From: Enterococcus hulanensis
GTDB lineage: Bacteria; Bacillota; Bacilli; Lactobacillales; Enterococcaceae
Direction: 5' to 3'
Length of the DNA stretch: 64,000 bases
Assembly (NCBI RefSeq): GCF_005405485.1
Contig: NZ_BJED01000007.1
Span: forward strand, 1-64,000
The translations under genes and the position numbers were made by a program. Shown here piece by piece: positions 1-64,000 of the stretch. Position 1 is the first letter of the stretch. Each line of letters starts with the position of its first letter. Below the pieces are notes generated by a model. The model did not search any database. It saw nothing but the letters and a program-made list of their open reading frames with translations, and was not told the origin of the DNA.

Positions 1-64
1 TGCTTAAAAATACTGTGAGAGGCTATTTACTAGAAAACTTAATTAATTAACTTCCACAGTTTAG

Positions 65-637
65 TTGACAAACCCGTTAAAAGATGTATATACTTTGAGA
101 ACCACTTTAAGACTCGATTCTAAAGGTCGTACCCACTCAATATTTAAAACTTGTTTTGATTTAATAGTTTCTTTAACAGTTAAATTTGGTGTTTCTATAG
201 GGGTATTTTCATATTTTCTTTCAAATGATTATGGCATCATCGAATCAGTACTATTCATGATTTTTACTTACATCATTTTGAAGTTACTTGGTACGCTTTA
301 TTTCAGTGAGTGGTTGAGAAGCCAAGGAGATAGAGCTACGAGGAATTTTTTTCACGAAGAAAATTTACCTAACGCTGATTATAATTTCGATAGTATGACT
401 AAAACGATAATTTTTTATTGTGATTTGATATTTAATGAGGTTATTAATTTAGACAATCCATTTGTGCAAAAAAATATAAGAATTATATGTAGATATATGC
501 TAAAGCACCACTGGGAGTATCTAAATGTTCCAAATTACAGATTTTTTAAAACGATACAGATAGCATTAGATGATAAGAGGATAATCAAGGAGATTGTGAA
601 ACAATTAAAGCACAACCACTATAAGACCTCTGGTTAG
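65..637 (+). CDS. Unknown protein with two membrane segments
   Basis: I do not recognise this 190-residue protein. It has two adjacent hydrophobic stretches (about residues 32-50 and 58-78), then a soluble, Lys/Asn-rich C-terminal part, so it is probably a small membrane-anchored protein. The start is uncertain. An in-frame TAG ends at 64, the first codon is TTG at 65, and no ribosome binding site is visible; the next in-frame ATG lies about 65 codons in, so the 5' end may be eroded. It lies in an AT-rich accessory patch beside an IS200-type element and ends inside its own terminator hairpin. No function is proposed. Confidence 0.5.
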   Translation: MTNPLKDVYTLRTTLRLDSKGRTHSIFKTCFDLIVSLTVKFGVSIGVFSYFLSNDYGIIESVLFMIFTYIILKLLGTLYFSEWLRSQGDRATRNFFHEENLPNADYNFDSMTKTIIFYCDLIFNEVINLDNPFVQKNIRIICRYMLKHHWEYLNVPNYRFFKTIQIALDDKRIIKEIVKQLKHNHYKTSG

Positions 638-650
638 AGGTCTTATTTTA
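622..650 (+). terminator. Rho-independent terminator of the first gene
   Basis: A perfect 9-bp stem (622-630 with 637-645) with a 6-nt loop is followed by a T-rich tract. The stop codon of the preceding ORF (635-637) lies in the loop and right arm. Confidence 0.8.
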
Positions 651-666
651 TTAACGACTTCAGTCG

Positions 667-719
667 GTTTCGCTCGCACCAGCGAGAGAAACAAGAAAAC
701 CGCGCGTTTTTACGCGTGG
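667..719. repeat. Left-end hairpins of the IS200-type element
   Basis: Two consecutive stems are present. 667-677 pairs with 682-692 (11 bp, one mismatch) and 700-707 pairs with 712-719 (8 bp with one G.T). The second matches the right-end hairpin in plan and is the likely transposase recognition site. Confidence 0.6.
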
Positions 720-831
720 ACGAAATAGCTTTAGCGTTAAAAACTCATTTCGATATACTAATAAGTGGCTACTAACCGCTCATTTTATCGAAAGGAGTTT
801 TTTCTATGCCATCAATTGTAAGTATCACATC

Positions 832-1317
832 GTGCTCACTCCAAAATATAGAAGGAAAGTAATTTATGGGGAATTGAGAAAAGACATTGGAAGGATTTTA
901 CGTAAGCTCTGTGAGATGAAAGAAGTAGAAATCATCGAGGCGCATGCAATGCCAGATCACATCCATATGTTAGTAAGAATTCCACCGAAAATAAGCATTT
1001 CAACTTTCATGGGATTCTTAAAAGGAAGAAGCGCTACTCTGATCCATGAACAGCATGGAAACTTAGTCTATAAATATGGGAATAAAAGTTTCTGGTCAAA
1101 AGGATATTACGTAAGTACAGTAGGATTGAACCAGAAAACGATCGCAAAATATATAAGAGAACAGGAATCAGATGATCGTATTCGGGATAGTATAAGTAAA
1201 CGAGAATACGTCGATCCCTTTAAAAAGCAACAGATAAACGAAAGAAGTGAGAGTCGAGCGGTTGGCGGTCTTTTAGAAAGCTCCATTTATGGAGTGGTGA
1301 GTGGGGACCTCTTCTAG
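832..1317 (+). CDS. tnpA: IS200-type TnpA transposase, N-terminus apparently frameshifted
   Basis: This is a single-strand (HUH/Y1) transposase. The His-x-His metal motif (PDHIHM) and the KYIREQE segment with the catalytic Tyr are intact. The readable ORF opens at GTG 832, but homology to IS200 TnpA continues upstream in the same frame (INCKYHIV) to about 811 without any start codon. A strong AAAGGAG ribosome binding site instead leads to ATG 806, which is one frame off and stops after 18 codons. A single-base loss between 809 and 817 would explain this. The copy is therefore probably inactive, or made as an N-truncated protein from GTG. Length is 161 codons from the GTG, close to the family norm. 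Confidence 0.75.
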   Translation: MLTPKYRRKVIYGELRKDIGRILRKLCEMKEVEIIEAHAMPDHIHMLVRIPPKISISTFMGFLKGRSATLIHEQHGNLVYKYGNKSFWSKGYYVSTVGLNQKTIAKYIREQESDDRIRDSISKREYVDPFKKQQINERSESRAVGGLLESSIYGVVSGDLF

Positions 1318-1350
1318 AGGTGTTAAAAAGCCACCCGTTTTCACGAGTGG
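1307..1350. repeat. Right-end hairpins of the IS200-type element
   Basis: A small stem over the tnpA stop codon (1307-1312 with 1316-1321) is followed by the subterminal hairpin 1331-1338/1343-1350 (loop TTTC). The second resembles the left-end hairpin. Confidence 0.55.
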
Positions 1351-1437
1351 ATGGGTTACTTTCTCAAAAGCTACTAAAGAAAAACAAATAGGAAAATTGA
1401 CGTATCTTATAGAAAAAAAGACTAAGGAGTAGGAGAG

Positions 1438-1567
1438 ATGCTAGATAAAAAATCATCCATATTTTCTTAAAGATGATATAGAAAAATGTGCCAAACTTTT
1501 GCATATCCTAAATCAAATAGATTTTGATTCCACACCCGACGAGCAGCACTTAATAGAAGAAAACTAA
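1438..1567 (+). pseudogene. Small ORF broken by a one-base shift in an A-run
   Basis: A very good ribosome binding site (AAGGAG, then AGGAG) precedes ATG 1438. The frame closes after 10 codons at TAA 1468. Shifting by one base in the A6 run at 1447-1452 opens a coherent reading frame to TAA 1565-1567 (HPYFLKDDIEKCAKLLHIL..., about 42 residues, acidic and helical). This looks like a small gene inactivated by slippage. I do not recognise the product. Confidence 0.4.
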
Positions 1568-1723
1568 TCCCTATATTTATCTCATAAAGTTGTTTACTAC
1601 AATGAACTTTGCGAATAATCTACGTTATTATTCTAAATAAAAACAGATCATAAGTTCGGAGAAGCGTTAAGATTTTGGTATCATGTGATTAATCAATTCC
1701 AATATAAAGAAGGTGGATTAACC

Positions 1724-1876
1724 ATGAAGCGAGTTCAAACGATTGAAGATATCGCGCATTTGATAGAGGGCTTGGATAAGAATATTGTAGTTAGAATTCA
1801 AGAATATATTGACCACCAATTATTATACTTAGAGGATTTTTCTAGTGAGCAGGAAGAAGTGAATGAATCAAAATAA
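1724..1876 (+). CDS. Small acidic protein, unknown
   Basis: This is a 50-residue protein starting at ATG 1724 behind an AAGGTGG ribosome binding site. The longer reading from GTG 1685 has no such site. It is predicted to be mostly helical, with an acidic tail rich in Glu/Ser. No hydrophobic segment and no known domain were recognised. It precedes the DUF6998-like gene by 140 bp on the same strand and could be its partner, but only the order supports this. Confidence 0.5.
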   Translation: MKRVQTIEDIAHLIEGLDKNIVVRIQEYIDHQLLYLEDFSSEQEEVNESK

Positions 1877-2016
1877 ATTTTTATGGACATAGCAGATAAG
1901 TTATTTAAGCTAATAAAATGTTTTGAATATAAGTAAAATGAAAGAGCGGATTGTTTTCTACTCTTTTTATCATTAAAATGGAAGTAGTGATTTATTACTT
2001 TAAAGTAGGTGGTTTC

Positions 2017-2676
2017 TTGAGTATTACACAAAAGGACTTAATTCATTCATTAAGTAAATTATTAGATTGGTTAGAACAAGAAAGAGATTGGGGAACAAAT
2101 AGTGGTGAATTAAAGTTTATCACTGGCAGAATTGGTGAAATATATACAGCTATCATGGTAAATGGACAAATGGCCGAAAATACTAATCAAAAAGGATATG
2201 ATGTGGTCTCTGAGAAAAATGAACGAATCAGTGTAAAAGCAAGGACAAAGCTAAAAGGACAAGTTAATTTCAACAGTAATACTTTAGATTATGTTGATAG
2301 AGTTATCATAGTTTTCGTTGATGTTGAAGAGATTACTGTCAAGATAATTTATGATGCGTCAATTGATGAAGCGAAAAAAATAATGACCATTCAAGATACA
2401 TCCGTAAGAATTTCAATGAGTAAAATAGTTTTAAATGAACAAGAGAAGCCCAAGGAAGAGCATATTCTAAATGTTGCTGAATTTGAGGACTGCAAAATTG
2501 TTAGATTGGAAAGTGGAAAGATTGAGGTCTATAAAAAAGATTCATTAATATCTCCGTCAAAAACTATTTTAAGAACTATAGCACAGATTATTGGAGTAGA
2601 TATTATGAATTCAAATGGTAATAAGAAAAACCAGAGGCAGTTGGGATATGATGTCATCAGACAGTTAGAAGAATAA
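2017..2676 (+). CDS. DUF6998-like protein, probable restriction-endonuclease-like fold
   Basis: The 220-residue protein begins at TTG 2017, chosen because AGGTGG sits at 2007-2012; longer in-frame starts (1951, 1978) lack a good site. A short helical N-terminus is followed by ITGRIGEIYTA, then GYDVV and ISVKART. These are spaced like the E...D...(E/D)xK residues of a PD-(D/E)XK-type fold and resemble proteins grouped as DUF6998. After this come a beta-rich segment and a small C-terminal helical domain. Such proteins often occur in phage, defence or mobile regions. Neighbours here are an IS200-type element and broken genes. A nuclease activity is inference only. Confidence 0.5.
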   Translation: MSITQKDLIHSLSKLLDWLEQERDWGTNSGELKFITGRIGEIYTAIMVNGQMAENTNQKGYDVVSEKNERISVKARTKLKGQVNFNSNTLDYVDRVIIVFVDVEEITVKIIYDASIDEAKKIMTIQDTSVRISMSKIVLNEQEKPKEEHILNVAEFEDCKIVRLESGKIEVYKKDSLISPSKTILRTIAQIIGVDIMNSNGNKKNQRQLGYDVIRQLEE

Positions 2677-3034
2677 TAATCCACATCAATATTTGAAAAA
2701 GGAGGATTGAGAGTGTAATGATAGGTTTGAAAGAAAAGCTTATGATTTTTAAGTCCGACTGTTATTTTTTAATCTAGCTTTAAAAGAATAAATACTTTGA
2801 CAAAATATACAAACATTTAGCTGGACTACAGACAAAATGAGTAGTTTTTGACTCAATAACTCAGCACTCCAAGCCAAATTTTTATCATTGCTGAAGCAAA
2901 ATACTTGAGTTATATTTAAAAAAAGAGAAGAAAATGTTACTTAAAACATTGCTAAATCAGCATATTTGTCTGAAAGTAAGAATTCCTGCTTGTCCAAGGT
3001 TTTTTGTAAAACAAAAGACTGGATTAATTTTTGA
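2677..3034. other. AT-rich intergenic region with only marginal ORFs
   Basis: No convincing gene is present. A 42-codon ORF at 2934-3062 (+) has a weak ribosome binding site (AGAGAAG) and no recognised homology. An 18-codon ORF follows the AGGAGG at 2700. Base composition is clearly more AT-rich than the core genes to the right. The stretch probably consists of decayed mobile or accessory DNA up to the stub at 3035. Confidence 0.4.
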
Positions 3035-3097
3035 TATCCAGCATGGACGACCGATAAGATGAGTCGTTATGCACGGATTGCTTTAGGGATTCGCTAA
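3035..3097 (+). pseudogene. C-terminal stub of a lost chromosomal gene
   Basis: Twenty codons read openly from just after a TGA (3032-3034) to TAA 3095, ending in DKMSRYARIALGIR. They sit 16 bp before a strong terminator (3114-3145) that otherwise has no gene. The arrangement suggests the tail of an original gene whose 5' part was replaced by the accessory patch to the left. I do not recognise the parent family. Confidence 0.35.
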
Positions 3098-3113
3098 TTT
3101 AACAAGAGATTTT

Positions 3114-3145
3114 GTCTCCTCTTTCTTTAGGGGGAGACTTTTTTT
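3114..3145 (+). terminator. Orphan Rho-independent terminator
   Basis: GTCTCC (3114-3119) pairs with GGAGAC (3133-3138), followed by seven T. It has no intact gene upstream and marks the likely right border of the accessory patch. Confidence 0.7.
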
Positions 3146-3174
3146 GCTATAATTAAATAAAGGAGCGTGTCAGC

Positions 3175-3384
3175 TTGGAAAACTATGAGTTAACTGATTA
3201 TTTGGCCGCAAAGAAGTCATTAGCTTCGACGCTGCACAAAGTCGAGCAGGCGATCATTTCATTAGAAGAAAAACAATCTGCTGGACGAAACATGAAATCA
3301 CAAATTACTTTGTCAAAAGAACGGGTAAAGGCCTTGAAGCTTTCCCTTGCATTGATTGAGCGAGAAATTACTAGATTGTCTTAA
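3175..3384 (+). CDS. Small helical protein, unknown
   Basis: The 69-residue product starts at TTG 3175, nine bases after AAAGGAG (3159-3165). The sequence is charged and predicted all-alpha with heptad-like Leu spacing, so it may form a short coiled coil. A terminator follows immediately, so it is a single-gene unit. No family was recognised. Confidence 0.65.
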   Translation: MENYELTDYLAAKKSLASTLHKVEQAIISLEEKQSAGRNMKSQITLSKERVKALKLSLALIEREITRLS

Positions 3385-3432
3385 AAACAGAGGTAGAGCA
3401 TAAAAAATGTTTTATCTCTGTTTTCTTTTTTT
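3384..3432 (+). terminator. Terminator after the small helical gene
   Basis: AAAACAGAG (3384-3392) pairs with CTCTGTTTT (3416-3424), with a long T-rich tail. Confidence 0.75.
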
Positions 3433-3492
3433 AATATGACAGCTTATTGTCGCATTACCCTTGTTATAGTTTTATTGAAAGGAAGGAATTTT

Positions 3493-4398
3493 ATGCAGAT
3501 CGAACGGTTGGTGAGGATGATTTTTTACATTGTCAGCCATAAACAGGTCACGGCAAAAGAATTGGCGGAGTACTTCAACGTTTCGACCCGGACGATTTAT
3601 CGTGATATTACGACTCTCACTTTGTCAGGTATTCCCATAATGTCGAAAAAAGGATCTGGCGGCGGTATTTCACTGATGGATGGATACGCCTTGAACAAAT
3701 CTTTTTTGACGAGTGAAGAACAAGTACAGGTCTATCAAGGATTGCAAATTCTTCAGGCATCAAATTATCCGGATGCAGATCAAGCGCTGAACAAGATCGG
3801 TGCATTGTTTGATCATCCGTTGTCAGAGGATTGGCTGGAGGTTGACTTCAGCTATTGGGGAAGCAAGGATGATGAAAAAATCACGATTGCAGAATTACGA
3901 AGAGCGATTACTCAAAAGTATGTGTTGACCTTCGAATATTTCAACTCAGAATTGCAGCACTCAATAAGAACCGTTGATCCGCTGCGCTTGATTTTCAAAT
4001 CCCATGCTTGGTACATCGTGGGCTATTGTCATCGCAATCAAGCGATCAGAGTTTTCCGTCTGTCGCGTATGAAAAGAATCAATGTCATGAACGAAAACTT
4101 TGAACGAACATTGCCGAAGGATTATTCGTTGGACGAATCTGCTTATACTATGGTTTTTACGACATTTAAGCTGCGATTTTCCCCAGAGATGGCCTTTCGC
4201 TTATTCGATGAGTTTCATGAGCATCAGGTCGAGCAAAATCCAGATGGAACTTTTTTAGTAACGGTTGAATATCCATTGAACGAATGGACCTATCATCGCT
4301 TGCTTTCGTTTGGTCCCTACATGGAAATACTCGAACCGGAGGAAGCTCGAAAAGAGTTGAAGAGACGTGCGTTGAATATCGTAGAAAAATATGATTAG
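3493..4398 (+). CDS. HTH-WYL transcriptional regulator (YafY type)
   Basis: The 301-residue DNA-binding regulator starts at ATG 3493 behind GAAAGGAAGG; an in-frame ATG at 3436 lacks a ribosome binding site. An HTH_11-type winged helix occupies about residues 1-60 (VTAKELAEYFNVSTRTIYRD). A WYL ligand-sensing domain follows at about 140-210 (VDPLRLIFKSHAWYIVGYC), then the WCX-type C-terminus. WYL proteins bind small ligands or nucleic acids and often control the adjacent operon. Here two YciI-like genes start 10 bp after its stop and are probably co-transcribed. It is likely an activator or repressor of this small operon; the ligand is unknown. Confidence 0.85.
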   Translation: MQIERLVRMIFYIVSHKQVTAKELAEYFNVSTRTIYRDITTLTLSGIPIMSKKGSGGGISLMDGYALNKSFLTSEEQVQVYQGLQILQASNYPDADQALNKIGALFDHPLSEDWLEVDFSYWGSKDDEKITIAELRRAITQKYVLTFEYFNSELQHSIRTVDPLRLIFKSHAWYIVGYCHRNQAIRVFRLSRMKRINVMNENFERTLPKDYSLDESAYTMVFTTFKLRFSPEMAFRLFDEFHEHQVEQNPDGTFLVTVEYPLNEWTYHRLLSFGPYMEILEPEEARKELKRRALNIVEKYD

Positions 4399-4408
4399 GA
4401 GGAATATC

Positions 4409-4708
4409 ATGGAGGAATGGTTATATGTCATGATGATCAAGAAAACTAAAGAGTATCGCAAACTAAATAAAGCCGGAGTGATCGAGCATGTCGGAAATTT
4501 GCGTAAACTAGATGCTGAGGGCAGTATTGAACTTGCCGGTGCGTTCAAAGGGTATCCGGGCATGGCGGGAATGTTTATTCTCAAGGCGAAAAGTTATGAA
4601 GAGGCAGAAGCCATGTGTAAACAAGAACCATTAGTGGTCGCAGGTTACGCGACTTATGAGCTTTATCGTTTGCAGGCAGCGAATAAAGAAAACAATTATT
4701 TGTTATAG
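4409..4708 (+). CDS. YciI-like protein (YCII domain), first copy
   Basis: This 99-residue protein resembles the YCII family, small dimeric alpha/beta (ferredoxin-like) proteins. ATG 4409 follows TAGGAGGAA closely, so it is preferred to ATG 4391, which overlaps the regulator stop. The segment around residues 40-60 (GAFKGYPGMAGMFILKAKSYEEAEAM) fits the family's loop and central strand. It lies between the WYL regulator and a second YCII protein in one operon. Substrate and reaction are unknown, and the two copies may form a heterodimer. Confidence 0.75.
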   Translation: MEEWLYVMMIKKTKEYRKLNKAGVIEHVGNLRKLDAEGSIELAGAFKGYPGMAGMFILKAKSYEEAEAMCKQEPLVVAGYATYELYRLQAANKENNYLL

Positions 4709-4721
4709 GAGGGGATAAAAA

Positions 4722-5024
4722 ATGAAAGAAGGAAGTATGTTGTTTGTTAGGATTGATTACAAAGTTGGAGCAGATGAGGTGACCGAGCAAGTCGCAATAG
4801 AATCCGCAGAGTATTTGAAAAAGTTATCGGCGAAACGGTATTTGACAGCTGGTGTTTTCGGTGACATGACGACTGAAGAAATTGATGGGGCGATGGTGAT
4901 TTTTGAGGCGGAAAATCTGGCAGAGGCCAAAGCTATCTCAGATGCGGACCCTGTGTTTCAAGGCGGCCTTTATCGATATGATTTAAAGCAGTGGCATGTC
5001 ATGGTAACTTCGACTGAGCAGTAA
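4722..5024 (+). CDS. YciI-like protein (YCII domain), second copy
   Basis: The 100-residue YCII-type protein starts 13 bp after the first copy, behind TAGGAGGGG. The pattern LTAGVFGD...DGAMVIFEAENLAEAKAI followed by PVFQGGLYRYDLKQW matches the usual strand-turn-helix core and the conserved C-terminal aromatic strand. It is diverged from its neighbour, so the pair is an old duplication or two recruited paralogues. It ends in a terminator shared with the convergent gene at 5065. Confidence 0.8.
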   Translation: MKEGSMLFVRIDYKVGADEVTEQVAIESAEYLKKLSAKRYLTAGVFGDMTTEEIDGAMVIFEAENLAEAKAISDADPVFQGGLYRYDLKQWHVMVTSTEQ

Positions 5025-5029
5025 GAAAA

Positions 5030-5063
5030 AAAGAAACGACCAAAAAAAGTCGTTTCTTTTTTC
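5030..5063. terminator. Bidirectional terminator
   Basis: An 11-bp stem (5030-5040 with 5049-5059) is flanked by A-rich and T-rich runs. It serves the YciI operon (+) and the gene ending at 5065 (-). Confidence 0.8.
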
Positions 5064-5064
5064 T

Positions 5065-5631
5065 TTAAAGATTTTGAAATAGCTCCAACATTTCTTGGGT
5101 TCGTTTTCTGGTAGGTGCATTCAGAGTATTCAGCTCTTCGGAAGCAGCATCTGCTGAAGCTTCCTTTAGTAAGAGCAGACGAGCGATCAGCCGCAAGTCT
5201 TGGCGTCGTACTTTTGGCAAATGCTGCATTAATACTTGATTGAAATCTGCATTCATTTGATTGATGCCGATTAACGGATCTTTTTGCATCGTATAATTCG
5301 TCAAATACCGATCGAAGTCTTTCATCGCGGCTGCGGATTTTTCAGGAACGAAGCCATTCGCCCAAGCCGCAGTTACTAATACGAAACTGTCTGTATCAGA
5401 CAGTTCCTTCTGGAAGCTAATGATCGTTGCATTTAAAACTCTTTCCTGCAGCGTTTCAAAAATAGCCGGTTCATTTTGCTTGATCCGCAAGAAATAGTTA
5501 GTGAACCCGTCGCTGTTTAATAAATTTAAATCGATTGCTTTGAACCAATTATAATGATGAGAATTCAAATAAGAATAAGTTTTCTCTTGTTTAGTAAGCT
5601 GAATTTCTTTTAAATCATCCATTGTTTTCAT
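5065..5631 (-). CDS. Unknown helical protein
   Basis: The 188-residue protein is predicted to be soluble, mostly alpha-helical and Leu/Ala/Asp-rich, with no recognised domain. I start at ATG 5631, preceded by an AGCAGGA site. The GTG at 5661 lies only a few bases after a TATAAT-like -10 box on the same strand, too close to be the start. The gene diverges from the ABC importer at 5758 and shares an intergenic promoter region with it. Confidence 0.65.
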   Translation of the reverse strand: MKTMDDLKEIQLTKQEKTYSYLNSHHYNWFKAIDLNLLNSDGFTNYFLRIKQNEPAIFETLQERVLNATIISFQKELSDTDSFVLVTAAWANGFVPEKSAAAMKDFDRYLTNYTMQKDPLIGINQMNADFNQVLMQHLPKVRRQDLRLIARLLLLKEASADAASEELNTLNAPTRKRTQEMLELFQNL

Positions 5632-5697
5632 CTTTTTCCTGCTTTCTTTATTAGGAGTCACTTGTCATTATACTACTTTTTATCCGAGCCAATATTT

Positions 5698-5725
5698 TTG
5701 TCTCCCTTTTTGATTAAGTTATACT
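5698..5725 (+). promoter_or_regulatory. Promoter of the ABC importer operon
   Basis: TTGTCT (5698-5703), a 16-bp spacer and TATACT (5720-5725) lie 33 bp before the start codon. Confidence 0.6.
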
Positions 5726-5757
5726 GAGAACAAGTCATAATTTTGAAAGGATATTTT

Positions 5758-7293
5758 ATGAATGAATTAATGAATACTTTTAGTGAAAGAAAAGACGATC
5801 TCTTATCAGCGATCTTTGAACATTTAGCGATTTCTTTGAGTGCGTTATTAATTGCGGTAGTGATCGCGATTCCGTTGGCGATTTTGTTGAGCCAGCGAAA
5901 AAAATTAGCAGAGGTTGTTTTGCAAATTACGAGTATTTTGCAGACTATTCCATCTCTAGCTTTGCTGGGATTATTAATTCCCTTTGTGGGTATTGGAACG
6001 GTGCCAGCATTAATAGCCCTAGTGGTTTATGCGTTATTGCCGATTTTCCAAAATACTTATATCGGTTTATCAGAGATTGATCCGTCGATCGAAGAAGCGG
6101 CCGATGCATTCGGGATGTCACGGATGCGAAAACTAATGCGTGTCGAACTGCCGATGGCAATGCCCGTGATTATTTCTGGGGTCCGTACAGCCCTCGTTTT
6201 GATTATTGGGACTGCTACATTGGCAGCACTAATCGGTGCCGGCGGATTAGGGACATTTATTTTACTCGGGATCGACCGAAATGATCCAAATTTGACATTG
6301 ATCGGCGCCATCAGTTCAGCGTTACTTGCTATTATTTTTAGTACGTTGATCCGCTTCTTGCAAAATCGCAGCGGAAAAGTAACTTTGATTACACTAGCTG
6401 TGATCTTTTTAAGTATCGGCGGAATTTTCTTCGCACAGAACAATCCGATTGGAACGGAAACGGTGACGATCGCTGGGAAGCTTGGGTCAGAACCGGATAT
6501 CTTGATTAATATGTATAAAGAAGTGATCAAGGATGAGGATTCCTCGATCAATGTAGAACTGAAGCCGAACTTCGGAAAAACAAGTTTCTTATTCAGTGCA
6601 GTGAAGAATGACCAGATCGATATTTATCCTGAATTTACCGGAACAGTTTTGGAAAGTTTAGTCAAGGTTCCAAAAAGTACACCAGATGATCTATCGCCAG
6701 AAAAAACATATCAAGAAGCGAACAAGCTGCTGGATTCGCAATTCGATATGCGTTTATTGAAACCGATGGATTATGAAAATACCTATGCTTTAGCTATGAA
6801 GAAAAGCGAAGCAGGAAAACGGGGAATCAGCAAGATTTCTCAGCTTCAAGCACAGCAAGATCAATTAAAAGCCGGCTTTACGTTAGAATTTATCGATCGC
6901 CAAGATGGTTATCGCGGAATTCAAGATAAATATGGTGTGAAATTAGGTTCGGTTCAAAGTATGGAACCCGCGCTGCGCTACCAAGCGATCAATACAGGTG
7001 ATGTCGATGTGATCGATGCCTATTCTACAGATAGCGAGATCAAACAGTATGAGCTGATGACACTAGAAGATGATCAGCATCTCTTCCCGCCATATCAAGG
7101 AGCACCTTTAATGAAGAAAGAGTTTGCGGAGAAACATCCGAAAGTTGTTAAAGCTTTAAATCGTTTAGCTGGAAAAATCACGGAAGACCAAATGATCGAA
7201 ATGAATTATCAGGTCAACGTGAAAAAAGAACAACCGGCGAAAGTTGCTCATGACTTCTTAGTGAAAGAAAAAATCATTGGGGAGGAGAAATAG
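5758..7293 (+). CDS. egtU: ABC importer permease fused to its binding protein (EgtU/OpuC type)
   Basis: This 511-residue fusion has a BPD_transp_1 permease half (about residues 15-205, five to six membrane segments, [25 protein letters not shown] coupling loop). A further membrane helix (about 210-230) is followed by an extracellular OpuAC-type binding domain (about 235-510; [31 protein letters not shown]). Fused proteins of this kind import quaternary amines, and a subset (EgtU) imports ergothioneine. The binding-domain motifs look closer to EgtU/BilE than to choline OpuC, but ligand residues cannot be checked here. ATG 5758 follows GAAAGGA; TTG 5743 is inside the ribosome binding site. It is the first gene of a three-gene operon with the ATPase and a thiol-redox-like flavoprotein. 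Confidence 0.75.
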
Positions 7294-8247
7294 ATGGAAT
7301 CAATTATTGAATTTAAAGATGTGAGTAAAGAATTCGAAGGCAATGTTGTCTTGAAGGATTTAAATTTCTCAGTTAAAAAAGGGGAGATTTTTGTTCTGGT
7401 TGGACCTTCTGGAAGCGGAAAAACGACGTCCTTAAAAATGATTAATGGATTGATCGAACCAACAGACGGCAACCTATACTTTAAAGAAAAACGGATCAAA
7501 GACTATAACATTCAAAAACTGCGTTGGCAGATTGGTTATGTCCTGCAGCAGATCGCTTTATTCCCAACCATGAGCGTCAAAGAGAATATCGAAGTAATTC
7601 CTGAAATGCTTGGATGGAATAAGGAACAACGCAATAAACGAGTGGATGAGTTATTGCAGGAAGTGGATATGGACCCTGAACAATTTAGAGATCGAATGCC
7701 TAGTGAATTATCCGGCGGACAGCAGCAGCGGATCGGGATTATTCGAGCGTTGGCATCAGAACCAGATATTGTCTTGATGGATGAACCATTTAGTGCGCTC
7801 GATCCCATTTCACGGGCTAGTTTGCAAGATCTCGTGTTGGAATTACATCAGAAATTAGGCAATACGATTATTTTCGTAACGCATAATATGAAGGAAGCGA
7901 TGAAGATCGGCAGCCGAATTGCTGTGATGCACGAAGGAAAATTGATCCAGTGCGACACACCTGAGGAGATTCAAAAAAATCCTGCCAATCAATTTGTTGA
8001 GGAATTTTTCGATGAAACAACAGATGAAGTTTATACACAAACTTTAGAGACTTTATATAACGGCGGTTTTTACCAAAGTGCGGAAACGGCAGATGCTGCA
8101 TTACCAAGTTTGTCGATGGATACTAGTTTAAGCGAAGTCTTTGATTTACTAGCCGAACAGGATGCGTTTATCCTTAAACGTGATGGCAAACCGATCGCAT
8201 CAATCAATCGAAGCGACGTCTTCCGCTTTTTAAGTCAGGAGGGTTAA
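7294..8247 (+). CDS. egtV: ABC importer ATPase (EgtV/OpuCA type)
   Basis: The 317-residue ATP-binding subunit starts directly after the permease stop, behind GGGGAGGAG. Walker A GPSGSGKTT lies at about residues 38-46, followed by the Q-loop (YVLQQIALFP), signature LSGGQQQR, Walker B IVLMDEPF and the H-loop THN. The C-terminus carries a single CBS-like segment (about 270-315, ...DAFILKRDGKPIASINRSDVFRFL), as in osmoprotectant importers, where such domains sense ionic strength. It pairs with the permease/binding protein upstream. Confidence 0.85.
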   Translation: MESIIEFKDVSKEFEGNVVLKDLNFSVKKGEIFVLVGPSGSGKTTSLKMINGLIEPTDGNLYFKEKRIKDYNIQKLRWQIGYVLQQIALFPTMSVKENIEVIPEMLGWNKEQRNKRVDELLQEVDMDPEQFRDRMPSELSGGQQQRIGIIRALASEPDIVLMDEPFSALDPISRASLQDLVLELHQKLGNTIIFVTHNMKEAMKIGSRIAVMHEGKLIQCDTPEEIQKNPANQFVEEFFDETTDEVYTQTLETLYNGGFYQSAETADAALPSLSMDTSLSEVFDLLAEQDAFILKRDGKPIASINRSDVFRFLSQEG

Positions 8248-8249
8248 TA

Positions 8250-9575
8250 ATGGAAAAATATGATGTTATCGTGATCGGCAGCGGTCCAGCTGGAAACTCC
8301 GCTGCCTATGCTTTAAAAGAAAAAGGAAAAACTGTAGCGATTATCGAATCGGATCTGTGGGGCGGCACCTGTCCAAACCGCGGCTGTGATCCCAAAAAAA
8401 TGCTGATGAGCGGCGTAGAGGCGCAAAAGCGGATCGAAACCATGATCGGCAAAGGCTTTGAACAAACACCAAAGCTCGTTTGGGAAGATTTGATGACCTT
8501 TAAGAAAAGTTATACAGATAGTGTTCCACAAAATACCAAGGATGGATTGGACGCTGCAGAGATTGATCGTTATCAAGGTCAAGCAAGTTTTATCGATGCC
8601 AACCATATTATTATTGACGATCAAAGTTTAGAGGCGGATCAATTTTTGCTAGCGACTGGTCAGCGCCCTGCTGTCTTATCAATTGAAGGACAAGACCTGC
8701 TGCAAAGCAGTACAGATTTTCTTGCTTTGGAACATTTGCCGAAAACAATCGTCTTTATTGGTGCCGGCTATATCGCATTTGAATTAGCTGTGATCGCTAA
8801 TGCTGCTGGTTCTGAGGTGCATATCATTCATCATAATGATCGTCCGTTAAAGGAATTTGATCAAGAGTTGGTGACGGATTTAGTCGAACACATGAAATCC
8901 GCCGGTATTGAGTTTCATTTTAATGTTGATACAAAAGCGGTAGAGTTGCTGCATCCAAATTATCGCATTACTGGTGAGAATTTTGAATTAGTAGCTGACA
9001 TGGTTATTGGAGCAACTGGTCGAATTCCGAATGTCGAAGGCTTGGAGTTAGCAAAGGCTGGTGTCGACTATGATAACAAAGGAATTAAAGTTGATGATTA
9101 TTTACGTACCTCGCAGCAAAATATTTTTGCCTGCGGCGATGTGTTGGCAAAGAGTCAGCCAAAACTAACTCCTGTGGCTGGCTTTGAAGCAGGCTATGTC
9201 GTCAATGCAATGGATGGTGATAACGAAGCGATCGAGTATCCATTGATTCCAACGATCGTTTTCGGGGATCAGCGTTTGGCTCGCATTGGATTAAGCGAAA
9301 GAGAGCTTGCGGCTCATTCGGAAAAATATCATTCAAAAACCACGGATTTATCTAGCTGGTACACCTATCATCGAATCAATGATCAAGGTGCCAAAATCAA
9401 AATTGTTTATGATGAAGAGAATAAAATCGTTGCGGTTACTTGTTTAAGTCAATTAGCAGATGAAGTTATCAATTATCTTTTGATCGCTCTAACGAAAAAA
9501 ATGACTCATGAGGAAGTTGAAAAATATATTTTTGCTTACCCAAGTCCAGCGAGCGATCTTTCATATTTTATTTAA
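8250..9575 (+). CDS. Glutathione-reductase-like flavoprotein with atypical C-terminus
   Basis: This 441-residue pyridine-nucleotide disulfide oxidoreductase is the third gene of the importer operon, with a 2-bp gap. The FAD Rossmann motif (VIGSGPAG) is at residues 9-16, the redox pair C41-PNRG-C46 precedes DPKK, a second NAD(P) motif (FIGAGYIAFELA) is near 170-180, and the FAD-binding ACGDV motif is near 292. The catalytic HPTxxE of glutathione or lipoamide reductases is replaced at the C-terminus by YPSPASD, so the His-Glu pair is missing. Linkage to a probable thiol importer suggests reduction of an imported thiol or disulfide, but the substrate is unknown. A terminator follows. Confidence 0.75.
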   Translation: MEKYDVIVIGSGPAGNSAAYALKEKGKTVAIIESDLWGGTCPNRGCDPKKMLMSGVEAQKRIETMIGKGFEQTPKLVWEDLMTFKKSYTDSVPQNTKDGLDAAEIDRYQGQASFIDANHIIIDDQSLEADQFLLATGQRPAVLSIEGQDLLQSSTDFLALEHLPKTIVFIGAGYIAFELAVIANAAGSEVHIIHHNDRPLKEFDQELVTDLVEHMKSAGIEFHFNVDTKAVELLHPNYRITGENFELVADMVIGATGRIPNVEGLELAKAGVDYDNKGIKVDDYLRTSQQNIFACGDVLAKSQPKLTPVAGFEAGYVVNAMDGDNEAIEYPLIPTIVFGDQRLARIGLSERELAAHSEKYHSKTTDLSSWYTYHRINDQGAKIKIVYDEENKIVAVTCLSQLADEVINYLLIALTKKMTHEEVEKYIFAYPSPASDLSYFI

Positions 9576-9602
9576 AACAGAGGGTAGCCTCTGTTTTTTT
9601 TC
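9574..9602 (+). terminator. Terminator of the importer/flavoprotein operon
   Basis: AAAACAGAGG (9574-9583) pairs with CCTCTGTTTT (9588-9597), with a T tail. Its left arm includes the stop codon. Confidence 0.85.
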
Positions 9603-9649
9603 ATGCAGATATGCTAAAGTTTACGAAAATACGTTCCCATGGTGAGATT

Positions 9650-10336
9650 ATGAAAACAACATTAACCCAAGAAATCGAAAAGGCTTTGTATTATTATTGT
9701 TTGGAACTCGGCGGTATCGTAGTCGAAGAGGTAACGATGCCAGACGAACAAGGAATCGTTGATACGTTGGCTTGCTTCTTTAAGCCAAATGCTACGGAAT
9801 GGCGCTGCTATGAACTAAAGGTTACAAAAGCAGATTTCTATTCTAAGGCAAAGCTATCTTTTATCGGTCATTACAATTATTTCGTATTAACGGAGGAGCT
9901 TTATAAAAAGGTTCAAGACGATATACCAAATGAAATCGGCGTTTTAATATATCGGCCATATACGCAGGCTGAGGATTTACCCGCTGATGGCACCTTCTTC
10001 ATAGCCAAAAAGCCTTTAAGAAGAGAGTTGCTCGTGGCAGAAACAGCCTTGACTCAGCGATTTATGGCTTCTTTATTTCGAGAAGTTCAAAAAGCTAAGA
10101 GAATGTCATATGGTACGAGCTTTTTCTCAACTGAACAGCTTTATAAAGAATTGCGACGGCGTCTGGACGAAAAGGATCACCTGCAGGAGAATAACTATTA
10201 TCAACGATTTATTGAAGATGTTCAGTCCGCTCGAATTGAGAGTCTGGAAGAAGAGCTTCGGGCATTAGAACAGGATTACGAGTTTTTACGTCAACAAAGA
10301 CAGGTTCGTCGTCGTCCGACTGAACCATTGGAGTGA
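9650..10336 (+). CDS. MmcB-like PD-(D/E)XK nuclease-fold protein
   Basis: The 228-residue protein starts at ATG 9650 behind GGTGAG; an earlier in-frame ATG at 9611 overlaps a TATGCT -10-like box and is unlikely. The N-terminal half shows the spacing of a restriction-endonuclease-like core: VVEEV, then D in GIVDTLACFF, then E-L-K in CYELKVTKADF, followed by GHYNYFVL and IGVLIY. This is the pattern of MmcB-related DNA repair proteins. The C-terminal third (about 150-225) is a charged coiled coil. It is coupled to the sce7725-like gene 4 bp downstream. A DNA-processing role is likely; activity is not shown. Confidence 0.65.
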   Translation: MKTTLTQEIEKALYYYCLELGGIVVEEVTMPDEQGIVDTLACFFKPNATEWRCYELKVTKADFYSKAKLSFIGHYNYFVLTEELYKKVQDDIPNEIGVLIYRPYTQAEDLPADGTFFIAKKPLRRELLVAETALTQRFMASLFREVQKAKRMSYGTSFFSTEQLYKELRRRLDEKDHLQENNYYQRFIEDVQSARIESLEEELRALEQDYEFLRQQRQVRRRPTEPLE

Positions 10337-10340
10337 TTCG

Positions 10341-11252
10341 ATGTATTATCCATATTTACGAGGGAAGCAATTTGATCTATTAGCGATTAACACTTTGATC
10401 AAAGAAGAGCGCTGGTCAAAAAACATTCGTCCAATTATTCAACCAGTTCGTGATTCACCTACATTAAAAAAGACGATTGAGCTGTTTGATAGAAACGATA
10501 TGATTTGTTATTTAATCATGAATCCGCAAGTTGGGACCGCGAAGCTTTTTGTGGACAAGCGCTTTGAGTGGACATTAAGAGAAGCTTCAAGTGTTAAAAA
10601 GGCGGAAATCGTGACTCAAGAAAATCCTTTTGAAGCGGAATTGTATTTGTTTAATGCTCATTCACCGCGGAAGAAGTCTCAGCTTGCGATTAAAAACGAG
10701 GCTGTATCGGTTATTCCGGATCAAGGAAGATTTAGAATTTTAGATGTACCAAATAAAATTTTACTCAGAGAAGCTTTTCAAGCGAAAAAAAATGTTGCCA
10801 ATTACGGTGAAAAGGCGGATGATTTTTATAGCGACGAACACCTTTTTTTGGAGCCGGATTCATTGGGGTTCAGTGACTATACTATTGAAGGCAGCCGTTA
10901 TTTTGATAAAGGCGGACCTAGTCGTGCGATCGCCATTCACATTAGCTATTTTGATGCGTATCTTAATTTAAGAGTCAAACATTTCGTGTCAGATAGTAAT
11001 GAGAATGCCCAAGACCAAGGTGGTAAATTTTTCGAAGCACTGGATAAATTAGCTGACTGGTATTCCCGTAATCAAGATCAGCTATTGCTGACGCTTGGTT
11101 TAGAGGAATTACTGCATTACCGGGAAACAAAAAAATTTCCAGGTTTAGGAACAATCAAGAAATGGACACTGGCGCATCATTTAGAATTGATTGGCGCTTT
11201 TTTAGAGCAAGGCGATCATTGGCAGAGAGGATGGAAGAAAAATGGGATATGA
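10341..11252 (+). CDS. sce7725-like protein
   Basis: The 303-residue protein opens MYYPYLRGKQFDLLAI, the hallmark of the sce7725 family, whose function is not established. The rest is an alpha/beta protein (IRPIIQPV near 30-37) with a central Asp/Tyr-rich segment and a helical C-terminus. The start ATG follows the preceding stop by 4 bp, so the two are probably translated together. Families of this type are found next to nuclease-fold genes, which fits the MmcB-like neighbour. It overlaps the next ORF by 11 bp. I infer a functional unit with its upstream partner. Confidence 0.65.
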   Translation: MYYPYLRGKQFDLLAINTLIKEERWSKNIRPIIQPVRDSPTLKKTIELFDRNDMICYLIMNPQVGTAKLFVDKRFEWTLREASSVKKAEIVTQENPFEAELYLFNAHSPRKKSQLAIKNEAVSVIPDQGRFRILDVPNKILLREAFQAKKNVANYGEKADDFYSDEHLFLEPDSLGFSDYTIEGSRYFDKGGPSRAIAIHISYFDAYLNLRVKHFVSDSNENAQDQGGKFFEALDKLADWYSRNQDQLLLTLGLEELLHYRETKKFPGLGTIKKWTLAHHLELIGAFLEQGDHWQRGWKKNGI

Positions 11253-11901
11253 AGATGAAGATTTTATTGTTAGACAGGCCAAACAAATGGGAGAGGTTTT
11301 AGGCGGAATTCTAGGAAAGAAAGATGCGGAAGCAATTCTTTCATTTGGTGACGAAGCCAAAACCAGCGAACAAAATGAACCAACATTTATTTTCCGTCCA
11401 AGTACAATAGCGGATATACCAGCAATTGGAATTATTATCAATGAAGCGAAACAATATTTGAAGGAGCAAGGTTCGCCGCAATGGCAAGATGGACACGAAC
11501 CCCATGAAGGAGTGATTCGTGAAGATATACAAAAAAAAGCCAGCTATGTGCTGACTTTAGAAGATGAGGTCGTTGGAACGATCGCCTTAATCGCTGAAAA
11601 CGATCCTGTCTATGAAGCTATTGAAGGCAATTGGCAAGGTGAAGGACCTTATGTTTCTTTGCATCATGTCGCGGTTAGTCAAAAGCATCGCGGAATCGGG
11701 TTAGGTAAAAATTTATTGACGTTGGCAGTCAAGCAGGCTCAAGCTTTAGGCTATGAAGATATCCGAATTGATACATACCCTGCCAATCAGCCTATGCTTA
11801 GCCTTATCGAAAAATGCGGTTTTACTTATTGCGGTATGGTCCATTTTCCATTTGAACATGGCGAACGCAAAGCCTTTCAGTTAATTCAAAGCTTGACGTA
11901 A
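11242..11901 (+). CDS. GNAT acetyltransferase with an extra N-terminal segment
   Basis: The 219-residue protein has a GNAT N-acetyltransferase domain from about residue 48 to the end (FRPSTIADIPAI..., VSLHHVAVSQKHRGIGLGKNLL, an acetyl-CoA-binding R/Q-x-x-G-x-G/A pattern, and CGF near the end). The first 40 residues (DEDFIVRQAKQMGEVLGGILGKKDAE) are not part of GNAT and resemble the start of DUF6483-type small proteins. No start codon exists at the domain junction, so this is a real fusion. It begins inside the sce7725-like gene (11-bp overlap), and its 3' end overlaps the convergent kinase gene by 21 bp. Confidence 0.75.
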   Translation: MGYEDEDFIVRQAKQMGEVLGGILGKKDAEAILSFGDEAKTSEQNEPTFIFRPSTIADIPAIGIIINEAKQYLKEQGSPQWQDGHEPHEGVIREDIQKKASYVLTLEDEVVGTIALIAENDPVYEAIEGNWQGEGPYVSLHHVAVSQKHRGIGLGKNLLTLAVKQAQALGYEDIRIDTYPANQPMLSLIEKCGFTYCGMVHFPFEHGERKAFQLIQSLT

Positions 11902-12423
11902 TTGACGCAGCATCTCATCTAAAGAAGTTTCGGCATCGATTTCGATCAGATTTGGATATTTTTTCAAACGGGCCAAGCTCTCTTGATCTTCTTGAAAAAT
12001 GGCCAAGCGCCGATCCAAGTTTTCTGAAGTGGCTCGCTTTTCTAGTCTGGCGATCATCGTTTCTTTAGAAATATTGATCCAGATTGGAACCATCTGATCA
12101 CCAAAGATACGATGCAAGTTAACAAAGCCTGTCGTCGTGATTGGATCGTAACAGTCACCAGCAGCTAAAGCATCGCGCAAGGTCGCCTTGGCAATACCAT
12201 AAAAATGTTCGTCATAAACATCATATTCAGCAAATTGATCGTGATTGACCATCTGCTTGAATTCTTTCTTCGATACAAAGTAGTAATCACGCCCGTGTTC
12301 TTCACCTTCACGAGGGGCACGCGTCGTATAAGAAATAATCTTTTGTTCAGTAGTAAAGGCTTTTTCGGCCAAGCTGGTTTTTCCAGAACCGCTCGGACCA
12401 ATGAATAAGTAACAATGATTCAT
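11881..12423 (-). CDS. Guanylate-kinase-like P-loop protein
   Basis: The 180-residue protein starts at the Met of MNHCYLF (12423) behind AAAGGAC. Walker A GPSGSGKTS is followed by TTRAPREGEEHGRDYYFV and FAEYDVYDEHFYG, matching the GMP-binding region of guanylate kinases. The second half (ITTTGFVNLHRIFGD...) is diverged, and the protein is about 25 residues shorter than housekeeping Gmk (about 205). It is therefore probably a paralogue with a different or relaxed nucleotide substrate. It is monocistronic, converging on the acetyltransferase with overlapping 3' ends and diverging from pbp5. Confidence 0.7.
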   Translation of the reverse strand: MNHCYLFIGPSGSGKTSLAEKAFTTEQKIISYTTRAPREGEEHGRDYYFVSKKEFKQMVNHDQFAEYDVYDEHFYGIAKATLRDALAAGDCYDPITTTGFVNLHRIFGDQMVPIWINISKETMIARLEKRATSENLDRRLAIFQEDQESLARLKKYPNLIEIDAETSLDEMLRQLRQALN

Positions 12424-12489
12424 AGTCAACACGTCCTTTTTTATAGTATAAAGAAAGAGGACGAAAGATGCTAGGGAGGGGACCCTTAT

Positions 12490-14514
12490 ATGGAAAGAAG
12501 TACACGTAATAAAAAAGGAACGAATAAACTCCCGATTATTATTATCGGTGTAATCATTGTGCTCATTGCAGGCTTTTTCGGTGTACGCGCATATCAAGCG
12601 AGCCAAGTTAAGAAGCAAGCAGAAGAAACGGTACAAACATTTGTTAAGAGTCTGCAAAAGGGCAAATATCAAGAAATGACTAAAAGCTTGAATGCTGATT
12701 CGATCAAGTCAAATGGCTATACTAAAAAACAAGTCGCTGAAAAATATCAGTCGATCTTTTCAGGTATTAGCGCCTCGAATATCAAGATGAAGAATCTAGC
12801 GGTGGATAAAGAGGGAGACGACTACCACTTTTCTTACGAATTATCCGTAAATACCGGTTTTGGTCAATTAAAGAATCAAAAATATTCTGGTACTTTGGCT
12901 GATGGCGGCAAAGAAATTAATTGGAAGCCGAATTTGATTTTCCCTGGTATGTCTGGCAAAGACAAAATTAACTATTCTGTCGATCCAGCTACACGGGGCG
13001 AGATATTAGATCGCAGCGGGCAAGGTCTTGCAACCAATGGAACAGTCTATCAATCAGGTGTCATCCCCCAAAATCTTGGTACGGGAGAAGATCGTACAGC
13101 CAAAATCGATGCGATCGCAAAAAGTTTGGATATTACTGCTAAAGATGTGGAAACGGCCTTAGCGCAAGGATGGGTTCAGGATGATTTCTTTGTTCCTTTG
13201 AAAACCACAGCAGAGGCACCAGCAGAAACTCCTGATGGTTTGGAAGTCAAAGAAACAACTGGGCGAACCTATCCATTAAAAGAAGCAGCTGCTCAATTAA
13301 TCGGGTATGTTGGTAAAGTCACAGCAGAAGATCTGAAGAAAAACAATGATCTGGCCAGTAACAGTTTGATTGGCCGAAGCGGTTTAGAGATGGCTTTAGA
13401 TAAACAACTGCGAGGAAAAGACGGCGGATCATTGGCGATCACAGATAGTAAAGGCAATGAGAAGAAAGTCTTACAAAAAATCGAGAAAAAAGATGGCGAA
13501 AATGTTAAATTGACGATCGACAGCCGTGCGCAGCAGATTGCTTATAATGGCTTGAATGGTCAGGCGGGTTCAAGTGTTGTGATGGCTCCGAAAACGGGAG
13601 ATTTATTAGTTGCAGCTAGTTCACCTAGTTTTGATCCCAACAAAATGACCAATGGAATCAGTCAAACTGATTACGATGCTTATAGCAACGACAGCAATCA
13701 ACCATTTATGAGTCGTTTTGCTACTGGGTATGCACCCGGCTCGACCTTTAAAACAATTACTGCAGCGATTGGCTTGGACGCGGGTACTTTGAATCCAAAC
13801 GAAGAATTAGCGATCAATGGACTGAAATGGCAAAAGGACAGTTCTTGGGGCTCTTATCAGGTAACTCGTGTCTCAGATGTTAGTCCTGTCAATTTAAGAA
13901 CAGCTTTAGTTTACTCGGATAATATCTACATGGCGCAAGAAACCTTGAAGATGGGAGAAAAAAACTTCCGAGCAGGCTTAAACAAATTCATTTTTGGCAA
14001 AGACTTAGATTTGCCGATCGCGATGGAAAAGGCCCAGATTTCAAGTAAAGACAGTTTTGATTCTGAAATTTTATTAGCAGATACTGGATATGGACAAGGA
14101 CAGTTACTGTTAAATCCAATTCAACAAATCACGGCATATTCTGTCTTTCCAAATAAAGGCACGATGGTCTATCCTAAATTGATTGCCGATAAAGAAACCA
14201 AAAACGAAAAAGATGTGGTCAAAGCAAGCTCTGCTGAGACGATCACTAATGATATGCAGGCAGTTGTCAGCGATGAAAATGGGACAGCACATAGTTTAGC
14301 TGCATTAAATACTCCATTGGCCGCAAAAACTGGTACTGCGGAGATCAAACAAAAGCAAGATGAAAAGGGACAAGAGAACAGTTTCTTGTATGCTTTTGAT
14401 TCAGAAAAACAAAATTATTCAGTCGTTGAATTTTTGGAAAATAAACCAGAGGGAACTTCTGCGACGGAACTTTCGAAAGATTTATTGACCTATTTGAATC
14501 AAACCTATCAATAA
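12490..14514 (+). CDS. pbp5: Low-affinity class B penicillin-binding protein (PBP5 type)
   Basis: This 674-residue transpeptidase cross-links peptidoglycan outside the membrane. It has an N-terminal membrane anchor (about 15-33), a MecA_N/NTF2-like domain (about 38-150), a dimerisation domain and a C-terminal transpeptidase. The active-site motifs are all present: S418-TFK, S476-DN and K613-TG. The transpeptidase segment is very close to E. faecium Pbp5, which has 678 residues. Enterococcal PBP5 gives intrinsic low beta-lactam affinity. Unlike the E. faecium ftsW-psr-pbp5 cluster, no psr precedes it; a kinase-like gene diverges instead. An LCP gene lies 23 kb away beside pheA. Confidence 0.93.
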   Translation: MERSTRNKKGTNKLPIIIIGVIIVLIAGFFGVRAYQASQVKKQAEETVQTFVKSLQKGKYQEMTKSLNADSIKSNGYTKKQVAEKYQSIFSGISASNIKMKNLAVDKEGDDYHFSYELSVNTGFGQLKNQKYSGTLADGGKEINWKPNLIFPGMSGKDKINYSVDPATRGEILDRSGQGLATNGTVYQSGVIPQNLGTGEDRTAKIDAIAKSLDITAKDVETALAQGWVQDDFFVPLKTTAEAPAETPDGLEVKETTGRTYPLKEAAAQLIGYVGKVTAEDLKKNNDLASNSLIGRSGLEMALDKQLRGKDGGSLAITDSKGNEKKVLQKIEKKDGENVKLTIDSRAQQIAYNGLNGQAGSSVVMAPKTGDLLVAASSPSFDPNKMTNGISQTDYDAYSNDSNQPFMSRFATGYAPGSTFKTITAAIGLDAGTLNPNEELAINGLKWQKDSSWGSYQVTRVSDVSPVNLRTALVYSDNIYMAQETLKMGEKNFRAGLNKFIFGKDLDLPIAMEKAQISSKDSFDSEILLADTGYGQGQLLLNPIQQITAYSVFPNKGTMVYPKLIADKETKNEKDVVKASSAETITNDMQAVVSDENGTAHSLAALNTPLAAKTGTAEIKQKQDEKGQENSFLYAFDSEKQNYSVVEFLENKPEGTSATELSKDLLTYLNQTYQ

Positions 14515-14569
14515 AATACTTGTCTGAAAAGCTGATGCTTGGTAAGATATCCAAGAAGGACGGTGTTTT

Positions 14570-14752
14570 ATGAACAAGCGACAACGAAAAAAAAGAGCAT
14601 ACAAACATTACATTCGAGCAATTTTTGAAGGCTACGAAAAAATGCTGGAGGATTCTAGTATCAAAGAATTACATTTCAGCTATTTAAAGGAAACGACGTA
14701 CTTGGAACGTGATGACCAAGATAAGATTCATTTTACAACCAAAGAAGATTGA
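14570..14752 (+). CDS. Small basic protein, unknown
   Basis: The 60-residue protein starts behind AAGGACGG, 55 bp after pbp5 and on the same strand, and ends just before a terminator. It may be the last gene of the pbp5 transcript. The N-terminus is very basic (MNKRQRKKRAYKHY) and the C-terminus acidic. There is no membrane segment and no recognised family. Confidence 0.6.
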   Translation: MNKRQRKKRAYKHYIRAIFEGYEKMLEDSSIKELHFSYLKETTYLERDDQDKIHFTTKED

Positions 14753-14759
14753 TCTTTAA

Positions 14760-14796
14760 AGACTTCTCAGCAAAGTAGGCTGAGAAGTCTTTTTTG
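14760..14796 (+). terminator. Terminator of the pbp5 unit
   Basis: A 12-bp stem (14760-14771 with 14779-14790) is followed by a T run. The 160 bp from here to the next gene hold no recognised ORF or clear consensus promoter. Confidence 0.9.
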
Positions 14797-14958
14797 ATAA
14801 AAAACATAGAAAATCAGACATTACCTCCAACTTAAGACCGAGAAAATAGTTAAGAGATTCTTAGCTTAGTAAATAATTGTTTAAAGAGAAGGGGTATGAG
14901 TAAGCAAAAATGCATAAATCAGCTAAAATATGAGTATTAAGATACGGGAGGCAATCAG

Positions 14959-15990
14959 ATGAAACTTCATAAATATATTTTACTAGCAGGCTTAGGTCTT
15001 TCACTAGGTGCTGGCCTAATCAATCAAACAAAAGTTCAGGCAGGGGATGGTGTCATCAATGAACGTTGGGGCAAACCAACTTTTGTCGCTGGGGCAGGAT
15101 TAAACCAGCAGCAGTTAGATGAAACTATGAATAAGCTTGGAATCAATCAAGACAGCGTTAAAATGGAAACAGCGACTGGCGCAGATTTAGTTAAATATTT
15201 GGGTTATGGCAGCGGAGACGACAGTGTGATGCTGAGCTCTGTCATGGTGAACCGCGAAGATCAAGGAAAAGGGATCAATGTGAAAATATTGACGCCGGAA
15301 AATATTACCCAGATTACCGCGGATCAATATAAGAACCCATTAGTTACCGCAGGTATTACTGATGCAACCGTCAAAGTTGCCAGTGTTGTGAAAGTAACAG
15401 GCGAGAGCGCTTTGACTGGTGTCTATAAGGCCTTTGAATCAAATGGTGAAACGGTTGATCCAGAACGGGCGCAATTGGCTCAAACGGAATTGGATACGAC
15501 CTCGGATGTTTCGCAATCAGTCGTAAATAAGGCCAATGAGCAAAGTCAAAATCAGAACTTGTCTGACAGTGAAAAAGAAAAAGCCGATGAAGCCTATAAG
15601 GCGCAGTTAAACCAAACATTGGTTGACATAAAAAAAGAGTTGGCAGAACTTAAAGAAAAACAAGGCGAACTAGCAACGAAAGAAGATGTTGAAAAAATTG
15701 TTAATGATGCCTTGGAAAAAAATAATTTATCACAATATGTTACGAAGGACGATATCAATCAATTAGTTGCTTTAGCAGAAAAATATCAAACGACTGATGG
15801 TGTATTAGACAAAGAATCGATCGAACAGCTTGATAAAATCAGCAGTGATTTTAAAGGAACCGTCAATAAGGTCTCTGATCAGCTTGGTAAATTCGGTGAT
15901 TCCCTCAAAGGAACATTAGAAGAGAATCAAGGGTTCTTCGCAAATCTATGGCAACAAATCAAAGATTTCTTCAGCGGATCATCAAAATAA
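14959..15990 (+). CDS. Secreted DUF1002 family protein
   Basis: The 343-residue exported protein has a signal peptide of about 28 residues (MKLHKYILLAGLGLSLGAG, cleavage near QAG-DG). A DUF1002 domain follows (about 30-200; GADLVKYLGYGSGDDSVMLSSV), then a Gln/Glu/Lys-rich coiled coil (about 205-300) and an amphipathic C-terminus (FFANLWQQIKDFFSG). Related Bacillus proteins (YpuA) are extracellular and of unknown function. ATG follows CGGGAGGC. It is a single-gene unit with its own terminator. Confidence 0.85.
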   Translation: MKLHKYILLAGLGLSLGAGLINQTKVQAGDGVINERWGKPTFVAGAGLNQQQLDETMNKLGINQDSVKMETATGADLVKYLGYGSGDDSVMLSSVMVNREDQGKGINVKILTPENITQITADQYKNPLVTAGITDATVKVASVVKVTGESALTGVYKAFESNGETVDPERAQLAQTELDTTSDVSQSVVNKANEQSQNQNLSDSEKEKADEAYKAQLNQTLVDIKKELAELKEKQGELATKEDVEKIVNDALEKNNLSQYVTKDDINQLVALAEKYQTTDGVLDKESIEQLDKISSDFKGTVNKVSDQLGKFGDSLKGTLEENQGFFANLWQQIKDFFSGSSK

Positions 15991-15992
15991 TT

Positions 15993-16037
15993 AAAAAAGA
16001 TTGTGTCATTTTTTAAGATTGACACAATCTTTTTTTA
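15993..16037 (+). terminator. Terminator of the DUF1002 gene
   Basis: A long stem (15993-16008 with 16020-16035) ends in a T run. The right arm includes the T tail and the left arm an A run, so it could also act on the minus strand. Confidence 0.9.
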
Positions 16038-16207
16038 CTTTCCTCAACAGTTTATGCTTATCATTAGGGCCTTGCTAGGGTAAAATAGAGAAGTGGGTTC
16101 CAATTCTAAAGCAAAAAATTAGATAATTTGCTTTGTGGGATTGGATCAAGAATAATTATGGTAATATTTATTATATAATTAATCAAAAAAATAAAGGAGG
16201 GTCTTAA

Positions 16208-17056
16208 ATGGAGACTCCAGAAAAAAAGGAAGAACTTCAAACTGAAACATCATTTGATTCAGTGAAAGAATCTGCTTCCGGTGTGTTAGGTGGGTTGATG
16301 GGACAGATCAGACGGTTGGAAGAGGCAATGAAAGCAGAGCGAATGGGCGATGTTTACCAAATCTACTGGAATGAATTGCCAGCTTCGATCCAGCAATCCA
16401 GCAATGCGAATCATGAGATTGATAATTTCTTGACAAGTAAGTTGGATCAAGAAATACAAAGGACGTTCCCATTTATGATCATGCGTGACGTTGTTTCACC
16501 CATTTTAATCAATTATCAGATCGGCAGCTATTATCGAGATCGCGCGGTCTTACAGGTGGATGCAACACAGCCTACTATAAAAATATTACCCGAAATTCGT
16601 GAGCAATGGGAAAAAGCCATGAAGGACGGCTATAAGGAACAACTGGCGGAGCTGCAAAATCAGCAGGATGACTTTGATGCAAAGACGATTGCTGCTCAGT
16701 CGGAATTGCGTGAGCTTAACGGCAAAATCGCTCATCAAGAAAAGCTTAAAGCAGATTTAGAAGAGACTAAAAGCTTTATGAACCGCAAGAAGATCGAAGA
16801 AGAAATCGAAGTAATCGATGACAAGCTGAAGGAATTGAAGCAGCAGCGTAGTCAATGGACACCTTTTGTCGGCGATCAGTTATCAGGCGAATCACAAAAA
16901 ATTGAATTGGCGAATCGCATTGCCAATCTTTCATTAGAACAGGCAATCGCAATAAAAGAATTGCGCTTGATCAAAAAACGCTTTGGCGGTTTAGAGGAAA
17001 TGGATGCCGCACTTGAGATTTTTATCAAGGATTTCTTAAATAGGGGGGCGGAATAA
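16208..17056 (+). CDS. Unknown coiled-coil protein, partner of the next gene
   Basis: The 282-residue protein follows AAAGGAGG. The N-terminus is disordered and acidic; residues about 55-125 look globular (FPFMIMRDVVSPILINYQIGSYY). A long coiled coil (about 150-215) and a helical tail follow. There is no signal peptide, membrane segment or known domain. Its stop overlaps the next start (TAATG), so the two are translationally coupled. I do not recognise the family; structural or scaffold roles are possible but unsupported. Confidence 0.65.
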   Translation: METPEKKEELQTETSFDSVKESASGVLGGLMGQIRRLEEAMKAERMGDVYQIYWNELPASIQQSSNANHEIDNFLTSKLDQEIQRTFPFMIMRDVVSPILINYQIGSYYRDRAVLQVDATQPTIKILPEIREQWEKAMKDGYKEQLAELQNQQDDFDAKTIAAQSELRELNGKIAHQEKLKADLEETKSFMNRKKIEEEIEVIDDKLKELKQQRSQWTPFVGDQLSGESQKIELANRIANLSLEQAIAIKELRLIKKRFGGLEEMDAALEIFIKDFLNRGAE

Positions 17057-18090
17057 TGACTGAAGAAAAGAATAAAATCAATCAAATCTATGATACTTTG
17101 GTCGATTCGGAAGAACCAGGCTTAAATATTCGTGAAAAAGAGATTCTTCACCCCGATGAAACGACGGAAGAATCCACTGAAGCCTTTCAATCAGTGCCTC
17201 AATCGAAGCCTGTCAGCGATTCGGCGATAAACTATTATGATAATCGGGAAGAAAATTATCAAGACTTGTTAAGGTTGATCGACGATGCAGAAAAAGAAAT
17301 CGCTGATCTGAAATTTAGAAAGATTTTGATGGAGTCTGATTTCCCATCATTGTTGGATTACTTCAAGAAAATTTTTGTTGAAGAATCAATGACTGCCTCG
17401 GCAATCGCAAAAGGTGCGTTATTAGAATATTTCACCTTTGAGCTGATCAAGCCTCTGCAAAACCATGATCTGCATCTTTCGACCAATGAATTTTCGACAT
17501 GGGAAAGTAAACATTTCAACCTTTCTTATCGGCTGACTAGTACCAACGAAATCAATTTTAGTTTTATGATGCCGACATCTGATGGGAAATTCCGCAGCGA
17601 GAAGATTAAGCTGATGGAAGTTTATCCTGAAATAATGAAAGTCACTGTTTTAAACGATGCGGTATTGACTTTATTGAAGGATTGCTACAACAAACATATT
17701 TATACGAGTGGGCAGAATTCAATGTTCAGCCGTGAGATGAATGATGTTATGGCTCATATGAAGGATTTAGGCTTCGACTTTGATGAGAATCTTTTAGATA
17801 ATAGCCAACCGTTAGACCTATCAGTAGATCTTACTCATAAGACACCGATTGAAGTTTTAGATAAAATTTTCATCACAACGATGGATAATGAAAATTATGA
17901 TTTCAAAAAGGTTGATGAAAATAGTTATTTAGTCGCGTTGGATGGGAATCAAACGGTGACGATCAAGCAAAATACCGAAGATCAAACCAGCAGCCTGAAA
18001 TTAAATACTGATCGTAAAAATAAATCATTGATCGAATTCTTTGGCAGCTACCCCTTCTTAGTACCGTTGACGATCACTGACGAACAATAA
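17056..18090 (+). CDS. Unknown protein coupled to the coiled-coil gene
   Basis: The 344-residue cytoplasmic protein starts within the stop of the previous gene (TAATG) behind GGGGGGCGG. An acidic, low-complexity N-terminus (about 1-75) is followed by a helical segment (about 75-140) and an alpha/beta domain (about 150-340) rich in Asn/Asp, without motifs I recognise. It closes the two-gene operon ahead of a terminator. The strict coupling suggests the two products form a complex. Confidence 0.65.
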   Translation: MTEEKNKINQIYDTLVDSEEPGLNIREKEILHPDETTEESTEAFQSVPQSKPVSDSAINYYDNREENYQDLLRLIDDAEKEIADLKFRKILMESDFPSLLDYFKKIFVEESMTASAIAKGALLEYFTFELIKPLQNHDLHLSTNEFSTWESKHFNLSYRLTSTNEINFSFMMPTSDGKFRSEKIKLMEVYPEIMKVTVLNDAVLTLLKDCYNKHIYTSGQNSMFSREMNDVMAHMKDLGFDFDENLLDNSQPLDLSVDLTHKTPIEVLDKIFITTMDNENYDFKKVDENSYLVALDGNQTVTIKQNTEDQTSSLKLNTDRKNKSLIEFFGSYPFLVPLTITDEQ

Positions 18091-18100
18091 TGAAACAACG

Positions 18101-18137
18101 AGCGTTGCGCCATTTTTTGGTGTAGCGCTTTTTTTGT
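18101..18137 (+). terminator. Terminator of the two-gene unknown operon
   Basis: A 12-bp stem (18101-18112 with 18118-18129), including three G.T pairs, has a T5 loop and a T tail. Confidence 0.8.
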
Positions 18138-18223
18138 TTTTGGAAGCAGAAACTTCGCCGATAAATTAAGTATATCTCTTTGGAAAATATTAATTTTTTT
18201 GCCTTTTTTTCTAGGAAATCACG

Positions 18224-18259
18224 TTCACTCGTGAAAGTCCGTAAATCCTATGATATACT
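18224..18259 (+). promoter_or_regulatory. asnB promoter with an inverted repeat on its -35 box
   Basis: GTGAAA (18231-18236), a 17-bp spacer and TATACT (18254-18259) lie 56 bp before asnB. TTCAC-TC-GTGAA (18224-18235) is a short inverted repeat overlapping the -35 box and could be a repressor site. Confidence 0.5.
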
Positions 18260-18315
18260 TTGAAAGTTGATATGAAAGAGTATCAGTTTACCATGTTTGA
18301 AAGAGGGTAGAGATT

Positions 18316-20196
18316 GTGTGTGGAATTGTAGGATTTATTGATCGTTCAAATACAACGCAAAAAGAGCAAATTGTTAAAAATATGATGGATACGATTGTTC
18401 ACCGCGGACCAAATAGTGCGGGACAATTTATCGACGGGGGTGCCGCTATAGGTTTTCGTCGTTTGAGCATCATTGACCTTGAGGGCGGTACACAGCCTAT
18501 CAAAAACGAAGATGGAACAAAAATTATTACCTTTAATGGAGAAATTTATAATTATCAAAGCATTCGTGAAGACTTGATCGCCAAAGGCCACATTTTTACG
18601 ACTCACGCTGACACTGAAGTGTTATTGCATGGCTACGAAGAATACGGCATTGATTTGCTGCAAAAAATTCGCGGAATGTTTGCTTTTGTTATTTGGGATA
18701 CAGAAAAACAAGAATTATTCGGCGCGCGCGACCATTTTGGGATCAAGCCGCTTTATTACACGATGATGAATGGTACATTTATGTACGGTTCTGAAATCAA
18801 GAGCTTCCTGCAGCATCCAAACTTTGTTAAAGAGTTGAATAAAGAAGCCTTGAAACCATATATGACGTTCCAGTATTCAGCATTGGATGAAACCTTCTTT
18901 AAAAATGTTTATCGCATCAAAGAAGGCCATTACTTTATCTATAAAGATGGCAAACTAGATATCCAACAGTATTGGGATGTAAAAGAACAAGAAACCAATA
19001 TGACGCTTGAAGAAACTGTTGATTTGATTGATGATACAGTCTTGAAATCGGTCGAAGCTCACCGAATTGCCGATGTTGAGGTTGGTTCATTCTTGTCATC
19101 TGGTGTGGATTCAAGCTATGTTACGGCTGTTTTACGCCCAGAGCATTCTTATTCAATCGGCTTTGGCGATAAAACATACAATGAATCGATCGAAGCAAAG
19201 AAATTGGCAGATTTGATCGATCTGAATAATACATCTCGCGTGGTTACGGGAGATGAAGCCTTTGAATACTTCCCGTTGATCCAATATCATTTGGATGAAC
19301 CTGATTCAAATCCTTCATGTGTGCCGTTATATTTCTTAACAGAGCTAGCTAGCCGTGACGTGCGGGTTGCGCTGAGTGGAGAAGGTGCAGACGAATTATT
19401 TGCCGGCTACCAAGCTTACGGGATGAACACGAAGTCAAAAGCAGTCAAAGTTGTTGCTGAAGGCTTGAAAAAATTACCAAAAGGCATGCGTTACTCGATC
19501 GCTAAAGGACTAAAGGGTAAAACCTTCAAAGGTGCTTTGCACTTGTATACATCATTGGCACCAGCCGAAGAATTCTTTATCGGACAAGCGAAAGTTTTTG
19601 AAGAAGACGAAGCGGTTGATTACCTGCAGCCTGAATACCAACAAAGTCCAACAATTAAGGATATTGTTGATGTTCATTACGAAAAGGTTCAGGATATGTC
19701 TGAAATCAAGAAAATGCAATACTTGGATATGCACCAATGGATGCCAAAGGATATCTTATTGAAAGCTGATAAATTAGCAATGGCTAATTCATTAGAAGTG
19801 CGCGTACCTTTACTAGACAAAGAAATGATGAAAGTCTCTGAAATTGTACCAACTAAATATTTGATTAATGCTGAAAATACAAAATTCGCATTCCGCCAAG
19901 CTGCGGCACGTCATTTGCCAGAAGAATGGTATAACCGTGAAAAACTTGGCTTCCCAGTTCCAATCAAAGACTGGTTGCGTGAAGAAAAATATTATCAAAT
20001 CGTTCGCGACGTGTTCACACAAGACTTCGTAAAAGAATTCTTTGATCAAGACAAAATCGTGAAGCTGTTAGATGATAACTTCGCTGGAACCGCAGATGGT
20101 CGTCGTAAAATCTGGACGATCTATACCTTCTTGACATGGTACCAAGTGTACTTCATCAATGATGGTGCTAAGCCTGTACCGGCTGCAATGGCGTAA
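18316..20196 (+). CDS. asnB: Asparagine synthetase, glutamine-hydrolysing
   Basis: The 626-residue cytoplasmic enzyme makes Asn from Asp, Gln and ATP. GTG 18316 is followed directly by Cys (CGIVGF), the N-terminal nucleophile of the class II glutaminase domain (about 1-200; RGPNSAG, GEIYNY). The synthetase domain shows the PP-loop SSGVDSS (about 257-263), then SGEGADELFAGY and the C-terminal RVPLLD. Length is normal for the family. It is monocistronic with its own promoter. The downstream 330 bp contain a separate promoter and structured RNA. Confidence 0.95.
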   Translation: MCGIVGFIDRSNTTQKEQIVKNMMDTIVHRGPNSAGQFIDGGAAIGFRRLSIIDLEGGTQPIKNEDGTKIITFNGEIYNYQSIREDLIAKGHIFTTHADTEVLLHGYEEYGIDLLQKIRGMFAFVIWDTEKQELFGARDHFGIKPLYYTMMNGTFMYGSEIKSFLQHPNFVKELNKEALKPYMTFQYSALDETFFKNVYRIKEGHYFIYKDGKLDIQQYWDVKEQETNMTLEETVDLIDDTVLKSVEAHRIADVEVGSFLSSGVDSSYVTAVLRPEHSYSIGFGDKTYNESIEAKKLADLIDLNNTSRVVTGDEAFEYFPLIQYHLDEPDSNPSCVPLYFLTELASRDVRVALSGEGADELFAGYQAYGMNTKSKAVKVVAEGLKKLPKGMRYSIAKGLKGKTFKGALHLYTSLAPAEEFFIGQAKVFEEDEAVDYLQPEYQQSPTIKDIVDVHYEKVQDMSEIKKMQYLDMHQWMPKDILLKADKLAMANSLEVRVPLLDKEMMKVSEIVPTKYLINAENTKFAFRQAAARHLPEEWYNREKLGFPVPIKDWLREEKYYQIVRDVFTQDFVKEFFDQDKIVKLLDDNFAGTADGRRKIWTIYTFLTWYQVYFINDGAKPVPAAMA

Positions 20197-20210
20197 ACTA
20201 ATAGTCCAAT

Positions 20211-20239
20211 TTGACAAACATTAACTGTCACGTTAGACT
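20211..20239 (+). promoter_or_regulatory. Strong promoter downstream of asnB
   Basis: A consensus -35 TTGACA (20211-20216), a 17-bp spacer and TAGACT (20234-20239). Transcription would start near 20246, about 280 nt before the mutS2-like gene. Confidence 0.7.
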
Positions 20240-20245
20240 ATCAAT

Positions 20246-20426
20246 AAGGAAACTTAACAAAAATTATGAGGTGTCTTGGTGAGTGTAGTTATTTAATTTG
20301 GAGTAACTTGATAGCGGAAAAAATGACTGTTTACACAGGTTTATTTCGCATGCCAAATTAGATGATACCTATCAAAGCTGATGAATTAGAATTCAAGCTG
20401 TGAAGAGGAATCTTCACAGCTTTTTT
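20246..20426 (+). ncRNA. Candidate structured leader or small RNA upstream of the mutS2-like gene
   Basis: Between a strong promoter and an internal terminator lies about 180 nt with nested pairing. 20270-20276 pairs with 20364-20370, and 20294-20301 pairs perfectly with 20353-20360; inside these, GCGG..TCGC arms cap a CTGT-TTAC-ACAG hairpin. The block GATACCTATC (20364-20373) is also perfectly complementary to GATAGGTATC (20492-20501), just before the mutS2 ribosome binding site, giving an alternative fold. No T-box, PyrR or other consensus was recognised. It is either an independent sRNA or an attenuated 5' leader. Confidence 0.4.
20396..20426 (+). terminator. Terminator inside the mutS2 leader
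   Basis: AGCTGTGAAGA pairs with TCTTCACAGCT around GGAA and runs into a T6 tail. It lies 100 bp before the mutS2-like start and 200 bp after asnB. Confidence 0.85.
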
Positions 20427-20525
20427 GTCGCTTCTGTTTATTAATGAGCTAGCTGCGACGACTATCTCCTTTGTTAAGTTCCCCTGGCCTCGATAGGTAT
20501 CTTTTCATAACGAAAGGAAGAGACC

Positions 20526-22412
20526 ATGAATAACGAAACATTTACAAAAACACAATTTAATGAAATCAAACAACAACTTAGCAGCTACGCAATCAGTAGC
20601 TTCGGGAAAAAACGAATCGCAAACACTCAGCCTCATTCAAAACTATCTGTTGTAGAAAAACGGCTGACGGAAACGACTGAAGCAAAGCAGTTACTTGATA
20701 GCAATCTCCATGTACCCTTTATGGGGCTGCAAAGTATTGAACATATAACGAACCAGCTCGAAAAAGGCTTTGTGCTTACACCGCAAGAGCTGATGGAATA
20801 CGCGGACTTTTTACGCAGCTTGCGTTTGATCCGGCAATTTTTTGAAAAAAATCAAAGTATCGCACCCCTTTTGAATCGTTACGGACAAGGATTGAACGAC
20901 TTCAATGAAATCGAAGAAGAAATTTATCAGGTCATTCGAAATGGAAGAATAGTTGACGATGCTAGTCGCGAACTGCGGCGAGCGCGTCGGGATATCGCGG
21001 AGACTCAAGACAAAATCCAAGAGTTGCTGAAAAAATTTATTCGTCAAAATAAAGAGAAAATGCAAGAAGCGATCATCACTAAACGCAACGATATTTTTAC
21101 CGTTCCTATCAAAGCGGCATATAAGAAACAAATCAAAGGAACGATCGTTGAACTTTCCAGTAAAGGAACGACGGCCTATATCGAACCTAGCAGTGTGAGC
21201 CGTTGGAATGAGCAATTGACCTACCACAAAATGGTAGAAGAAGCCGAAGTTTATCAAATTCTAGCAACCTTGACCGGCTTGTTGGCAGAAGCCTTGCCGC
21301 TGATCCAGCAGAATATCGAGATCATCGCAGAATTTGATCAGATCTTTGCACGGGGGAAATTTAGTCGCGAATTAAAAGGGATCACACCGAAAATAAACGC
21401 TGACGGCTATATTCATTTAATCTCTGCGACTCACCCTTTGATTGAACATGCAGTACCGTTGGATTTGACAATCGGTGAAGATTATCGCGGATTAACTATT
21501 ACCGGTCCAAATGCCGGCGGGAAAACGGTCGTCTTAAAAACGGTCGCACTAATGAGTCTGATGACAATGATCGGTTTGCAGATCCCGGCAAAAGAAGGAA
21601 CGGAGATCGCGATTTTCGAGCAGATTTTTGTTGATATTGGAGACGCGCAAAGTATCGAGAATGCTCTAAGTACCTTTTCTGGACATATGCAGAATATTTC
21701 TGAGATCCTTCGGCAGGCGCGTAAAAATAGTTTGATTCTTCTGGATGAATTAGGCAGCGGGACTGAACCAAATGAAGGTGCGGCCTTGGCGATCGCCATC
21801 ATGGAGGAATTTTACCAAAAGGGCAGTATTTTGATCACGACCACCCATTACGGTGAAATCAAACGCTTTGCTGAACAGCATCCTGATTTCATCACGGCGG
21901 CAATGGACTTTGACGCAGAACATTTAACACCGAAATATCGCTTGCTGATTGGTCAAACTGGTGAAAGTAATGCCCTATGGATTGCGAAAAAGATGGCGAT
22001 CTCTGATCAGATCATCACTAAAGCCCAAAATTATTTTACCGATCGCAATTACAGCCTCGAAAAGAAGAGCTTTAAGAAGCGGACGATGAAGCCGACCACA
22101 GCGGCTGTTGAAATGACTTACTATAAAGGGGACAAAGTGTTCTTGCTGGAACAGCAGAAATCAGCCTTGATCTATCAGGAGATTCCTTTCACTGACAATG
22201 TGAAGGTGTTCTTTGAAGACGAGTTTATCGAAGTGCCTAAACGCCGAATCAAGCTTGAATATCGGGCGACCGAGCTTTATCCAGCGGACTATGAGTTAGA
22301 AAATCTGTTTGAAGACTTCCAGACGCGAAAAGAGCGGCGAGATATTGATCGCGGCTCGAAAAAAGCGCAACGCAAATTAAGAAAAGAAGCATTGCAAAGA
22401 AGACAAGACTAA
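20526..22412 (+). CDS. MutS2-family ATPase without Smr domain
   Basis: The 628-residue protein has MutS2 architecture: core/lever helices with a coiled coil (about 1-290), then the ABC-type ATPase (about 320-510) with Walker A GPNAGGKT, an ST..GHM segment, Walker B LLDELGSGTEPNEG and TTHY. The C-terminus (about 520-628) is basic and lacks the Smr nuclease domain that full MutS2 (about 785 residues) uses in ribosome rescue and recombination control. A natural terminator follows, so this is not a recent truncation. It is likely a stable short paralogue. ATG follows AAAGGAAG and sits downstream of a structured leader. Confidence 0.85.
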   Translation: MNNETFTKTQFNEIKQQLSSYAISSFGKKRIANTQPHSKLSVVEKRLTETTEAKQLLDSNLHVPFMGLQSIEHITNQLEKGFVLTPQELMEYADFLRSLRLIRQFFEKNQSIAPLLNRYGQGLNDFNEIEEEIYQVIRNGRIVDDASRELRRARRDIAETQDKIQELLKKFIRQNKEKMQEAIITKRNDIFTVPIKAAYKKQIKGTIVELSSKGTTAYIEPSSVSRWNEQLTYHKMVEEAEVYQILATLTGLLAEALPLIQQNIEIIAEFDQIFARGKFSRELKGITPKINADGYIHLISATHPLIEHAVPLDLTIGEDYRGLTITGPNAGGKTVVLKTVALMSLMTMIGLQIPAKEGTEIAIFEQIFVDIGDAQSIENALSTFSGHMQNISEILRQARKNSLILLDELGSGTEPNEGAALAIAIMEEFYQKGSILITTTHYGEIKRFAEQHPDFITAAMDFDAEHLTPKYRLLIGQTGESNALWIAKKMAISDQIITKAQNYFTDRNYSLEKKSFKKRTMKPTTAAVEMTYYKGDKVFLLEQQKSALIYQEIPFTDNVKVFFEDEFIEVPKRRIKLEYRATELYPADYELENLFEDFQTRKERRDIDRGSKKAQRKLRKEALQRRQD

Positions 22413-22413
22413 A

Positions 22414-22446
22414 AAACACCTCCAGTTTTTTCGACTGGAGGTGTTT
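22414..22446. terminator. Bidirectional terminator between mutS2-like and LTA synthase genes
   Basis: A 13-bp perfect stem (22414-22426 with 22434-22446) with A- and T-rich flanks serves both converging genes. Confidence 0.9.
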
Positions 22447-22450
22447 CGTT

Positions 22451-24550
22451 TTATTCATATTGCTGATAGGTTTTAGTCTTATATAAGCCAACCGTTGATT
22501 TCTGATTATTCTCGCTGTATAAACTAGAAGACTGTGCGCCTTTTTGACGTTCGATTTCTTCTAAACGCGCCTTTTGATCACGATAATCAAAGGAACTCGG
22601 ATTAATCGAATCTAAGCCGCTATCCTGATAATATCTCAGCAAATCGCCGTTAGTGATTTTATCAGAGGTGATCAATTGCTGATCGACGTCCTGATTCAGT
22701 TCGATAAAGGTTTGTTCTTGCTCCGGCGTTGGTTCAGTGATCACCTCAGCTGTTTGGTTATCATACATTTTGCCACCGTAGAAGGTATATTGCGGTGTGA
22801 CGAAATCACCATCTCTAAAGGCCACAACTTGTTTATGTTCCGGCGAGAACAGATCTTGCCCCAGCTGCAGATATTTCTTCGAATCGATTCCCAGCAAATG
22901 CAGCAGAGTAGGGAGCGCATCAACTTGACCACCATAAGTATGGTTGACGCCGCCATTTGTTGCACCAGGTACATGGATCATGAATGGGACCCGCTGTAAT
23001 TGCGCGTTGTCATAATCTGTCCAAGCATCCGATTCTTTTCCTAATAACGGTGCCAGTTCTCTATTACGCGTATTCGAGATACCGTAATGGTCACCATATA
23101 AGACAAAAATTGAATTGTCATATAGACCGCTGGCTTTCATGTAATCAAAGAACTCTTTTAACGCAGTATCTAAATAGTTCGCTGTAGCAAAATAGCCATT
23201 GATCGTTTCATCCTTCGTATTAGCTAACGGGAACCCATCTTCTTCATTTTTAAAACGAGAATAAGGGTAGTGGTTCGAAACGGTAATAAATTTCGCATAA
23301 AAAGGCTGCTGCAGATGTTCCAAGTATTGAACAGATTGATTCAAGAATGGTTTGTCGTGCATACCGTATTGGAACGAATTATCATCATTGATGTCGTAAT
23401 AAGACGAATCGAAGAAATACTCAAACCCTAGGTGTTTGTAAGTTTTATCCCGATTCCAAAATGAAGCCGAATGACCATGGAATACTGCCGACGTGTAATC
23501 CGCCTTTTGCTTCAAGATATTTGGTGCTGCTTCAAAGGTATTTTTATCACCCATTTGAGTGAAAAGTGCCCCTTGATTCAAACCAAATAATGAGTTTTCC
23601 ATCAACGTTTCCGCATCAGAGGTTTTACCGGCTTTGACCTGATGGAAAAAATTATCGAAGCTATAAGTGCTTTCACCATGATACAAGCTATTTAAAAATG
23701 GCGTAACAGTATGGTTCGCGCCGTTTTCATCAGTCAGTTGGTAATCGATCAAAAACTGTTGGAAACTTTCCAAATGAATGTAGACAACATTTTTGCCTTT
23801 TGCTATGCCGAACATTGAATCATTTGGCTCCGCGTAATGATCTTTAACGTAGCTTTCAACTTCCTTGAGATCATTGGGACTAGCTTCTGCTCGAATTTGG
23901 TTGTTCTGATAGGTTTGATAACCATCATAGACCGTAAAAGCATTCACACCTAGATATTTCACTAAATATTCGCGAGAAAATTGCCGACTCAATAAGCCAG
24001 AGCGATCAATCTCAGCCAGAAAAATATTTCCGCTGCCGATTAAAAGAGAAAGGGCAGTGAGGGCCGCCGCTTGACGGAAACGCGGATATTTCTTATCCAT
24101 CGGAATTTTCTTTTTGATTAATAAAGCAGGCAGCAAGAACAGGTCGATGATATAAAAGACATCGTACAAGCGAAATAATCGAACGGCACTTTCACCTAAG
24201 CCAGTCGAGACTTGGCCGGCACCCAGCATCGTATTGATCGTAATAAAATCAGTAAACTCACGATAATAGACCGCATTCGAAAAGAGCCAAATCGTTAATA
24301 ACGCATAAATGATAAACAATGTCGTATAAGCAACTTTTGAACGCTTGATAAACAGGGCAAGACTGAGCAGTACCATCGAAACGCTTAAAGGATTAATGAT
24401 CAGAATGAATAATTGCATAGGACTTTGAATGCTTAAATGAAAATCAACAACATAGGCAAACATATTTTTCAGCCAAAGTAAGCCAATCAGCAGACTGAAA
24501 AAACCAATTCGTGTTTTTGTAAAATCAATATATTTTTTTAAATGAGACAT
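22451..24550 (-). CDS. ltaS: Lipoteichoic acid synthase family protein
   Basis: This 699-residue membrane enzyme polymerises glycerol phosphate from phosphatidylglycerol. I start at ATG 24550 (MSHLKKYIDF), seven bases after AAGGAG; the ATG at 24556 is only one base from it. About five membrane helices (residues 13-35, 43-68, 75-92, 128-145, 160-178) precede an extracellular sulfatase-fold domain. Catalytic Thr310 is in GKTSDAE, E261 is in HLESFQ, and DHYG is the C-terminal metal site. The tail after about 640 is Gln/Ser-rich. Enterococci often have two LtaS paralogues; which one this is cannot be decided here. Confidence 0.88.
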   Translation of the reverse strand: MSHLKKYIDFTKTRIGFFSLLIGLLWLKNMFAYVVDFHLSIQSPMQLFILIINPLSVSMVLLSLALFIKRSKVAYTTLFIIYALLTIWLFSNAVYYREFTDFITINTMLGAGQVSTGLGESAVRLFRLYDVFYIIDLFLLPALLIKKKIPMDKKYPRFRQAAALTALSLLIGSGNIFLAEIDRSGLLSRQFSREYLVKYLGVNAFTVYDGYQTYQNNQIRAEASPNDLKEVESYVKDHYAEPNDSMFGIAKGKNVVYIHLESFQQFLIDYQLTDENGANHTVTPFLNSLYHGESTYSFDNFFHQVKAGKTSDAETLMENSLFGLNQGALFTQMGDKNTFEAAPNILKQKADYTSAVFHGHSASFWNRDKTYKHLGFEYFFDSSYYDINDDNSFQYGMHDKPFLNQSVQYLEHLQQPFYAKFITVSNHYPYSRFKNEEDGFPLANTKDETINGYFATANYLDTALKEFFDYMKASGLYDNSIFVLYGDHYGISNTRNRELAPLLGKESDAWTDYDNAQLQRVPFMIHVPGATNGGVNHTYGGQVDALPTLLHLLGIDSKKYLQLGQDLFSPEHKQVVAFRDGDFVTPQYTFYGGKMYDNQTAEVITEPTPEQEQTFIELNQDVDQQLITSDKITNGDLLRYYQDSGLDSINPSSFDYRDQKARLEEIERQKGAQSSSLYSENNQKSTVGLYKTKTYQQYE

Positions 24551-24669
24551 TTGCATGCTCCTTAGATTTATTTTCCATATTCTTCAATAGTTTATCGGTT
24601 TTTAAGGCGAAGGTCAAACTGAACAATGTTGGAAACGCTGATATACCAATATCCGGATAAGTTTTTAAT

Positions 24670-24697
24670 CTGAATATTAATAATTCTTAATATTCAG
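24670..24697. repeat. Perfect AT-rich inverted repeat between divergent genes
   Basis: CTGAATATTAA (24670-24680) and TTAATATTCAG (24687-24697) are perfect 11-bp arms with a 6-nt centre and no T tail. It lies about midway between the divergent ltaS and tautomerase genes, so it is more likely an operator than a terminator. Confidence 0.6.
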
Positions 24698-24798
24698 AGC
24701 CGCTGTCTGGAATAACTTTATTTTCACCGGAAGTTCTCAAGTCGGCTGAATTGTTTCATAGATGTTATACTATGCAGAAATAAAGGGAGGATATGCCG

Positions 24799-25188
24799 AT
24801 GCCATTAATGAAAATCGATATGATCAAAGGAAGAAATGAAGATGAAATCAAAGAAATTCTGGATATTTCTTATCAAGTAATGCTGGAGGCTTTTCATGCT
24901 CCAGAGGGCGATCGCTATCAAATAGTCAATCAACACGAACCATTCGAAATGCAGATTCTTGATACAGGCTTAGGCTTTGAACGAACCGATCAAGTGATCG
25001 TTTTCAGTCTAACCACAAGACCACGTACCAGCGAAGAAAAGCAAAACTTTTATTCTCAGTTAGTGAAGGAATTAGAGGACCAGCTTGGCATCAAACCAGA
25101 AGATGTAATGATTAACCTGACAGTCAATTCAGATGAAGACTGGAGCTTTGGTTTTGGCCGAGCGCAATTTTTAACTGGCGAGTTGTAA
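24799..25188 (+). CDS. Tautomerase superfamily protein
   Basis: The 129-residue protein starts at ATG 24799, giving MPLMKIDM with Pro2, the catalytic base of 4-oxalocrotonate tautomerase-like enzymes. The alternative ATG 24793 is only two bases from the GGGAGG site. At this length it is the longer, double-unit type (two beta-alpha-beta halves; second half starts near LTTRPRTSEEK). The substrate is unknown. It is followed 14 bp later by the lipoprotein gene on the same strand. Confidence 0.8.
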   Translation: MPLMKIDMIKGRNEDEIKEILDISYQVMLEAFHAPEGDRYQIVNQHEPFEMQILDTGLGFERTDQVIVFSLTTRPRTSEEKQNFYSQLVKELEDQLGIKPEDVMINLTVNSDEDWSFGFGRAQFLTGEL

Positions 25189-25202
25189 GCAGGGGGAAAT
25201 GT

Positions 25203-25994
25203 ATGAAAAAAGTAATCGCGATTATTGCATTTCTATTTATTTTAGGCGGCTGTCAGTCAAATTCAGCAAATAAGGAAGCGACTGGCACTTCAAAATCCAC
25301 TGCAGAAAAAAATATTTCTAAAGCTTCCGACAAAACGAGTGCTGCAAAAGAATCTTCCAGTACACAACAATCACAGGAGGATAAAAAAATGGATATAGCT
25401 CCAGGAAGTTTACTCCAAGCAGTTTCAGCAAACGATTCAGCAAAAGTAGCCGCAATTTTAAAAGCAAAAACAGATTCGATTGATGAAGTGAACGATAAAA
25501 ATGAAACACCGTTAATGATCGCGGTCCATAATAATCAAATCGAGATAGCCAAGAAATTGATAGACGCAGGAGCAAATGTAAATAAACAGGATACTATCGA
25601 GGATAGTCCTTATTTGTACGCAGGAGCTGAAGGCAGAACCGAGATTTTAACCTATATGCTAGCTCATAGTACGCCAGATCAATCAATTACCAACCGTTTT
25701 GGCGGAAACGTGCTGATTCCAGCCGCTGAAAAAGGTCATCTGGCTAACGTAAAGTTGCTGCTGGCTGATGGTCGAGTAAATATCAATCATCAAAATGATT
25801 ATGGCTACACAGCATTGATTGAAGCCGTTGCATTAAGAGACGGATCGCAAGTTTATCAAGACATCGTGGCAGAATTACTAAGAAACGGCGCCGATCCAAA
25901 CATCGTTGATAACTATGGCAAATCAGCAAAAGATTACGCTAATGAACTCGGTTACGGAAACATCTCTAAAATGCTGGAGGAAAACTCACAGTAA
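25203..25994 (+). CDS. Ankyrin-repeat lipoprotein
   Basis: The 263-residue surface lipoprotein has an N-terminal signal with lipobox LGGC (Cys17). A Ser/Thr/Lys-rich linker (about 18-65) is followed by about five ankyrin repeats (70-260), e.g. NETPLMIAVHNNQIEIAKKLIDAGANVN and YGYTALIEAV...LLRNGADPN. It is anchored outside the membrane and probably binds a protein partner, which is unknown. It is probably co-transcribed with the tautomerase. Confidence 0.9.
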   Translation: MKKVIAIIAFLFILGGCQSNSANKEATGTSKSTAEKNISKASDKTSAAKESSSTQQSQEDKKMDIAPGSLLQAVSANDSAKVAAILKAKTDSIDEVNDKNETPLMIAVHNNQIEIAKKLIDAGANVNKQDTIEDSPYLYAGAEGRTEILTYMLAHSTPDQSITNRFGGNVLIPAAEKGHLANVKLLLADGRVNINHQNDYGYTALIEAVALRDGSQVYQDIVAELLRNGADPNIVDNYGKSAKDYANELGYGNISKMLEENSQ

Positions 25995-26020
25995 GTCGTT
26001 TAATAATAGAAGATACAGTA

Positions 26021-26056
26021 AAAGGAGGCTTGTTTTAGTCTCCTTTGAAATTTTTT
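26021..26056 (+). terminator. Terminator of the ankyrin lipoprotein
   Basis: AAAGGAG (26021-26027) pairs with CTCCTTT (26040-26046), then a T-rich tail follows. Confidence 0.75.
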
Positions 26057-26059
26057 ATT

Positions 26060-26106
26060 CTAGTTTACATAATATACATTAAGCAAAGTTACATACGATA
26101 AACTAG
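26060..26106. repeat. Short inverted repeat beside the IS30 remnant
   Basis: CTAGTTTA (26060-26067) and TAAACTAG (26099-26106) are perfect 8-bp arms 31 bp apart, with similar TATACAT-type sequence inside and after. 26107-26211 holds no recognisable gene. Confidence 0.4.
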
Positions 26107-26211
26107 TATACATATTAACTGTAGCATTTGATTATTTTAGTATCACTGTTGTTTGACTCAATCTGTTAGATTCCTATAAAACTACTTTGATTATCCGCAA
26201 AAAGTTCTCGA

Positions 26212-26760
26212 TTATTCTAAATTTGACTTATGCTGCAGTGATTTCCATTTAAAATATTTTCTTAGTCGTAAATTTATACTTTGAACAGCTTGATCGATTT
26301 TGTTTTGAGAGATATTTTTAAAATTAGATGGCTTTGGAAAATATTTTCTGAGTAATCCATTATTGTTCTCATTAGATCCATGTTCATATGGCGAACTTGG
26401 ATTGGCATAATAGATTTTGCAGTCAAAAGTGTCTTCAATGAGTCCGCTTTTAAACTGTTTGACAAATTCACTTCCACTGTCGAATGTGATCAGTTTCACA
26501 ACATAAGAATACATTTCTACTAAGCAGGTCGATTCTTTAACGTAAGACCGTCAAAGAATTCCCACTTCGGTCTTTTTAACAACTTTCCAGTAATTTTTAT
26601 TTTATAGCGTTTTCCACGCCCCTTATTTTTTTTATATCAAAAGGAATGATTTGTTTATAAATTCAGGTATAGATTGTTGAAGTACAGATTTTTACGCTAC
26701 GAACTGCATTTGCGATCCGTTCTGGTGTATATTTCATTTCTAGGTACTTTAAAATGGTCT
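26212..26760 (-). pseudogene. Decayed IS30-family transposase
   Basis: The open part (26212-26514) encodes the C-terminal DDE region: ITFDSGSEFV carries the second Asp, and SPYEHGSNENNNGLLRKYFP carries the Glu. Further 5' on the same strand, translations across stops still read as IS30 (YTPERIANAV, STIYT, WIYKQII-like). There are in-frame stops, a frameshift, and a deletion before the ITFD strand. The C-terminal end is also scrambled. No intact inverted repeats of an IS were found, so this is an old, non-functional copy. 26760-26917 shows no gene. Confidence 0.8.
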
Positions 26761-26917
26761 TAGTGTTGTGTACAGTGGCTAGGCAACTGTAAGTAGACCA
26801 ATCTCATTTCACAATTTAGGCACTTGAAATCCTTGCTACGACAATCACTTGAAATAATCCTCACTTATGTAAATCTCTTTTTAAATAACAAGCTTTAATA
26901 TTAAGAAAAAAGGAAGC

Positions 26918-27313
26918 TTACGCTTGGAATGACTTGCTGCGCTTTTTCTTCTCTATACCCCATCCTATTATCCAACACAGAACCAAAGCGTAGTTTTCTA
27001 AAGCACCTACTAAGCTAGTTAGTTTTGAGCTGTCTTCTAAAAATCCTAAGAGATGGTTGGTTCCAAATCCCATTCCTCCAATAATCAAAGAAAAAAGAAT
27101 GATCCTCAAGAAAAACCAATCATATTTAATATTGATTGCTATAAGTATTGGAATAATCGCAAGATTCCAAAAAGCAATTTCTCTTTGCCAGCCTAAGGAT
27201 ATCCCATATTCTGAGTTTGCTCCCATATAATTTGCAAAGAAAAGCTGTAGTACAGATGCTGAAAACATTGCTACGATTACTAAAGCGAAAGTAACTCTTA
27301 AAAGCTTATTCAT
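26918..27313 (-). CDS. Four-helix membrane protein, regulated by the adjacent TetR
   Basis: The 131-residue protein has four hydrophobic helices (about 8-28, 45-62, 68-88, 102-122). Conserved-looking positions are GWQREIAFWNLAI and GFGTNHLLG, reminiscent of DUF6790-type proteins (assignment tentative). It starts in the stop of the TetR-type gene (TAATG), so the two form an operon. The cytoplasmic tail is basic. The function is unknown; linkage to a TetR repressor would fit an inducible stress or export accessory protein. Confidence 0.7.
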   Translation of the reverse strand: MNKLLRVTFALVIVAMFSASVLQLFFANYMGANSEYGISLGWQREIAFWNLAIIPILIAINIKYDWFFLRIILFSLIIGGMGFGTNHLLGFLEDSSKLTSLVGALENYALVLCWIIGWGIEKKKRSKSFQA

Positions 27314-27900
27314 TATTTCTCTCTCCTTATCATTCTTTTTCCTAGAGATTCTACTAGAAATAAATAGGTCTGCTTAAAGTCAATTAAACTAACACTGTAA
27401 CTGTTTGAGAAAAGAATAACCGAAACTGAATCAATAAAAATGGATGTCTCAACCATTAAATCCTTTTTAAGATAACTTATAAAACAATGCCATAATTCTT
27501 CTTTTTTTTCATCAATCAGTTTCTTCCCACCTTTACTCAACTGACTATATGACTTATTAAACTCTTTTCCAGAAGCGTTAATTAACCACATATTATCTTT
27601 GATAAAATCTGTAAACGAAAAAATAACTTGGGTAAAGTATCTATAAGAATCTTCTTCTTTTAATTTGACTTTTTCTATTAATTGCTCAATGTCATTAAAA
27701 GCATCCAACAAAACTCTTAAAAATAAATCTTCCTTGTTTTCAAATATTAAATAGAAAGTTCCTTTTGCTATGCCTACTATTTTGACCAAGTCATTCACGC
27801 TAATAGTTGAATTGGACTCTTGTTCCAATCTCAGCTTATACTCCTGGAGTATTCTGTCTTCCAATTTTTCTCTTTCTTCATTGCTAAACTTTTTTGGCAT
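27313..27900 (-). CDS. TetR/AcrR family regulator
   Basis: The 195-residue repressor has an N-terminal helix-turn-helix at about residues 30-55 (ISVNDLVKIVGIAKGTFYLIFENKEDLF), the usual TetR signature. An all-helical ligand domain follows. ATG 27900 follows GAGGAG closely. It is the first gene of an operon with the membrane protein at 26918. A TGACC...GGTCA inverted repeat in its own promoter is the probable autoregulatory operator. Confidence 0.9.
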   Translation of the reverse strand: MPKKFSNEEREKLEDRILQEYKLRLEQESNSTISVNDLVKIVGIAKGTFYLIFENKEDLFLRVLLDAFNDIEQLIEKVKLKEEDSYRYFTQVIFSFTDFIKDNMWLINASGKEFNKSYSQLSKGGKKLIDEKKEELWHCFISYLKKDLMVETSIFIDSVSVILFSNSYSVSLIDFKQTYLFLVESLGKRMIRREK

Positions 27901-27920
27901 AGTAATTCACTCCTCTTCAA

Positions 27921-27954
27921 TGACCATTATTGCATTTCGGTCACTAAAAATCAA
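27921..27954 (-). promoter_or_regulatory. TetR promoter with overlapping operator-like repeat
   Basis: On the minus strand TTGATT (27949-27954), a 17-bp spacer and AATAAT (27926-27931) form a promoter. TGACC (27921-27925) and GGTCA (27939-27943) form an inverted repeat that covers the -10 box and spacer. Confidence 0.55.
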
Positions 27955-27973
27955 ATTCAATAAATAAAAAAAC

Positions 27974-28000
27974 AACACCCACAGAGAATTGTTGAGTGCT
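27974..28000 (-). terminator. Terminator of the DUF3796 gene
   Basis: On the minus strand an 8-bp stem (27993-28000 with 27974-27981, two G.T pairs) is followed by a T7 run. It lies 78 bp after the DUF3796 stop. Confidence 0.6.
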
Positions 28001-28078
28001 GCCTTTATTTATCTGAAATTCTAATGGAACAGGATTCATCTAATTGCTTTTGTATTTTTTAATCAATCTTTCTTAAAC

Positions 28079-28468
28079 TCATTCTTTATTAGTAAAAGTC
28101 GCTTTGTCGAAATAATAAGTTAACATAGGTACAAGGATGAAAGTCACTGCAATTCCAAGACAAATCAACGTTGTTTGCACCATCAAAGTCATCTTATAGT
28201 TTCCTGTAAATCTTGCAGACAGTATTACTGTCAGAAAGATCATGCCCATTCCTACCCTATACCCATATCTTTGTGCCTTCGAAAAATTATTTTTTAGTCT
28301 TTCATCAATTTTTTCATGATTCATTTTTCCTTCCCAATAAAACCCATAAAAGCCGAAGAACACAAAAAATACAAGAAATCCCGGCTCATTTAATACGAAG
28401 CCTAGCACGCCAAGAAAACCTAAAACACCAAGAAACCCCATCCATGATTTTACTCTTTTATTAAACAT
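28079..28468 (-). CDS. DUF3796 family membrane protein
   Basis: The 129-residue protein starts at ATG 28468, nine bases after AAGGAG; the longer frame from 28522 starts inside the promoter. Its N-terminus repeats GFLGVLGF and FFVFFGFYGF, typical of DUF3796. After a charged loop (about 45-65) two more helices follow (about 70-90, 100-122). DUF3796 genes usually sit beside a small HTH regulator; here none is adjacent, although a striking operator-like palindrome precedes the gene. The function is unknown. Confidence 0.8.
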   Translation of the reverse strand: MFNKRVKSWMGFLGVLGFLGVLGFVLNEPGFLVFFVFFGFYGFYWEGKMNHEKIDERLKNNFSKAQRYGYRVGMGMIFLTVILSARFTGNYKMTLMVQTTLICLGIAVTFILVPMLTYYFDKATFTNKE

Positions 28469-28488
28469 TTTAAATCTCCTTATGTGAT

Positions 28489-28541
28489 GTGATATATTTG
28501 TATCATGAGATAAATATATCACTTCGAACTTTTGATGTCAA
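28489..28541 (-). promoter_or_regulatory. Consensus promoter with large palindrome upstream of DUF3796
   Basis: On the minus strand TTGACA (28536-28541), a 17-bp spacer and TATATT (28513-28518). GTGATATATTT (28489-28499) and AAATATATCAC (28512-28522) are perfect 11-bp inverted arms spanning from the -10 box into the transcript. It is a likely binding site for a dimeric repressor not encoded next to it. Confidence 0.65.
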
Positions 28542-28563
28542 TTTACATTTTTAATAGCAAAAA

Positions 28564-28591
28564 AACACTCAACAAGATTCTGCTGAGTGTT
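28564..28591 (-). terminator. Terminator of the acetyltransferase gene
   Basis: AACACTCA (28564-28571) pairs with TGAGTGTT (28584-28591), with a T run on the minus strand. Confidence 0.8.
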
Positions 28592-28614
28592 AGACGGTAT
28601 TCTGGTAACCAGAA

Positions 28615-29121
28615 TTAATTCTTTAATTGATAAACTAAATGTTCTTTTAGCATGCCGTTTTGCTTTCGCTGATAACTGAACTCGTAAGTCAGCCCATTTT
28701 TTTCAAGAATTCTTTGCGATGCGCGGTTTTCGATAGCAAATTGCGCAAAAATTTGCGGTAAATGATAGCGATTGAAGGCTAATTTGACAAGTTCCTGTAC
28801 GATTTTAGTTCCATAACCAAGACCTTGGTATTCTTTTTTTACGATATAGGCGATTTCATCGAGGGTAGTGAAATTAATGGTTGTTTTGATGATTCCGGCA
28901 ATTCCAATTGATTGCTGAGTGCGAGTATCTGCTACGATGAAGTAACTATATCCGTATTCTTGATATTGCTGAGTAATTTTATTGATCCAGCCTTCTACTT
29001 CTTCGTCTGTATAGATTTTCCCCCAGCCAAGCAGCATTAGTTCTTCTGATTGAAGGATCGACTTCAGAAAGTGAAAGTCATTGGTCGATATTTTCTTAAA
29101 AGTAAGTGAAGTCTTTTCCAC
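28615..29121 (-). CDS. GNAT acetyltransferase (RimJ/RimL-like)
   Basis: The 168-residue protein has the GNAT order of motifs. The acetyl-CoA-binding region EYQGLGYGTKIVQELVKLAF is near residues 98-118, followed by IENRASQRILEKNGL, typical of the RimJ/RimL branch that acetylates protein N-termini or small amines. The substrate is not predictable. It is probably monocistronic; the broken HAD gene lies just upstream on the same strand. Confidence 0.85.
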   Translation of the reverse strand: MEKTSLTFKKISTNDFHFLKSILQSEELMLLGWGKIYTDEEVEGWINKITQQYQEYGYSYFIVADTRTQQSIGIAGIIKTTINFTTLDEIAYIVKKEYQGLGYGTKIVQELVKLAFNRYHLPQIFAQFAIENRASQRILEKNGLTYEFSYQRKQNGMLKEHLVYQLKN

Positions 29122-29140
29122 TAAGCTCTCCCTCTTGCTT

Positions 29141-29727
29141 TTATTTGTTCAAGCTTTTAATAAGCTCGTAAATCTCAAGCATGTCCGCTGCTAAATAGTC
29201 AGCGCCACTTTGGTCGACCTCCGCTCGTGTTTCTTTATAAGCGATCGTGGTAATTCCTGCAGCTTTTGCTGCGGTTATTCCGTAGTATGAGTCTTCAATA
29301 GAGATCGCCTGCTCAGGTTTGACCTTCAGTTTTTGTAAAGTATTTAGGTAGATCGCTGGATTTGGCTTACTTTCTGCGACGAACTCACCGCTGTAGATCA
29401 CATCGAAATATTATTTGCTTTTGCCCACGTTAAAATAGAGAGAATGTTTTTTCTAAACAACTGCTGATAGTTTATTGATTCATAGGCGGCATCGTTGAAT
29501 TTTTCAAAACGTTCTTTGATCGCACTTAATGAATCATTGCTGTCGATGAATTTGCGTAAAGTCTTATAAAGCATGTCATAGGACTGACCGATTAATTCGT
29601 CAAAATTTGTGGCCGCGTGATCGATGGTCGGATTCTCCTTTTTGATAAACTCCTGTTGAATTCGAAAATCTTGAAATTCAGTATCGACAATCACACCATC
29701 CATATCAAATATAATTGCTTTAAGCAT
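29141..29727 (-). pseudogene. HAD hydrolase (beta-phosphoglucomutase-like), internal deletion
   Basis: The first ORF (29727 down to 29398) encodes the HAD start (IIFDMDGVIVDTE, catalytic Asp pair) and cap domain, ending ...WAKANNISM. The second (29401 down to 29141) restarts at IYSGEFVAESKPNP and holds motifs III and IV (ESKPNP Lys; SIEDSYYG). About 25 residues expected between them, including the motif II Ser/Thr strand, are missing, and the join shifts the frame. The product cannot be a working enzyme. The AAGGAGG site before 29727 is intact, so decay looks recent. Confidence 0.85.
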
Positions 29728-29810
29728 TCGCGTTGTCCTCCTTGCTGGTTATACGTCAAATTATTGCAAACCATTTCACTAAAAGCAAACAGGATAAACG
29801 CAAAAACAAA

Positions 29811-29863
29811 AATAGCCAATCACGTTTTCCTTTTAACGTAGTCGGCTATTTTTTGATTTTATT
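29811..29863 (-). terminator. Terminator of the gene at 29846-30475
   Basis: A long imperfect stem with AAAATAGCC / GGCTATTTT ends and an inner ACGTT/AACGT part. It overlaps the last codons of the minus-strand gene and ends in T5 on that strand. Confidence 0.75.
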
Positions 29864-30475
29864 ACGCAGTGCTTTTATTTTGTCCATGGTGATGATTTTT
29901 GATTCAGTCTCAGGTTGTTTTTCCGCTAGTTTCTCGGCTTCTACTTTTTGCTCTTCGACTAATTTGATACCGCGATGCTCCGCCCGAAAAATGTTTCGCT
30001 TGATTTCCTCGACTTGGGCTAACTTGTCCAACGCTTCAGGACTGTGGCGTAAAAGCTCTCTAGTCTTTCGTTCGTGAATTCGTTCCGTGACTTTTTCATC
30101 GAAATAGCTCGTGATAGCTAAATTGATCACTAAGGCAATCAAAAGAAAATTGTCGGTTACGGTGGAGCCGTTCAGATACCCATTACTGAACAACCAAGCA
30201 ACAAAACAAACCAAAGCCAGCACACTAAAAACCTGATAAACTCTCAGCGCCTTTTCCTTTTCGCTGCGATCAGCAAAGACAGGCTTGGCGTCATGGTACA
30301 AAGCCAAATAAAGATTGCGAGCCTCGACGAACTCCGGCTGTGTGTTTTCTGCCGTTTCGTAGGCTTCTTTCTTGGCAAACCCCTGCGCTTTCATATAGTA
30401 TTTTGCGACTTTCCTTTTTCGGATCATTTGAACCCCCTCTTCGATTCTAGCATTGTGAATATTTTGAAGATTCAT
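29846..30475 (-). CDS. Unknown membrane protein with long cytoplasmic tail
   Basis: This 209-residue protein has two membrane helices (about residues 82-100 and 107-123). The N-terminal part (1-80) is basic and helical; the C-terminal part (125-209) is a charged coiled coil with many Glu/Lys. ATG 30475 has AAGGAG seven bases upstream. A second start at Met17 (MIRKRKVAKYY) also has a good GAGGGGG site, so two products are possible. No family was recognised. Confidence 0.65.
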   Translation of the reverse strand: MNLQNIHNARIEEGVQMIRKRKVAKYYMKAQGFAKKEAYETAENTQPEFVEARNLYLALYHDAKPVFADRSEKEKALRVYQVFSVLALVCFVAWLFSNGYLNGSTVTDNFLLIALVINLAITSYFDEKVTERIHERKTRELLRHSPEALDKLAQVEEIKRNIFRAEHRGIKLVEEQKVEAEKLAEKQPETESKIITMDKIKALRNKIKK

Positions 30476-30596
30476 AAGGTCTCTCCTTAATTACGGAATT
30501 CTCTTTTCAGCAACCTCTATTTTATCATTAAGTTAGTCGAAAGACTAAGAAATAATTTAATATTTTTCTGCTCGTCTGAATTTAGAAAAGAGAAAT

Positions 30597-30625
30597 CCAC
30601 TCAGATAAGCTTTTTCACTGAGTGG
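30597..30625. terminator. Terminator between two minus-strand genes
   Basis: CCACTCAG (30597-30604) pairs with CTGAGTGG (30618-30625). The minus-strand downstream side is only moderately T-rich. It serves the reductase ending at 30636. Confidence 0.6.
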
Positions 30626-30635
30626 ACCAAATTTT

Positions 30636-31259
30636 TTATATTTTTTTTACTGCTTCTTCAATCGGTGTGTCGCCGTCGCCCATTAAAATTACTTTTTTAA
30701 TGGTGTTATCTTGCTCCAGCAACGCTGCCAAAACGGCTGCGACGTTTTCGATCGCGTTCTCTGATTTTTCTGTGATATTTGTAGTTATTTTTCCGCTGCC
30801 GGGAATCTCTTTTAAGGTGCCAGGCTGCAGGATCGTATAATCCAGGTTCGTTTTGTCGATCAGCCAGTTATCTGAAAAAAATTTTGCGATATTATACTCA
30901 GTTAATGCTTCACTCCATTTATCCGGTTGCAACGCAAACAGTGAACTTAAATGAATGTAACGCTTGATCCCTTTTTGTTCGGCGGCCTGCATTAATTTGA
31001 CTGCACCATACAGGTCTGTTTGTAACAGGTCTTTTCCTCGTGAGCCGGCGACAAAATAAACGGCTTCTGCATCAGCTAGCGTATCTGCGATTTCATCAAC
31101 GGTGCCATGTAAATCTAAATAAACAGGCTTGACTGAATCGGTCGCTTTAATGTCTTGGTCCCGACGAGCCCCCGCATAAATATCGTGTCCCTTTGCTGTT
31201 AAGTTCTTGATCAATTCTTCGCCTACGCGGCCAGTTGCTCCAGCAATAAATATTTTCAT
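30636..31259 (-). CDS. NAD(P)-binding SDR/NmrA-like oxidoreductase
   Basis: The 207-residue Rossmann protein starts at ATG 31259 (MKIFIAGATG), nine bases after AAAGGGG; longer starts at 31265 and 31283 are less well placed. The dinucleotide motif GATGRVGEEL is at residues 7-16. YIHLSSLFALQP and the Tyr-x-x-x-Lys position (YNIAK) follow. It resembles atypical SDRs of the NAD(P)H-binding (YwnB/NmrA) type, which may act as reductases or redox sensors. It is monocistronic. Confidence 0.8.
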   Translation of the reverse strand: MKIFIAGATGRVGEELIKNLTAKGHDIYAGARRDQDIKATDSVKPVYLDLHGTVDEIADTLADAEAVYFVAGSRGKDLLQTDLYGAVKLMQAAEQKGIKRYIHLSSLFALQPDKWSEALTEYNIAKFFSDNWLIDKTNLDYTILQPGTLKEIPGSGKITTNITEKSENAIENVAAVLAALLEQDNTIKKVILMGDGDTPIEEAVKKI

Positions 31260-31383
31260 ATACATGATCCCCTTTCTCCTCACTTATGCTAACGCACTTC
31301 TTCTATTGGAACAAATATTTACACTTAAAATTGGATGAGTTAGAAAACAACCAATTGGCTGTTTATTTTTCAGTTCACAACTT

Positions 31384-31389
31384 TATAAT
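31384..31389 (+). promoter_or_regulatory. -10 box of the pyridoxine operon
   Basis: A perfect TATAAT lies 70 bp upstream of the kinase start. A weak TTTATT-type -35 lies 16 bp before it. 31260-31383 otherwise holds no gene. Confidence 0.45.
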
Positions 31390-31458
31390 AAGAATCATTA
31401 ACGATATCCGTTTAAATGACTCACTAATTAATTGATGGATGACATGAGGAGTTTTTCT

Positions 31459-32256
31459 ATGACCAAAACAGTGCTGACAATTGCAGGCTCGGATACTTTA
31501 GCGGGCGGCGGTCTGCAATCCGATCTAAAAACATTTGAGAATCATCATCTATTTGGCCTGACGGCGATTACTTGTATCGCAGTCGTCAACAACGGTCAAT
31601 TTGAGATAAATGATCTGCCGCCTAAACTTTTGCAAGAACAAATAAAAACAATCGATGATAATCTAAGTCTGGATGGAATAAAAATCGGCTTGATTCATCA
31701 ATTAGAATCGTTGGAAATTGTAAAAGATTTTTTGCAACGATTTGATGGTCCGATCGTCTTAGATCCCGTCATGGCCTTTAAAGAAACAGATCGTGTGTAT
31801 AGCGATACCTACCGTGAAAAACTGATTGAATTGTTTCCATTCGCGACGATCATTACTCCGAACTTGAAAGAAGCTGAAATTTTAAGCCAGCAAAAGATTA
31901 CCAACTTGGATGAAATGGAACAGGCAGCTCAAAAAATCTCAGCTCTTGGCGCACGCTCTGTGGCGATCAAAGGCGGCGAGCGTCTTTCCGGCGATTTAGC
32001 TTCGGATTTGTTTTATGACGGCGCACATTTCGAATTCTTTTCTAAGCCAAAATTAACGAAAACAACGATTAATGGCGCTGGATGTACATTTGCCTCGGCA
32101 ATTACCTCGAACTTGCTACTAGGCAAAGACTTGATTTCAGCGATCAAGGATAGTAAAGAATATGTTTATCAAGGAATCAAAAATGGCTTCACACTAAAAA
32201 ATGGTGAAGGAAATGTTTGGTTTGGCGATAGTGTGAAAACGGAGGTGCTGACATGA
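31459..32256 (+). CDS. pdxK: Pyridoxine/hydroxymethylpyrimidine kinase (PdxK/ThiD type)
   Basis: The 265-residue ribokinase-fold kinase starts at ATG 31459 (MTKTVLTIAGSD) behind GAGGAG. GGGLQSDLKTF, VLDPVM, TPNLKEAE and the C-terminal NGAGCTFASAI (anion hole, catalytic Asp replaced by Cys) match the ThiD/PdxK family. The GxGC variant is the one found in PdxK-like pyridoxal kinases of Firmicutes. Its stop overlaps the start of an ECF S component (ATGA), which supports a role in vitamin B6 salvage rather than thiamine synthesis; no other thi genes are nearby. Confidence 0.82.
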   Translation: MTKTVLTIAGSDTLAGGGLQSDLKTFENHHLFGLTAITCIAVVNNGQFEINDLPPKLLQEQIKTIDDNLSLDGIKIGLIHQLESLEIVKDFLQRFDGPIVLDPVMAFKETDRVYSDTYREKLIELFPFATIITPNLKEAEILSQQKITNLDEMEQAAQKISALGARSVAIKGGERLSGDLASDLFYDGAHFEFFSKPKLTKTTINGAGCTFASAITSNLLLGKDLISAIKDSKEYVYQGIKNGFTLKNGEGNVWFGDSVKTEVLT

Positions 32257-32747
32257 GAACAAAAGATATGACGAAACTTGCGATGATGGTGGCATTAACT
32301 GTGACACTATCGATATTATTTATTATCCCGATCCCTGCCACCAAAGGCTTCGTAACACTTTGCGAAGTTGGAATCTATGCCTCTGCTCTGCTTTTTGGGC
32401 CGGGAGGCGGATTTTTGGTCGGAGCATTAAGCGGTGGTCTGATCGATATGATTTCTGGTTATCCTGAATGGGCGATTTTTTCGATCATCATTCATGGGAT
32501 TCAAGGCTTTATTTTGGGCTATCTATATCAGAGGTATCCCAATAAAAAAGGTCTTACTGTAGGCTTTTTATTCGCCAGCTTATTTATGATCATCGGCTAT
32601 GCGTTGGCGACTGCCTTATTATTTGGCTGGCCTGCTGGTTTGGCTTCGTTACCAGGTAATTCTGTGCAAAATATTTTCGGTATCGCGGTGACAGTTCCCC
32701 TCTTTCACGCATTGCAGCGGGTTCTGCGTCATCCTCAATATAAATAG
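32253..32747 (+). CDS. ECF transporter S component, probably for pyridoxine
   Basis: The 164-residue membrane protein has five to six helices and the N-terminal Ala/Met-rich helix ([16 protein letters not shown]) by which S components dock with the shared EcfT. Its start overlaps the kinase stop by 4 bp. Coupling to a pyridoxine kinase fits the PdxU-type substrate group. The EcfA/EcfT energising module is expected elsewhere in the genome. Substrate assignment is by context. Confidence 0.75.
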
Positions 32748-32770
32748 TTAATAGAAGGAAGTTATCCAAA

Positions 32771-33310
32771 ATGGAAAAAGAAAAAATCCAACAACAACTA
32801 ACCACTATCACAAATGATGTCTTAGAAGCAGCCAATCTAAAAGCTGGTGACACGTTTGTATTAGGCTGTACGACCAGTGAAATCGTTGGCGGTACAATCG
32901 GCAAAAATTCTAGTCAAGAAGTCGGTCAATGGGTTATCGAGACCCTGAAAGCAATTCTTGATCTTAAAAAAATCTATCTAGCAGTACAAGGCTGCGAACA
33001 CATCAATCGTGCAGTCGTTGTCGAGCGAGAGCTGGCTGAGAAAAAAGATTGGGAAATTGTTTCAGTAAAACCAGCGTTGCATGCTGGCGGTTCTTGTTCG
33101 GTTGCGGCTTTTGAACAATTCAGTGATCCAGTTGAAGTTGAGCATATTGTGGCTCAAGCCGGCATTGATATCGGCGATACTTCGATCGGTATGCATGTAA
33201 AATATGTGCAAGTGCCTGTTCGCCCATCCATCAAAGAATTAGGCGGCGCACATGTGACAGCTTTACGCAGCCGTCCAAAATATATCGGCGGACCTCGCGC
33301 AACATATTAA
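32771..33310 (+). CDS. YwlG/UPF0340 family protein
   Basis: The 179-residue protein belongs to the conserved UPF0340 (DUF436, YwlG) family: [44 protein letters not shown] and [13 protein letters not shown] all fit. Length is normal. The family is widespread in Firmicutes and lacks a defined function. It is the third gene of the operon after the kinase and ECF component, 23 bp downstream, and ends in a strong terminator. Confidence 0.9.
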
Positions 33311-33324
33311 ATATTTTAAACAAC

Positions 33325-33360
33325 AAAACCTACCTACGAATTTTTCGTAGGTAGGTTTTT
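33325..33360. terminator. Strong bidirectional terminator
   Basis: A 15-bp perfect stem (33325-33339 with 33345-33359), A-rich on the left and T-rich on the right, serves the YwlG operon and the MoxR-vWA gene. Confidence 0.92.
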
Positions 33361-35594
33361 TAGATAAACCGCGCAATTAACTGAAGAAGCTGCTGCGGCA
33401 ATGTTGAAATATCAGAGATATCGACAAAATTGTTTTCACCGTAAAGTGTTCGCAGCTGCTCCTTGTCTTCACCAATCGCACAAGCAATGAAAAGGATCCC
33501 TTTTCTTTCGTAATCATCTAGAACTGATTGGATATCTTGCTTGGCTTTTTCACCAGTATAATCCGGTAAAGCTTTCGGCTGACCGTCGCTGATCGAAAGT
33601 AAAACCTTTGTGTCGGCAGCTTGCTGACTAAGTTTCTCAGCTAATAGTCTCAGTGGTACGCCGTCACGATTATTTTGTCGCGGCTTCATCGTAGAAAGCT
33701 TGGCCGCCATAAAGTCATAGCCGTCGTCGAATTCCTTGTATGAATAGATCGAAGTTTTTTCTCGTTGACTAAGATCTGCAGAATCCCCATATAGCATCAG
33801 CGGAATATTGGTCTTCTCAGCAAATAAACTCAAAGCAACTGCTGCTAATTTAGCGTTTTGAATCCGGTCATCTCGCAGCATCGAGCCAGATTCATCCACC
33901 CGCACGGCTAATGCCAATGAAGGCTGTTCGCTTGGCGGATTTTTCTTATCGAAGTTTCTTAGATCACCATAAGCAACGTGGCTTGGATTAAATCGCGCGC
34001 CATAGTATTTCCCGCTGGAGTAATCATTGCTGACTTCTTTATTTAACAAATCATTGATTACGCGACTTAGGCTTTCTACTTCTGGCAGCACACTTTGTGT
34101 CAGCTCTTGGCCGTTTTTGATCGCCGCTTCGTTGATCGTTGGTCGATGAAGTATCGTTCCTTCTTTTGCATGGATCGTCTCTTTCAGACTTTCACGTATC
34201 TCGCGATTTAATTCCTTTCGTTTTGTTTTATCGATTTCCGCCATTTCATCTAATGACATCGCTGAACCGATTTTCTCCTCTTCATCGATCGAGGCTGTCG
34301 TGCTTTCGGTTTCAGCGTCCCCTCGTTCGGCATCATCAGAAATTGTTGCAGCTTCGGGCTGCTTTTTTTCTTTTTCAGACTCCACCTCTTCAACCTTTGT
34401 TTCTTGATTTTCGGTTGGAGCATCGGTTTCTACGGCCTCGCTCTTCAAAGTCGCCTCTTCTGCCTCTTCAAAAATATTTCGCTGGTCCGCTTCTGCTTGA
34501 CTGATTCTTCTGCCCTGCTGCAATTTTTGCTGATTCTTTACTTGCTGAAGCTCTGTCAGCAGCTTGCTTTGCTCTAAAGCCTCCTGCAAAATCTTTAATT
34601 CTGTTTCGTCCGTAGTTAATTTATATAAAACTTTCGGAAAAATACTTTCCAATGGGTCTTGCCCCTGCTTCAAGCTATTAACCCAAAAGAAATATGAGCG
34701 CATCCCTGCTACGCCTTTGATCGCATTGGCCTTGGCTGTTTCATCTAATAAACGGATGATTTCCGCCATAACTTCAAGGTAATCACGATCCGTAAAATTC
34801 GTCTTGGCGATGGCTCGTTCAATCATTACTTCAATAGAAGGCAGATCCATTTTTTCCGCATGCTGTACCCGGTCACGGAGCGATTCATTCAGCGGTCGAT
34901 TTCCCTGATAATTGCGGTTGGTCGTAATGATTACTACACAATCAGGATGCCGGCGAATAATACCAGTGGGGATATTCAATAAACCATTCGGCTCCAAAGC
35001 AGAATTCAAAGCTACTAAAACTGAAGCATCACGGATTACTGTAGGCTCTTGGATTTCCAGCAGATAGCCTTTTTGCATCGCACGAACGATCTCTGAAGGA
35101 TAAAATTTATACTCAACACTTGTTGTAGTTTCATCCTTATCAATCCGTTCGATTAGTTTGCATAAGCGATCTTTTGCTTGATCCGCATCAATTTGGAAAT
35201 GGCTTTCGATTACTGCCAAAACCTCTTGTAAAGAGTCTGTTTGATAGATCGCTTCCAATAATTCTTGATCGTCCTCATCGTCGGCACTGACAACTGGCAA
35301 TAAGGCGCCAAAGACATCTGTTTTATCCATGTCAGCAAAACAGGTAACTTTTGTATAAGGCAGCTGCAGGTCATCAGATAGGGCGCGGGCAAGTTGAGTT
35401 TTCCCTGAACCGGCATCACCTTCCAATAAAACATTCATGATTTTCATTTCGGGATCAAGCCAATTATTTTTGATCTCCGACGCGATTCTGACTTCTTCCT
35501 TGCTGGTTTTATGACTTAACGGCTTGCGCCAGATCATTTGTTCTTCTACTTTGGTAAACTTTCGTCCTTTAGTCACGACAAAAGATTGCTCCAT
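33360..35594 (-). CDS. MoxR-type AAA+ ATPase fused to a vWA domain
   Basis: The 744-residue protein joins two partners normally encoded by separate genes. Residues about 25-330 form a MoxR/CbbQ-like AAA+ ATPase: Walker A GDAGSGKT at 59-66, Walker B-like GYLLEIQEP, sensor ITTNRN, and LNESLRDR as the arginine-finger region. A long acidic, low-complexity linker (about 375-460) follows. A von Willebrand A domain (about 560-740) has the MIDAS D567-x-S569-x-S571. Such pairs act as metal-loading or remodelling chaperones. The DUF6530 gene 23 bp upstream is in the same operon and may be its client or adaptor. Confidence 0.85.
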   Translation of the reverse strand: MEQSFVVTKGRKFTKVEEQMIWRKPLSHKTSKEEVRIASEIKNNWLDPEMKIMNVLLEGDAGSGKTQLARALSDDLQLPYTKVTCFADMDKTDVFGALLPVVSADDEDDQELLEAIYQTDSLQEVLAVIESHFQIDADQAKDRLCKLIERIDKDETTTSVEYKFYPSEIVRAMQKGYLLEIQEPTVIRDASVLVALNSALEPNGLLNIPTGIIRRHPDCVVIITTNRNYQGNRPLNESLRDRVQHAEKMDLPSIEVMIERAIAKTNFTDRDYLEVMAEIIRLLDETAKANAIKGVAGMRSYFFWVNSLKQGQDPLESIFPKVLYKLTTDETELKILQEALEQSKLLTELQQVKNQQKLQQGRRISQAEADQRNIFEEAEEATLKSEAVETDAPTENQETKVEEVESEKEKKQPEAATISDDAERGDAETESTTASIDEEEKIGSAMSLDEMAEIDKTKRKELNREIRESLKETIHAKEGTILHRPTINEAAIKNGQELTQSVLPEVESLSRVINDLLNKEVSNDYSSGKYYGARFNPSHVAYGDLRNFDKKNPPSEQPSLALAVRVDESGSMLRDDRIQNAKLAAVALSLFAEKTNIPLMLYGDSADLSQREKTSIYSYKEFDDGYDFMAAKLSTMKPRQNNRDGVPLRLLAEKLSQQAADTKVLLSISDGQPKALPDYTGEKAKQDIQSVLDDYERKGILFIACAIGEDKEQLRTLYGENNFVDISDISTLPQQLLQLIARFI

Positions 35595-35617
35595 CTTAAT
35601 TCACCTCGTCATTCAGT

Positions 35618-36097
35618 TTAATAACCTAATTCGTCTAAAAGACGTTTCAATGTTCGATAACGCTGCGCGATCAAGTCGCCGTCTTTATTCATCGTATCAT
35701 TGAACAGAATAATGTCTTCGTCGATCTTGGGATTTTCTGTATCGACTTTGACTTCCATTCGGCCCCCCTGCAGCCCAATAATGTCTACTTTAGGGTCTTC
35801 TGGATCATAAAATTTTTCATAGCGATAGGCATCTTGTAAATAAATACTTGATTGCGCCACTAGAATCGCTAAGTCTAAAATTCGTGTGATCGGCAGCTCT
35901 TCTGACTGGCGCGACCATTTTTCTCCAGTATGACGCCAAACCTTGCCGGAAATATCCACACGCCCACGATCATTCCATTGTGCCAAGCCTAATGTTAGAC
36001 CTTTGGCATCGCTATCCCAAGCATGGTGCCCGTCGATTTTATCGTAATTTTCTACTAAAAAGACTGGTTTGTGTTTTAAATTCGTCGGTATTTTCAT
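35618..36097 (-). CDS. DUF6530 family protein
   Basis: The 159-residue protein starts at ATG 36097 (MKIPTNLKHKPVF) behind CTAGGAGG. The block GLTLGLAQWNDRGRVDISGKVWRHTGEKWSRQSEELP is highly patterned and matches what I recall of DUF6530 (the family name is from memory). It is cytoplasmic, with no catalytic motif that I can identify. It forms an operon with the MoxR-vWA protein and may be a partner of that machine. Confidence 0.75.
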   Translation of the reverse strand: MKIPTNLKHKPVFLVENYDKIDGHHAWDSDAKGLTLGLAQWNDRGRVDISGKVWRHTGEKWSRQSEELPITRILDLAILVAQSSIYLQDAYRYEKFYDPEDPKVDIIGLQGGRMEVKVDTENPKIDEDIILFNDTMNKDGDLIAQRYRTLKRLLDELGY

Positions 36098-36225
36098 AAA
36101 AAATCCTCCTAGTTGATTCCTATTTATTTTCATTAAAAGAATCACTTATGTAATAATTCACTTTAGTAATTTAGTAAATTACTAAACTACTGATGAAGAC
36201 AGAATACGCAAAAGAGAGAAAATTT

Positions 36226-36383
36226 GCAACTAACTCATATTAGGGTAATCATTTTTTGAAACCCACAAAAAATGAGTCCGATTTTCGCTGCGTATACCAT
36301 CAAACTAAACGTCTTGTAAGAAGTTTTCTACTTAGAAGATTGATTCGTTCTCATGCTTTATAAAACTGTGAAAAGTTTGACTG
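36226..36383. repeat. Structured interspersed repeat, copy A
   Basis: First of four copies of a repeat of about 150 bp. In plus orientation it has an AT-only hairpin (CATTTTTTG 36250-36258 / CAAAAAATG 36266-36274), about 17 bp, the core GTATACCATCAAACTAAACG (36292-36311), and a closing block AAACTGTGAAAAGTTTGACTGGCA ending at 36386. It is tandem with copy B. No coding sequence is visible. It lies between degV and the DUF6530 gene. Confidence 0.75.
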
Positions 36384-36525
36384 GCAACTACCTCTCATTA
36401 AAGTATTCATTTTTTGAAGACCACAAAAAATGAGTTCTATTTTTGCTGTGTATACCATGAAACTAAACGATTTGTATATGATTTTCAAATCTTATCACCT
36501 TGCATAACTGCTAAAATTTTGACTA
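36384..36525. repeat. Structured interspersed repeat, copy B
   Basis: Head-to-tail with copy A (core-to-core period 158 bp). The hairpin is CATTTTTTG 36408-36416 / CAAAAAATG 36424-36432, the core GTATACCATGAAACTAAACG is at 36450-36469, and the end block is around 36505-36531. A degenerate start of a third unit follows to about 36565. The inner GATTT...AAATC pair on the minus strand differs from copy C but still pairs. Confidence 0.75.
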
Positions 36526-36590
36526 ACAGCTATCTCTTATAAGTCATTTCACATTTGCGCAAATTTATTGAGTGAATTTGACAAAAGAAA

Positions 36591-36615
36591 AACTCACTAA
36601 ACGAATTAGTGAGTT
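36591..36615 (-). terminator. Terminator of degV
   Basis: AACTCACTAA pairs with TTAGTGAGTT (36606-36615), with T-rich sequence downstream on the minus strand. Confidence 0.85.
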
Positions 36616-36620
36616 CATGT

Positions 36621-37466
36621 TTATTTTGCTACACCAAGTGCGATTGCTTTATCGCCTAAGTGAGTGCCGATAACTGGGCCGAATGTGCCGACATCGATTG
36701 TCGCATCGGGATATTTCTGCCGCAGCTTATCGTATTCTTGCTGAGCGAGTTCTGGATTGTTGCCGTGGATCACATAGATTCGCAGTTCATCTTGGTTTTC
36801 CTGACGACGCTCCTCAATGATTTCCTCGGTACGTTGTAAAGCTTTCTTTAATGAACGAATTTTTTCTGCCAGAACGATCTTGCCATCTTCAAAGGTCAGG
36901 ATCGGCTTGATCTTCAACAAACCGCCAATGATCGCGGCGCCATTGGTCAAACGTCCGCCTCGGACCAAGTTGTCTAAATCGTCAACAATAATATAGGCAT
37001 TCGTGGTGTCGCGAATTTGATCGACGGCTGCCAATATTTCTTCTAGTGACTTTCCTTGCTCACTCATTTCCAGTGCTTTTTCCACCATATACCCCATAGG
37101 GACACTAGTGATTTTAGAATCATAAGGAATAAGCTGTAATCCTTCAATATCATCTTTAATTGCTGTCAATGTACGAACAAAACCTGAGATACCTTCTGAT
37201 AAATGAATACTGATCACTGTATCGTAGCCCTGTTCCTTGATTGAGCGATACAATTCGTAAACTTCGCCTAAAACCGGTTGAGAGGTTTTTGGGAAATCCT
37301 TGCTGCTTTTCAATTTTCGATAGAATTCTTCATATCCAATATCCACCCCTTCTTCAAAAGGTTCGCCGTCAATGATGACGGGAATTGGAATTATGAACAA
37401 ATCTTTATGATTGCGCATGCGTTCATTCAGATAAGCGGTACTATCTGTCACGATCGCTAGTTTCAT
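36621..37466 (-). CDS. DegV family fatty-acid-binding protein
   Basis: This 281-residue two-domain DegV protein binds a fatty acid between its lobes; family members act with fatty-acid kinase (FakA/FakB type). MKLAIVTDST at the start, SKDFPKTSQPVLGE (TSQP lipid carboxylate site) and RGGRLTNGAAIIGGLLKIKPIL are all present. Length is typical. ATG is preceded by GAGGAAGCG. It is monocistronic between the LCP gene and the repeat pair A/B. Confidence 0.92.
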   Translation of the reverse strand: MKLAIVTDSTAYLNERMRNHKDLFIIPIPVIIDGEPFEEGVDIGYEEFYRKLKSSKDFPKTSQPVLGEVYELYRSIKEQGYDTVISIHLSEGISGFVRTLTAIKDDIEGLQLIPYDSKITSVPMGYMVEKALEMSEQGKSLEEILAAVDQIRDTTNAYIIVDDLDNLVRGGRLTNGAAIIGGLLKIKPILTFEDGKIVLAEKIRSLKKALQRTEEIIEERRQENQDELRIYVIHGNNPELAQQEYDKLRQKYPDATIDVGTFGPVIGTHLGDKAIALGVAK

Positions 37467-37545
37467 AGTCGCTTCCTCGTTTCTATCAAAATTTACAATA
37501 ATTATAATATAGCATACTCATAGATTGATGGGAATCAAAATTCTA

Positions 37546-38730
37546 TTACTTCCCTAAAAACTCTTGAGCCGCCTGCGCATTTTGGTTTGTGTCGACGGCT
37601 AGCGCACTGCCGGCATTGACGGTATCGATATAGGACCATGATCCATCAACTGGCAAGGTCAAACGCTCAAGTCCGCCCACCGCTTTTCCGAAATTAAGTA
37701 AATGTGTTAAAACATAACTATTTGGCATATCTGTTGAAAGATACCCCCAGATTTTCCCCGCAGCGTATGGTCCGCGCAACAACACTAGCGGATTAATTAA
37801 TTGTCCAAAAACGGATTGCATCACCTGCTGCTGACGACGGACACGTCCAAAGTCGCCTTCTTCATCCATTCGGAAACGAGCATAGTTCAATAAGGTATGA
37901 CCGTTCATTCGCTGTGTTCCTTGTGTGATCGGTTCATCAATATAGGCACTCATATCCTTTTCAGCATCGATCTGCACACCGCGCGGGAACAACGCATCGA
38001 TCCCCTTTTCGAATGTTTGAAAATCCACCATCGCATAATAGCGACAATCGATCCCAAAATTTTCCTTAAGTGTTTGGCGAACGAGATCAGCCCCGCCGTA
38101 AGCATAGGCGGCATTCAGTTTATTCTCTCCAACGCCAGGAATATTGACATACATATCCCGCATAAAGGAAACCAGCTTCGGCTTGCCCCAGCCATCGACC
38201 TGCAGTACCATCATTGAATCGGAGCGTCCGCTGATATTGTCGCGGGTATCGCTGCCTAGGAGCAAAATGTTTCGCTTGCCATTTTCTGAGGTCGCGCCAT
38301 TAAATTCCTGTGTCTCGATCTTCGGCATAGAGGAATCATGCTTCGCGGCAAAATTACCAACACCAAAAGAAATCACCGAATACCCTAAGATCGCAATCAG
38401 GATCATGACTAATATTCTGCGCCAGCTTCTCTTTTTCTTCGGTTTCTGTTCATAAGGATTCTTTGGTTTTCGTTTAAAAGGATTTTTAAATTTAGGCAGT
38501 TTGAAATTGAATCGTTTCTTCTTCGGTTCTTGATAATGATCCTCATAATAGAATTCTTTTTCAGGTTCTTGATACGTCTGCCGCGGTTCTTCATAGCTAG
38601 GCTCTTCGTATCTAGTTCTTTCTTGTTCTGCTTTTTCGTCTTTTTTCATCTCACGCCGAAAGCCAAAAGGTTTTTTATCCTCCTTTTGACTTTCCTCGTG
38701 GATCTTCTTATATTTGTCCATTCGGCTCAT
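37546..38730 (-). CDS. LytR-CpsA-Psr family cell wall ligase
   Basis: The 394-residue protein starts at ATG 38730 (MSRMDKYKKIHEE) behind GAGGTG. A long cytoplasmic N-terminus, rich in Glu, Lys, Pro and Tyr (about 1-105), precedes one membrane helix (about 107-128). The extracellular LCP domain follows (about 150-390): LLLGSDTR, GRSDSMMVLQVD, SFMRDMYV with the conserved Arg, and LNYARFRMDEEGDFGRVRRQQQ. LCP enzymes attach undecaprenyl-linked polymers to peptidoglycan. The position after pheA matches the Psr-like gene in other enterococci. Confidence 0.9.
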   Translation of the reverse strand: MSRMDKYKKIHEESQKEDKKPFGFRREMKKDEKAEQERTRYEEPSYEEPRQTYQEPEKEFYYEDHYQEPKKKRFNFKLPKFKNPFKRKPKNPYEQKPKKKRSWRRILVMILIAILGYSVISFGVGNFAAKHDSSMPKIETQEFNGATSENGKRNILLLGSDTRDNISGRSDSMMVLQVDGWGKPKLVSFMRDMYVNIPGVGENKLNAAYAYGGADLVRQTLKENFGIDCRYYAMVDFQTFEKGIDALFPRGVQIDAEKDMSAYIDEPITQGTQRMNGHTLLNYARFRMDEEGDFGRVRRQQQVMQSVFGQLINPLVLLRGPYAAGKIWGYLSTDMPNSYVLTHLLNFGKAVGGLERLTLPVDGSWSYIDTVNAGSALAVDTNQNAQAAQEFLGK

Positions 38731-38826
38731 AGTGCACCTCTTCATCTCATTACTATTATTATTAAAATAGCAAATCATCTGCCCTTTGTCTTATTTTTCC
38801 CAAAAAAAATTAGAAAACCTTAACTA

Positions 38827-39675
38827 CTAAGATTTTCTAACCGCTGGAAGATATGTTGGGTAATCGCCGATCAAAGTGACAGCGAAATTCTGCTCCTTTA
38901 ACTGAAGCAGCACTTTATTGAGCTTCTCCTTAGCTGGAGTCTCTAGGTCAATAATAAAGAAGTACTCCCCTAATTTTGTTTTTTGTGTGCGTGATTCGAT
39001 CTTAGTCAAGTTGATGTCTTCTGCCGCGAAGATCGCCAAGCCTTGATAAAGTGCCCCAGGATGATCTGAAGCTAAATCGAATAAAACCGTCGCCTTATTC
39101 TTTCCATGAGGCAGGTTCCCTGCGACTGGTTGCTCCCCCAGCACCCAAAAGCGTGTTTCATTCTCACTGATCGATTGGATATTTTCTTGGACGATCGTTA
39201 AACCGAATTGTTTGGCCGCGTCTCTTGAACCGATCGCGGCATAACGTTTTTCAGGATTATCGGCGACCTTTTGCGCGCCTTGAGCCGTTGAGCCGATTTG
39301 TTCGATATCAACTGTTGGAAAATGGTTCATCAAAAAGACTTGCGATTGTGCTAAAGCCTGTTGATGGCTGCAAATCAATTCCGTATCCTGCCAAGAATCG
39401 GCATGAGCAGGATGCACCATTAACTGCTGCTGAATCGGCAATACGATCTCCGCTTGAATCGTCGGCAAAGTTTGAAAAATCAAATCCAATGTCGGCAATA
39501 CAGAGCCTTCGATCGTATTTTCGATCGGAACGACACAATAATCCAATGCGCCCTTTCGCTGTTCCTCTAAGAGCGCAGTTAATGAGTCATAAGGTAGTAA
39601 TACATTTTCATTAAAAAAGTTTGCAGCCGCACTGTAGGTAAATGACCCTCTCGGTCCCAAATAGCCAACTTTCAT
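38827..39675 (-). CDS. pheA: Prephenate dehydratase
   Basis: The 282-residue enzyme converts prephenate to phenylpyruvate in Phe synthesis. The PDT domain (1-180) shows GPRGSFTY, VPIENTIEGSV and the TRF motif in SENETRFWVLG. The ACT domain (about 195-275) carries an ESRTQK variant of the Phe-binding ESRP motif, so feedback by Phe is likely but may be altered. Its ATG overlaps the aroK stop (TAATG). It is the last gene of the aro operon. Confidence 0.95.
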   Translation of the reverse strand: MKVGYLGPRGSFTYSAAANFFNENVLLPYDSLTALLEEQRKGALDYCVVPIENTIEGSVLPTLDLIFQTLPTIQAEIVLPIQQQLMVHPAHADSWQDTELICSHQQALAQSQVFLMNHFPTVDIEQIGSTAQGAQKVADNPEKRYAAIGSRDAAKQFGLTIVQENIQSISENETRFWVLGEQPVAGNLPHGKNKATVLFDLASDHPGALYQGLAIFAAEDINLTKIESRTQKTKLGEYFFIIDLETPAKEKLNKVLLQLKEQNFAVTLIGDYPTYLPAVRKS

Positions 39676-40184
39676 TAAGAAGCAACCTCGACTTGTTGAA
39701 TGATCTCGCTAACAATGTCCTTTGGTAATTTCTCTGAGGTATCGACGGTGATCTTGGCTAATTTTTCATATAGCTTTTCTCTTGAGAAGAATAAGCGTTT
39801 CAGGTCTCCATCGTCGTTTTTGATGGCCAACGGACGAACATTTACTTTGTCTTCGCGAATTCGTTTCACCAGAACATTCGCATCTGCTTTTAAGTAAACA
39901 ACTAATTTATCGGATAAGACTTGCTGATTTTCCTTTTGCAAAATGACGCCGCCGCCAGTTGCAATAACCGATTCTTCATTCAATGCTTCTTTTAAAAGGT
40001 TCGTCTCGTGTTCCCGGAACGATGCTTCCCCATGTTCTTCAAAATAATCGCTGATCGGCTGTCCGATCCGTTCAACTAAAACATCATCCATATCTACCAC
40101 CCGGGCATTCAATGTAGTGGCAAGTTCTTTACTAATCGTAGTTTTTCCGGCTCCCATAAAGCCGATTAAGACAATAGATTCCAT
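39675..40184 (-). CDS. aroK: Shikimate kinase
   Basis: The 169-residue P-loop kinase phosphorylates shikimate. GFMGAGKTT is Walker A (8-16), followed by VDMDDVLVERIG, the FREHE substrate-binding segment and the ATGGG motif; the lid has VRPL. AAGGAG precedes ATG 40184. It is separated from aroA by a 307-bp gap filled by repeat copies C and D, unlike the tight packing elsewhere in the operon. Confidence 0.95.
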   Translation of the reverse strand: MESIVLIGFMGAGKTTISKELATTLNARVVDMDDVLVERIGQPISDYFEEHGEASFREHETNLLKEALNEESVIATGGGVILQKENQQVLSDKLVVYLKADANVLVKRIREDKVNVRPLAIKNDDGDLKRLFFSREKLYEKLAKITVDTSEKLPKDIVSEIIQQVEVAS

Positions 40185-40200
40185 TAGGCATTCTCCTTTT

Positions 40201-40344
40201 TCATTTGAAGGTAATTATTTTTCTTGAAGAGAAAAATAAATTTAATGTTCAAGCCGTATACCATCTAACTAAACAGCTCGATTCTTGTACTATTTTGAAT
40301 CTTTTTTTGATCACGCAACATCTAAACTGCTAAGAGTTAGACTG
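40201..40344. repeat. Structured interspersed repeat, copy C
   Basis: Its hairpin has a different sequence but the same form: TTATTTTTCT (40215-40224) / AGAAAAATAA (40230-40239). The core GTATACCATCTAACTAAACA is at 40256-40275. GATTC...GAATC (inner minus-strand pair) and the end block AAACTGCTAAGAGTTAGACTGGCA follow. It is inside the aro operon, just 5' of the aroK ribosome binding site on the transcript. Confidence 0.75.
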
Positions 40345-40495
40345 GCATCCTTGTTCGTTTTAATGTACTAATTTTTTTAACAAAAAATTAGTCTGATTCT
40401 CACGCCGTATACTATCTAACTAAACGACTCTAATCTTGTATTATTCTGAATCCTTTTTTGATCTCGCAATATGCAATCTGCTACTTGAAGTCTAA
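40345..40495. repeat. Structured interspersed repeat, copy D
   Basis: Hairpin ACTAATTTTTT (40367-40377) / AAAAAATTAGT (40382-40392), core GTATACTATCTAACTAAACG at 40407-40426 (period to C 151 bp). The end block runs into the aroA stop codon (40492-40494), so the repeat begins exactly at the end of aroA on the transcript. Confidence 0.75.
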
Positions 40496-41763
40496 ATCAA
40501 TGAGTTTAAATCTGTAAAAAAGTTTGGATATGAAATGTTGATAGCTTCGGGATTGTTTAGCTCCACTGGATCTTCTGTTAATAGAGCTGCGATCTGAAGC
40601 ATCATTCCGATGCGATGATCGCCATGGCTGTCTACTACTCCGCCACGGAGCTTTGTAGGTCCGTGAATAATCATTCCATCATCTGTCGTTTCGATGTTGG
40701 CTCCTAGTTTGTTTAGCTCTTGAGCGGTTGCATCGATTCGATTCGTTTCTTTGACCTTTAATTCTTGCGCATCGCGAATGATGGTCGTTCCTTCTGCTTG
40801 AGTGGCGGCTAAGGCAATTACTGGTAATTCATCGATTAAACGCGGAATGATCTCTCCGCCAATTTCTACAGCTTTCAATGGTGCTGGCTTGATTAGTAGG
40901 TCCGCTGCTTGGTTCTGCTGATCTAGAGCGGCCTCTTGGATATTGGCACCCATTTCCTGTAAAATATCTAAAATACCCGTACGAGTGGGATTCACACCGA
41001 CATGGTTTAATTGAAGATTGCTGTTGGGTAATAGGCTGGCTGCCACAAGATAGAAGGCAGCTGAGGAAATGTCACCAGGTACCGTTACCTCTTGACCAAC
41101 TAATTTTTGTCCGCCCGGTACAGTGATTTTTTTATCCTCTACTGTAATTTTTCCACCGAACTGCTTGATCATTTCTTCTGTATGATTGCGTGATTTTTCT
41201 TTTTCAATAATAGTAGTCAAACCTTCTGCTTGCAGTGCGGCAAAAAGGATCGCGGATTTTACTTGTGCGCTTGCGATCGGCATTTCGTAAGTGATCGCTG
41301 AAAGCTTGCTTCCCTCAATCGCGATCGGAGGAAATTCACTGCCCTGTTCACCCTGCAAGTTTCCACCCATTGTTCTTAGTGGTCCCATAACACGTTCCAT
41401 CGGGCGGCGGTTCAATGAAGCATCGCCGGCGATTTCTGAATGAAAAGGCTGCCCTGCTAAAATTCCCAATACCAAACGCATTGTTGTACCAGAATTCCCA
41501 GCGTCTAATAGCTTTTTCGGCGCTTGTAAATTTTCAAAGCCCTCCCCTTCAATGATAATATCTTTTCCCTCATCATTGATTGCAACACCTAGTGCTTTAA
41601 AAACAGCGACAGTGCTCAAACAATCCTCTGCCCTTAAAAAGTTATGGACTGTCGTCTTCCCATGACTGATCGCACCGAACATGATGCTGCGATGTGAAAT
41701 TGATTTATCCGCTGGTACCGTCAATGTACCGGTCAGACCTGCTTTAGTTTTCAATAGTTTCAT
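40492..41763 (-). CDS. aroA: 5-enolpyruvylshikimate-3-phosphate synthase
   Basis: The 423-residue EPSP synthase joins shikimate-3-phosphate and PEP. I start at ATG 41763 ([14 protein letters not shown]), with AAGGAG eight bases upstream, 4 bp after tyrA; the longer frame from 41805 is inside tyr[34 protein letters not shown] and a C-terminal HGDHRIGM are present. Its stop codon coincides with the border of repeat D. Confidence 0.96.
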
Positions 41764-41767
41764 TTGT

Positions 41768-42841
41768 TCAACTCCTTCTGCGACAACGAAAATCCGCTTC
41801 TTCAATTAGCAATTGCCCTTTTTCCAAGTCTGCTTGATTTTTAAATGAAAGTTCTAGAACACCGAAAATATCTTCCCGAGTTTCTTGAATTTTTAAGTTA
41901 ATAACCGAAATACCAGCCTCGCTAATGAGCGTCATCACTTTTGCGATGGCTCCTGCGATATCCGGAATATCAATGTAAAGATCGTAGAATGCTGGAATTA
42001 CGCCACGATCTTTTGTCGGCAAATGATCGCGAGAATGTTTGGCCTGACTAAAAAAGTCATAGATTGCCGGCTGGTCTTCTTGAATGAGGCTTTCTTGAAT
42101 CTTCGTCATTTCGTCCTGCCAGCCTGTGATCAAATCCAGCAAGATTGATCGATTGGTTAATAAAATGTCGGTCCACATTTGCGGATCTGAGGAAGCGATT
42201 CTTGTAATGTCGCGAAAGCCTCCTGCTGCCAACTGTGTTGCCCGAGGGTGATCTTCTGTCAGCTGATCACTCATTTTCACCAAACCTGATGCCACGATGT
42301 GAGGCAAATGACTCAAAACCCCTACGATCTCATCATGAGATTCAGGTTCGATCACAACAAATTTTGCTCGAGTCGGCTCTAATAGTTCCATTAACGGGTC
42401 GACGTTTGTTCCTTCAGGCGGTGTCAAAATGTAGTAAGCCTCTTCGAAAAGATTTGGATTCCCTGCTTTGACTCCTGATTTATGGGAGCCCGCCATTGGA
42501 TGTCCTCCGATAAATGTAAAAGGCAGTGTCTTCGCCAGCTTCATGACCTCATTTTTTGTGCTGCCGGTGTCGGTGACGATCACTGATTCTTTCAATGGCA
42601 AGCGTGCCAGTTCATGCAAGTAATGCAGCGTTGATAAGACGGGTACGGCCAAGATAATGATATCCATCTCAGGAGCTCTTTCAATAGAAGCAATTTGATC
42701 GACTAATCCAACTTCACTAGCGATTTCGCGGGTTTCTTCCGAATGATCCCAGCCGAACAGCTCGATCGTTGGATTTTTGATTGCCCGGCAAAGTGAAGCG
42801 CCGATTAGACCAAGTCCTAAGACGAACACTTTCTTTTTCAT
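41768..42841 (-). CDS. tyrA: Prephenate dehydrogenase
   Basis: The 357-residue enzyme oxidises prephenate to 4-hydroxyphenylpyruvate in Tyr synthesis. The start is ATG 42841 ([17 protein letters not shown] motif GLGLIG) behind [19 protein letters not shown] contains the conserved catalytic His. A C-terminal ACT domain (about 285-350; [16 protein letters not shown]) suggests feedback control. The C-terminal codons contain the aroA ribosome binding site. Confidence 0.95.
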
Positions 42842-42857
42842 AGACGTACCCTCTCTC

Positions 42858-44018
42858 TTAAAAGTTTTTGATTGCTTCGCGGTATTCTGCAACCGCCTGT
42901 TTTAACTCATCGATTGTATCGGATGAGAATTTTTCTAAAATTTCTTGTGCTAAGACTGTCGCAACGACATGTTCTGCAACGACAGAAGCGGCTGGAACCG
43001 CCGTGCTGTCTGAACGTTCAACACTTGCCTTGTAAGGTTCCTTCGTATCAATATCGACACTCATCAATGGTTTGTACAATGTCGGGATCGGCTTCATGAC
43101 ACCTCGGACGATGATCTGTTCGCCATTGGTCATGCCGCCTTCAAAGCCGCCAAGGTGATTACTTGTTCGACTGTAACCTTCGTCCCAGACGATTTCGTCC
43201 ATGACTTTGGAGCCTGGTCGATGAGCCGCTTCGAATCCAATTCCGAATTCAACACCTTTAAATGCATTGATACTCATCATGATCTGTGCGATCTTGCCAT
43301 CCAGCTTGCGGTCCCATTGAACGTAGCTGCCTAATCCAGCTGGTACATTGTCCGTTCGTACTTCCACGACGCCGCCAATGGTATCGCCAGCTTTTTTCGT
43401 TTGATCGATCAACTCCTTAACCGATTCTTCGACTGTCTCATCAACCATGTTGACTTCTGAGACTGCTGTTTTGGCTTTAATCTCTTTTACGCTCAATTTT
43501 TCTGGAACTGCAGCTTCGATTCCGCCTAAAATTGCGACGTGACTGGCGATATCAATGTCTACTGCTGCTAAAATTTGTTTTGCAAGAGCGCCAATCGCCA
43601 CTCGCATCGTTGTTTCGCGAGCAGACGAGCGTTCCAAAACATTCCGCAAATCACTGTGATGGTATTTCATCCCGCCGACTAAATCAGCGTGTCCTGGCCG
43701 TGGTTTTGATACCCGACGTAATTTTTCATCTTTTTCAGCTACTGCTTCGACAGACATGACCTTTTGCCAATTTTTCCAATCACGGTTTTCGACGATCATG
43801 GTAATTGGAGAACCTAATGTCTTGCCGTGACGCACGCCAGAGGTAATCCGAACTTGATCTTTTTCGATCTTCATGCGTCCGCCGCGTCCGTAGCCGCCTT
43901 GTCTTCTTGCTAGTTCTTGATTGATTGCTTCAACGGAGAGTGTTAGTCCTGCTGGAACACCTTCGATGATCGTTGTTAATTCTGGTCCATGAGATTCTCC
44001 AGCTGTTAAGTAACGCAT
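42858..44018 (-). CDS. aroC: Chorismate synthase
   Basis: The 386-residue FMNH2-dependent enzyme makes chorismate from [33 protein letters not shown], the [10 protein letters not shown] block, [13 protein letters not shown] and the C-terminal [11 protein letters not shown] block match the family. Length is normal (about 388). It sits 4 bp after aroB and 16 bp before tyrA in the operon. Confidence 0.97.
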
Positions 44019-44021
44019 AAG

Positions 44022-45080
44022 CTATTCTCCTTCTAGTAAAAACTCTTTGATTTCAGTGAGTTTGATTTTTTTAATATAGGCCTTGCCGATTTCTGCCAAT
44101 AAAATAATGTTTAAACTGCTGCCCCGAGCTTTCTTATCATGGGTGATGGCCGTATAGAATTTTTCGGCTTCCCACGGCTGATAAGTAATCGGCAGTTGAT
44201 ATTTTTGATTCATCGCTTTAATTTTATTAGTGATACCGGCTGGTGAAAGATTCTTTTTCTCAGCGGTTTGCGAAATCTTCACCATTCCAATGGCAACTGC
44301 CTCGCCGTGACTGATCTTTCCATAGCCAGCTGTATTTTCAATTGCGTGGCCGATCGTGTGGCCGAAATTCAATAATAGACGTGAGCCGTTATCGAATTCA
44401 TCTTCTTCGACAACTGTCTTCTTTACTTCCAGAGCTTTGAGAATGATCGCTTCACTATGAGCTAAAAGATCTTGGATTCCTGTTAGTTTCTCAAGGTCGT
44501 TCCATAGTGAAGCATCACTGATCGCGCCGCACTTGATGATTTCTGCGATTCCTTCGCGTACTCGCAGCTCCGGCAAAGTATTCAATGTTTCTGGATCGAT
44601 CAATACGCCATCCGGTTGAGCAAAGGTTCCAATCATATTCTTGGCTTTGCTTGAGTTCACCGCTGTTTTCCCGCCAATACTAGAATCTACTTGTGCTAGT
44701 AAGGAGGTGGGAATTTGAACAAAGGCGATCCCTCTCATATAAGTCGAAGCGACGAAGCTGGCTAAGTCGCCCACAACACCTCCACCAAGAGCGATGATTG
44801 CATCACTGCGGGTAAATTGCTGATCGGCTAGAAAATCATAAAGATTGTTTGCCATTTCTAAAGATTTACTGCTTTCGCCAGCCGGCACAGTGTAGTGACA
44901 GACCTCATAATTGGCTAACTGCTGTTGGATTTTCTCGCCATAAAGCGGAAAAACATGTTCATCGCTGATGATTGCGATTTTTTTATTCTGCCAAAGTGAA
45001 GCGATCCATTCGCCAACAGTATCTAAAGCGTGGCGCTTTACGATGATTTCATAACTTTTATCTGATAAGACAATTTCCAT
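44022..45080 (-). CDS. aroB: 3-dehydroquinate synthase
   Basis: The 352-residue NAD- and metal-dependent enzyme forms dehydroquinate. LGGGVVGDLASFVASTYMRGI (NAD/substrate) and LNFGHTIGHAIE (zinc His) are intact. It starts 17 bp after aroF. No dehydroquinase gene (aroD) is in this operon, so that step must be encoded elsewhere. Confidence 0.97.
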   Translation of the reverse strand: MEIVLSDKSYEIIVKRHALDTVGEWIASLWQNKKIAIISDEHVFPLYGEKIQQQLANYEVCHYTVPAGESSKSLEMANNLYDFLADQQFTRSDAIIALGGGVVGDLASFVASTYMRGIAFVQIPTSLLAQVDSSIGGKTAVNSSKAKNMIGTFAQPDGVLIDPETLNTLPELRVREGIAEIIKCGAISDASLWNDLEKLTGIQDLLAHSEAIILKALEVKKTVVEEDEFDNGSRLLLNFGHTIGHAIENTAGYGKISHGEAVAIGMVKISQTAEKKNLSPAGITNKIKAMNQKYQLPITYQPWEAEKFYTAITHDKKARGSSLNIILLAEIGKAYIKKIKLTEIKEFLLEGE

Positions 45081-45096
45081 GAAACGTTCCCCCTGT

Positions 45097-46137
45097 TTAA
45101 ATCAGTGAAGGTTCTTTTGTTAGTTCCTTAACTTTTTGCATCGCATCTACCATGATTTCTACTTCACTCATCATTTGTAGGTAATTTTTTTCATTCAATG
45201 ATTGTTCCCCATCAGACCAAGCATGTAATGGATCAGGATGGATTTCAACGATCATACCGTCAGCTCCGCTGGCAACACCTGCTCGAGCCATCGGTGCCAC
45301 TAGATCCCATACGCCTGTACCATGACTTGGGTCAACAATGATTGGGAAATGGCTCAATTTTTTGATCAATGGTACGGCACTTAAATCAAAGGTGTTTCGG
45401 GTAGCAGTTTCGTATGTCCGAATCCCGCGTTCAATGAAAATGATTTTTGAATTGCCTTGGACAGCGATGTATTCCGCTGCATTTAACCATTCTTGGATCG
45501 TCCCGGAAATCCCGCGTTTCAAGCCGATTGGTTTGCCTGTTTTTCCGACTGCTTCAAGTAATCGGAAGTTTTGCATATTGCGTGCACCGATTTGGATGAT
45601 ATCAGCGTATTGGCAAACGACATCGATGTGCGCCTCATCCATGACTTCTGTGATCACTTTTAAGCCATGGGCATCAGCGGCTTTGCGCATGATTTTCAAA
45701 CCTTCTTCGCCTAAACCTTGGAAAGCGTATGGAGAAGTACGAGGTTTGTATGCTCCTCCGCGTAAGATTTTGGCACCGCCGGCTTTTGCCATGCGGGCTG
45801 TTTCCATAATTTGTTCTTCGCCTTCGACTGAACAAGGACCAGCCATCGTTACGAAACTGCCGTCACCGATTTTCACGCCGTCTACATCAACTACTGTATC
45901 TTGCGGGTGAAATTCTCTTGAAGTCAATTTGTACGTATTTGAGATAGCTACTGCCCGTTCAACGACACTGTAAGCTTGGAACGGTACATTTTGAATGATT
46001 TTTGGATCTCCTAAAAGTCCCAAAACTAAACGATCTTTCCCGTGATTGATTTGTACTCCTAATCCTTCTTCTGCGATACGTGATAAAATTGGTTTTAAAT
46101 CTTGTTCTTGAATTCCTTTTTTTATAATTAAGATCAT
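45097..46137 (-). CDS. aroF: DAHP synthase (type I beta, ferredoxin-like N-domain)
   Basis: The 346-residue enzyme condenses PEP and erythrose-4-phosphate. Residues 1-80 form a ferredoxin-like regulatory domain of the kind seen in Thermotoga DAHP synthase, where Tyr/Phe bind. The catalytic barrel (about 90-345) shows MAGPCSVEG, LRGGAYKPRTSPY, KRGI and PIIVDPSHGTG. It has no fused chorismate mutase. It is the second gene of the operon, 21 bp after aroE. Confidence 0.95.
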   Translation of the reverse strand: MILIIKKGIQEQDLKPILSRIAEEGLGVQINHGKDRLVLGLLGDPKIIQNVPFQAYSVVERAVAISNTYKLTSREFHPQDTVVDVDGVKIGDGSFVTMAGPCSVEGEEQIMETARMAKAGGAKILRGGAYKPRTSPYAFQGLGEEGLKIMRKAADAHGLKVITEVMDEAHIDVVCQYADIIQIGARNMQNFRLLEAVGKTGKPIGLKRGISGTIQEWLNAAEYIAVQGNSKIIFIERGIRTYETATRNTFDLSAVPLIKKLSHFPIIVDPSHGTGVWDLVAPMARAGVASGADGMIVEIHPDPLHAWSDGEQSLNEKNYLQMMSEVEIMVDAMQKVKELTKEPSLI

Positions 46138-46158
46138 CGTAATAACTTCCTTCTTTTT

Positions 46159-47037
46159 TTATTTTTTGATTGTTTCTTCCAATAACGGTTGGATTTGTTC
46201 GACCGGCATTTCCTTGCCTGTCCATAATTTGAAAGCGGCGGCTCCTTGATACAGCAGCATGCCTAAGCCGTTGACTGCTGTTGCTCCAGTTGCTTTCGCG
46301 GCTTTTAATAATTTGGTTTCGGCTGGATGATAGATCACATCGAAAACCGGTAAATCTTTTCTTAATAAGGATACATCTGGTAATGGCATTTGATCTGTAT
46401 CAGGTGCCATTCCAATATTTGTGGCATTGATCAATAAACTGCTGGCAGCCAGTGAATCGCTCAATTGCTTTTCATCTGCTAAATCATGTAATTGAATGTG
46501 ACAATTGGTTTCATTAGCGATCATGTCCAGCTTCGGTTCGATCTTTTGATAGAAGTCATCTTTGATGTTGAATACATCGATGGCTTCCACTCCGTCGATC
46601 GCAGCTTGTGTAATAATTGCAGTTGCGGCGCCACCAGCTCCAAGAATCGTCATTCTCTTACCGATGATTTCTATCCCGTTTTGTTTCAGGCTTTCCATAC
46701 AGCCGATTCCGTCTGTGATATGTCCGATTAATTTACCATCCTGATTCACGATGGTATTGATTGCTCCGATCAAGCGGGCTGCTTGGCTGAGTTCATCGAC
46801 ATATTTGACAGCTTCCATCTTGTGAGGCATCGATAAATTGACTCCCAACATTTCAAGATCGCGAATCGCTTGTATGCTTGCGCCAAGTCGTTCAGGCTGA
46901 ACATCAAAGCTTAAATAGACTGCATCAACCCCCGTTGCTTGGAACGCTGTCGTGTGCATCATGGGTGAAAAGCTGTGCCTTGCTGGCAATGCATATAACC
47001 CGGCTAACCGCGTTCTTCCTGAAATTTCTTCTTTCAT
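46159..47037 (-). CDS. aroE: Shikimate dehydrogenase
   Basis: The 292-residue enzyme reduces 3-dehydroshikimate. HSFSPMMHTTAF (shikimate Ser-x-Ser), NLSMPHKMEA with catalytic Lys, ITDGIG with Asp, and GAGGAATAI (NADP loop) are present. ATG 47037 follows AGGAGTGAGG. As the first structural gene it lies behind the Tyr/Phe leader-peptide attenuator and about 350 nt of further leader RNA. Confidence 0.96.
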   Translation of the reverse strand: MKEEISGRTRLAGLYALPARHSFSPMMHTTAFQATGVDAVYLSFDVQPERLGASIQAIRDLEMLGVNLSMPHKMEAVKYVDELSQAARLIGAINTIVNQDGKLIGHITDGIGCMESLKQNGIEIIGKRMTILGAGGAATAIITQAAIDGVEAIDVFNIKDDFYQKIEPKLDMIANETNCHIQLHDLADEKQLSDSLAASSLLINATNIGMAPDTDQMPLPDVSLLRKDLPVFDVIYHPAETKLLKAAKATGATAVNGLGMLLYQGAAAFKLWTGKEMPVEQIQPLLEETIKK

Positions 47038-47213
47038 CTTTCCTCACTCCTTCTTATAGTTAGTTAACCTTTAATCAGCGATTTTAAGAAAGGCTTCGTG
47101 AACTCGCTCAGCTTTTAGTCTTATTGCTCAAAAGCTAGTTCACGTAGCTAGACACCCAAAAGCTCTGGTGCTGACGCTTTTTAAGCTTTTTAAACTTATA
47201 CGTTTCTTAAGTT
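47038..47213 (-). promoter_or_regulatory. Structured aroE-proximal leader
   Basis: No ORF was recognised. Two hairpins can be seen on the minus strand. One is AAACTTA...TAAGTTT just after terminator 2. The other is a long one with outer arms GTGAACT/AGTTCAC and inner arms AGCTTTT/AAAAGCT (about 47099-47150). A TATAAG near 47054-47059 could be the -10 of an internal promoter. This is leader RNA between the second terminator and aroE. Confidence 0.4.
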
Positions 47214-47260
47214 TAAAAAAAGACTAGGCCCACTGTAGAAAATCTACAATGAGCCTAGTC
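47214..47260 (-). terminator. Second terminator in the aro leader
   Basis: An 18-bp stem (47243-47260 with 47222-47239, a few G.T or mismatched pairs) and a T7 tail on the minus strand. It lies 25 nt after the attenuator terminator and about 180 nt before aroE. Confidence 0.88.
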
Positions 47261-47276
47261 TCCCAAAAAGATACCA

Positions 47277-47390
47277 AAAGAAAAAGCCACTATAGATTTT
47301 CATCTATGTGGCATTAAGTCAAACTTAAAATCCTTAGCCATCATAGATACAAACTTGTCTCGTTTGCATCCATGAATCATGAATACAAAC
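47277..47390 (-). promoter_or_regulatory. Tyr/Phe leader-peptide attenuator of the aro operon
   Basis: On the minus strand four segments follow the leader stop codon. Segment 1 is 47377-47390, segment 2 is 47362-47375, segment 3 is 47337-47354, and segment 4 (5' arm of the terminator) is 47302-47312, with its partner at 47286-47297 and T-rich sequence after it. 1:2 and 2:3 each form 14 bp; 3:4 forms 11 bp with one bulge and would block the 4:5 terminator. A ribosome at the stop codon covers segment 1, favouring 2:3 and termination. Stalling at the Tyr/Phe codons frees 1:2, hence 3:4 and read-through. Confidence 0.8.
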
Positions 47391-47459
47391 TTATCTAAAA
47401 TAGCTAAAGTAATAATTATTCAGTTGTGTGTGCGTACTCTTATTTATATTCGTATTCAT
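47391..47459 (-). CDS. aro operon leader peptide (Tyr/Phe-rich)
   Basis: This 22-codon ORF has GGAG eight bases before ATG 47459 and ends NNYYFSYFR-stop. Five of the last seven residues are Tyr or Phe, the end products of the operon downstream. The TAA is immediately followed by segment 1 of the attenuator. The reading frame is followed by mutually exclusive hairpins and a terminator, as in classical ribosome-mediated attenuation. The peptide itself probably has no function. Confidence 0.82.
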   Translation of the reverse strand: MNTNINKSTHTQLNNYYFSYFR

Positions 47460-47493
47460 AAAAATCGCTCCAAACTGATTTAAGATTGAACTT

Positions 47494-47522
47494 AGTATAG
47501 ATTTGTTTTTCCAAGAAGTCAA
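47494..47522 (-). promoter_or_regulatory. aro operon promoter
   Basis: On the minus strand TTGACT (47517-47522), a 17-bp spacer and TATACT (47494-47499). It starts 33 bp after the trpZ stop codon, and I see only a weak hairpin (47547-47566) between them. Confidence 0.8.
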
Positions 47523-47555
47523 CCCATTACTTTTATTTTCTGTAAAAAAAATTAT

Positions 47556-48338
47556 TTACATTACTTCAGCTACACTCTCGTTTTCTTCAAAAAGCAAGAA
47601 TAAATCCGCTAATGTCATACGTTCCTTCTCTTCTCCACGGATATCTCTAATGATCTCCCCTTTTTCCATTACGATCACGCGATCGCCGTAATGCAGAGCA
47701 TCTTCCATTTTATGGGTGACCATTAAACAAGTCAGATTTTCTTCTTTGATCCTTTGATCTGTCAGCAGCATCAATTGCTTCGCTGTTTTTGGATCGAGTG
47801 CAGCTGTGTGTTCATCTAATAATAGTAAATCGGGTTTTGTGATCGTCGCCATCAGCAAACTCAAAGCCTGCCGCTGTCCGCCGGAAAGAAATCCTGTTGG
47901 TGTATCGAGGTGGTTTTCCAGCCCGTTGCCGACCAATTTGCAAAGGTCGCGATACAATTCTTTCTTATGATTCAGTTGGCGCTGGCGTAGTCGTCGTTTT
48001 TGCCCGCGCTTTTCAGCTAGACCTAAATTCTCGGCGACTGTCAATCGCGGTGCGGTGCCCATTTTCGGATCTTGGAAGACTCGAGAGATAGAACTTGCTC
48101 GTTGTTCTTCAGATAGTTTAGTCAAATCCTTGCCCATTACCGAAACAGTACCGCTGTCTAACTGCAGACTGCCGGAAATACTATTGAAAAGGGTACTTTT
48201 TCCAGCCCCATTACCGCCAAGTACGGTGACGAATTCACCTGGGGCGATCGTCAAATCAACATTATTTAAAATTCTGCGTTTATCATTCACACCATTACTA
48301 ATGGTTTTGCTGGCGTTTTTTACCTCTAATGCATTCAT
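47556..48338 (-). CDS. trpZ: TrpXYZ-type ABC importer, ATPase
   Basis: The 260-residue ATP-binding protein has Walker A GGNGAGKST (about 38-46), Q-loop SRVFQDPKMGT, signature LSGGQRQALSLLMA, Walker B LLLLDEHTAALD and the H-loop THK. It is of the CD3072/LptB-like branch that works with ABC_sub_bind lipoproteins. It is the last gene of the three-gene operon, directly upstream of the aro operon promoter. The substrate is inferred from the Trp leader peptide of the operon. Confidence 0.85.
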   Translation of the reverse strand: MNALEVKNASKTISNGVNDKRRILNNVDLTIAPGEFVTVLGGNGAGKSTLFNSISGSLQLDSGTVSVMGKDLTKLSEEQRASSISRVFQDPKMGTAPRLTVAENLGLAEKRGQKRRLRQRQLNHKKELYRDLCKLVGNGLENHLDTPTGFLSGGQRQALSLLMATITKPDLLLLDEHTAALDPKTAKQLMLLTDQRIKEENLTCLMVTHKMEDALHYGDRVIVMEKGEIIRDIRGEEKERMTLADLFLLFEENESVAEVM

Positions 48339-48342
48339 GCGA

Positions 48343-49224
48343 TCACTCCTCCTTTTCCAGTCCTGTTTTCAGATTCAATGCTTCCTTTAAACGCGGGATC
48401 ATCAGACACAATGCCAAAATGATCGATGAGAAAATCTTCAAATAAGTAGTATCTAGTCCGGCTTTAATGATGATTAAGATCAATAATTGATAAATAATAC
48501 TGCCTAATACGATCGCAATCAATCGTTCAACAAATGTTACTTCACCATATAAAACTTCGCCGATAATAATTGAAGCTAGTCCGATAACGATCACGCCGAC
48601 ACCTTTTCCGATATCAGCATAGCCGTCATTTTGTGCGATCAAGGCGCCAGATAATGCGATCACGCCATTGGATAAGGTCAGACCGATCACCTTCATGCGA
48701 TCCGTATTGATACCGATCGAACGCGCCATGTTTTCATTGTCGCCAGTCGCAATATAAGCCTGCCCAAAGTCAGTGAAAAAGAAAAATAGCAAAAGAGCGA
48801 CAATGATCACGATAGCGATCAAGCCTAACAGTACGATATCGAAATGATCCGGCAAATTTAAATTTGTAAAGAAATCTTGGATTTTCGGCTGCTTCAATAA
48901 AGAAAGGTTTGGTGTTTGCATAATGAACAGCATCACCGAATTCAATCCCGACATCACTAGAATTCCAGCTAAGATGACTGGGATTTTTCCTTTGGTATAG
49001 AGCATGCCGGTAACAAAACCAGCACACATACCTGCGACGATACCAAGAAATGTCGCCAATATAGGAGATACACCATTGGTGATCGCAGTCACGCAGACCG
49101 CGCCGCCTAATGGAAATGAACCCTCTGTTGTCATATCAGGAAAATTTAAGATCCGATAGGTCATAAAAATACCTAATCCTAAAACCCCCCATAAAAATCC
49201 TTGTCCAATCGCTGAAATTACCAT
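48343..49224 (-). CDS. trpY: TrpXYZ-type ABC importer, permease
   Basis: The 293-residue membrane protein of the BPD_transp_2 family has about eight helices. MTYRILNFPDMTTEGSFPLGGAV near the start and ATGDNENMARSIGINTDRMKVIGLTLSNGVIALSGAL (coupling region) are diagnostic of this branch. It is spaced 4 bp from both neighbours, so the three genes are one translational unit. Confidence 0.87.
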   Translation of the reverse strand: MVISAIGQGFLWGVLGLGIFMTYRILNFPDMTTEGSFPLGGAVCVTAITNGVSPILATFLGIVAGMCAGFVTGMLYTKGKIPVILAGILVMSGLNSVMLFIMQTPNLSLLKQPKIQDFFTNLNLPDHFDIVLLGLIAIVIIVALLLFFFFTDFGQAYIATGDNENMARSIGINTDRMKVIGLTLSNGVIALSGALIAQNDGYADIGKGVGVIVIGLASIIIGEVLYGEVTFVERLIAIVLGSIIYQLLILIIIKAGLDTTYLKIFSSIILALCLMIPRLKEALNLKTGLEKEE

Positions 49225-49228
49225 CTGT

Positions 49229-50239
49229 CTACTCCCCTTTAACTACTTCTGCTTTTTCTTTGATTTTTTCTGGAATCGTGATGCCTAATTCTTTGGCTTT
49301 GTCTTCATTGATGATCATATCACCATAATCGATGACGTTTACTGGTGTGTCGGCTGGTTTTGATTTGCCGCTTAAAACGTTGGCTGCCATTTTCCCAGTT
49401 TCAACGCCTAAGTCAAATTGATTTTGTCCAACGGTGGCGATGCCGCCTTCTTTTGCCATATTATCAACGGAAACGAAGACTGGTTTTTTCGCCTTATCAG
49501 ATTCATTGATCAAGGTTTGGAACGCGCTGGCGATTGTGTTGTCTTGCGGAATATATAAGTAGTCAGTTTCTTGGCAAGCCTGCTGAGTGATCTGAGCGAT
49601 GTCATTACTAGAGCTGATCGCGTATTTCTTCACCGTCAAGCCGTCTTTAGTCGCACGTTTTTCTGCACGTTCGATCTGCGACTTAGAATTTTCTTCCGAA
49701 GATGAATAGATCATGCCGACTGTTTTTGCATCTGGAAACAGTTCCTTCGCCATATCTAATTGCTGATCGACTGGTGTTAGATTGTTTACACCTGTTACGT
49801 TGCCGCCGGGATTTTTCAAGTCTTTGACTAATCCAGCTCCGATTGGATCACTGATAGCGCCCATAATGATTGGCTTGTCGCTTGTTGCGTTAGCTAATGC
49901 TTTTGCTGCCGGAGTGGCAATTCCGACTAACACATCTGATTTCTTTTCTAATAATTGCTGACTCATGCTGTTTAGTTTACTTTGGTCGCCTTGACCGTTT
50001 AAAAATTCGATCTTGATGTTTTTCCCATCTTCGTACCCTTCTTGTTTCAACCCTTCGATCACACCGTCTTTGATTTGATCTAACGATGGATGGCTGATGA
50101 ATTGCAGGATGCCGACTGTTTTGATTTCTTCTTTATTTTCTGTTGCGTTCGTTTGACGCGAACCCATTTGATAAGCAAAAACTCCGATTAATACGACTGC
50201 TAATGCGATGATTGATCCGATAATTCCTTTATTTTTCAT
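49229..50239 (-). CDS. trpX: TrpXYZ-type ABC importer, substrate-binding protein
   Basis: The 336-residue protein starts at ATG 50239 (MKNKGIIGSIIALAV) behind GGGGGAA; the longer frame to 50437 runs through the leader RNA and is not real. A membrane anchor or signal (about 5-25, without a lipobox Cys) is followed by an ABC_sub_bind domain (TVGILQFISHPSLDQIKDGV, GIATPAAKALANAT, AISDPIGAGLV). Related streptococcal systems import tryptophan, and the upstream leader peptide with two Trp codons fits this. Confidence 0.87.
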   Translation of the reverse strand: MKNKGIIGSIIALAVVLIGVFAYQMGSRQTNATENKEEIKTVGILQFISHPSLDQIKDGVIEGLKQEGYEDGKNIKIEFLNGQGDQSKLNSMSQQLLEKKSDVLVGIATPAAKALANATSDKPIIMGAISDPIGAGLVKDLKNPGGNVTGVNNLTPVDQQLDMAKELFPDAKTVGMIYSSSEENSKSQIERAEKRATKDGLTVKKYAISSSNDIAQITQQACQETDYLYIPQDNTIASAFQTLINESDKAKKPVFVSVDNMAKEGGIATVGQNQFDLGVETGKMAANVLSGKSKPADTPVNVIDYGDMIINEDKAKELGITIPEKIKEKAEVVKGE

Positions 50240-50322
50240 GATTGATTCCCCCGATTTTTGTTTTTTGGTTTTTTGTTTGATAGTAGCTAACTTGGTGACA
50301 GCTAGCACGATTAGAAAAACTG

Positions 50323-50365
50323 GCAAAAAAAGACAACTACCCAAAAATTCAACGGTAGTTGTCTT
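50323..50365 (-). terminator. Second terminator in the trpX leader
   Basis: A perfect 12-bp stem (50354-50365 with 50330-50341) with a T7 tail on the minus strand, 84 nt before trpX. Confidence 0.9.
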
Positions 50366-50367
50366 AG

Positions 50368-50489
50368 AAAAAACAAAAACCGCATAGATCGTCTCTATGC
50401 GGGAATAAGCGTGAAAAAATATCCAGCATAGATACAAAATTTAGAAGTTGCCTAAATGTTGTATCTATGAGTGAATTCATAAATACAAC
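50368..50489 (-). promoter_or_regulatory. Trp leader-peptide attenuator of trpXYZ
   Basis: The plan is the same as in the aro leader. On the minus strand segment 1 is 50477-50489, segment 2 is 50458-50470, segment 3 is 50424-50437, and the terminator arms are 50394-50402 and 50380-50388 with a T-rich tail. 1:2 forms 13 bp, 2:3 forms 11 bp, and 3:4 forms 9 bp with one bulge, competing with the terminator. Segment 1 abuts the leader stop codon. Low charged tRNA-Trp would stall the ribosome on the Trp codons and allow read-through. Confidence 0.8.
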
Positions 50490-50549
50490 TTATCTACGCC
50501 AGTTTTGCCAGCTATTCAATTGTTGATTAGATAAGTTTGCGTTTTTCAT
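50490..50549 (-). CDS. trpXYZ leader peptide (two Trp codons)
   Basis: This 19-codon ORF has a perfect AAGGAG eight bases before ATG 50549 and ends NSWQNWRR-stop. Two Trp codons in such a short ORF, just before a stop that abuts attenuator segment 1, match ribosome-mediated control by Trp. The stretch CAATTGAATAGC and the AGATAAGTTGTAT around the stop align with the aro leader (CAACTGAATAAT, AGATAAGTTTGTAT), so the two leaders share an origin. Confidence 0.82.
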   Translation of the reverse strand: MKNANLSNQQLNSWQNWRR

Positions 50550-50582
50550 GAATGTCACTCCTTCATTTCTTATATTGAGGTT

Positions 50583-50611
50583 AGTTTAGCGGAAAAAAAA
50601 TCGACTGTCAA
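50583..50611 (-). promoter_or_regulatory. trpXYZ promoter
   Basis: On the minus strand a perfect -35 TTGACA (50606-50611), a 17-bp spacer and TAAACT (50583-50588), 33 bp before the leader ATG. Confidence 0.8.
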
Positions 50612-50657
50612 CTCTTTTTATTAAAAAAAGCTCATTTATTTTATTCGAATTCTCATT

Positions 50658-51218
50658 TTAATTTTTAAGGTCCCACATCGGCAAGCGATTCAGTTCTGGG
50701 ATAAATTCATTGTTTAGATCCTTCAAGCTTTCCACGACAAAGCGATTTTTTTCTTTGCCATTATGGAAGAAAATAAATGTCACTTGGCGAGGATCAAGCT
50801 GATAGTTTTTAGCGATCGTCTCACTGTCATAGACGATTGGATAATAATAAAATTTGCGATTCAGCATCGTTTGCTGGTTCGGATCGTCAAGAATCGTCAT
50901 GACATTTTCAAAGGAAGTTCCGCTTGGTTGGCTGAACATGATCGAAATCGCCTTGGTATCCTTGATTTTCTGATCGACAGTTTGGTACTCCAAAGGGATT
51001 AAGTGATCTGATTTTAGGGAATCAAAAACTAATTCGTCTAATTGATCTTGGCGAATCGTCTTCTGAGCAAAAACGGCAGAAGCAGAAAAAAGAAGCGCAA
51101 AGATAACGAGACTGGCGGCGATCATTAAGGAACGGCGCTCATTTTCCGAAACAATAATTATGAATTTTCGCCAAAAAATAAGCAATTTTTCTTTAGCTCT
51201 GGCTAAATGTCTTTCCAT
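50658..51218 (-). CDS. Unknown membrane-anchored extracellular protein
   Basis: The 186-residue protein has a basic cytoplasmic N-terminus (about 1-28), one membrane helix (about 30-50, ending SASAVFAQ) and a soluble domain outside. The domain has an alpha/beta pattern (ISIMFSQPSGTSFENVMTIL, RQVTFIFFHNGKEKNRFVVESL) that could be thioredoxin-like, but no Cys pair is present. AGGAGGG precedes ATG 51218. It is monocistronic. No family was recognised. Confidence 0.65.
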   Translation of the reverse strand: MERHLARAKEKLLIFWRKFIIIVSENERRSLMIAASLVIFALLFSASAVFAQKTIRQDQLDELVFDSLKSDHLIPLEYQTVDQKIKDTKAISIMFSQPSGTSFENVMTILDDPNQQTMLNRKFYYYPIVYDSETIAKNYQLDPRQVTFIFFHNGKEKNRFVVESLKDLNNEFIPELNRLPMWDLKN

Positions 51219-51330
51219 AATAATCCCTCCTCACTTATCATTATATTATTTTTATCTTAAAACCGCTACCACCTAGATCAAATTTCAGTTTTTTTGCGTA
51301 GGCAGAAAAAATTACGTGTTCTATATTGGA

Positions 51331-51359
51331 TTGTTAGCGTTTTATTTTAATGATATTAT
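51331..51359 (+). promoter_or_regulatory. Promoter of the PEPCK-like gene
   Basis: TTGTTA (51331-51336), a 17-bp spacer and TATTAT (51354-51359), 34 bp before the start. Confidence 0.6.
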
Positions 51360-51392
51360 AATGATGACAACTTATTTTGAGGAGGTTTTATG

Positions 51393-53060
51393 ATGAGCAG
51401 TATTGAACATTTTTCACGTAATGAGATTACAAAAAGTAATCGACTTTTCTCTAGTATTCGCAGCGTGATCGAAACAGCGTTTTATGGGAACAACGTCACG
51501 CGTATTCGTCATCTTACAGATGCCTATGCGTTGGCAAAAGCGAGCCCAGGAACGATCACTACTGATCTTGATGTTGCCTATACTAGCAGATTGCAGCTGC
51601 CTACCGATGCCAAGGTCCTAGTGACTAATGATGGGAAAATCGTTGGGCGTACAGCAGCGGCGCGGCGCATTATTGGTCAGCAAGGAATCGACAGCGCTTT
51701 TTATAGTGAGCTGCTGCGAGAAGCAGTCTTCAATGCACGTTCGAAAAAGTTTTACTCTGGCGAAGTGATCGTGGGATTAGATGAAGAATTTACTGTCAAA
51801 TCTCATTTAATGATACCAGCAGATTATAGTCCTAACCTCTATTCCTACTTATTAAACTTTCAAATTGGTGACGCGAAGCACCTGTTCTATCAGGAATCAG
51901 ACGAGATCCATACTGGCGATATCTTTATTTTTGCTGATCCGGATTGGGAGCATCCTGATTTCCCTGATGGTGTGGTCGTGATTGATCCGCTCCATAATTG
52001 TGCAGGTATTTTAGGTCTGCGCTATTTTGGCGAATTGAAAAAAGCGACCTTGACCTTGGCTTGGGCGACCGCTCACCGCAACGGCTTTATTGCTTGTCAT
52101 GGCGGAATGAAGCAATACTTGCTGGAGGACAAAAAATTCACGATGGCGGCCTTTGGCTTATCTGGTTCAGGGAAATCCACCATCACCTTGGCGAAGCCGA
52201 AAAATAAAGGTGAAGTTCATGTTCTGCATGATGATGCTTTTGTCATTTCAAAGGAAAAAGGTTCGACCACTGCGTTAGAGCCTGCTTATTTTGACAAAAC
52301 ACAGGACTACCCTATGTCCAGCGACGAGATCAAGTATATCGTTACCGCCCAGAATGTCGGTGTGACGCTGGATGAGGAAAACAAAAAAGTCTTGGTTACT
52401 GAAGATATTCGCAATGGTAACGGCCGCAGCATCAAGAGCCGCTATGCTACGCCAAATCGGGTCGACCATATTGCTGAAAAGGTTGACGGTCTGTTTTGGA
52501 TCATGAAGGATGATAGTCTGCCGCCGGTGATCAAGATTGAGGACCCTTCCCTTGCGGCTGTTTTCGGCGCGACTTTGGCAACGAAACGTTCAACGGCTGA
52601 AAATGTGGTTGGCGAAGTATCCGATCAGCTAGTGATCGAGCCGTTTGCGAATCCTTTCCGCTGCTATCCGCTGCAGGAGGATTATCAAGATTTCAAAGAC
52701 CTGTTCCAAAAACAAAAAACCGCCTGCTTTATTTTAAATACCGGTGATTTCAAGGGACGCAAAGTTACACCGGATGAAACCCTAGGCAGTATCGAAAAGA
52801 TCGTCGATGGATCAGCGAAATTCAAGCCATTTGGTCCGCTTAAGAAGATCAGCTATCTGCCAGTCAAAAAGCATGAACCAGATTTCAACAGTCATCATTA
52901 CTTGATCCACTTGATGACGCGGCTTGAAACGAGACTGGCTTTTGTCCAATCACGTAAAACTTATCAAGGCGGCTATGATCGTTTGCCAAATGAAGCGGAA
53001 CAGCTGCTGCTCCAGCTTCTTGATGAGCTGCACAGCTACAAGGAATCGATCAGCGTTTAA
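51393..53060 (+). CDS. pckA: ATP-dependent phosphoenolpyruvate carboxykinase-like protein
   Basis: The 555-residue protein belongs to the PEPCK (ATP) fold. GLRYFGELKKATL corresponds to the GEMKKG substrate/metal motif, FGLSGSGKSTI is the kinase-1a P-loop (about 252-260), and LHDDAFVI is kinase-2. The region between (AHRNGFIACHGGMK) and the C-terminal nucleotide lobe are clearly diverged from housekeeping PckA, so activity toward oxaloacetate is not certain. Two adjacent ATGs (51390, 51393) follow GAGGAGG; the second has better spacing. It is monocistronic with its own promoter and terminator. Confidence 0.75.
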   Translation: MSSIEHFSRNEITKSNRLFSSIRSVIETAFYGNNVTRIRHLTDAYALAKASPGTITTDLDVAYTSRLQLPTDAKVLVTNDGKIVGRTAAARRIIGQQGIDSAFYSELLREAVFNARSKKFYSGEVIVGLDEEFTVKSHLMIPADYSPNLYSYLLNFQIGDAKHLFYQESDEIHTGDIFIFADPDWEHPDFPDGVVVIDPLHNCAGILGLRYFGELKKATLTLAWATAHRNGFIACHGGMKQYLLEDKKFTMAAFGLSGSGKSTITLAKPKNKGEVHVLHDDAFVISKEKGSTTALEPAYFDKTQDYPMSSDEIKYIVTAQNVGVTLDEENKKVLVTEDIRNGNGRSIKSRYATPNRVDHIAEKVDGLFWIMKDDSLPPVIKIEDPSLAAVFGATLATKRSTAENVVGEVSDQLVIEPFANPFRCYPLQEDYQDFKDLFQKQKTACFILNTGDFKGRKVTPDETLGSIEKIVDGSAKFKPFGPLKKISYLPVKKHEPDFNSHHYLIHLMTRLETRLAFVQSRKTYQGGYDRLPNEAEQLLLQLLDELHSYKESISV

Positions 53061-53074
53061 GCAAATGATAACTC

Positions 53075-53108
53075 TCCAATGACTTATTTGGTCATTGGAG
53101 CTTTTTTG
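53075..53108 (+). terminator. Terminator of the PEPCK-like gene
   Basis: CTCCAATGAC (53075-53084) pairs with GTCATTGGAG (53092-53101), with a T6 tail. Confidence 0.9.
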
Positions 53109-53149
53109 TTTATAATAGACCTATTATGAAAAGAAATGAGGGATAAAAA

Positions 53150-54853
53150 ATGTCCTTTGATGGAGTTTTTACCCATGCAATGGTACGAGAATTGAAAGAT
53201 CAGCTCGTTTCCGGAAGAATATCCAAGATTCACCAGCCTTATGAAAATGAAGTCGTACTGGTCATTCGTGCCCGAGGAAAGAATCGGCGTCTGCTGCTTT
53301 CGGCGCACCCTAGCTATGCACGGATTCAGCTGACTGAGATTGCCTATACAAATCCTGATAACCCGCCGAATTTCGTGATGATGCTGCGGAAGCATTTAGA
53401 AGGTGCAATATTAGAAGATATTCATCAGGTCGAAAACGACCGCGTGGTTCACTTCACCTTCAGCAAACGTGATGAATTAGGCGATTTGCAAAATATCGTT
53501 CTGATCGTGGAATTAATGGGACGGCATTCAACGATCGTCTTATTAAATAAACAAAACGGCAAAATATTGGATGCAATCAAACACATTGGTCATTCTCAGA
53601 ATACCTATCGTTCGATCCTGCCTGGCAGCGAATATATCGAGCCACCGAAGCAAGAACAAATGAATCCCTTCCATGCATCGAAGGAACAGGTCTTCACGAT
53701 TCTTTCTACCGCGGAAACATTAGATGGACGTTATTTGCAGCAGAACTTCCAAGGTCTGGGACGTGATACTGCTGAGGAACTGGCCTTCCGTTTTTCGGAA
53801 AGACCAAATGAGAAAATGGCGGTTTGGGAGACATTTTGGACCAGTGTTCAAGGTGATATTACCCCAACGTTAGGTGTCAAAAATAACAAAGAGTTCTTTG
53901 CACCGCTGGCCTTCGAGACTTTTGAAAATACCGAAAGTTATCAAACTTTGGGTGATTTGCTGGATGCCTTTTATGGTGAAAAAGCCGAAAAGGATCGGGT
54001 CAAGCAGCTGGGGAATGATTTGATCCGCAAGGTTGATAATGAGATCAAGCGGAATCAAACAAAGCTTGCCAAGCGGGAAAAAACGCTGCTGGATTCTGAA
54101 AATGCCGAGGAATTTCGTCGCGACGGTGAACTGCTGACGACCTTCATGGCACAGGTCCCTCGCGGTGTTGAAAGCGTCGAGTTGGAGAACTATTATGAGG
54201 ACAATGCGCCGATTACGATCAAGCTGAATCCGGCTTTGACGCCGAATCAAAATGCCCAGAAATATTTCCAACGGTATCAGAAGCTGAAGAATGCGGTCAA
54301 ATTGATTTATGATCAAATCGCCGAAGCAAAAGATGAGATCGCCTATCTTGAATCGGTTCTCGCTCAATTAGAAATTGCCGGACCGATGGATATCGAGGTC
54401 ATCAAGGAAGAATTGGTGGCTAGCGGTTACTTGAAGAAAAAGCGCAGCAAGAAGAATCGAAATCATGCGCCTTCCAAACCAGAGCGCTTTGTTGCCAGCG
54501 ACGGTACAGAGATTTTAGTTGGTAAAAATAACTTGCAGAACGATCAATTGACCTTGAAGCAAGCACGTAAAACAGATATTTGGCTGCACGCGAAAAATAT
54601 CCCCGGCTCCCATGTAATCGTGAAAAGTGCTGATCCTAGTGAGGAAACATTATTGGAAGCAGCAGAACTAGCGGCCTACTTCTCGAAATTCCGCCAGTCG
54701 GCACAGGTACCGGTGGATTATGTAGCGGTCAAGCATGTTCACAAACCTAACGGCGCTAAACCAGGCTTTGTGATCTATGAAAATCAAAAGACGCTATTCG
54801 TCACACCAGAGGAATCTGTCATTGAACAATTAAGAAAAAACGGAACAGCCTAG
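53150..54853 (+). CDS. rqcH: Ribosome quality control protein RqcH / fibronectin-binding FbpA
   Basis: The 567-residue NEMF/Rqc2-family protein binds stalled 50S subunits and directs Ala tailing. The NFACT-N domain (1-200) has the conserved D97-R98 pair needed for tailing in Bacillus RqcH. HhH and coiled-coil parts follow (about 210-430), then NFACT-R (about 445-560; ILVGKNNLQNDQLTLKQA, DIWLHAKNIPGSHVIV). Enterococcal homologues are also reported as surface fibronectin-binding proteins, although no signal peptide is present. It has its own TATAAT -10 at about 53111. The 3' end overlaps the convergent AI-2E-type gene. Confidence 0.93.
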   Translation: MSFDGVFTHAMVRELKDQLVSGRISKIHQPYENEVVLVIRARGKNRRLLLSAHPSYARIQLTEIAYTNPDNPPNFVMMLRKHLEGAILEDIHQVENDRVVHFTFSKRDELGDLQNIVLIVELMGRHSTIVLLNKQNGKILDAIKHIGHSQNTYRSILPGSEYIEPPKQEQMNPFHASKEQVFTILSTAETLDGRYLQQNFQGLGRDTAEELAFRFSERPNEKMAVWETFWTSVQGDITPTLGVKNNKEFFAPLAFETFENTESYQTLGDLLDAFYGEKAEKDRVKQLGNDLIRKVDNEIKRNQTKLAKREKTLLDSENAEEFRRDGELLTTFMAQVPRGVESVELENYYEDNAPITIKLNPALTPNQNAQKYFQRYQKLKNAVKLIYDQIAEAKDEIAYLESVLAQLEIAGPMDIEVIKEELVASGYLKKKRSKKNRNHAPSKPERFVASDGTEILVGKNNLQNDQLTLKQARKTDIWLHAKNIPGSHVIVKSADPSEETLLEAAELAAYFSKFRQSAQVPVDYVAVKHVHKPNGAKPGFVIYENQKTLFVTPEESVIEQLRKNGTA

Positions 54854-54873
54854 CTTGGCTGCTCCGTTTTTTT
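54836..54873. terminator. Bidirectional terminator inside two overlapping gene ends
   Basis: AAAAACGGAACAGCC (54836-54850) pairs with GGCTGCTCCGTTTTT (54857 on), with A and T runs on the two sides. Its left arm is rqcH coding sequence and its right arm is coding sequence of the convergent gene. Confidence 0.85.
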
Positions 54874-55887
54874 GTTTTTTGTTTTCTTCGTCGCAATTTT
54901 CACACCTAAAATTTCTAGGAAAAAGTTGAAAATCGGGATACCTACGATCAGTCCCCAGACTCCTAAGAATTTTTCGCTAAATAACAAAATCACGAAGGTA
55001 TAGAAGATCGGTAATTTCGTTCGGCTCGACATGAATTTCGGATTCAAGATATACGCTTCGACGCAATGCACAACAATGATCAGGACCAGAACGTAAATGA
55101 CCGTCTGCAGTCCTCCTGTCGAATAAGCAATCAATGTTAGCGGGATGCAAGAGAAAATCACGCCCGCCACCGGAATCAAGCTCAGGAAGAAGATCATGAT
55201 CGCCAGCGTCGGTAATTGGGTGAAGCCGATCAAGCCCAGCCCAATCGTCGTGATGACTGTATTTACGATCGCAATCAATAATTGCACCTCTACGACCACT
55301 CCGAAAGTTTCAACGAAAACTTTGGCGAAATAATACAAATCTTGGAAAAACCAAGCGTATTCGCTGCTTAAAAAGTTGCGTGAAAATAAGACCGTCTTCT
55401 CCTTTTCTATCATAAAGAAAAAGCTCAGGATAAACGACATGATGAAGGAAATCGCTAGACGGCCGACATTTTGCAGCTGCTCTAAGATAATTCCGGCGCC
55501 GCTCTCTACTTTATCCTGCCAGTTATGATTCTTGAAATAATTAGAAATGAAATCTGTAACGATATCGGAATCAAAATCCTTATGCTGATAAAAATGGACG
55601 ATGGAATTGTAGGTCGAGATGACTTGATCGATCAAAATCGTCGAATATTTCGCGATCAAAAGATACAGCAAACACAGCTCGATCAAATACAGGATTGTCG
55701 CCAGTAAAAAAGTCGGCGCCTTAATATAACGCTGAATGAACTTGACGATTTTGACCGAGATCAATGTGAAGATGAAAGTCAGCAGCATCGGTGTCATAAA
55801 ATCCCTGACTAAAAATAAAACAAAAATGACTAGTCCTAAGACCGTAAACCTGCGCAAGCGGGTGTTGTTTAGAAATTTTTCATACAT
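54850..55887 (-). CDS. AI-2E family transporter-like membrane protein
   Basis: The 345-residue PF01594-type protein has seven to eight membrane helices: a TM pair at about 13-45, one at about 60-80, a large central soluble part (80-145), then a conserved block (TQLPTLAIMIFFLSLIPVAGVIFS and YILNPKFMSSRTKLPIF). Members include AI-2 exporters and Na+/H+-type transporters, so the substrate is open. ATG 55887 follows AGAGGA. The stop overlaps the end of rqcH by 4 bp. Confidence 0.87.
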   Translation of the reverse strand: MYEKFLNNTRLRRFTVLGLVIFVLFLVRDFMTPMLLTFIFTLISVKIVKFIQRYIKAPTFLLATILYLIELCLLYLLIAKYSTILIDQVISTYNSIVHFYQHKDFDSDIVTDFISNYFKNHNWQDKVESGAGIILEQLQNVGRLAISFIMSFILSFFFMIEKEKTVLFSRNFLSSEYAWFFQDLYYFAKVFVETFGVVVEVQLLIAIVNTVITTIGLGLIGFTQLPTLAIMIFFLSLIPVAGVIFSCIPLTLIAYSTGGLQTVIYVLVLIIVVHCVEAYILNPKFMSSRTKLPIFYTFVILLFSEKFLGVWGLIVGIPIFNFFLEILGVKIATKKTKNKKTEQPS

Positions 55888-55999
55888 AATGGTATCCTCT
55901 TATTTCTCTTATTCTGTTGTTTCTGTAAAAACCACTGAAAATAATATACCATTAATCCGCTTTTTCAGCTCCTAATATACTTACGGTGCCTTGTAAGCA

Positions 56000-56038
56000 G
56001 CAAAAAAACGCTGAATCAGATGGAAATGATTCAACGTT
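56000..56038 (-). terminator. Terminator of the pyr operon
   Basis: A 12-bp stem (56027-56038 with 56007-56018, one mismatch) with a T7 tail on the minus strand, 18 bp after the pyrE stop. Confidence 0.9.
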
Positions 56039-56055
56039 TTCTTTATGCTTTTTAA

Positions 56056-56682
56056 TTAGTTCAACCAGTTTTCTGGGTCTTTGCGCCATTTTTTTAAAAG
56101 CTCAAGCTGTTCTTGGTTGATGTAGTTTTCTTTTAAGGCACTCTCGATCAGGGTTGAATAATTGGTTAAGGTCGCTAGTGGCATATTCGCCTCTGCAAAA
56201 TTATTCTTGCCTTTGGCTAATTCGTATGTGAAGATCGCTGCGACACCTAAGACGTCGGCGCCTTCTTTTTTAGCTGCTGCGGCTGCTTCTAATACACTGC
56301 CGCCGGTTGAGATCAAGTCTTCGATCACGACCATTTTTTGGCCTTCTTTGATGCGGCCTTCGATTTGATTTCCTTGACCATGATCTTTCGGCTTGCTGCG
56401 GATGTAGACCATCGGCAAGTCTAAGATTTCAGCGACCCAAGCTGCGTGCGGGATACCTGCTGTGGCTGTTCCCGCAATCACTTCAACATTGGGGAATTCT
56501 TCTTTGATCTTAGCTGCTAAGCCTTGCGCGATCGCACGGCGAACTTCTGGATAGCTCATCGTTACACGGTTGTCACAGTAGATAGGCGATTTTAGTCCGC
56601 TGGCCCAAGTAAAAGGTGCATCGGGACTTAAAGAAACTGCTTCGATTGATAATAAATCTTTGGCGATTTGTTCTGCGATCAT
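56056..56682 (-). CDS. pyrE: Orotate phosphoribosyltransferase
   Basis: The 208-residue enzyme joins orotate and PRPP to form OMP. The PRPP motif [12 protein letters not shown] is near residues 117-128. [16 protein letters not shown] at the N-terminus contacts orotate and PRPP, and [11 protein letters not shown] is the flexible loop. It is the last gene of the pyr operon, starting directly after the pyrF stop and followed by the operon terminator. Confidence 0.96.
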
Positions 56683-57398
56683 TTATGCTTCACCGTTCCA
56701 TTCTTTTTTGATTTGTAAGTAGCTTTGGTAAGGATCATCTGCTTGTGTGATTGGACGTCCGACCACGATATAATTTGATCCGATCGCGCGAGCCTTCGCT
56801 GGTGTCATCACGCGTTTTTGGTCACCGACACTGGCACCTTGCGGACGGATGCCTGGTGTTAGGCAGATGAAGTCTGCGCTGGTTGCTTCGTGGATCTTTT
56901 CTACTTCATGGGCTGAACAGACCACGCCTTCTAAGCCGGCTTTTTCTGCACATTGTGCGTAATGCAGGACGCTTTCTTCCAGACTGACGTTGATCAGCTG
57001 GTCTGCGTGCATTTGTTCTTCACTGGTGGAAGTCAGTTGCGTCACCGCGATCAATTCAGGGATGGCTTGATTTTCAGTTGTTCCTTCAATCAGGCCTTGT
57101 TTGGCTGCCTGCATCATTTCCACTCCGCCGGCTGCGTGGACGTTCGTAATTTTGACGCCCATTTTGGCAATGCCCCGCATCGCTTTTTGGACGGTATTGG
57201 GAATGTCATGCAGCTTCAGATCAAGGAAAATATCATGTCCTTGTGTGCGGAGAAAATCGACGATCGCAGGTCCTTCTTGGTAAAAAAGTTCCATGCCGAT
57301 CTTGACGAAGAGCTTTTCCTCGTTGGGAAAATGCGTTAGAAATTTTTCGATTTCCTGTTTTGAAGCGAAATCAAAAGCGACGATTGGTCGATTTTCCA

Positions 57399-57399
<1 letters not shown>
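56683..57399 (-). CDS. pyrF: Orotidine-5'-phosphate decarboxylase
   Basis: The 238-residue TIM-barrel enzyme decarboxylates OMP to UMP. The catalytic [13 protein letters not shown] (Asp-x-Lys-x-x-Asp) is near residues 58-70. [11 protein letters not shown] binds the phosphate. The start overlaps the pyrD stop (TAATG). Confidence 0.97.
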
Positions 57400-59086
<1,687 letters not shown>

Positions 59087-59106
59087 AACGGCCTCCCTAT
59101 AAATCG

Positions 59107-59132
59107 GCAGAGTGAAGCATGCTCCACTCTGC
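59107..59132. repeat. Hairpin in the carB-pyrK gap
   Basis: GCAGAGTG (59107-59114) pairs with CACTCTGC (59125-59132) around a GCATGC centre. There is no T tail, so it is not a terminator. It may stabilise or process the long pyr mRNA. Confidence 0.5.
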
Positions 59133-59137
59133 GGTAA

Positions 59138-62100
59138 TTAAATTTCTTGGATTGAAAATGCGCGTGATTCCATTACTCGTAAAATAGCATCCGCTGTATC
59201 TAGTGAGGTGAACAATGGTACGCCATGCTCGACTGCCTCGCGGCGAATGATAAAGCCGTCTTCTGAAGAGTTTTGGCGGTTCTTGTCCATTGTATTGATC
59301 ACGACCTGAGCTTTTCCGGTGCGGATCAAATCAATCACGTTGTTGTCATCTGCTTCTGAGATTTTTGCGACTGTTTTAGCGTTCAAGCCATTTTCTTCTA
59401 AGAATTTGGCAGTTCCCGCTGTAGCGATCAGGCTGTAACCGACATCCTTGAAGCGTTTGGCTAAGTCTAAGGCTTCGTCTTTGTTCTCGTCTGCGACTGT
59501 GAATAGGACTGCTCCGAAATCAGGCAGATGCAAACCAGATGCGGCGAAAGCTTTGTAAAGTGCTTTGGCTAAATTGCGATCGGTTCCCATAACTTCGCCG
59601 GTTGATTTCATTTCAGGGCCTAAGTAGGTGTCGACCTTTTGCAGCTTCGTGAAGCTGAAGACGGGTGCTTTCACATGGACCATGTCGCTTTCTGGATACA
59701 AGCCATCTTCATAACCTAATTCCTTCAAGCTTTGTCCTAGAATCGCCTTAGTTGCGATCTGCGCCATCGGGATATTTGTGATCTTGCTTAAAAATGGTAC
59801 TGTTCGGCTGGCCCGCGGATTGACTTCGATCACGAAGACTTCATCGTTGTGGATGACGAACTGAATGTTCATCATACCGATACAGTTCATGCCTAATGCA
59901 AGACGGCGTGTGTAATCTTCGATCGTCGCCTTTAACTCGTCTGAGAAGGTTTGAGGCGGATAAACAGCCATCGAGTCGCCGGAGTGAACCCCTGCCCGTT
60001 CGATATGCTCCATGATTCCCGGAATCAGAACCGTTTCGCCATCACAAATCGCGTCAACTTCACATTCTTTTCCGATCAAGTAGCGATCGACTAAGACTGG
60101 ATGTTCTGGTGAAGCTTTTACCGCATGAGCCATATAGTCTTCCAAGTCTGATTGGTTTTCGACGATTTCCATCGCCCGGCCGCCTAGAACGTAGCTTGGA
60201 CGAACCAAGACTGGATAGCCGATTCTTTCAGCGATTACTACGGCTTCTTTCGCACTTGTCGCTGTATCCCCTGGCGGTTGCGGGATCGATAAGCTTTGCA
60301 GCACTTGTTCGAATTGGTCGCGGTCTTCCGCACGGTCTAAATCTTCGATGGTGGTTCCTAAGATTTTCACGCCGCTGTTTACTAACGGTTCCGCTAAGTT
60401 GATGGCTGTTTGACCGCCGAATTGAACGATCACGCCGATTGGCTGCTCTAATTCCACGACATTCATGACATCTTCTAGTGTTAATGGTTCGAAGTACAGC
60501 TTGTCTGAGACTGAGAAGTCGGTTGAGACGGTCTCGGGATTGCTGTTCATGATGATCGCTTCATAGCCGGCCGCTTGGATCGCTTTTACCGAGTGAACCG
60601 TCGCGTAATCGAATTCCACCCCTTGCCCAATCCGGATCGGACCAGAACCTAAGACGAGGACTGATTCCTTGTCTGAGCGGATACTTTCGTTTTCAAATTC
60701 ATAGGTACTGTAGAAGTACGGCGTTTGAGATTCGAATTCTGCCGCGCAGGTATCGACCATTTTATAGACAGGAACGATTTTTTCTGCGGTACGGAATTCT
60801 CGCACTTCGTTAGCGGTCATGCCCCAAAGCTGGGCGATCTTCACGTCCGCAAAGCCGTTTTGCTTGGCTTTTTTCAGTAAATCGACGTCCTTTTTGTTTT
60901 GTGCTAATTCGGTTTCCAGTTCAACGATGTGAAGCAGCTTATCTAAGAAGAAAAGATCGACTTTGGTCAGCTCGTTGATCTCTTGGATCGAATAGCCGCG
61001 GCGGATCGCTTCTGTTAAGTAGAACAAACGATCATCCTGTGCCTTGACCATTTTTTCTGTTAGCTCGTCGTCAGTGACTTCGCTTAATTCTGGTAATTCC
61101 GCGTGGTAAGTCCCGATCTCTAATGAACGAACGGCTTTTAACAGGGATTCTTCGATGTTGCGGCCGATCGCCATGACTTCGCCGGTGGCTTTCATCTGTG
61201 TTCCTAATACCCGTTCGCCGCTTTCGAATTTGTCGAAAGGCCAGCGTGGAATCTTCGCAACGACATAGTCCAAAGCTGGTTCGAATTCGGCATAAGTCGT
61301 TTCTGTTACCGGATTTTTCATTTCATCTAAGGTAAGTCCAACGGCGATTTTTGCCGCAAGCTTCGCGATTGGATAACCAGTCGCTTTACTTGCTAAGGCT
61401 GATGAACGAGAAACCCGTGGATTCACTTCGATCACGTAGTAGTTGAAGCTGTGTGGATCAAGTGCTAACTGCACGTTACAGCCGCCTTCGATTTTCAATG
61501 CGCGGATGATCGATAGAGACGCGTCCCGCAGCATTTGGTATTCGTAGTCAGATAAGGTTTGGCTTGGAGCGAATACGATCGAATCTCCCGTGTGGACACC
61601 AACTGGGTCGAAGTTTTCCATGTTACAAACTACGATTGCGTTGTCCGCAGAATCCCGCATTACTTCGTATTCGATTTCTTTAAAGCCGGCGATTGATTTT
61701 TCAATCAAACATTGAGTAGCTGGTGAAAGCTTCAGGCCGTTTTCAGCGACTGTCCGCAGTTCTTCTTCGTTGTCACACATTCCGCCGCCGGTTCCGCCTA
61801 GAGTAAAGGCTGGGCGCACGATAATGGGATAGCCGATCGTGTTGGCAAACGCGACTGCTTCTTCTACTGTGTTGACGATCTCTGATTCAGGGATCGGCTG
61901 GTCTAATTCTTCCATTAATTTTTTAAATAGGTCGCGGTCTTCCGCTTGGTCGATCGCTGATAGTTTCGTTCCTAAAAGCTCGATCTTTAATTCATCTAAA
62001 ATACCTGAGTCGGCTAATTCCATCGCCATGTTCAAGCCGGTTTGTCCGCCTAATGTCGGCAGGATCGCATCGGGCAATTCCTTGCGCAGGATGCGGGAAA

Positions 62101-62320
62101 CAAATTCCAAGGTAATTGGTTCGATATAAACGGTATCCGCGATTTCTCGGTCGGTCATGATGGTTGCCGGATTGGAATTCACCAAGACAACCTCATAACC
62201 TTCTTCTTTTAACGCTAAGCAAGCTTGTGTGCCGGCGTAATCAAATTCCGCGGCTTGTCCGATCACGATTGGTCCAGAACCGATCACCATGATCTTTTTA
62301 ATATCTGTACGTTTTGGCAT
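59138..62320 (-). CDS. carB: Carbamoyl-phosphate synthase, large chain
   Basis: The 1060-residue enzyme uses ammonia from CarA, bicarbonate and 2 ATP. Two homologous ATP-grasp halves are visible: [19 protein letters not shown] at 12-30 and [19 protein letters not shown] near 555, each with its [17 protein letters not shown]-terminal MGS-like allosteric domain (about 930-1060) follows. Length is normal. ATG follows the carA stop with no gap. Confidence 0.98.
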
Positions 62321-63400
62321 TTATGCTTGCTCCTTCCATGCATCCATCATTTCCATAAACTCATCAAACAAATGAACTCCGTCATGCGGGCCCGGTGCAG
62401 CGTCTGGGTGATACTGAACGCTGAAGGCTGGGTAATTCCGATGACGCACGCCTTCGATCGTGCCGTCGTTGACTTCTACGTGAGTCACCATCAGTTTTTC
62501 TGGGTCGATGGTTGTTTCATCTACCGCAAACCCATGATTCTGAGAAGTGAAGTCGATCCGTCCAGTGGCGATCTCTCTAACCGGATGGTTCAATCCGCGG
62601 TGGCCGAATTTCATCTTATAGGTATCTGCGCCATTGGCTAATGAGAACAGCTGATGGCCTAGACAGATACCGAAGATCGGCACTTTTCCTTGGATTTGTT
62701 TGATCATTTCGATTGCTTCTGGGACGTCTTTGGGATCTCCCGGTCCATTAGTCAGCATCACGCCGTCTGGACAAAGGTCTAGGATCGTTTGGGCGTCCGT
62801 ATTATAAGGCATCACCGTCAAATTACATTCGCGGCGAGATAATTCTCGTAAAATACTGTGCTTCAAGCCAAAGTCGATGACCACTACATTGCGGCCGACG
62901 CCAGGGCTTGGATAAGGGGTAACGGTCGAAACTTGTGCGACTTGGTTCGTTGGCAAGACTGTTGCTTTTAGTTGATCAAACGAGTGCTCCAATTGATCGG
63001 CCGGATCAACGATACTGCCTTTCATTGTTCCAACGCTGCGCAATTTCTTCGTTAGTGCTCGGGTATCGATCCCGGCGATTCCCGGAATCCCTTTGCGTTT
63101 TAAAAATTCATCGAGTGTCATTTGGTTCCGCCAGTTGCTGGCTAATCGCGCATGCTCTTTGACGATCACGCCTTTACAAGTCGGTGCGATCGATTCATAG
63201 TCATCCCGGTTCACTCCGTAGTTTCCTACCATTGGATAAGTGAAGGTAATGATCTGTCCATTGAAACTTTGGTCGGTGATTGTCTCTTGATATCCTGTCA
63301 TACTTGTAGTGAAGACGACTTCGCCGACAACGTTCGCCTCAGCGCCGAATCCTTCACCTTCAAATACTGTGCCATCTTCTAAAATTAAAAGTCTTTTCAA
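62321..63400 (-). CDS. carA: Carbamoyl-phosphate synthase, small chain
   Basis: The 359-residue glutaminase subunit feeds ammonia to CarB. The start is TTG 63400 (read [11 protein letters not shown]), nine bases after AAGGAGG; the extension to 63436 lies inside pyrC. The N-terminal CPSase domain ([13 protein letters not shown]) is followed by a class I GATase with [15 protein letters not shown] (nucleophile Cys) and a C-terminal YHPDAAPGP. It starts 4 bp after pyrC. Confidence 0.96.
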
Positions 63401-63404
63401 CGTC

Positions 63405-64000
63405 TTAGTCCTCCTTGTTGTATACCAACTGACCATCCACGAAGGTCATCAGTGTCGCACCCTTGACTGGCCAGCCAGTAAACGGCGTGTTCACTCCTAG
63501 TGATGCAAATTTTTTGTCATCGATTTTTTCTTCGTGACTGAGATCAAATACCGCGATATCAGCGGGCTGACCGATGTTTAAAGTGCCAACTGCTAATCCG
63601 AAGATTTCCGCTGGTTTGACTGCCATCCAATCGATCACTTGTTCTAATGTAAAGAGTCCTGTTTCAACAAAGTGGGTATAAATTAATTGGAAGGCTGTCT
63701 CGCTGCCGACGATCCCGAATGGTGATTTCAAGAAGCTTTGGTTCTTCTCCTCGAAGCCATGTGGTGCATGGTCCGTTGCGATACAGTCGATCGTGCCGTC
63801 AAGCAGGCCTTCGATCAGTGCTTCGCGATCGGCTATGCCGCGTAATGGCGGGTTCATCTTCCAGTAGCCATGATCTTCTGGGATATTTTCATCGATCAGG
63901 ATCAAGTGATGGGGAGATACTTCGGCTGTGACATGTACGCCAGCCTTCTTAGCATCGCGGATCACCCGCACACTCTCTTTGGTGGATACGTGGCAGACAT
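63405..64000 (-). CDS. pyrC: Dihydroorotase (5' end beyond the window)
   Basis: This is a partial CDS: about 198 codons of the C-terminal part of a protein normally near 430 residues. The frame is open to the window edge ([13 protein letters not shown]...), so an internal GTG/ATG is not the start. [12 protein letters not shown] (metal His), [14 protein letters not shown] and [14 protein letters not shown] (metal Asp) identify class I dihydroorotase, which cyclises carbamoyl-aspartate. It precedes carA in the usual Gram-positive pyr order; pyrR, pyrP and pyrB are expected to the right. Confidence 0.95.

Follow-up and report, generated by a model that had tools for sequence, protein, structure and literature searches.

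A putative Tyr/Phe leader-peptide attenuator with a long helix relay upstream of the shikimate operon of Enterococcus hulanensis

Introduction

In the trp, pheA and his attenuators of E. coli and other enteric bacteria, a leader peptide with cognate codons is combined with mutually exclusive helices and a terminator, and in E. coli a leader that is not translated terminates transcription, a behaviour known as super-attenuation. On one view, Bacillota rely on T-boxes, the common amino-acid-sensing leaders of the phylum, because their transcription outruns translation. Leader peptides have also been described outside Proteobacteria: the accessible text of two reports covers His leader peptides before hisS and hisZ in bacilli, with predicted attenuation (PMC2965389), and the uORFC-13-1 aroF motif of Acholeplasma, in which Phe codons before aroF are predicted to act by leader-peptide attenuation (PMC8632094). 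Both resemble the element studied here as predicted attenuators outside Proteobacteria, a likeness drawn from their descriptions only. The closest validated precedent that we encountered is Rli60 of Listeria, once called an sRNA or riboswitch, for which mutations demonstrated ribosome-mediated attenuation of amino-acid genes, according to the portions of the report available (PMC5864092). Like our element it is a Gram-positive amino-acid leader first named as an sRNA, and it differs in its branched-chain codons, its 13-residue peptide and its restriction to one operon.

Two further RNA families bear on this locus. As far as the accessible parts of the reports go, sRNA_2410 is a 195-nt E. faecium sRNA detected as two transcripts by RNA-seq and Northern blots (PMC5593968), and the trpB motif is a strong riboswitch candidate with more than 900 members, for which a ligand from amino-acid metabolism was the first guess (PMC11109978).

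Here we describe a leader upstream of the shikimate operon of Enterococcus hulanensis which, at a probability that we put near 0.86, is a ribosome-mediated transcription attenuator that would report the charging of Tyr and Phe tRNAs through a relay of alternating helices. We infer its translation, the stalling of the ribosome, the direction of the switch and the order of folding. With the enteric attenuators the aro leader shares a peptide with cognate codons, exclusive helices, a terminator and predicted termination without translation. Unlike them, it uses the codons themselves as a pairing arm (segment 0, which pairs with segment 3; hereafter 0:3), its stop codon abuts segment 1, it has 7-8 segments with a median of 178 nt from the stop codon to the last terminator stem (128 copies), and many aro copies carry two terminators. 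The his relay is the enteric attenuator nearest to it in length.

Organization of the leader upstream of aroE

The element lies on the minus strand at 47522-47215 of the window, by which we mean the whole 64,000-nt stretch of contig NZ_BJED01000007.1 that was analysed, and consists of a promoter, a leader ORF, a chain of helices and two terminators, followed by aroE. The promoter is a sigma-70-type site (TTGACT-17-TATACT, 47494..47522) that agrees with the consensus at 10 of 12 positions; because a promoter scan returned 3 sites against a shuffle mean of 2.5, we regard it as a consensus match only. A Shine-Dalgarno (SD) sequence (TTTGGAG, 47468..47474) precedes a 22-codon ORF (47391..47459) that encodes MNTNINKSTHTQLNNYYFSYFR and has the C-terminus NNYYFSYFR before its stop. 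The Tyr/Phe codons form segment 0 (47392..47409), which can pair over 17 bp with segment 3, and segment 1 (47377..47390) begins immediately after the stop codon. Segment 2 (47362..47376) is a partner of 1 or 3, the little-varied segment 3 (47332..47354) of 0, 2 or 4, and segment 4 (47302..47312) of 3 or 5. Segment 5 with its U-tract (47276..47297) makes terminator 1 with segment 4 and pairs also with segment 6 (47243..47260), which makes terminator 2 with segment 7 and its U-tract (47215..47239). All of these features are on the minus strand.

A preliminary description of this DNA had placed the promoter, the SD, the 22-codon ORF ending NNYYFSYFR and a segment 1 abutting the stop, and all are present where it put them. 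Its four mutually exclusive segments, said to pair over 14, 14 and 11 bp (1:2, 2:3 and 3:4), are likewise real, at 14, 14 and 11-12 bp, and are more stable than shuffled sequence (z -4.1 for the segments only and z -9.7 for the whole leader; in neither case did any of 200 shuffles reach the same stability). What that description lacked was segment 0 with its 0:3 helix, the 5:6 helix and, beyond the T-tailed terminator that it recorded correctly (4:5), a second and stronger one at 47260-47215. Terminator 2 is the sole terminator listed by a simple scan, and 177 bases separate it from aroE (47037). In that interval (window 47215-47037) an imperfect inverted repeat, GTGAACTAGCTTTTGAGC ... GCTGAGCGAGTTCAC, can be seen by eye.

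The RNA at 47266-47407 belongs to Rfam family RF02863 (sRNA_2410; 68 bits against a cut-off of 61), whose model starts inside segment 0 and leaves most of the leader ORF outside. Identity as a T-box was considered and rejected, as the window contains no T-box covariance match; at gathering level there were two Rfam matches in the 64 kb, RF02863 and RF04312.

The first gene downstream is aroE, encoding shikimate dehydrogenase (46159..47037; TIGR00507, 214 bits, cut-off 200). It is followed on the minus strand by genes for an aroF-type DAHP synthase (45097..46137), aroB (44022..45080), aroC (42858..44018), tyrA (prephenate dehydrogenase, 41768..42850) and pheA (prephenate dehydratase, 38827..39675), with aroA-like and aroK-like ORFs between tyrA and pheA. 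From this gene order, with every gene on the minus strand, we infer that one leader would control the whole shikimate operon.

Distribution and downstream genes

RF02863 was found in 20 of 20 genomes of the genus (2-6 copies each) and in 101 of the 105 from the host's family, where a genome has at most 6. At E 0.001 a class sample gave 23 of 250 genomes, of which only 6 were above the cut-off; each time 0 of 14 controls matched. Class-level matches beyond the order fall in three families (f18, f46 and f48), in which leaders are visible by eye. An order-wide pattern search allowing at most 1 mismatch matched 90 of 295 genomes, and a backward control pattern matched 2. Pattern scanning also adds Tetragenococcus, Vagococcus, Isobaculum, Atopococcus, Trichococcus, Romboutsia and Clostridium, and 3 of 7 Clostridia loci scored with RF02863 reach the Rfam cut-off. 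The range of the element thus takes in Lactobacillales, a few other Bacilli and scattered Clostridia; it is not dense across the phylum, as R1, a covariance model of the Tyr/Phe element, matched 4 of 398 genomes of a phylum sample under strict filters. The best RF02863 match (L051, 1501-1695) is 195 nt long, equal to the published length, and has its start in segment 0; an exonuclease halted at the base of 0:3 may have produced the 5' end reported for the sRNA.

The preliminary description made its reading depend on a leader that recurs with Tyr/Phe codons in relatives, and this holds: such an ORF precedes 93 of 105 matches to the segment-3 pattern, the less biased of our figures. Of the other 12, eight are outside Bacillota, where a Tyr/Phe leader was not found and the matches are taken as chance; inspection by eye showed no segments 1-2 in L165 (Enterococcus villorum), the edge of the locus truncates L167 and L183, and L099 has an N in the codon run. 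From 183 records we extracted 133 unique copies, leaving out 36 further motif matches (up to three mismatches) without a qualifying leader. All 133 have an ORF with ATG and SD of at least 14 codons ending before segment 1, and the other two frames have one in 0 of 133, in a set for which an SD-equipped, Tyr/Phe-rich ORF was required, so that leader presence is a selection criterion.

A gene follows the element in 132 of the 133 unique copies, and every one falls in a protein cluster of aromatic biosynthesis or amino-acid transport. These clusters were built by BLAST and some of their members were named by NCBIfam or Pfam; the other members we take, from their sequence, to be the genes given here. 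They comprise 78 ABC substrate-binding proteins, 30 aroE, 6 aroB-like genes, 5 aroC, 4 DAHP synthases, 3 NSS symporters, 3 BrnQ-type transporters, 2 ABC permeases and 1 aroK, and copies found later stand before prephenate dehydratase and transketolase. The BrnQ-type transporters have no obvious fit to Tyr/Phe sensing. The genes that follow the Tyr/Phe leaders at L178, L181 and L120 (Romboutsia and Clostridium senegalense) encode transporters of a single cluster, that of L178 matching Pfam PF05525 (branched-chain amino acid transport), which suggests either aromatic substrates or broader control.

Covariation of the helices

The preliminary description had proposed covariation across relatives as a check on its segments, and most helices do covary, by two approaches. 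Alignment A1 holds 70 sequences. Both-sided changes occur there at 10 of 13 pairs in 1:2, 9 of 14 in 2:3, 10 of 17 in 0:3, 4 of 12 in 3:4 and 10 of 11 in 4:5, and 93%, 91%, 96%, 89% and 71% of cells, respectively, are paired, each value being matched by 0 of 500 shuffles, which ignore relatedness. Slid registers leave 25-57% paired. The both-sided pair count of 3:4 was equalled by 11 of 500 shuffles, and sliding 0:3 by -1 gave 8 both-sided pairs and 14 cells against 10 and 15, with only 33% paired.

For a swap test we used 44 representatives below 75% identity from 128 copies; L048 and L186 (segments not found) and L037, L059 and L064 (poor boundaries) had been dropped before this and the occlusion folding described below. 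The test gave z -8.8 for 1:2, -3.0 for 2:3, -4.6 for 0:3 and -10.4 for 5:6, together with -8.4 for 4:5, -19 for 6:7 and +0.7 for 3:4, the last three being helices that it favours because segments 4, 5, 6 and 7 were placed by best pairing. The null result for 3:4, the antiterminator helix, follows from how little segment 3 varies. Pairing of 5:6 played no part in defining segments 5 and 6, and permutation within rough gene classes leaves this helix at z -7.4. The 44 representatives give no support for 1:4, 3:6 or 1:6; 4:7 also passes (z -5.7), probably because segment 4 resembles segment 6. Among the 15 aro-class representatives alone, 0:3 has z -0.1 and 2:3 z +0.3, under an abc/aro grouping that was made with a rough expression and misfiles several rows.

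A dedicated search located the last hairpin with its U-tract (6:7) in 131 of the 133 copies; in three of these its boundaries were poor. With an ABC class drawn roughly, 33 of the 50 copies that fall outside it have at least 5 U in the 8 positions after segment 5, as against 7 of the 81 inside, which makes tandem terminators mainly a trait of aro copies. Hairpin loops are variable, and almost every invariant column belongs to a pairing arm. The codons of the conserved QLN (ACAACTGAAT) can pair with a stretch just upstream of the SD in 37 of 44 representatives, with some covariation (z -4.8; window 47490-47410), a pairing that may gate ribosome loading. By eye, segments 1, 2 and 3 have changed together in three copies from a different family of the order (L205-L207).

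A proposed relay switch read by the ribosome

A Tyr/Phe leader-peptide attenuator before aroE, as originally proposed, is the best-supported reading of these data: the leader is conserved, most segments covary and the codons follow the gene. The family as a whole has a short ORF with a ribosome binding site, cognate codons, exclusive helices and a terminator before the operon. With Tyr and Phe plentiful, the ribosome would reach the stop codon and cover segment 1, whereupon 2:3 and then the terminators 4:5 and 6:7 would form and the operon would be off. With Tyr or Phe short, it would stall on the YYF.YF codons, covering segment 0 and leaving segment 1 free; 1:2 would then form, 3:4 and 5:6 would pair, and with both terminators blocked the operon would be on. 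In a leader that is not translated, 0:3 would close over 1:2 and make segment 3 unavailable, so that the terminators form; because segment 0 pairs with segment 3, such a leader is predicted to terminate rather than be read through. As the relay continues with 5:6 against 6:7, one decision would control two terminators in the window copy. Which amino acid is sensed would depend on the codons that directly precede segment 1 and specify Tyr and Phe, Phe, Tyr or Trp.

We folded 128 copies, to the end of segment 4 or of segment 6, with the RNA blocked where a ribosome would sit. The antiterminator 3:4 was dominant in 40 copies with no ribosome, in 94 with one at the first aromatic codon, in 34 with one at the last and in 4 with one at the stop; early stalling thus promotes the antiterminator and completion of the ORF works against it, while stalling at the last aromatic codon makes 3:4 dominance rarer than it is without a ribosome. 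Preference for 5:6 over 4:5 showed a weak contrast (38 copies with none, 71 at the first codon, 47 at the last and 39 at the stop). The earlier proposal that a stalled ribosome leaves 1:2 free needs amending in that this ribosome would also have to cover segment 0. In the window copy the equilibrium fold shows no switch, as 2:3 prevails over 3:4, and 5:6 over 4:5, whatever the ribosome state, and the whole leader folds as 0:3 over 1:2 with both terminators. A switch in this copy would accordingly need a co-transcriptional order in which 1:2 forms first.

Leader codons and specificity

Tyr and Phe make up 52% of the last nine leader residues and 1% of those elsewhere in the 133 leaders, an enrichment that alone proves little because these leaders were selected for Tyr/Phe. 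Within 122 standard leaders, the AGC codon and the last TTT codon are invariant and the final Arg is present in 118. Conservation of FSYFR is weak proof of codon reading, as segment 0 is both codons and pairing arm and its constancy is largely explained by 0:3. Better evidence is Tyr or Phe at codon -6 (121 of 122) and codon -7 (98 of 122), which lie mostly outside the 0:3 helix. Within the helix, there are 8 Tyr-to-Phe swaps at codon -3, of which 6 cost a 0:3 pair, 1 leaves it intact and 1 lies opposite a gap; 4 of 7 Phe-to-Tyr swaps at codon -5 break a pair and 3 are compensated by a matching change.

In their last nine residues, 120 of the 133 leaders have both Tyr and Phe, 10 Phe only and 3 Tyr only. 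Phe-only leaders stand before pheA and some transporters; two sister genomes carry FFFSDFR-stop before pheA. Genome G500 has a leader ending RFYFSYF-stop before DAHP synthase (identity named on the sister copy L222) and FFFSDFR-stop before prephenate dehydratase (L235). In one Enterococcus genome, three ABC paralogues between them follow mixed, Phe-only and Tyr-only leaders, and two NSS paralogues of C. sartagoforme are preceded one by a Phe-only and the other by a Tyr-only leader. That the leader codons match the amino acid of the downstream gene, where this is known, is supported by these comparisons. In a tree of the transporters, for which 61 of 81 rows were kept and the Tyr-only L041 and L045 left out, five Phe-only leaders of the genus fall in one clade (100/98), and all Phe-only leaders together need three changes. 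Genome G500 also has a divergent copy (L234), whose leader MFRIISTNIWYSYRR ends WYSYRR-stop before an NSS-like symporter (by eye) and is possibly a Trp/Tyr sensor.

A Trp sister element in the same window

A second element occupies 50611-50325 on the minus strand, before the gene for TrpX, a tryptophan ABC transporter substrate-binding protein (49229..50239, minus strand; NF041285, 467 bits, cut-off 390). By eye it has a promoter-like site (TTGACA-17-TAAACT, 50583..50611), and an SD (50558-50564) precedes a leader ORF (50490..50549) encoding MKNANLSNQQLNSWQNWRR and ending QLNSWQNWRR-stop. Segments 1 (50489-50477), 2 (50470-50458), 3 (50439-50423), 4 (50402-50394) and 5 with a U-tract (50388-50368) follow on the same strand, and then a second terminator-like hairpin (50325..50365). 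The order of segments is the same as in the aro element, and Trp codons replace those for Tyr and Phe.

This copy (50368-50471) is a member of Rfam RF04312, the trpB motif (63.2 bits against a cut-off of 59). The aro copy at 47275-47376 scores 41.8 bits against the same cut-off (E 3.5e-4) and is therefore related to the family and not a member; conversely, R1 detects the Trp copy at 50374-50516 (E 2.4e-6) as a fourth copy in the genome. RF04312 matched 137 of 246 genomes of the order, 48 of them above the cut-off and with some matches being Tyr/Phe copies, that of the window included, and 1 of 14 controls (Lactococcus lactis, below the cut-off).

Among 30 RF04312 loci taken from the best matches, the window included, an SD-equipped ORF with Trp codons lies just before the motif in all 30, with at least 2 Trp in 27. 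A downstream gene was detected in 24: 20 are TrpX-like by eye, 3 are trpB-like (that of L267 having a Pfam PALP domain) and 1 is an unrelated ORF (L262); in the stretches of the other 6 loci none was detected. An alignment of the 30 loci shows covariation of 1:2, 2:3 and 4:5 and none of 3:4. Its 0:3 signal is weak, the both-sided pairs being equalled by 177 of 500 shuffles and the covariation score by 0 of 500.

Discussion

Could the conserved RNA be something other than an attenuator? RF02863 is classed by Rfam as 'Gene; sRNA', and the accessible text of the original report has sRNA_2410 in both RNA-seq and Northern blots as two transcripts (PMC5593968), so an independent, trans-acting sRNA that happens to lie upstream of aro and transporter genes, with a fortuitous short ORF, deserves consideration. 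We think it very unlikely: all 132 copies with a detected downstream gene precede aromatic or transport clusters, a leader ORF is found before 93 of 105 pattern matches, the helices are mutually exclusive and end in terminators, several divergent copies occur per genome, and an attenuated leader would likewise leave a short RNA. A metabolite riboswitch for aromatic amino acids seems equally improbable. The RNA is widespread and structured, lies upstream of amino-acid genes and overlaps a terminator, as the trpB-motif authors point out in the text available, where they also leave a classic attenuator open (PMC11109978). Against a riboswitch stand the SD-equipped Trp-codon ORF in 30 of 30 RF04312 loci and the Tyr/Phe ORF at those same 93 pattern matches, the shift of codon identity with the downstream gene while the RNA stays constant, and the variability of the loops, with nearly all invariant columns in pairing arms.

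Two other readings keep the ribosome at the centre. TnaC is a nascent peptide that senses a free amino acid within the ribosome, and the C-terminal peptide here (QLN....YFSYFR-stop or WQNWRR-stop) might do the same for Tyr, Phe or Trp, with arrest at the stop leading to termination. The peptide is indeed conserved to its last residue (Arg in 118 of 122), and QLN or LN recurs in many Trp and Tyr/Phe leaders, Clostridia included, LN being among the last 14 residues of 119 of 133. Yet the 0:3 helix largely accounts for FSYFR, there is covariation between the QLN codons and their pairing partner upstream of the SD (z -4.8, 37 of 44), and specificity changes are simple codon swaps between Tyr, Phe and Trp, so we consider peptide arrest unlikely; it overlaps with the attenuator reading, both being ribosome-mediated termination, and our confidences in the two are not exclusive. 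Codon-specific stalling might instead control RNase cleavage or translation initiation. The sRNA_2410 model starts inside segment 0, as would be compatible with trimming to the foot of 0:3, but the hairpin and U-tract that a dedicated search located at the end of 131 of 133 copies speak for termination, and to this possibility we attach next to no weight.

Ribosome-mediated attenuation is our preferred reading, and we lean towards the wider view that one relay chassis has been re-used as a ribosome-read sensor by recoding a few codons in segment 0, a change that often sacrifices a base pair, with the trpB motif as its Trp class and sRNA_2410 as its Tyr/Phe class. The length of the relay, to which many aro copies add tandem terminators, may gain time for a ribosome trailing RNA polymerase. 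If so, it would let ribosome-mediated attenuation work where transcription runs ahead of translation, and if such attenuation is this common here, the view that Bacillota rely on T-boxes needs qualifying. Two RNA families without a function (RF02863 and RF04312) would gain a likely one, and a published riboswitch candidate, the trpB motif, becomes testable as a leader-peptide attenuator. Leader codons would also predict the substrate class of many transporters, such as the ABC and NSS paralogues with Phe-only or Tyr-only leaders, and the natural codon swaps on one scaffold make codon reading separable from RNA folding.

As far as the literature searched goes, the pairing arm 0:3 is new, and so are the longer relay with its terminators in tandem, the exchange of codon specificity on a single chassis and the union of two Rfam families. 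No prior account of these leaders was found in that literature, which included a minority of subscription papers. A survey of aromatic regulation in low-GC Gram-positives by Panina et al. (2003, FEMS Microbiol Lett 222:211) reportedly names an unexplained conserved element, which may overlap with ours. The accessible portions of PMC5593968, PMC2965389, PMC8632094, PMC2494555, PMC7724050, PMC5864092, PMC10117718 and PMC11109978 contain no account of these leaders.

Several individual loci extend the range of arrangements. L259, L260 and L261 are partial relatives before NSS-like genes in Clostridia; a leader ORF was not found in these three, which perhaps use another mode of expression. At L232 (genome G473, 2197-179, minus strand), a leader ending QLNRYYYFGWFS-stop stands before transketolase, the source of erythrose-4-phosphate for the shikimate pathway. 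L036 has two copies of the element 2.7 kb apart in one aro cluster, before DAHP synthase and an aroK-like gene.
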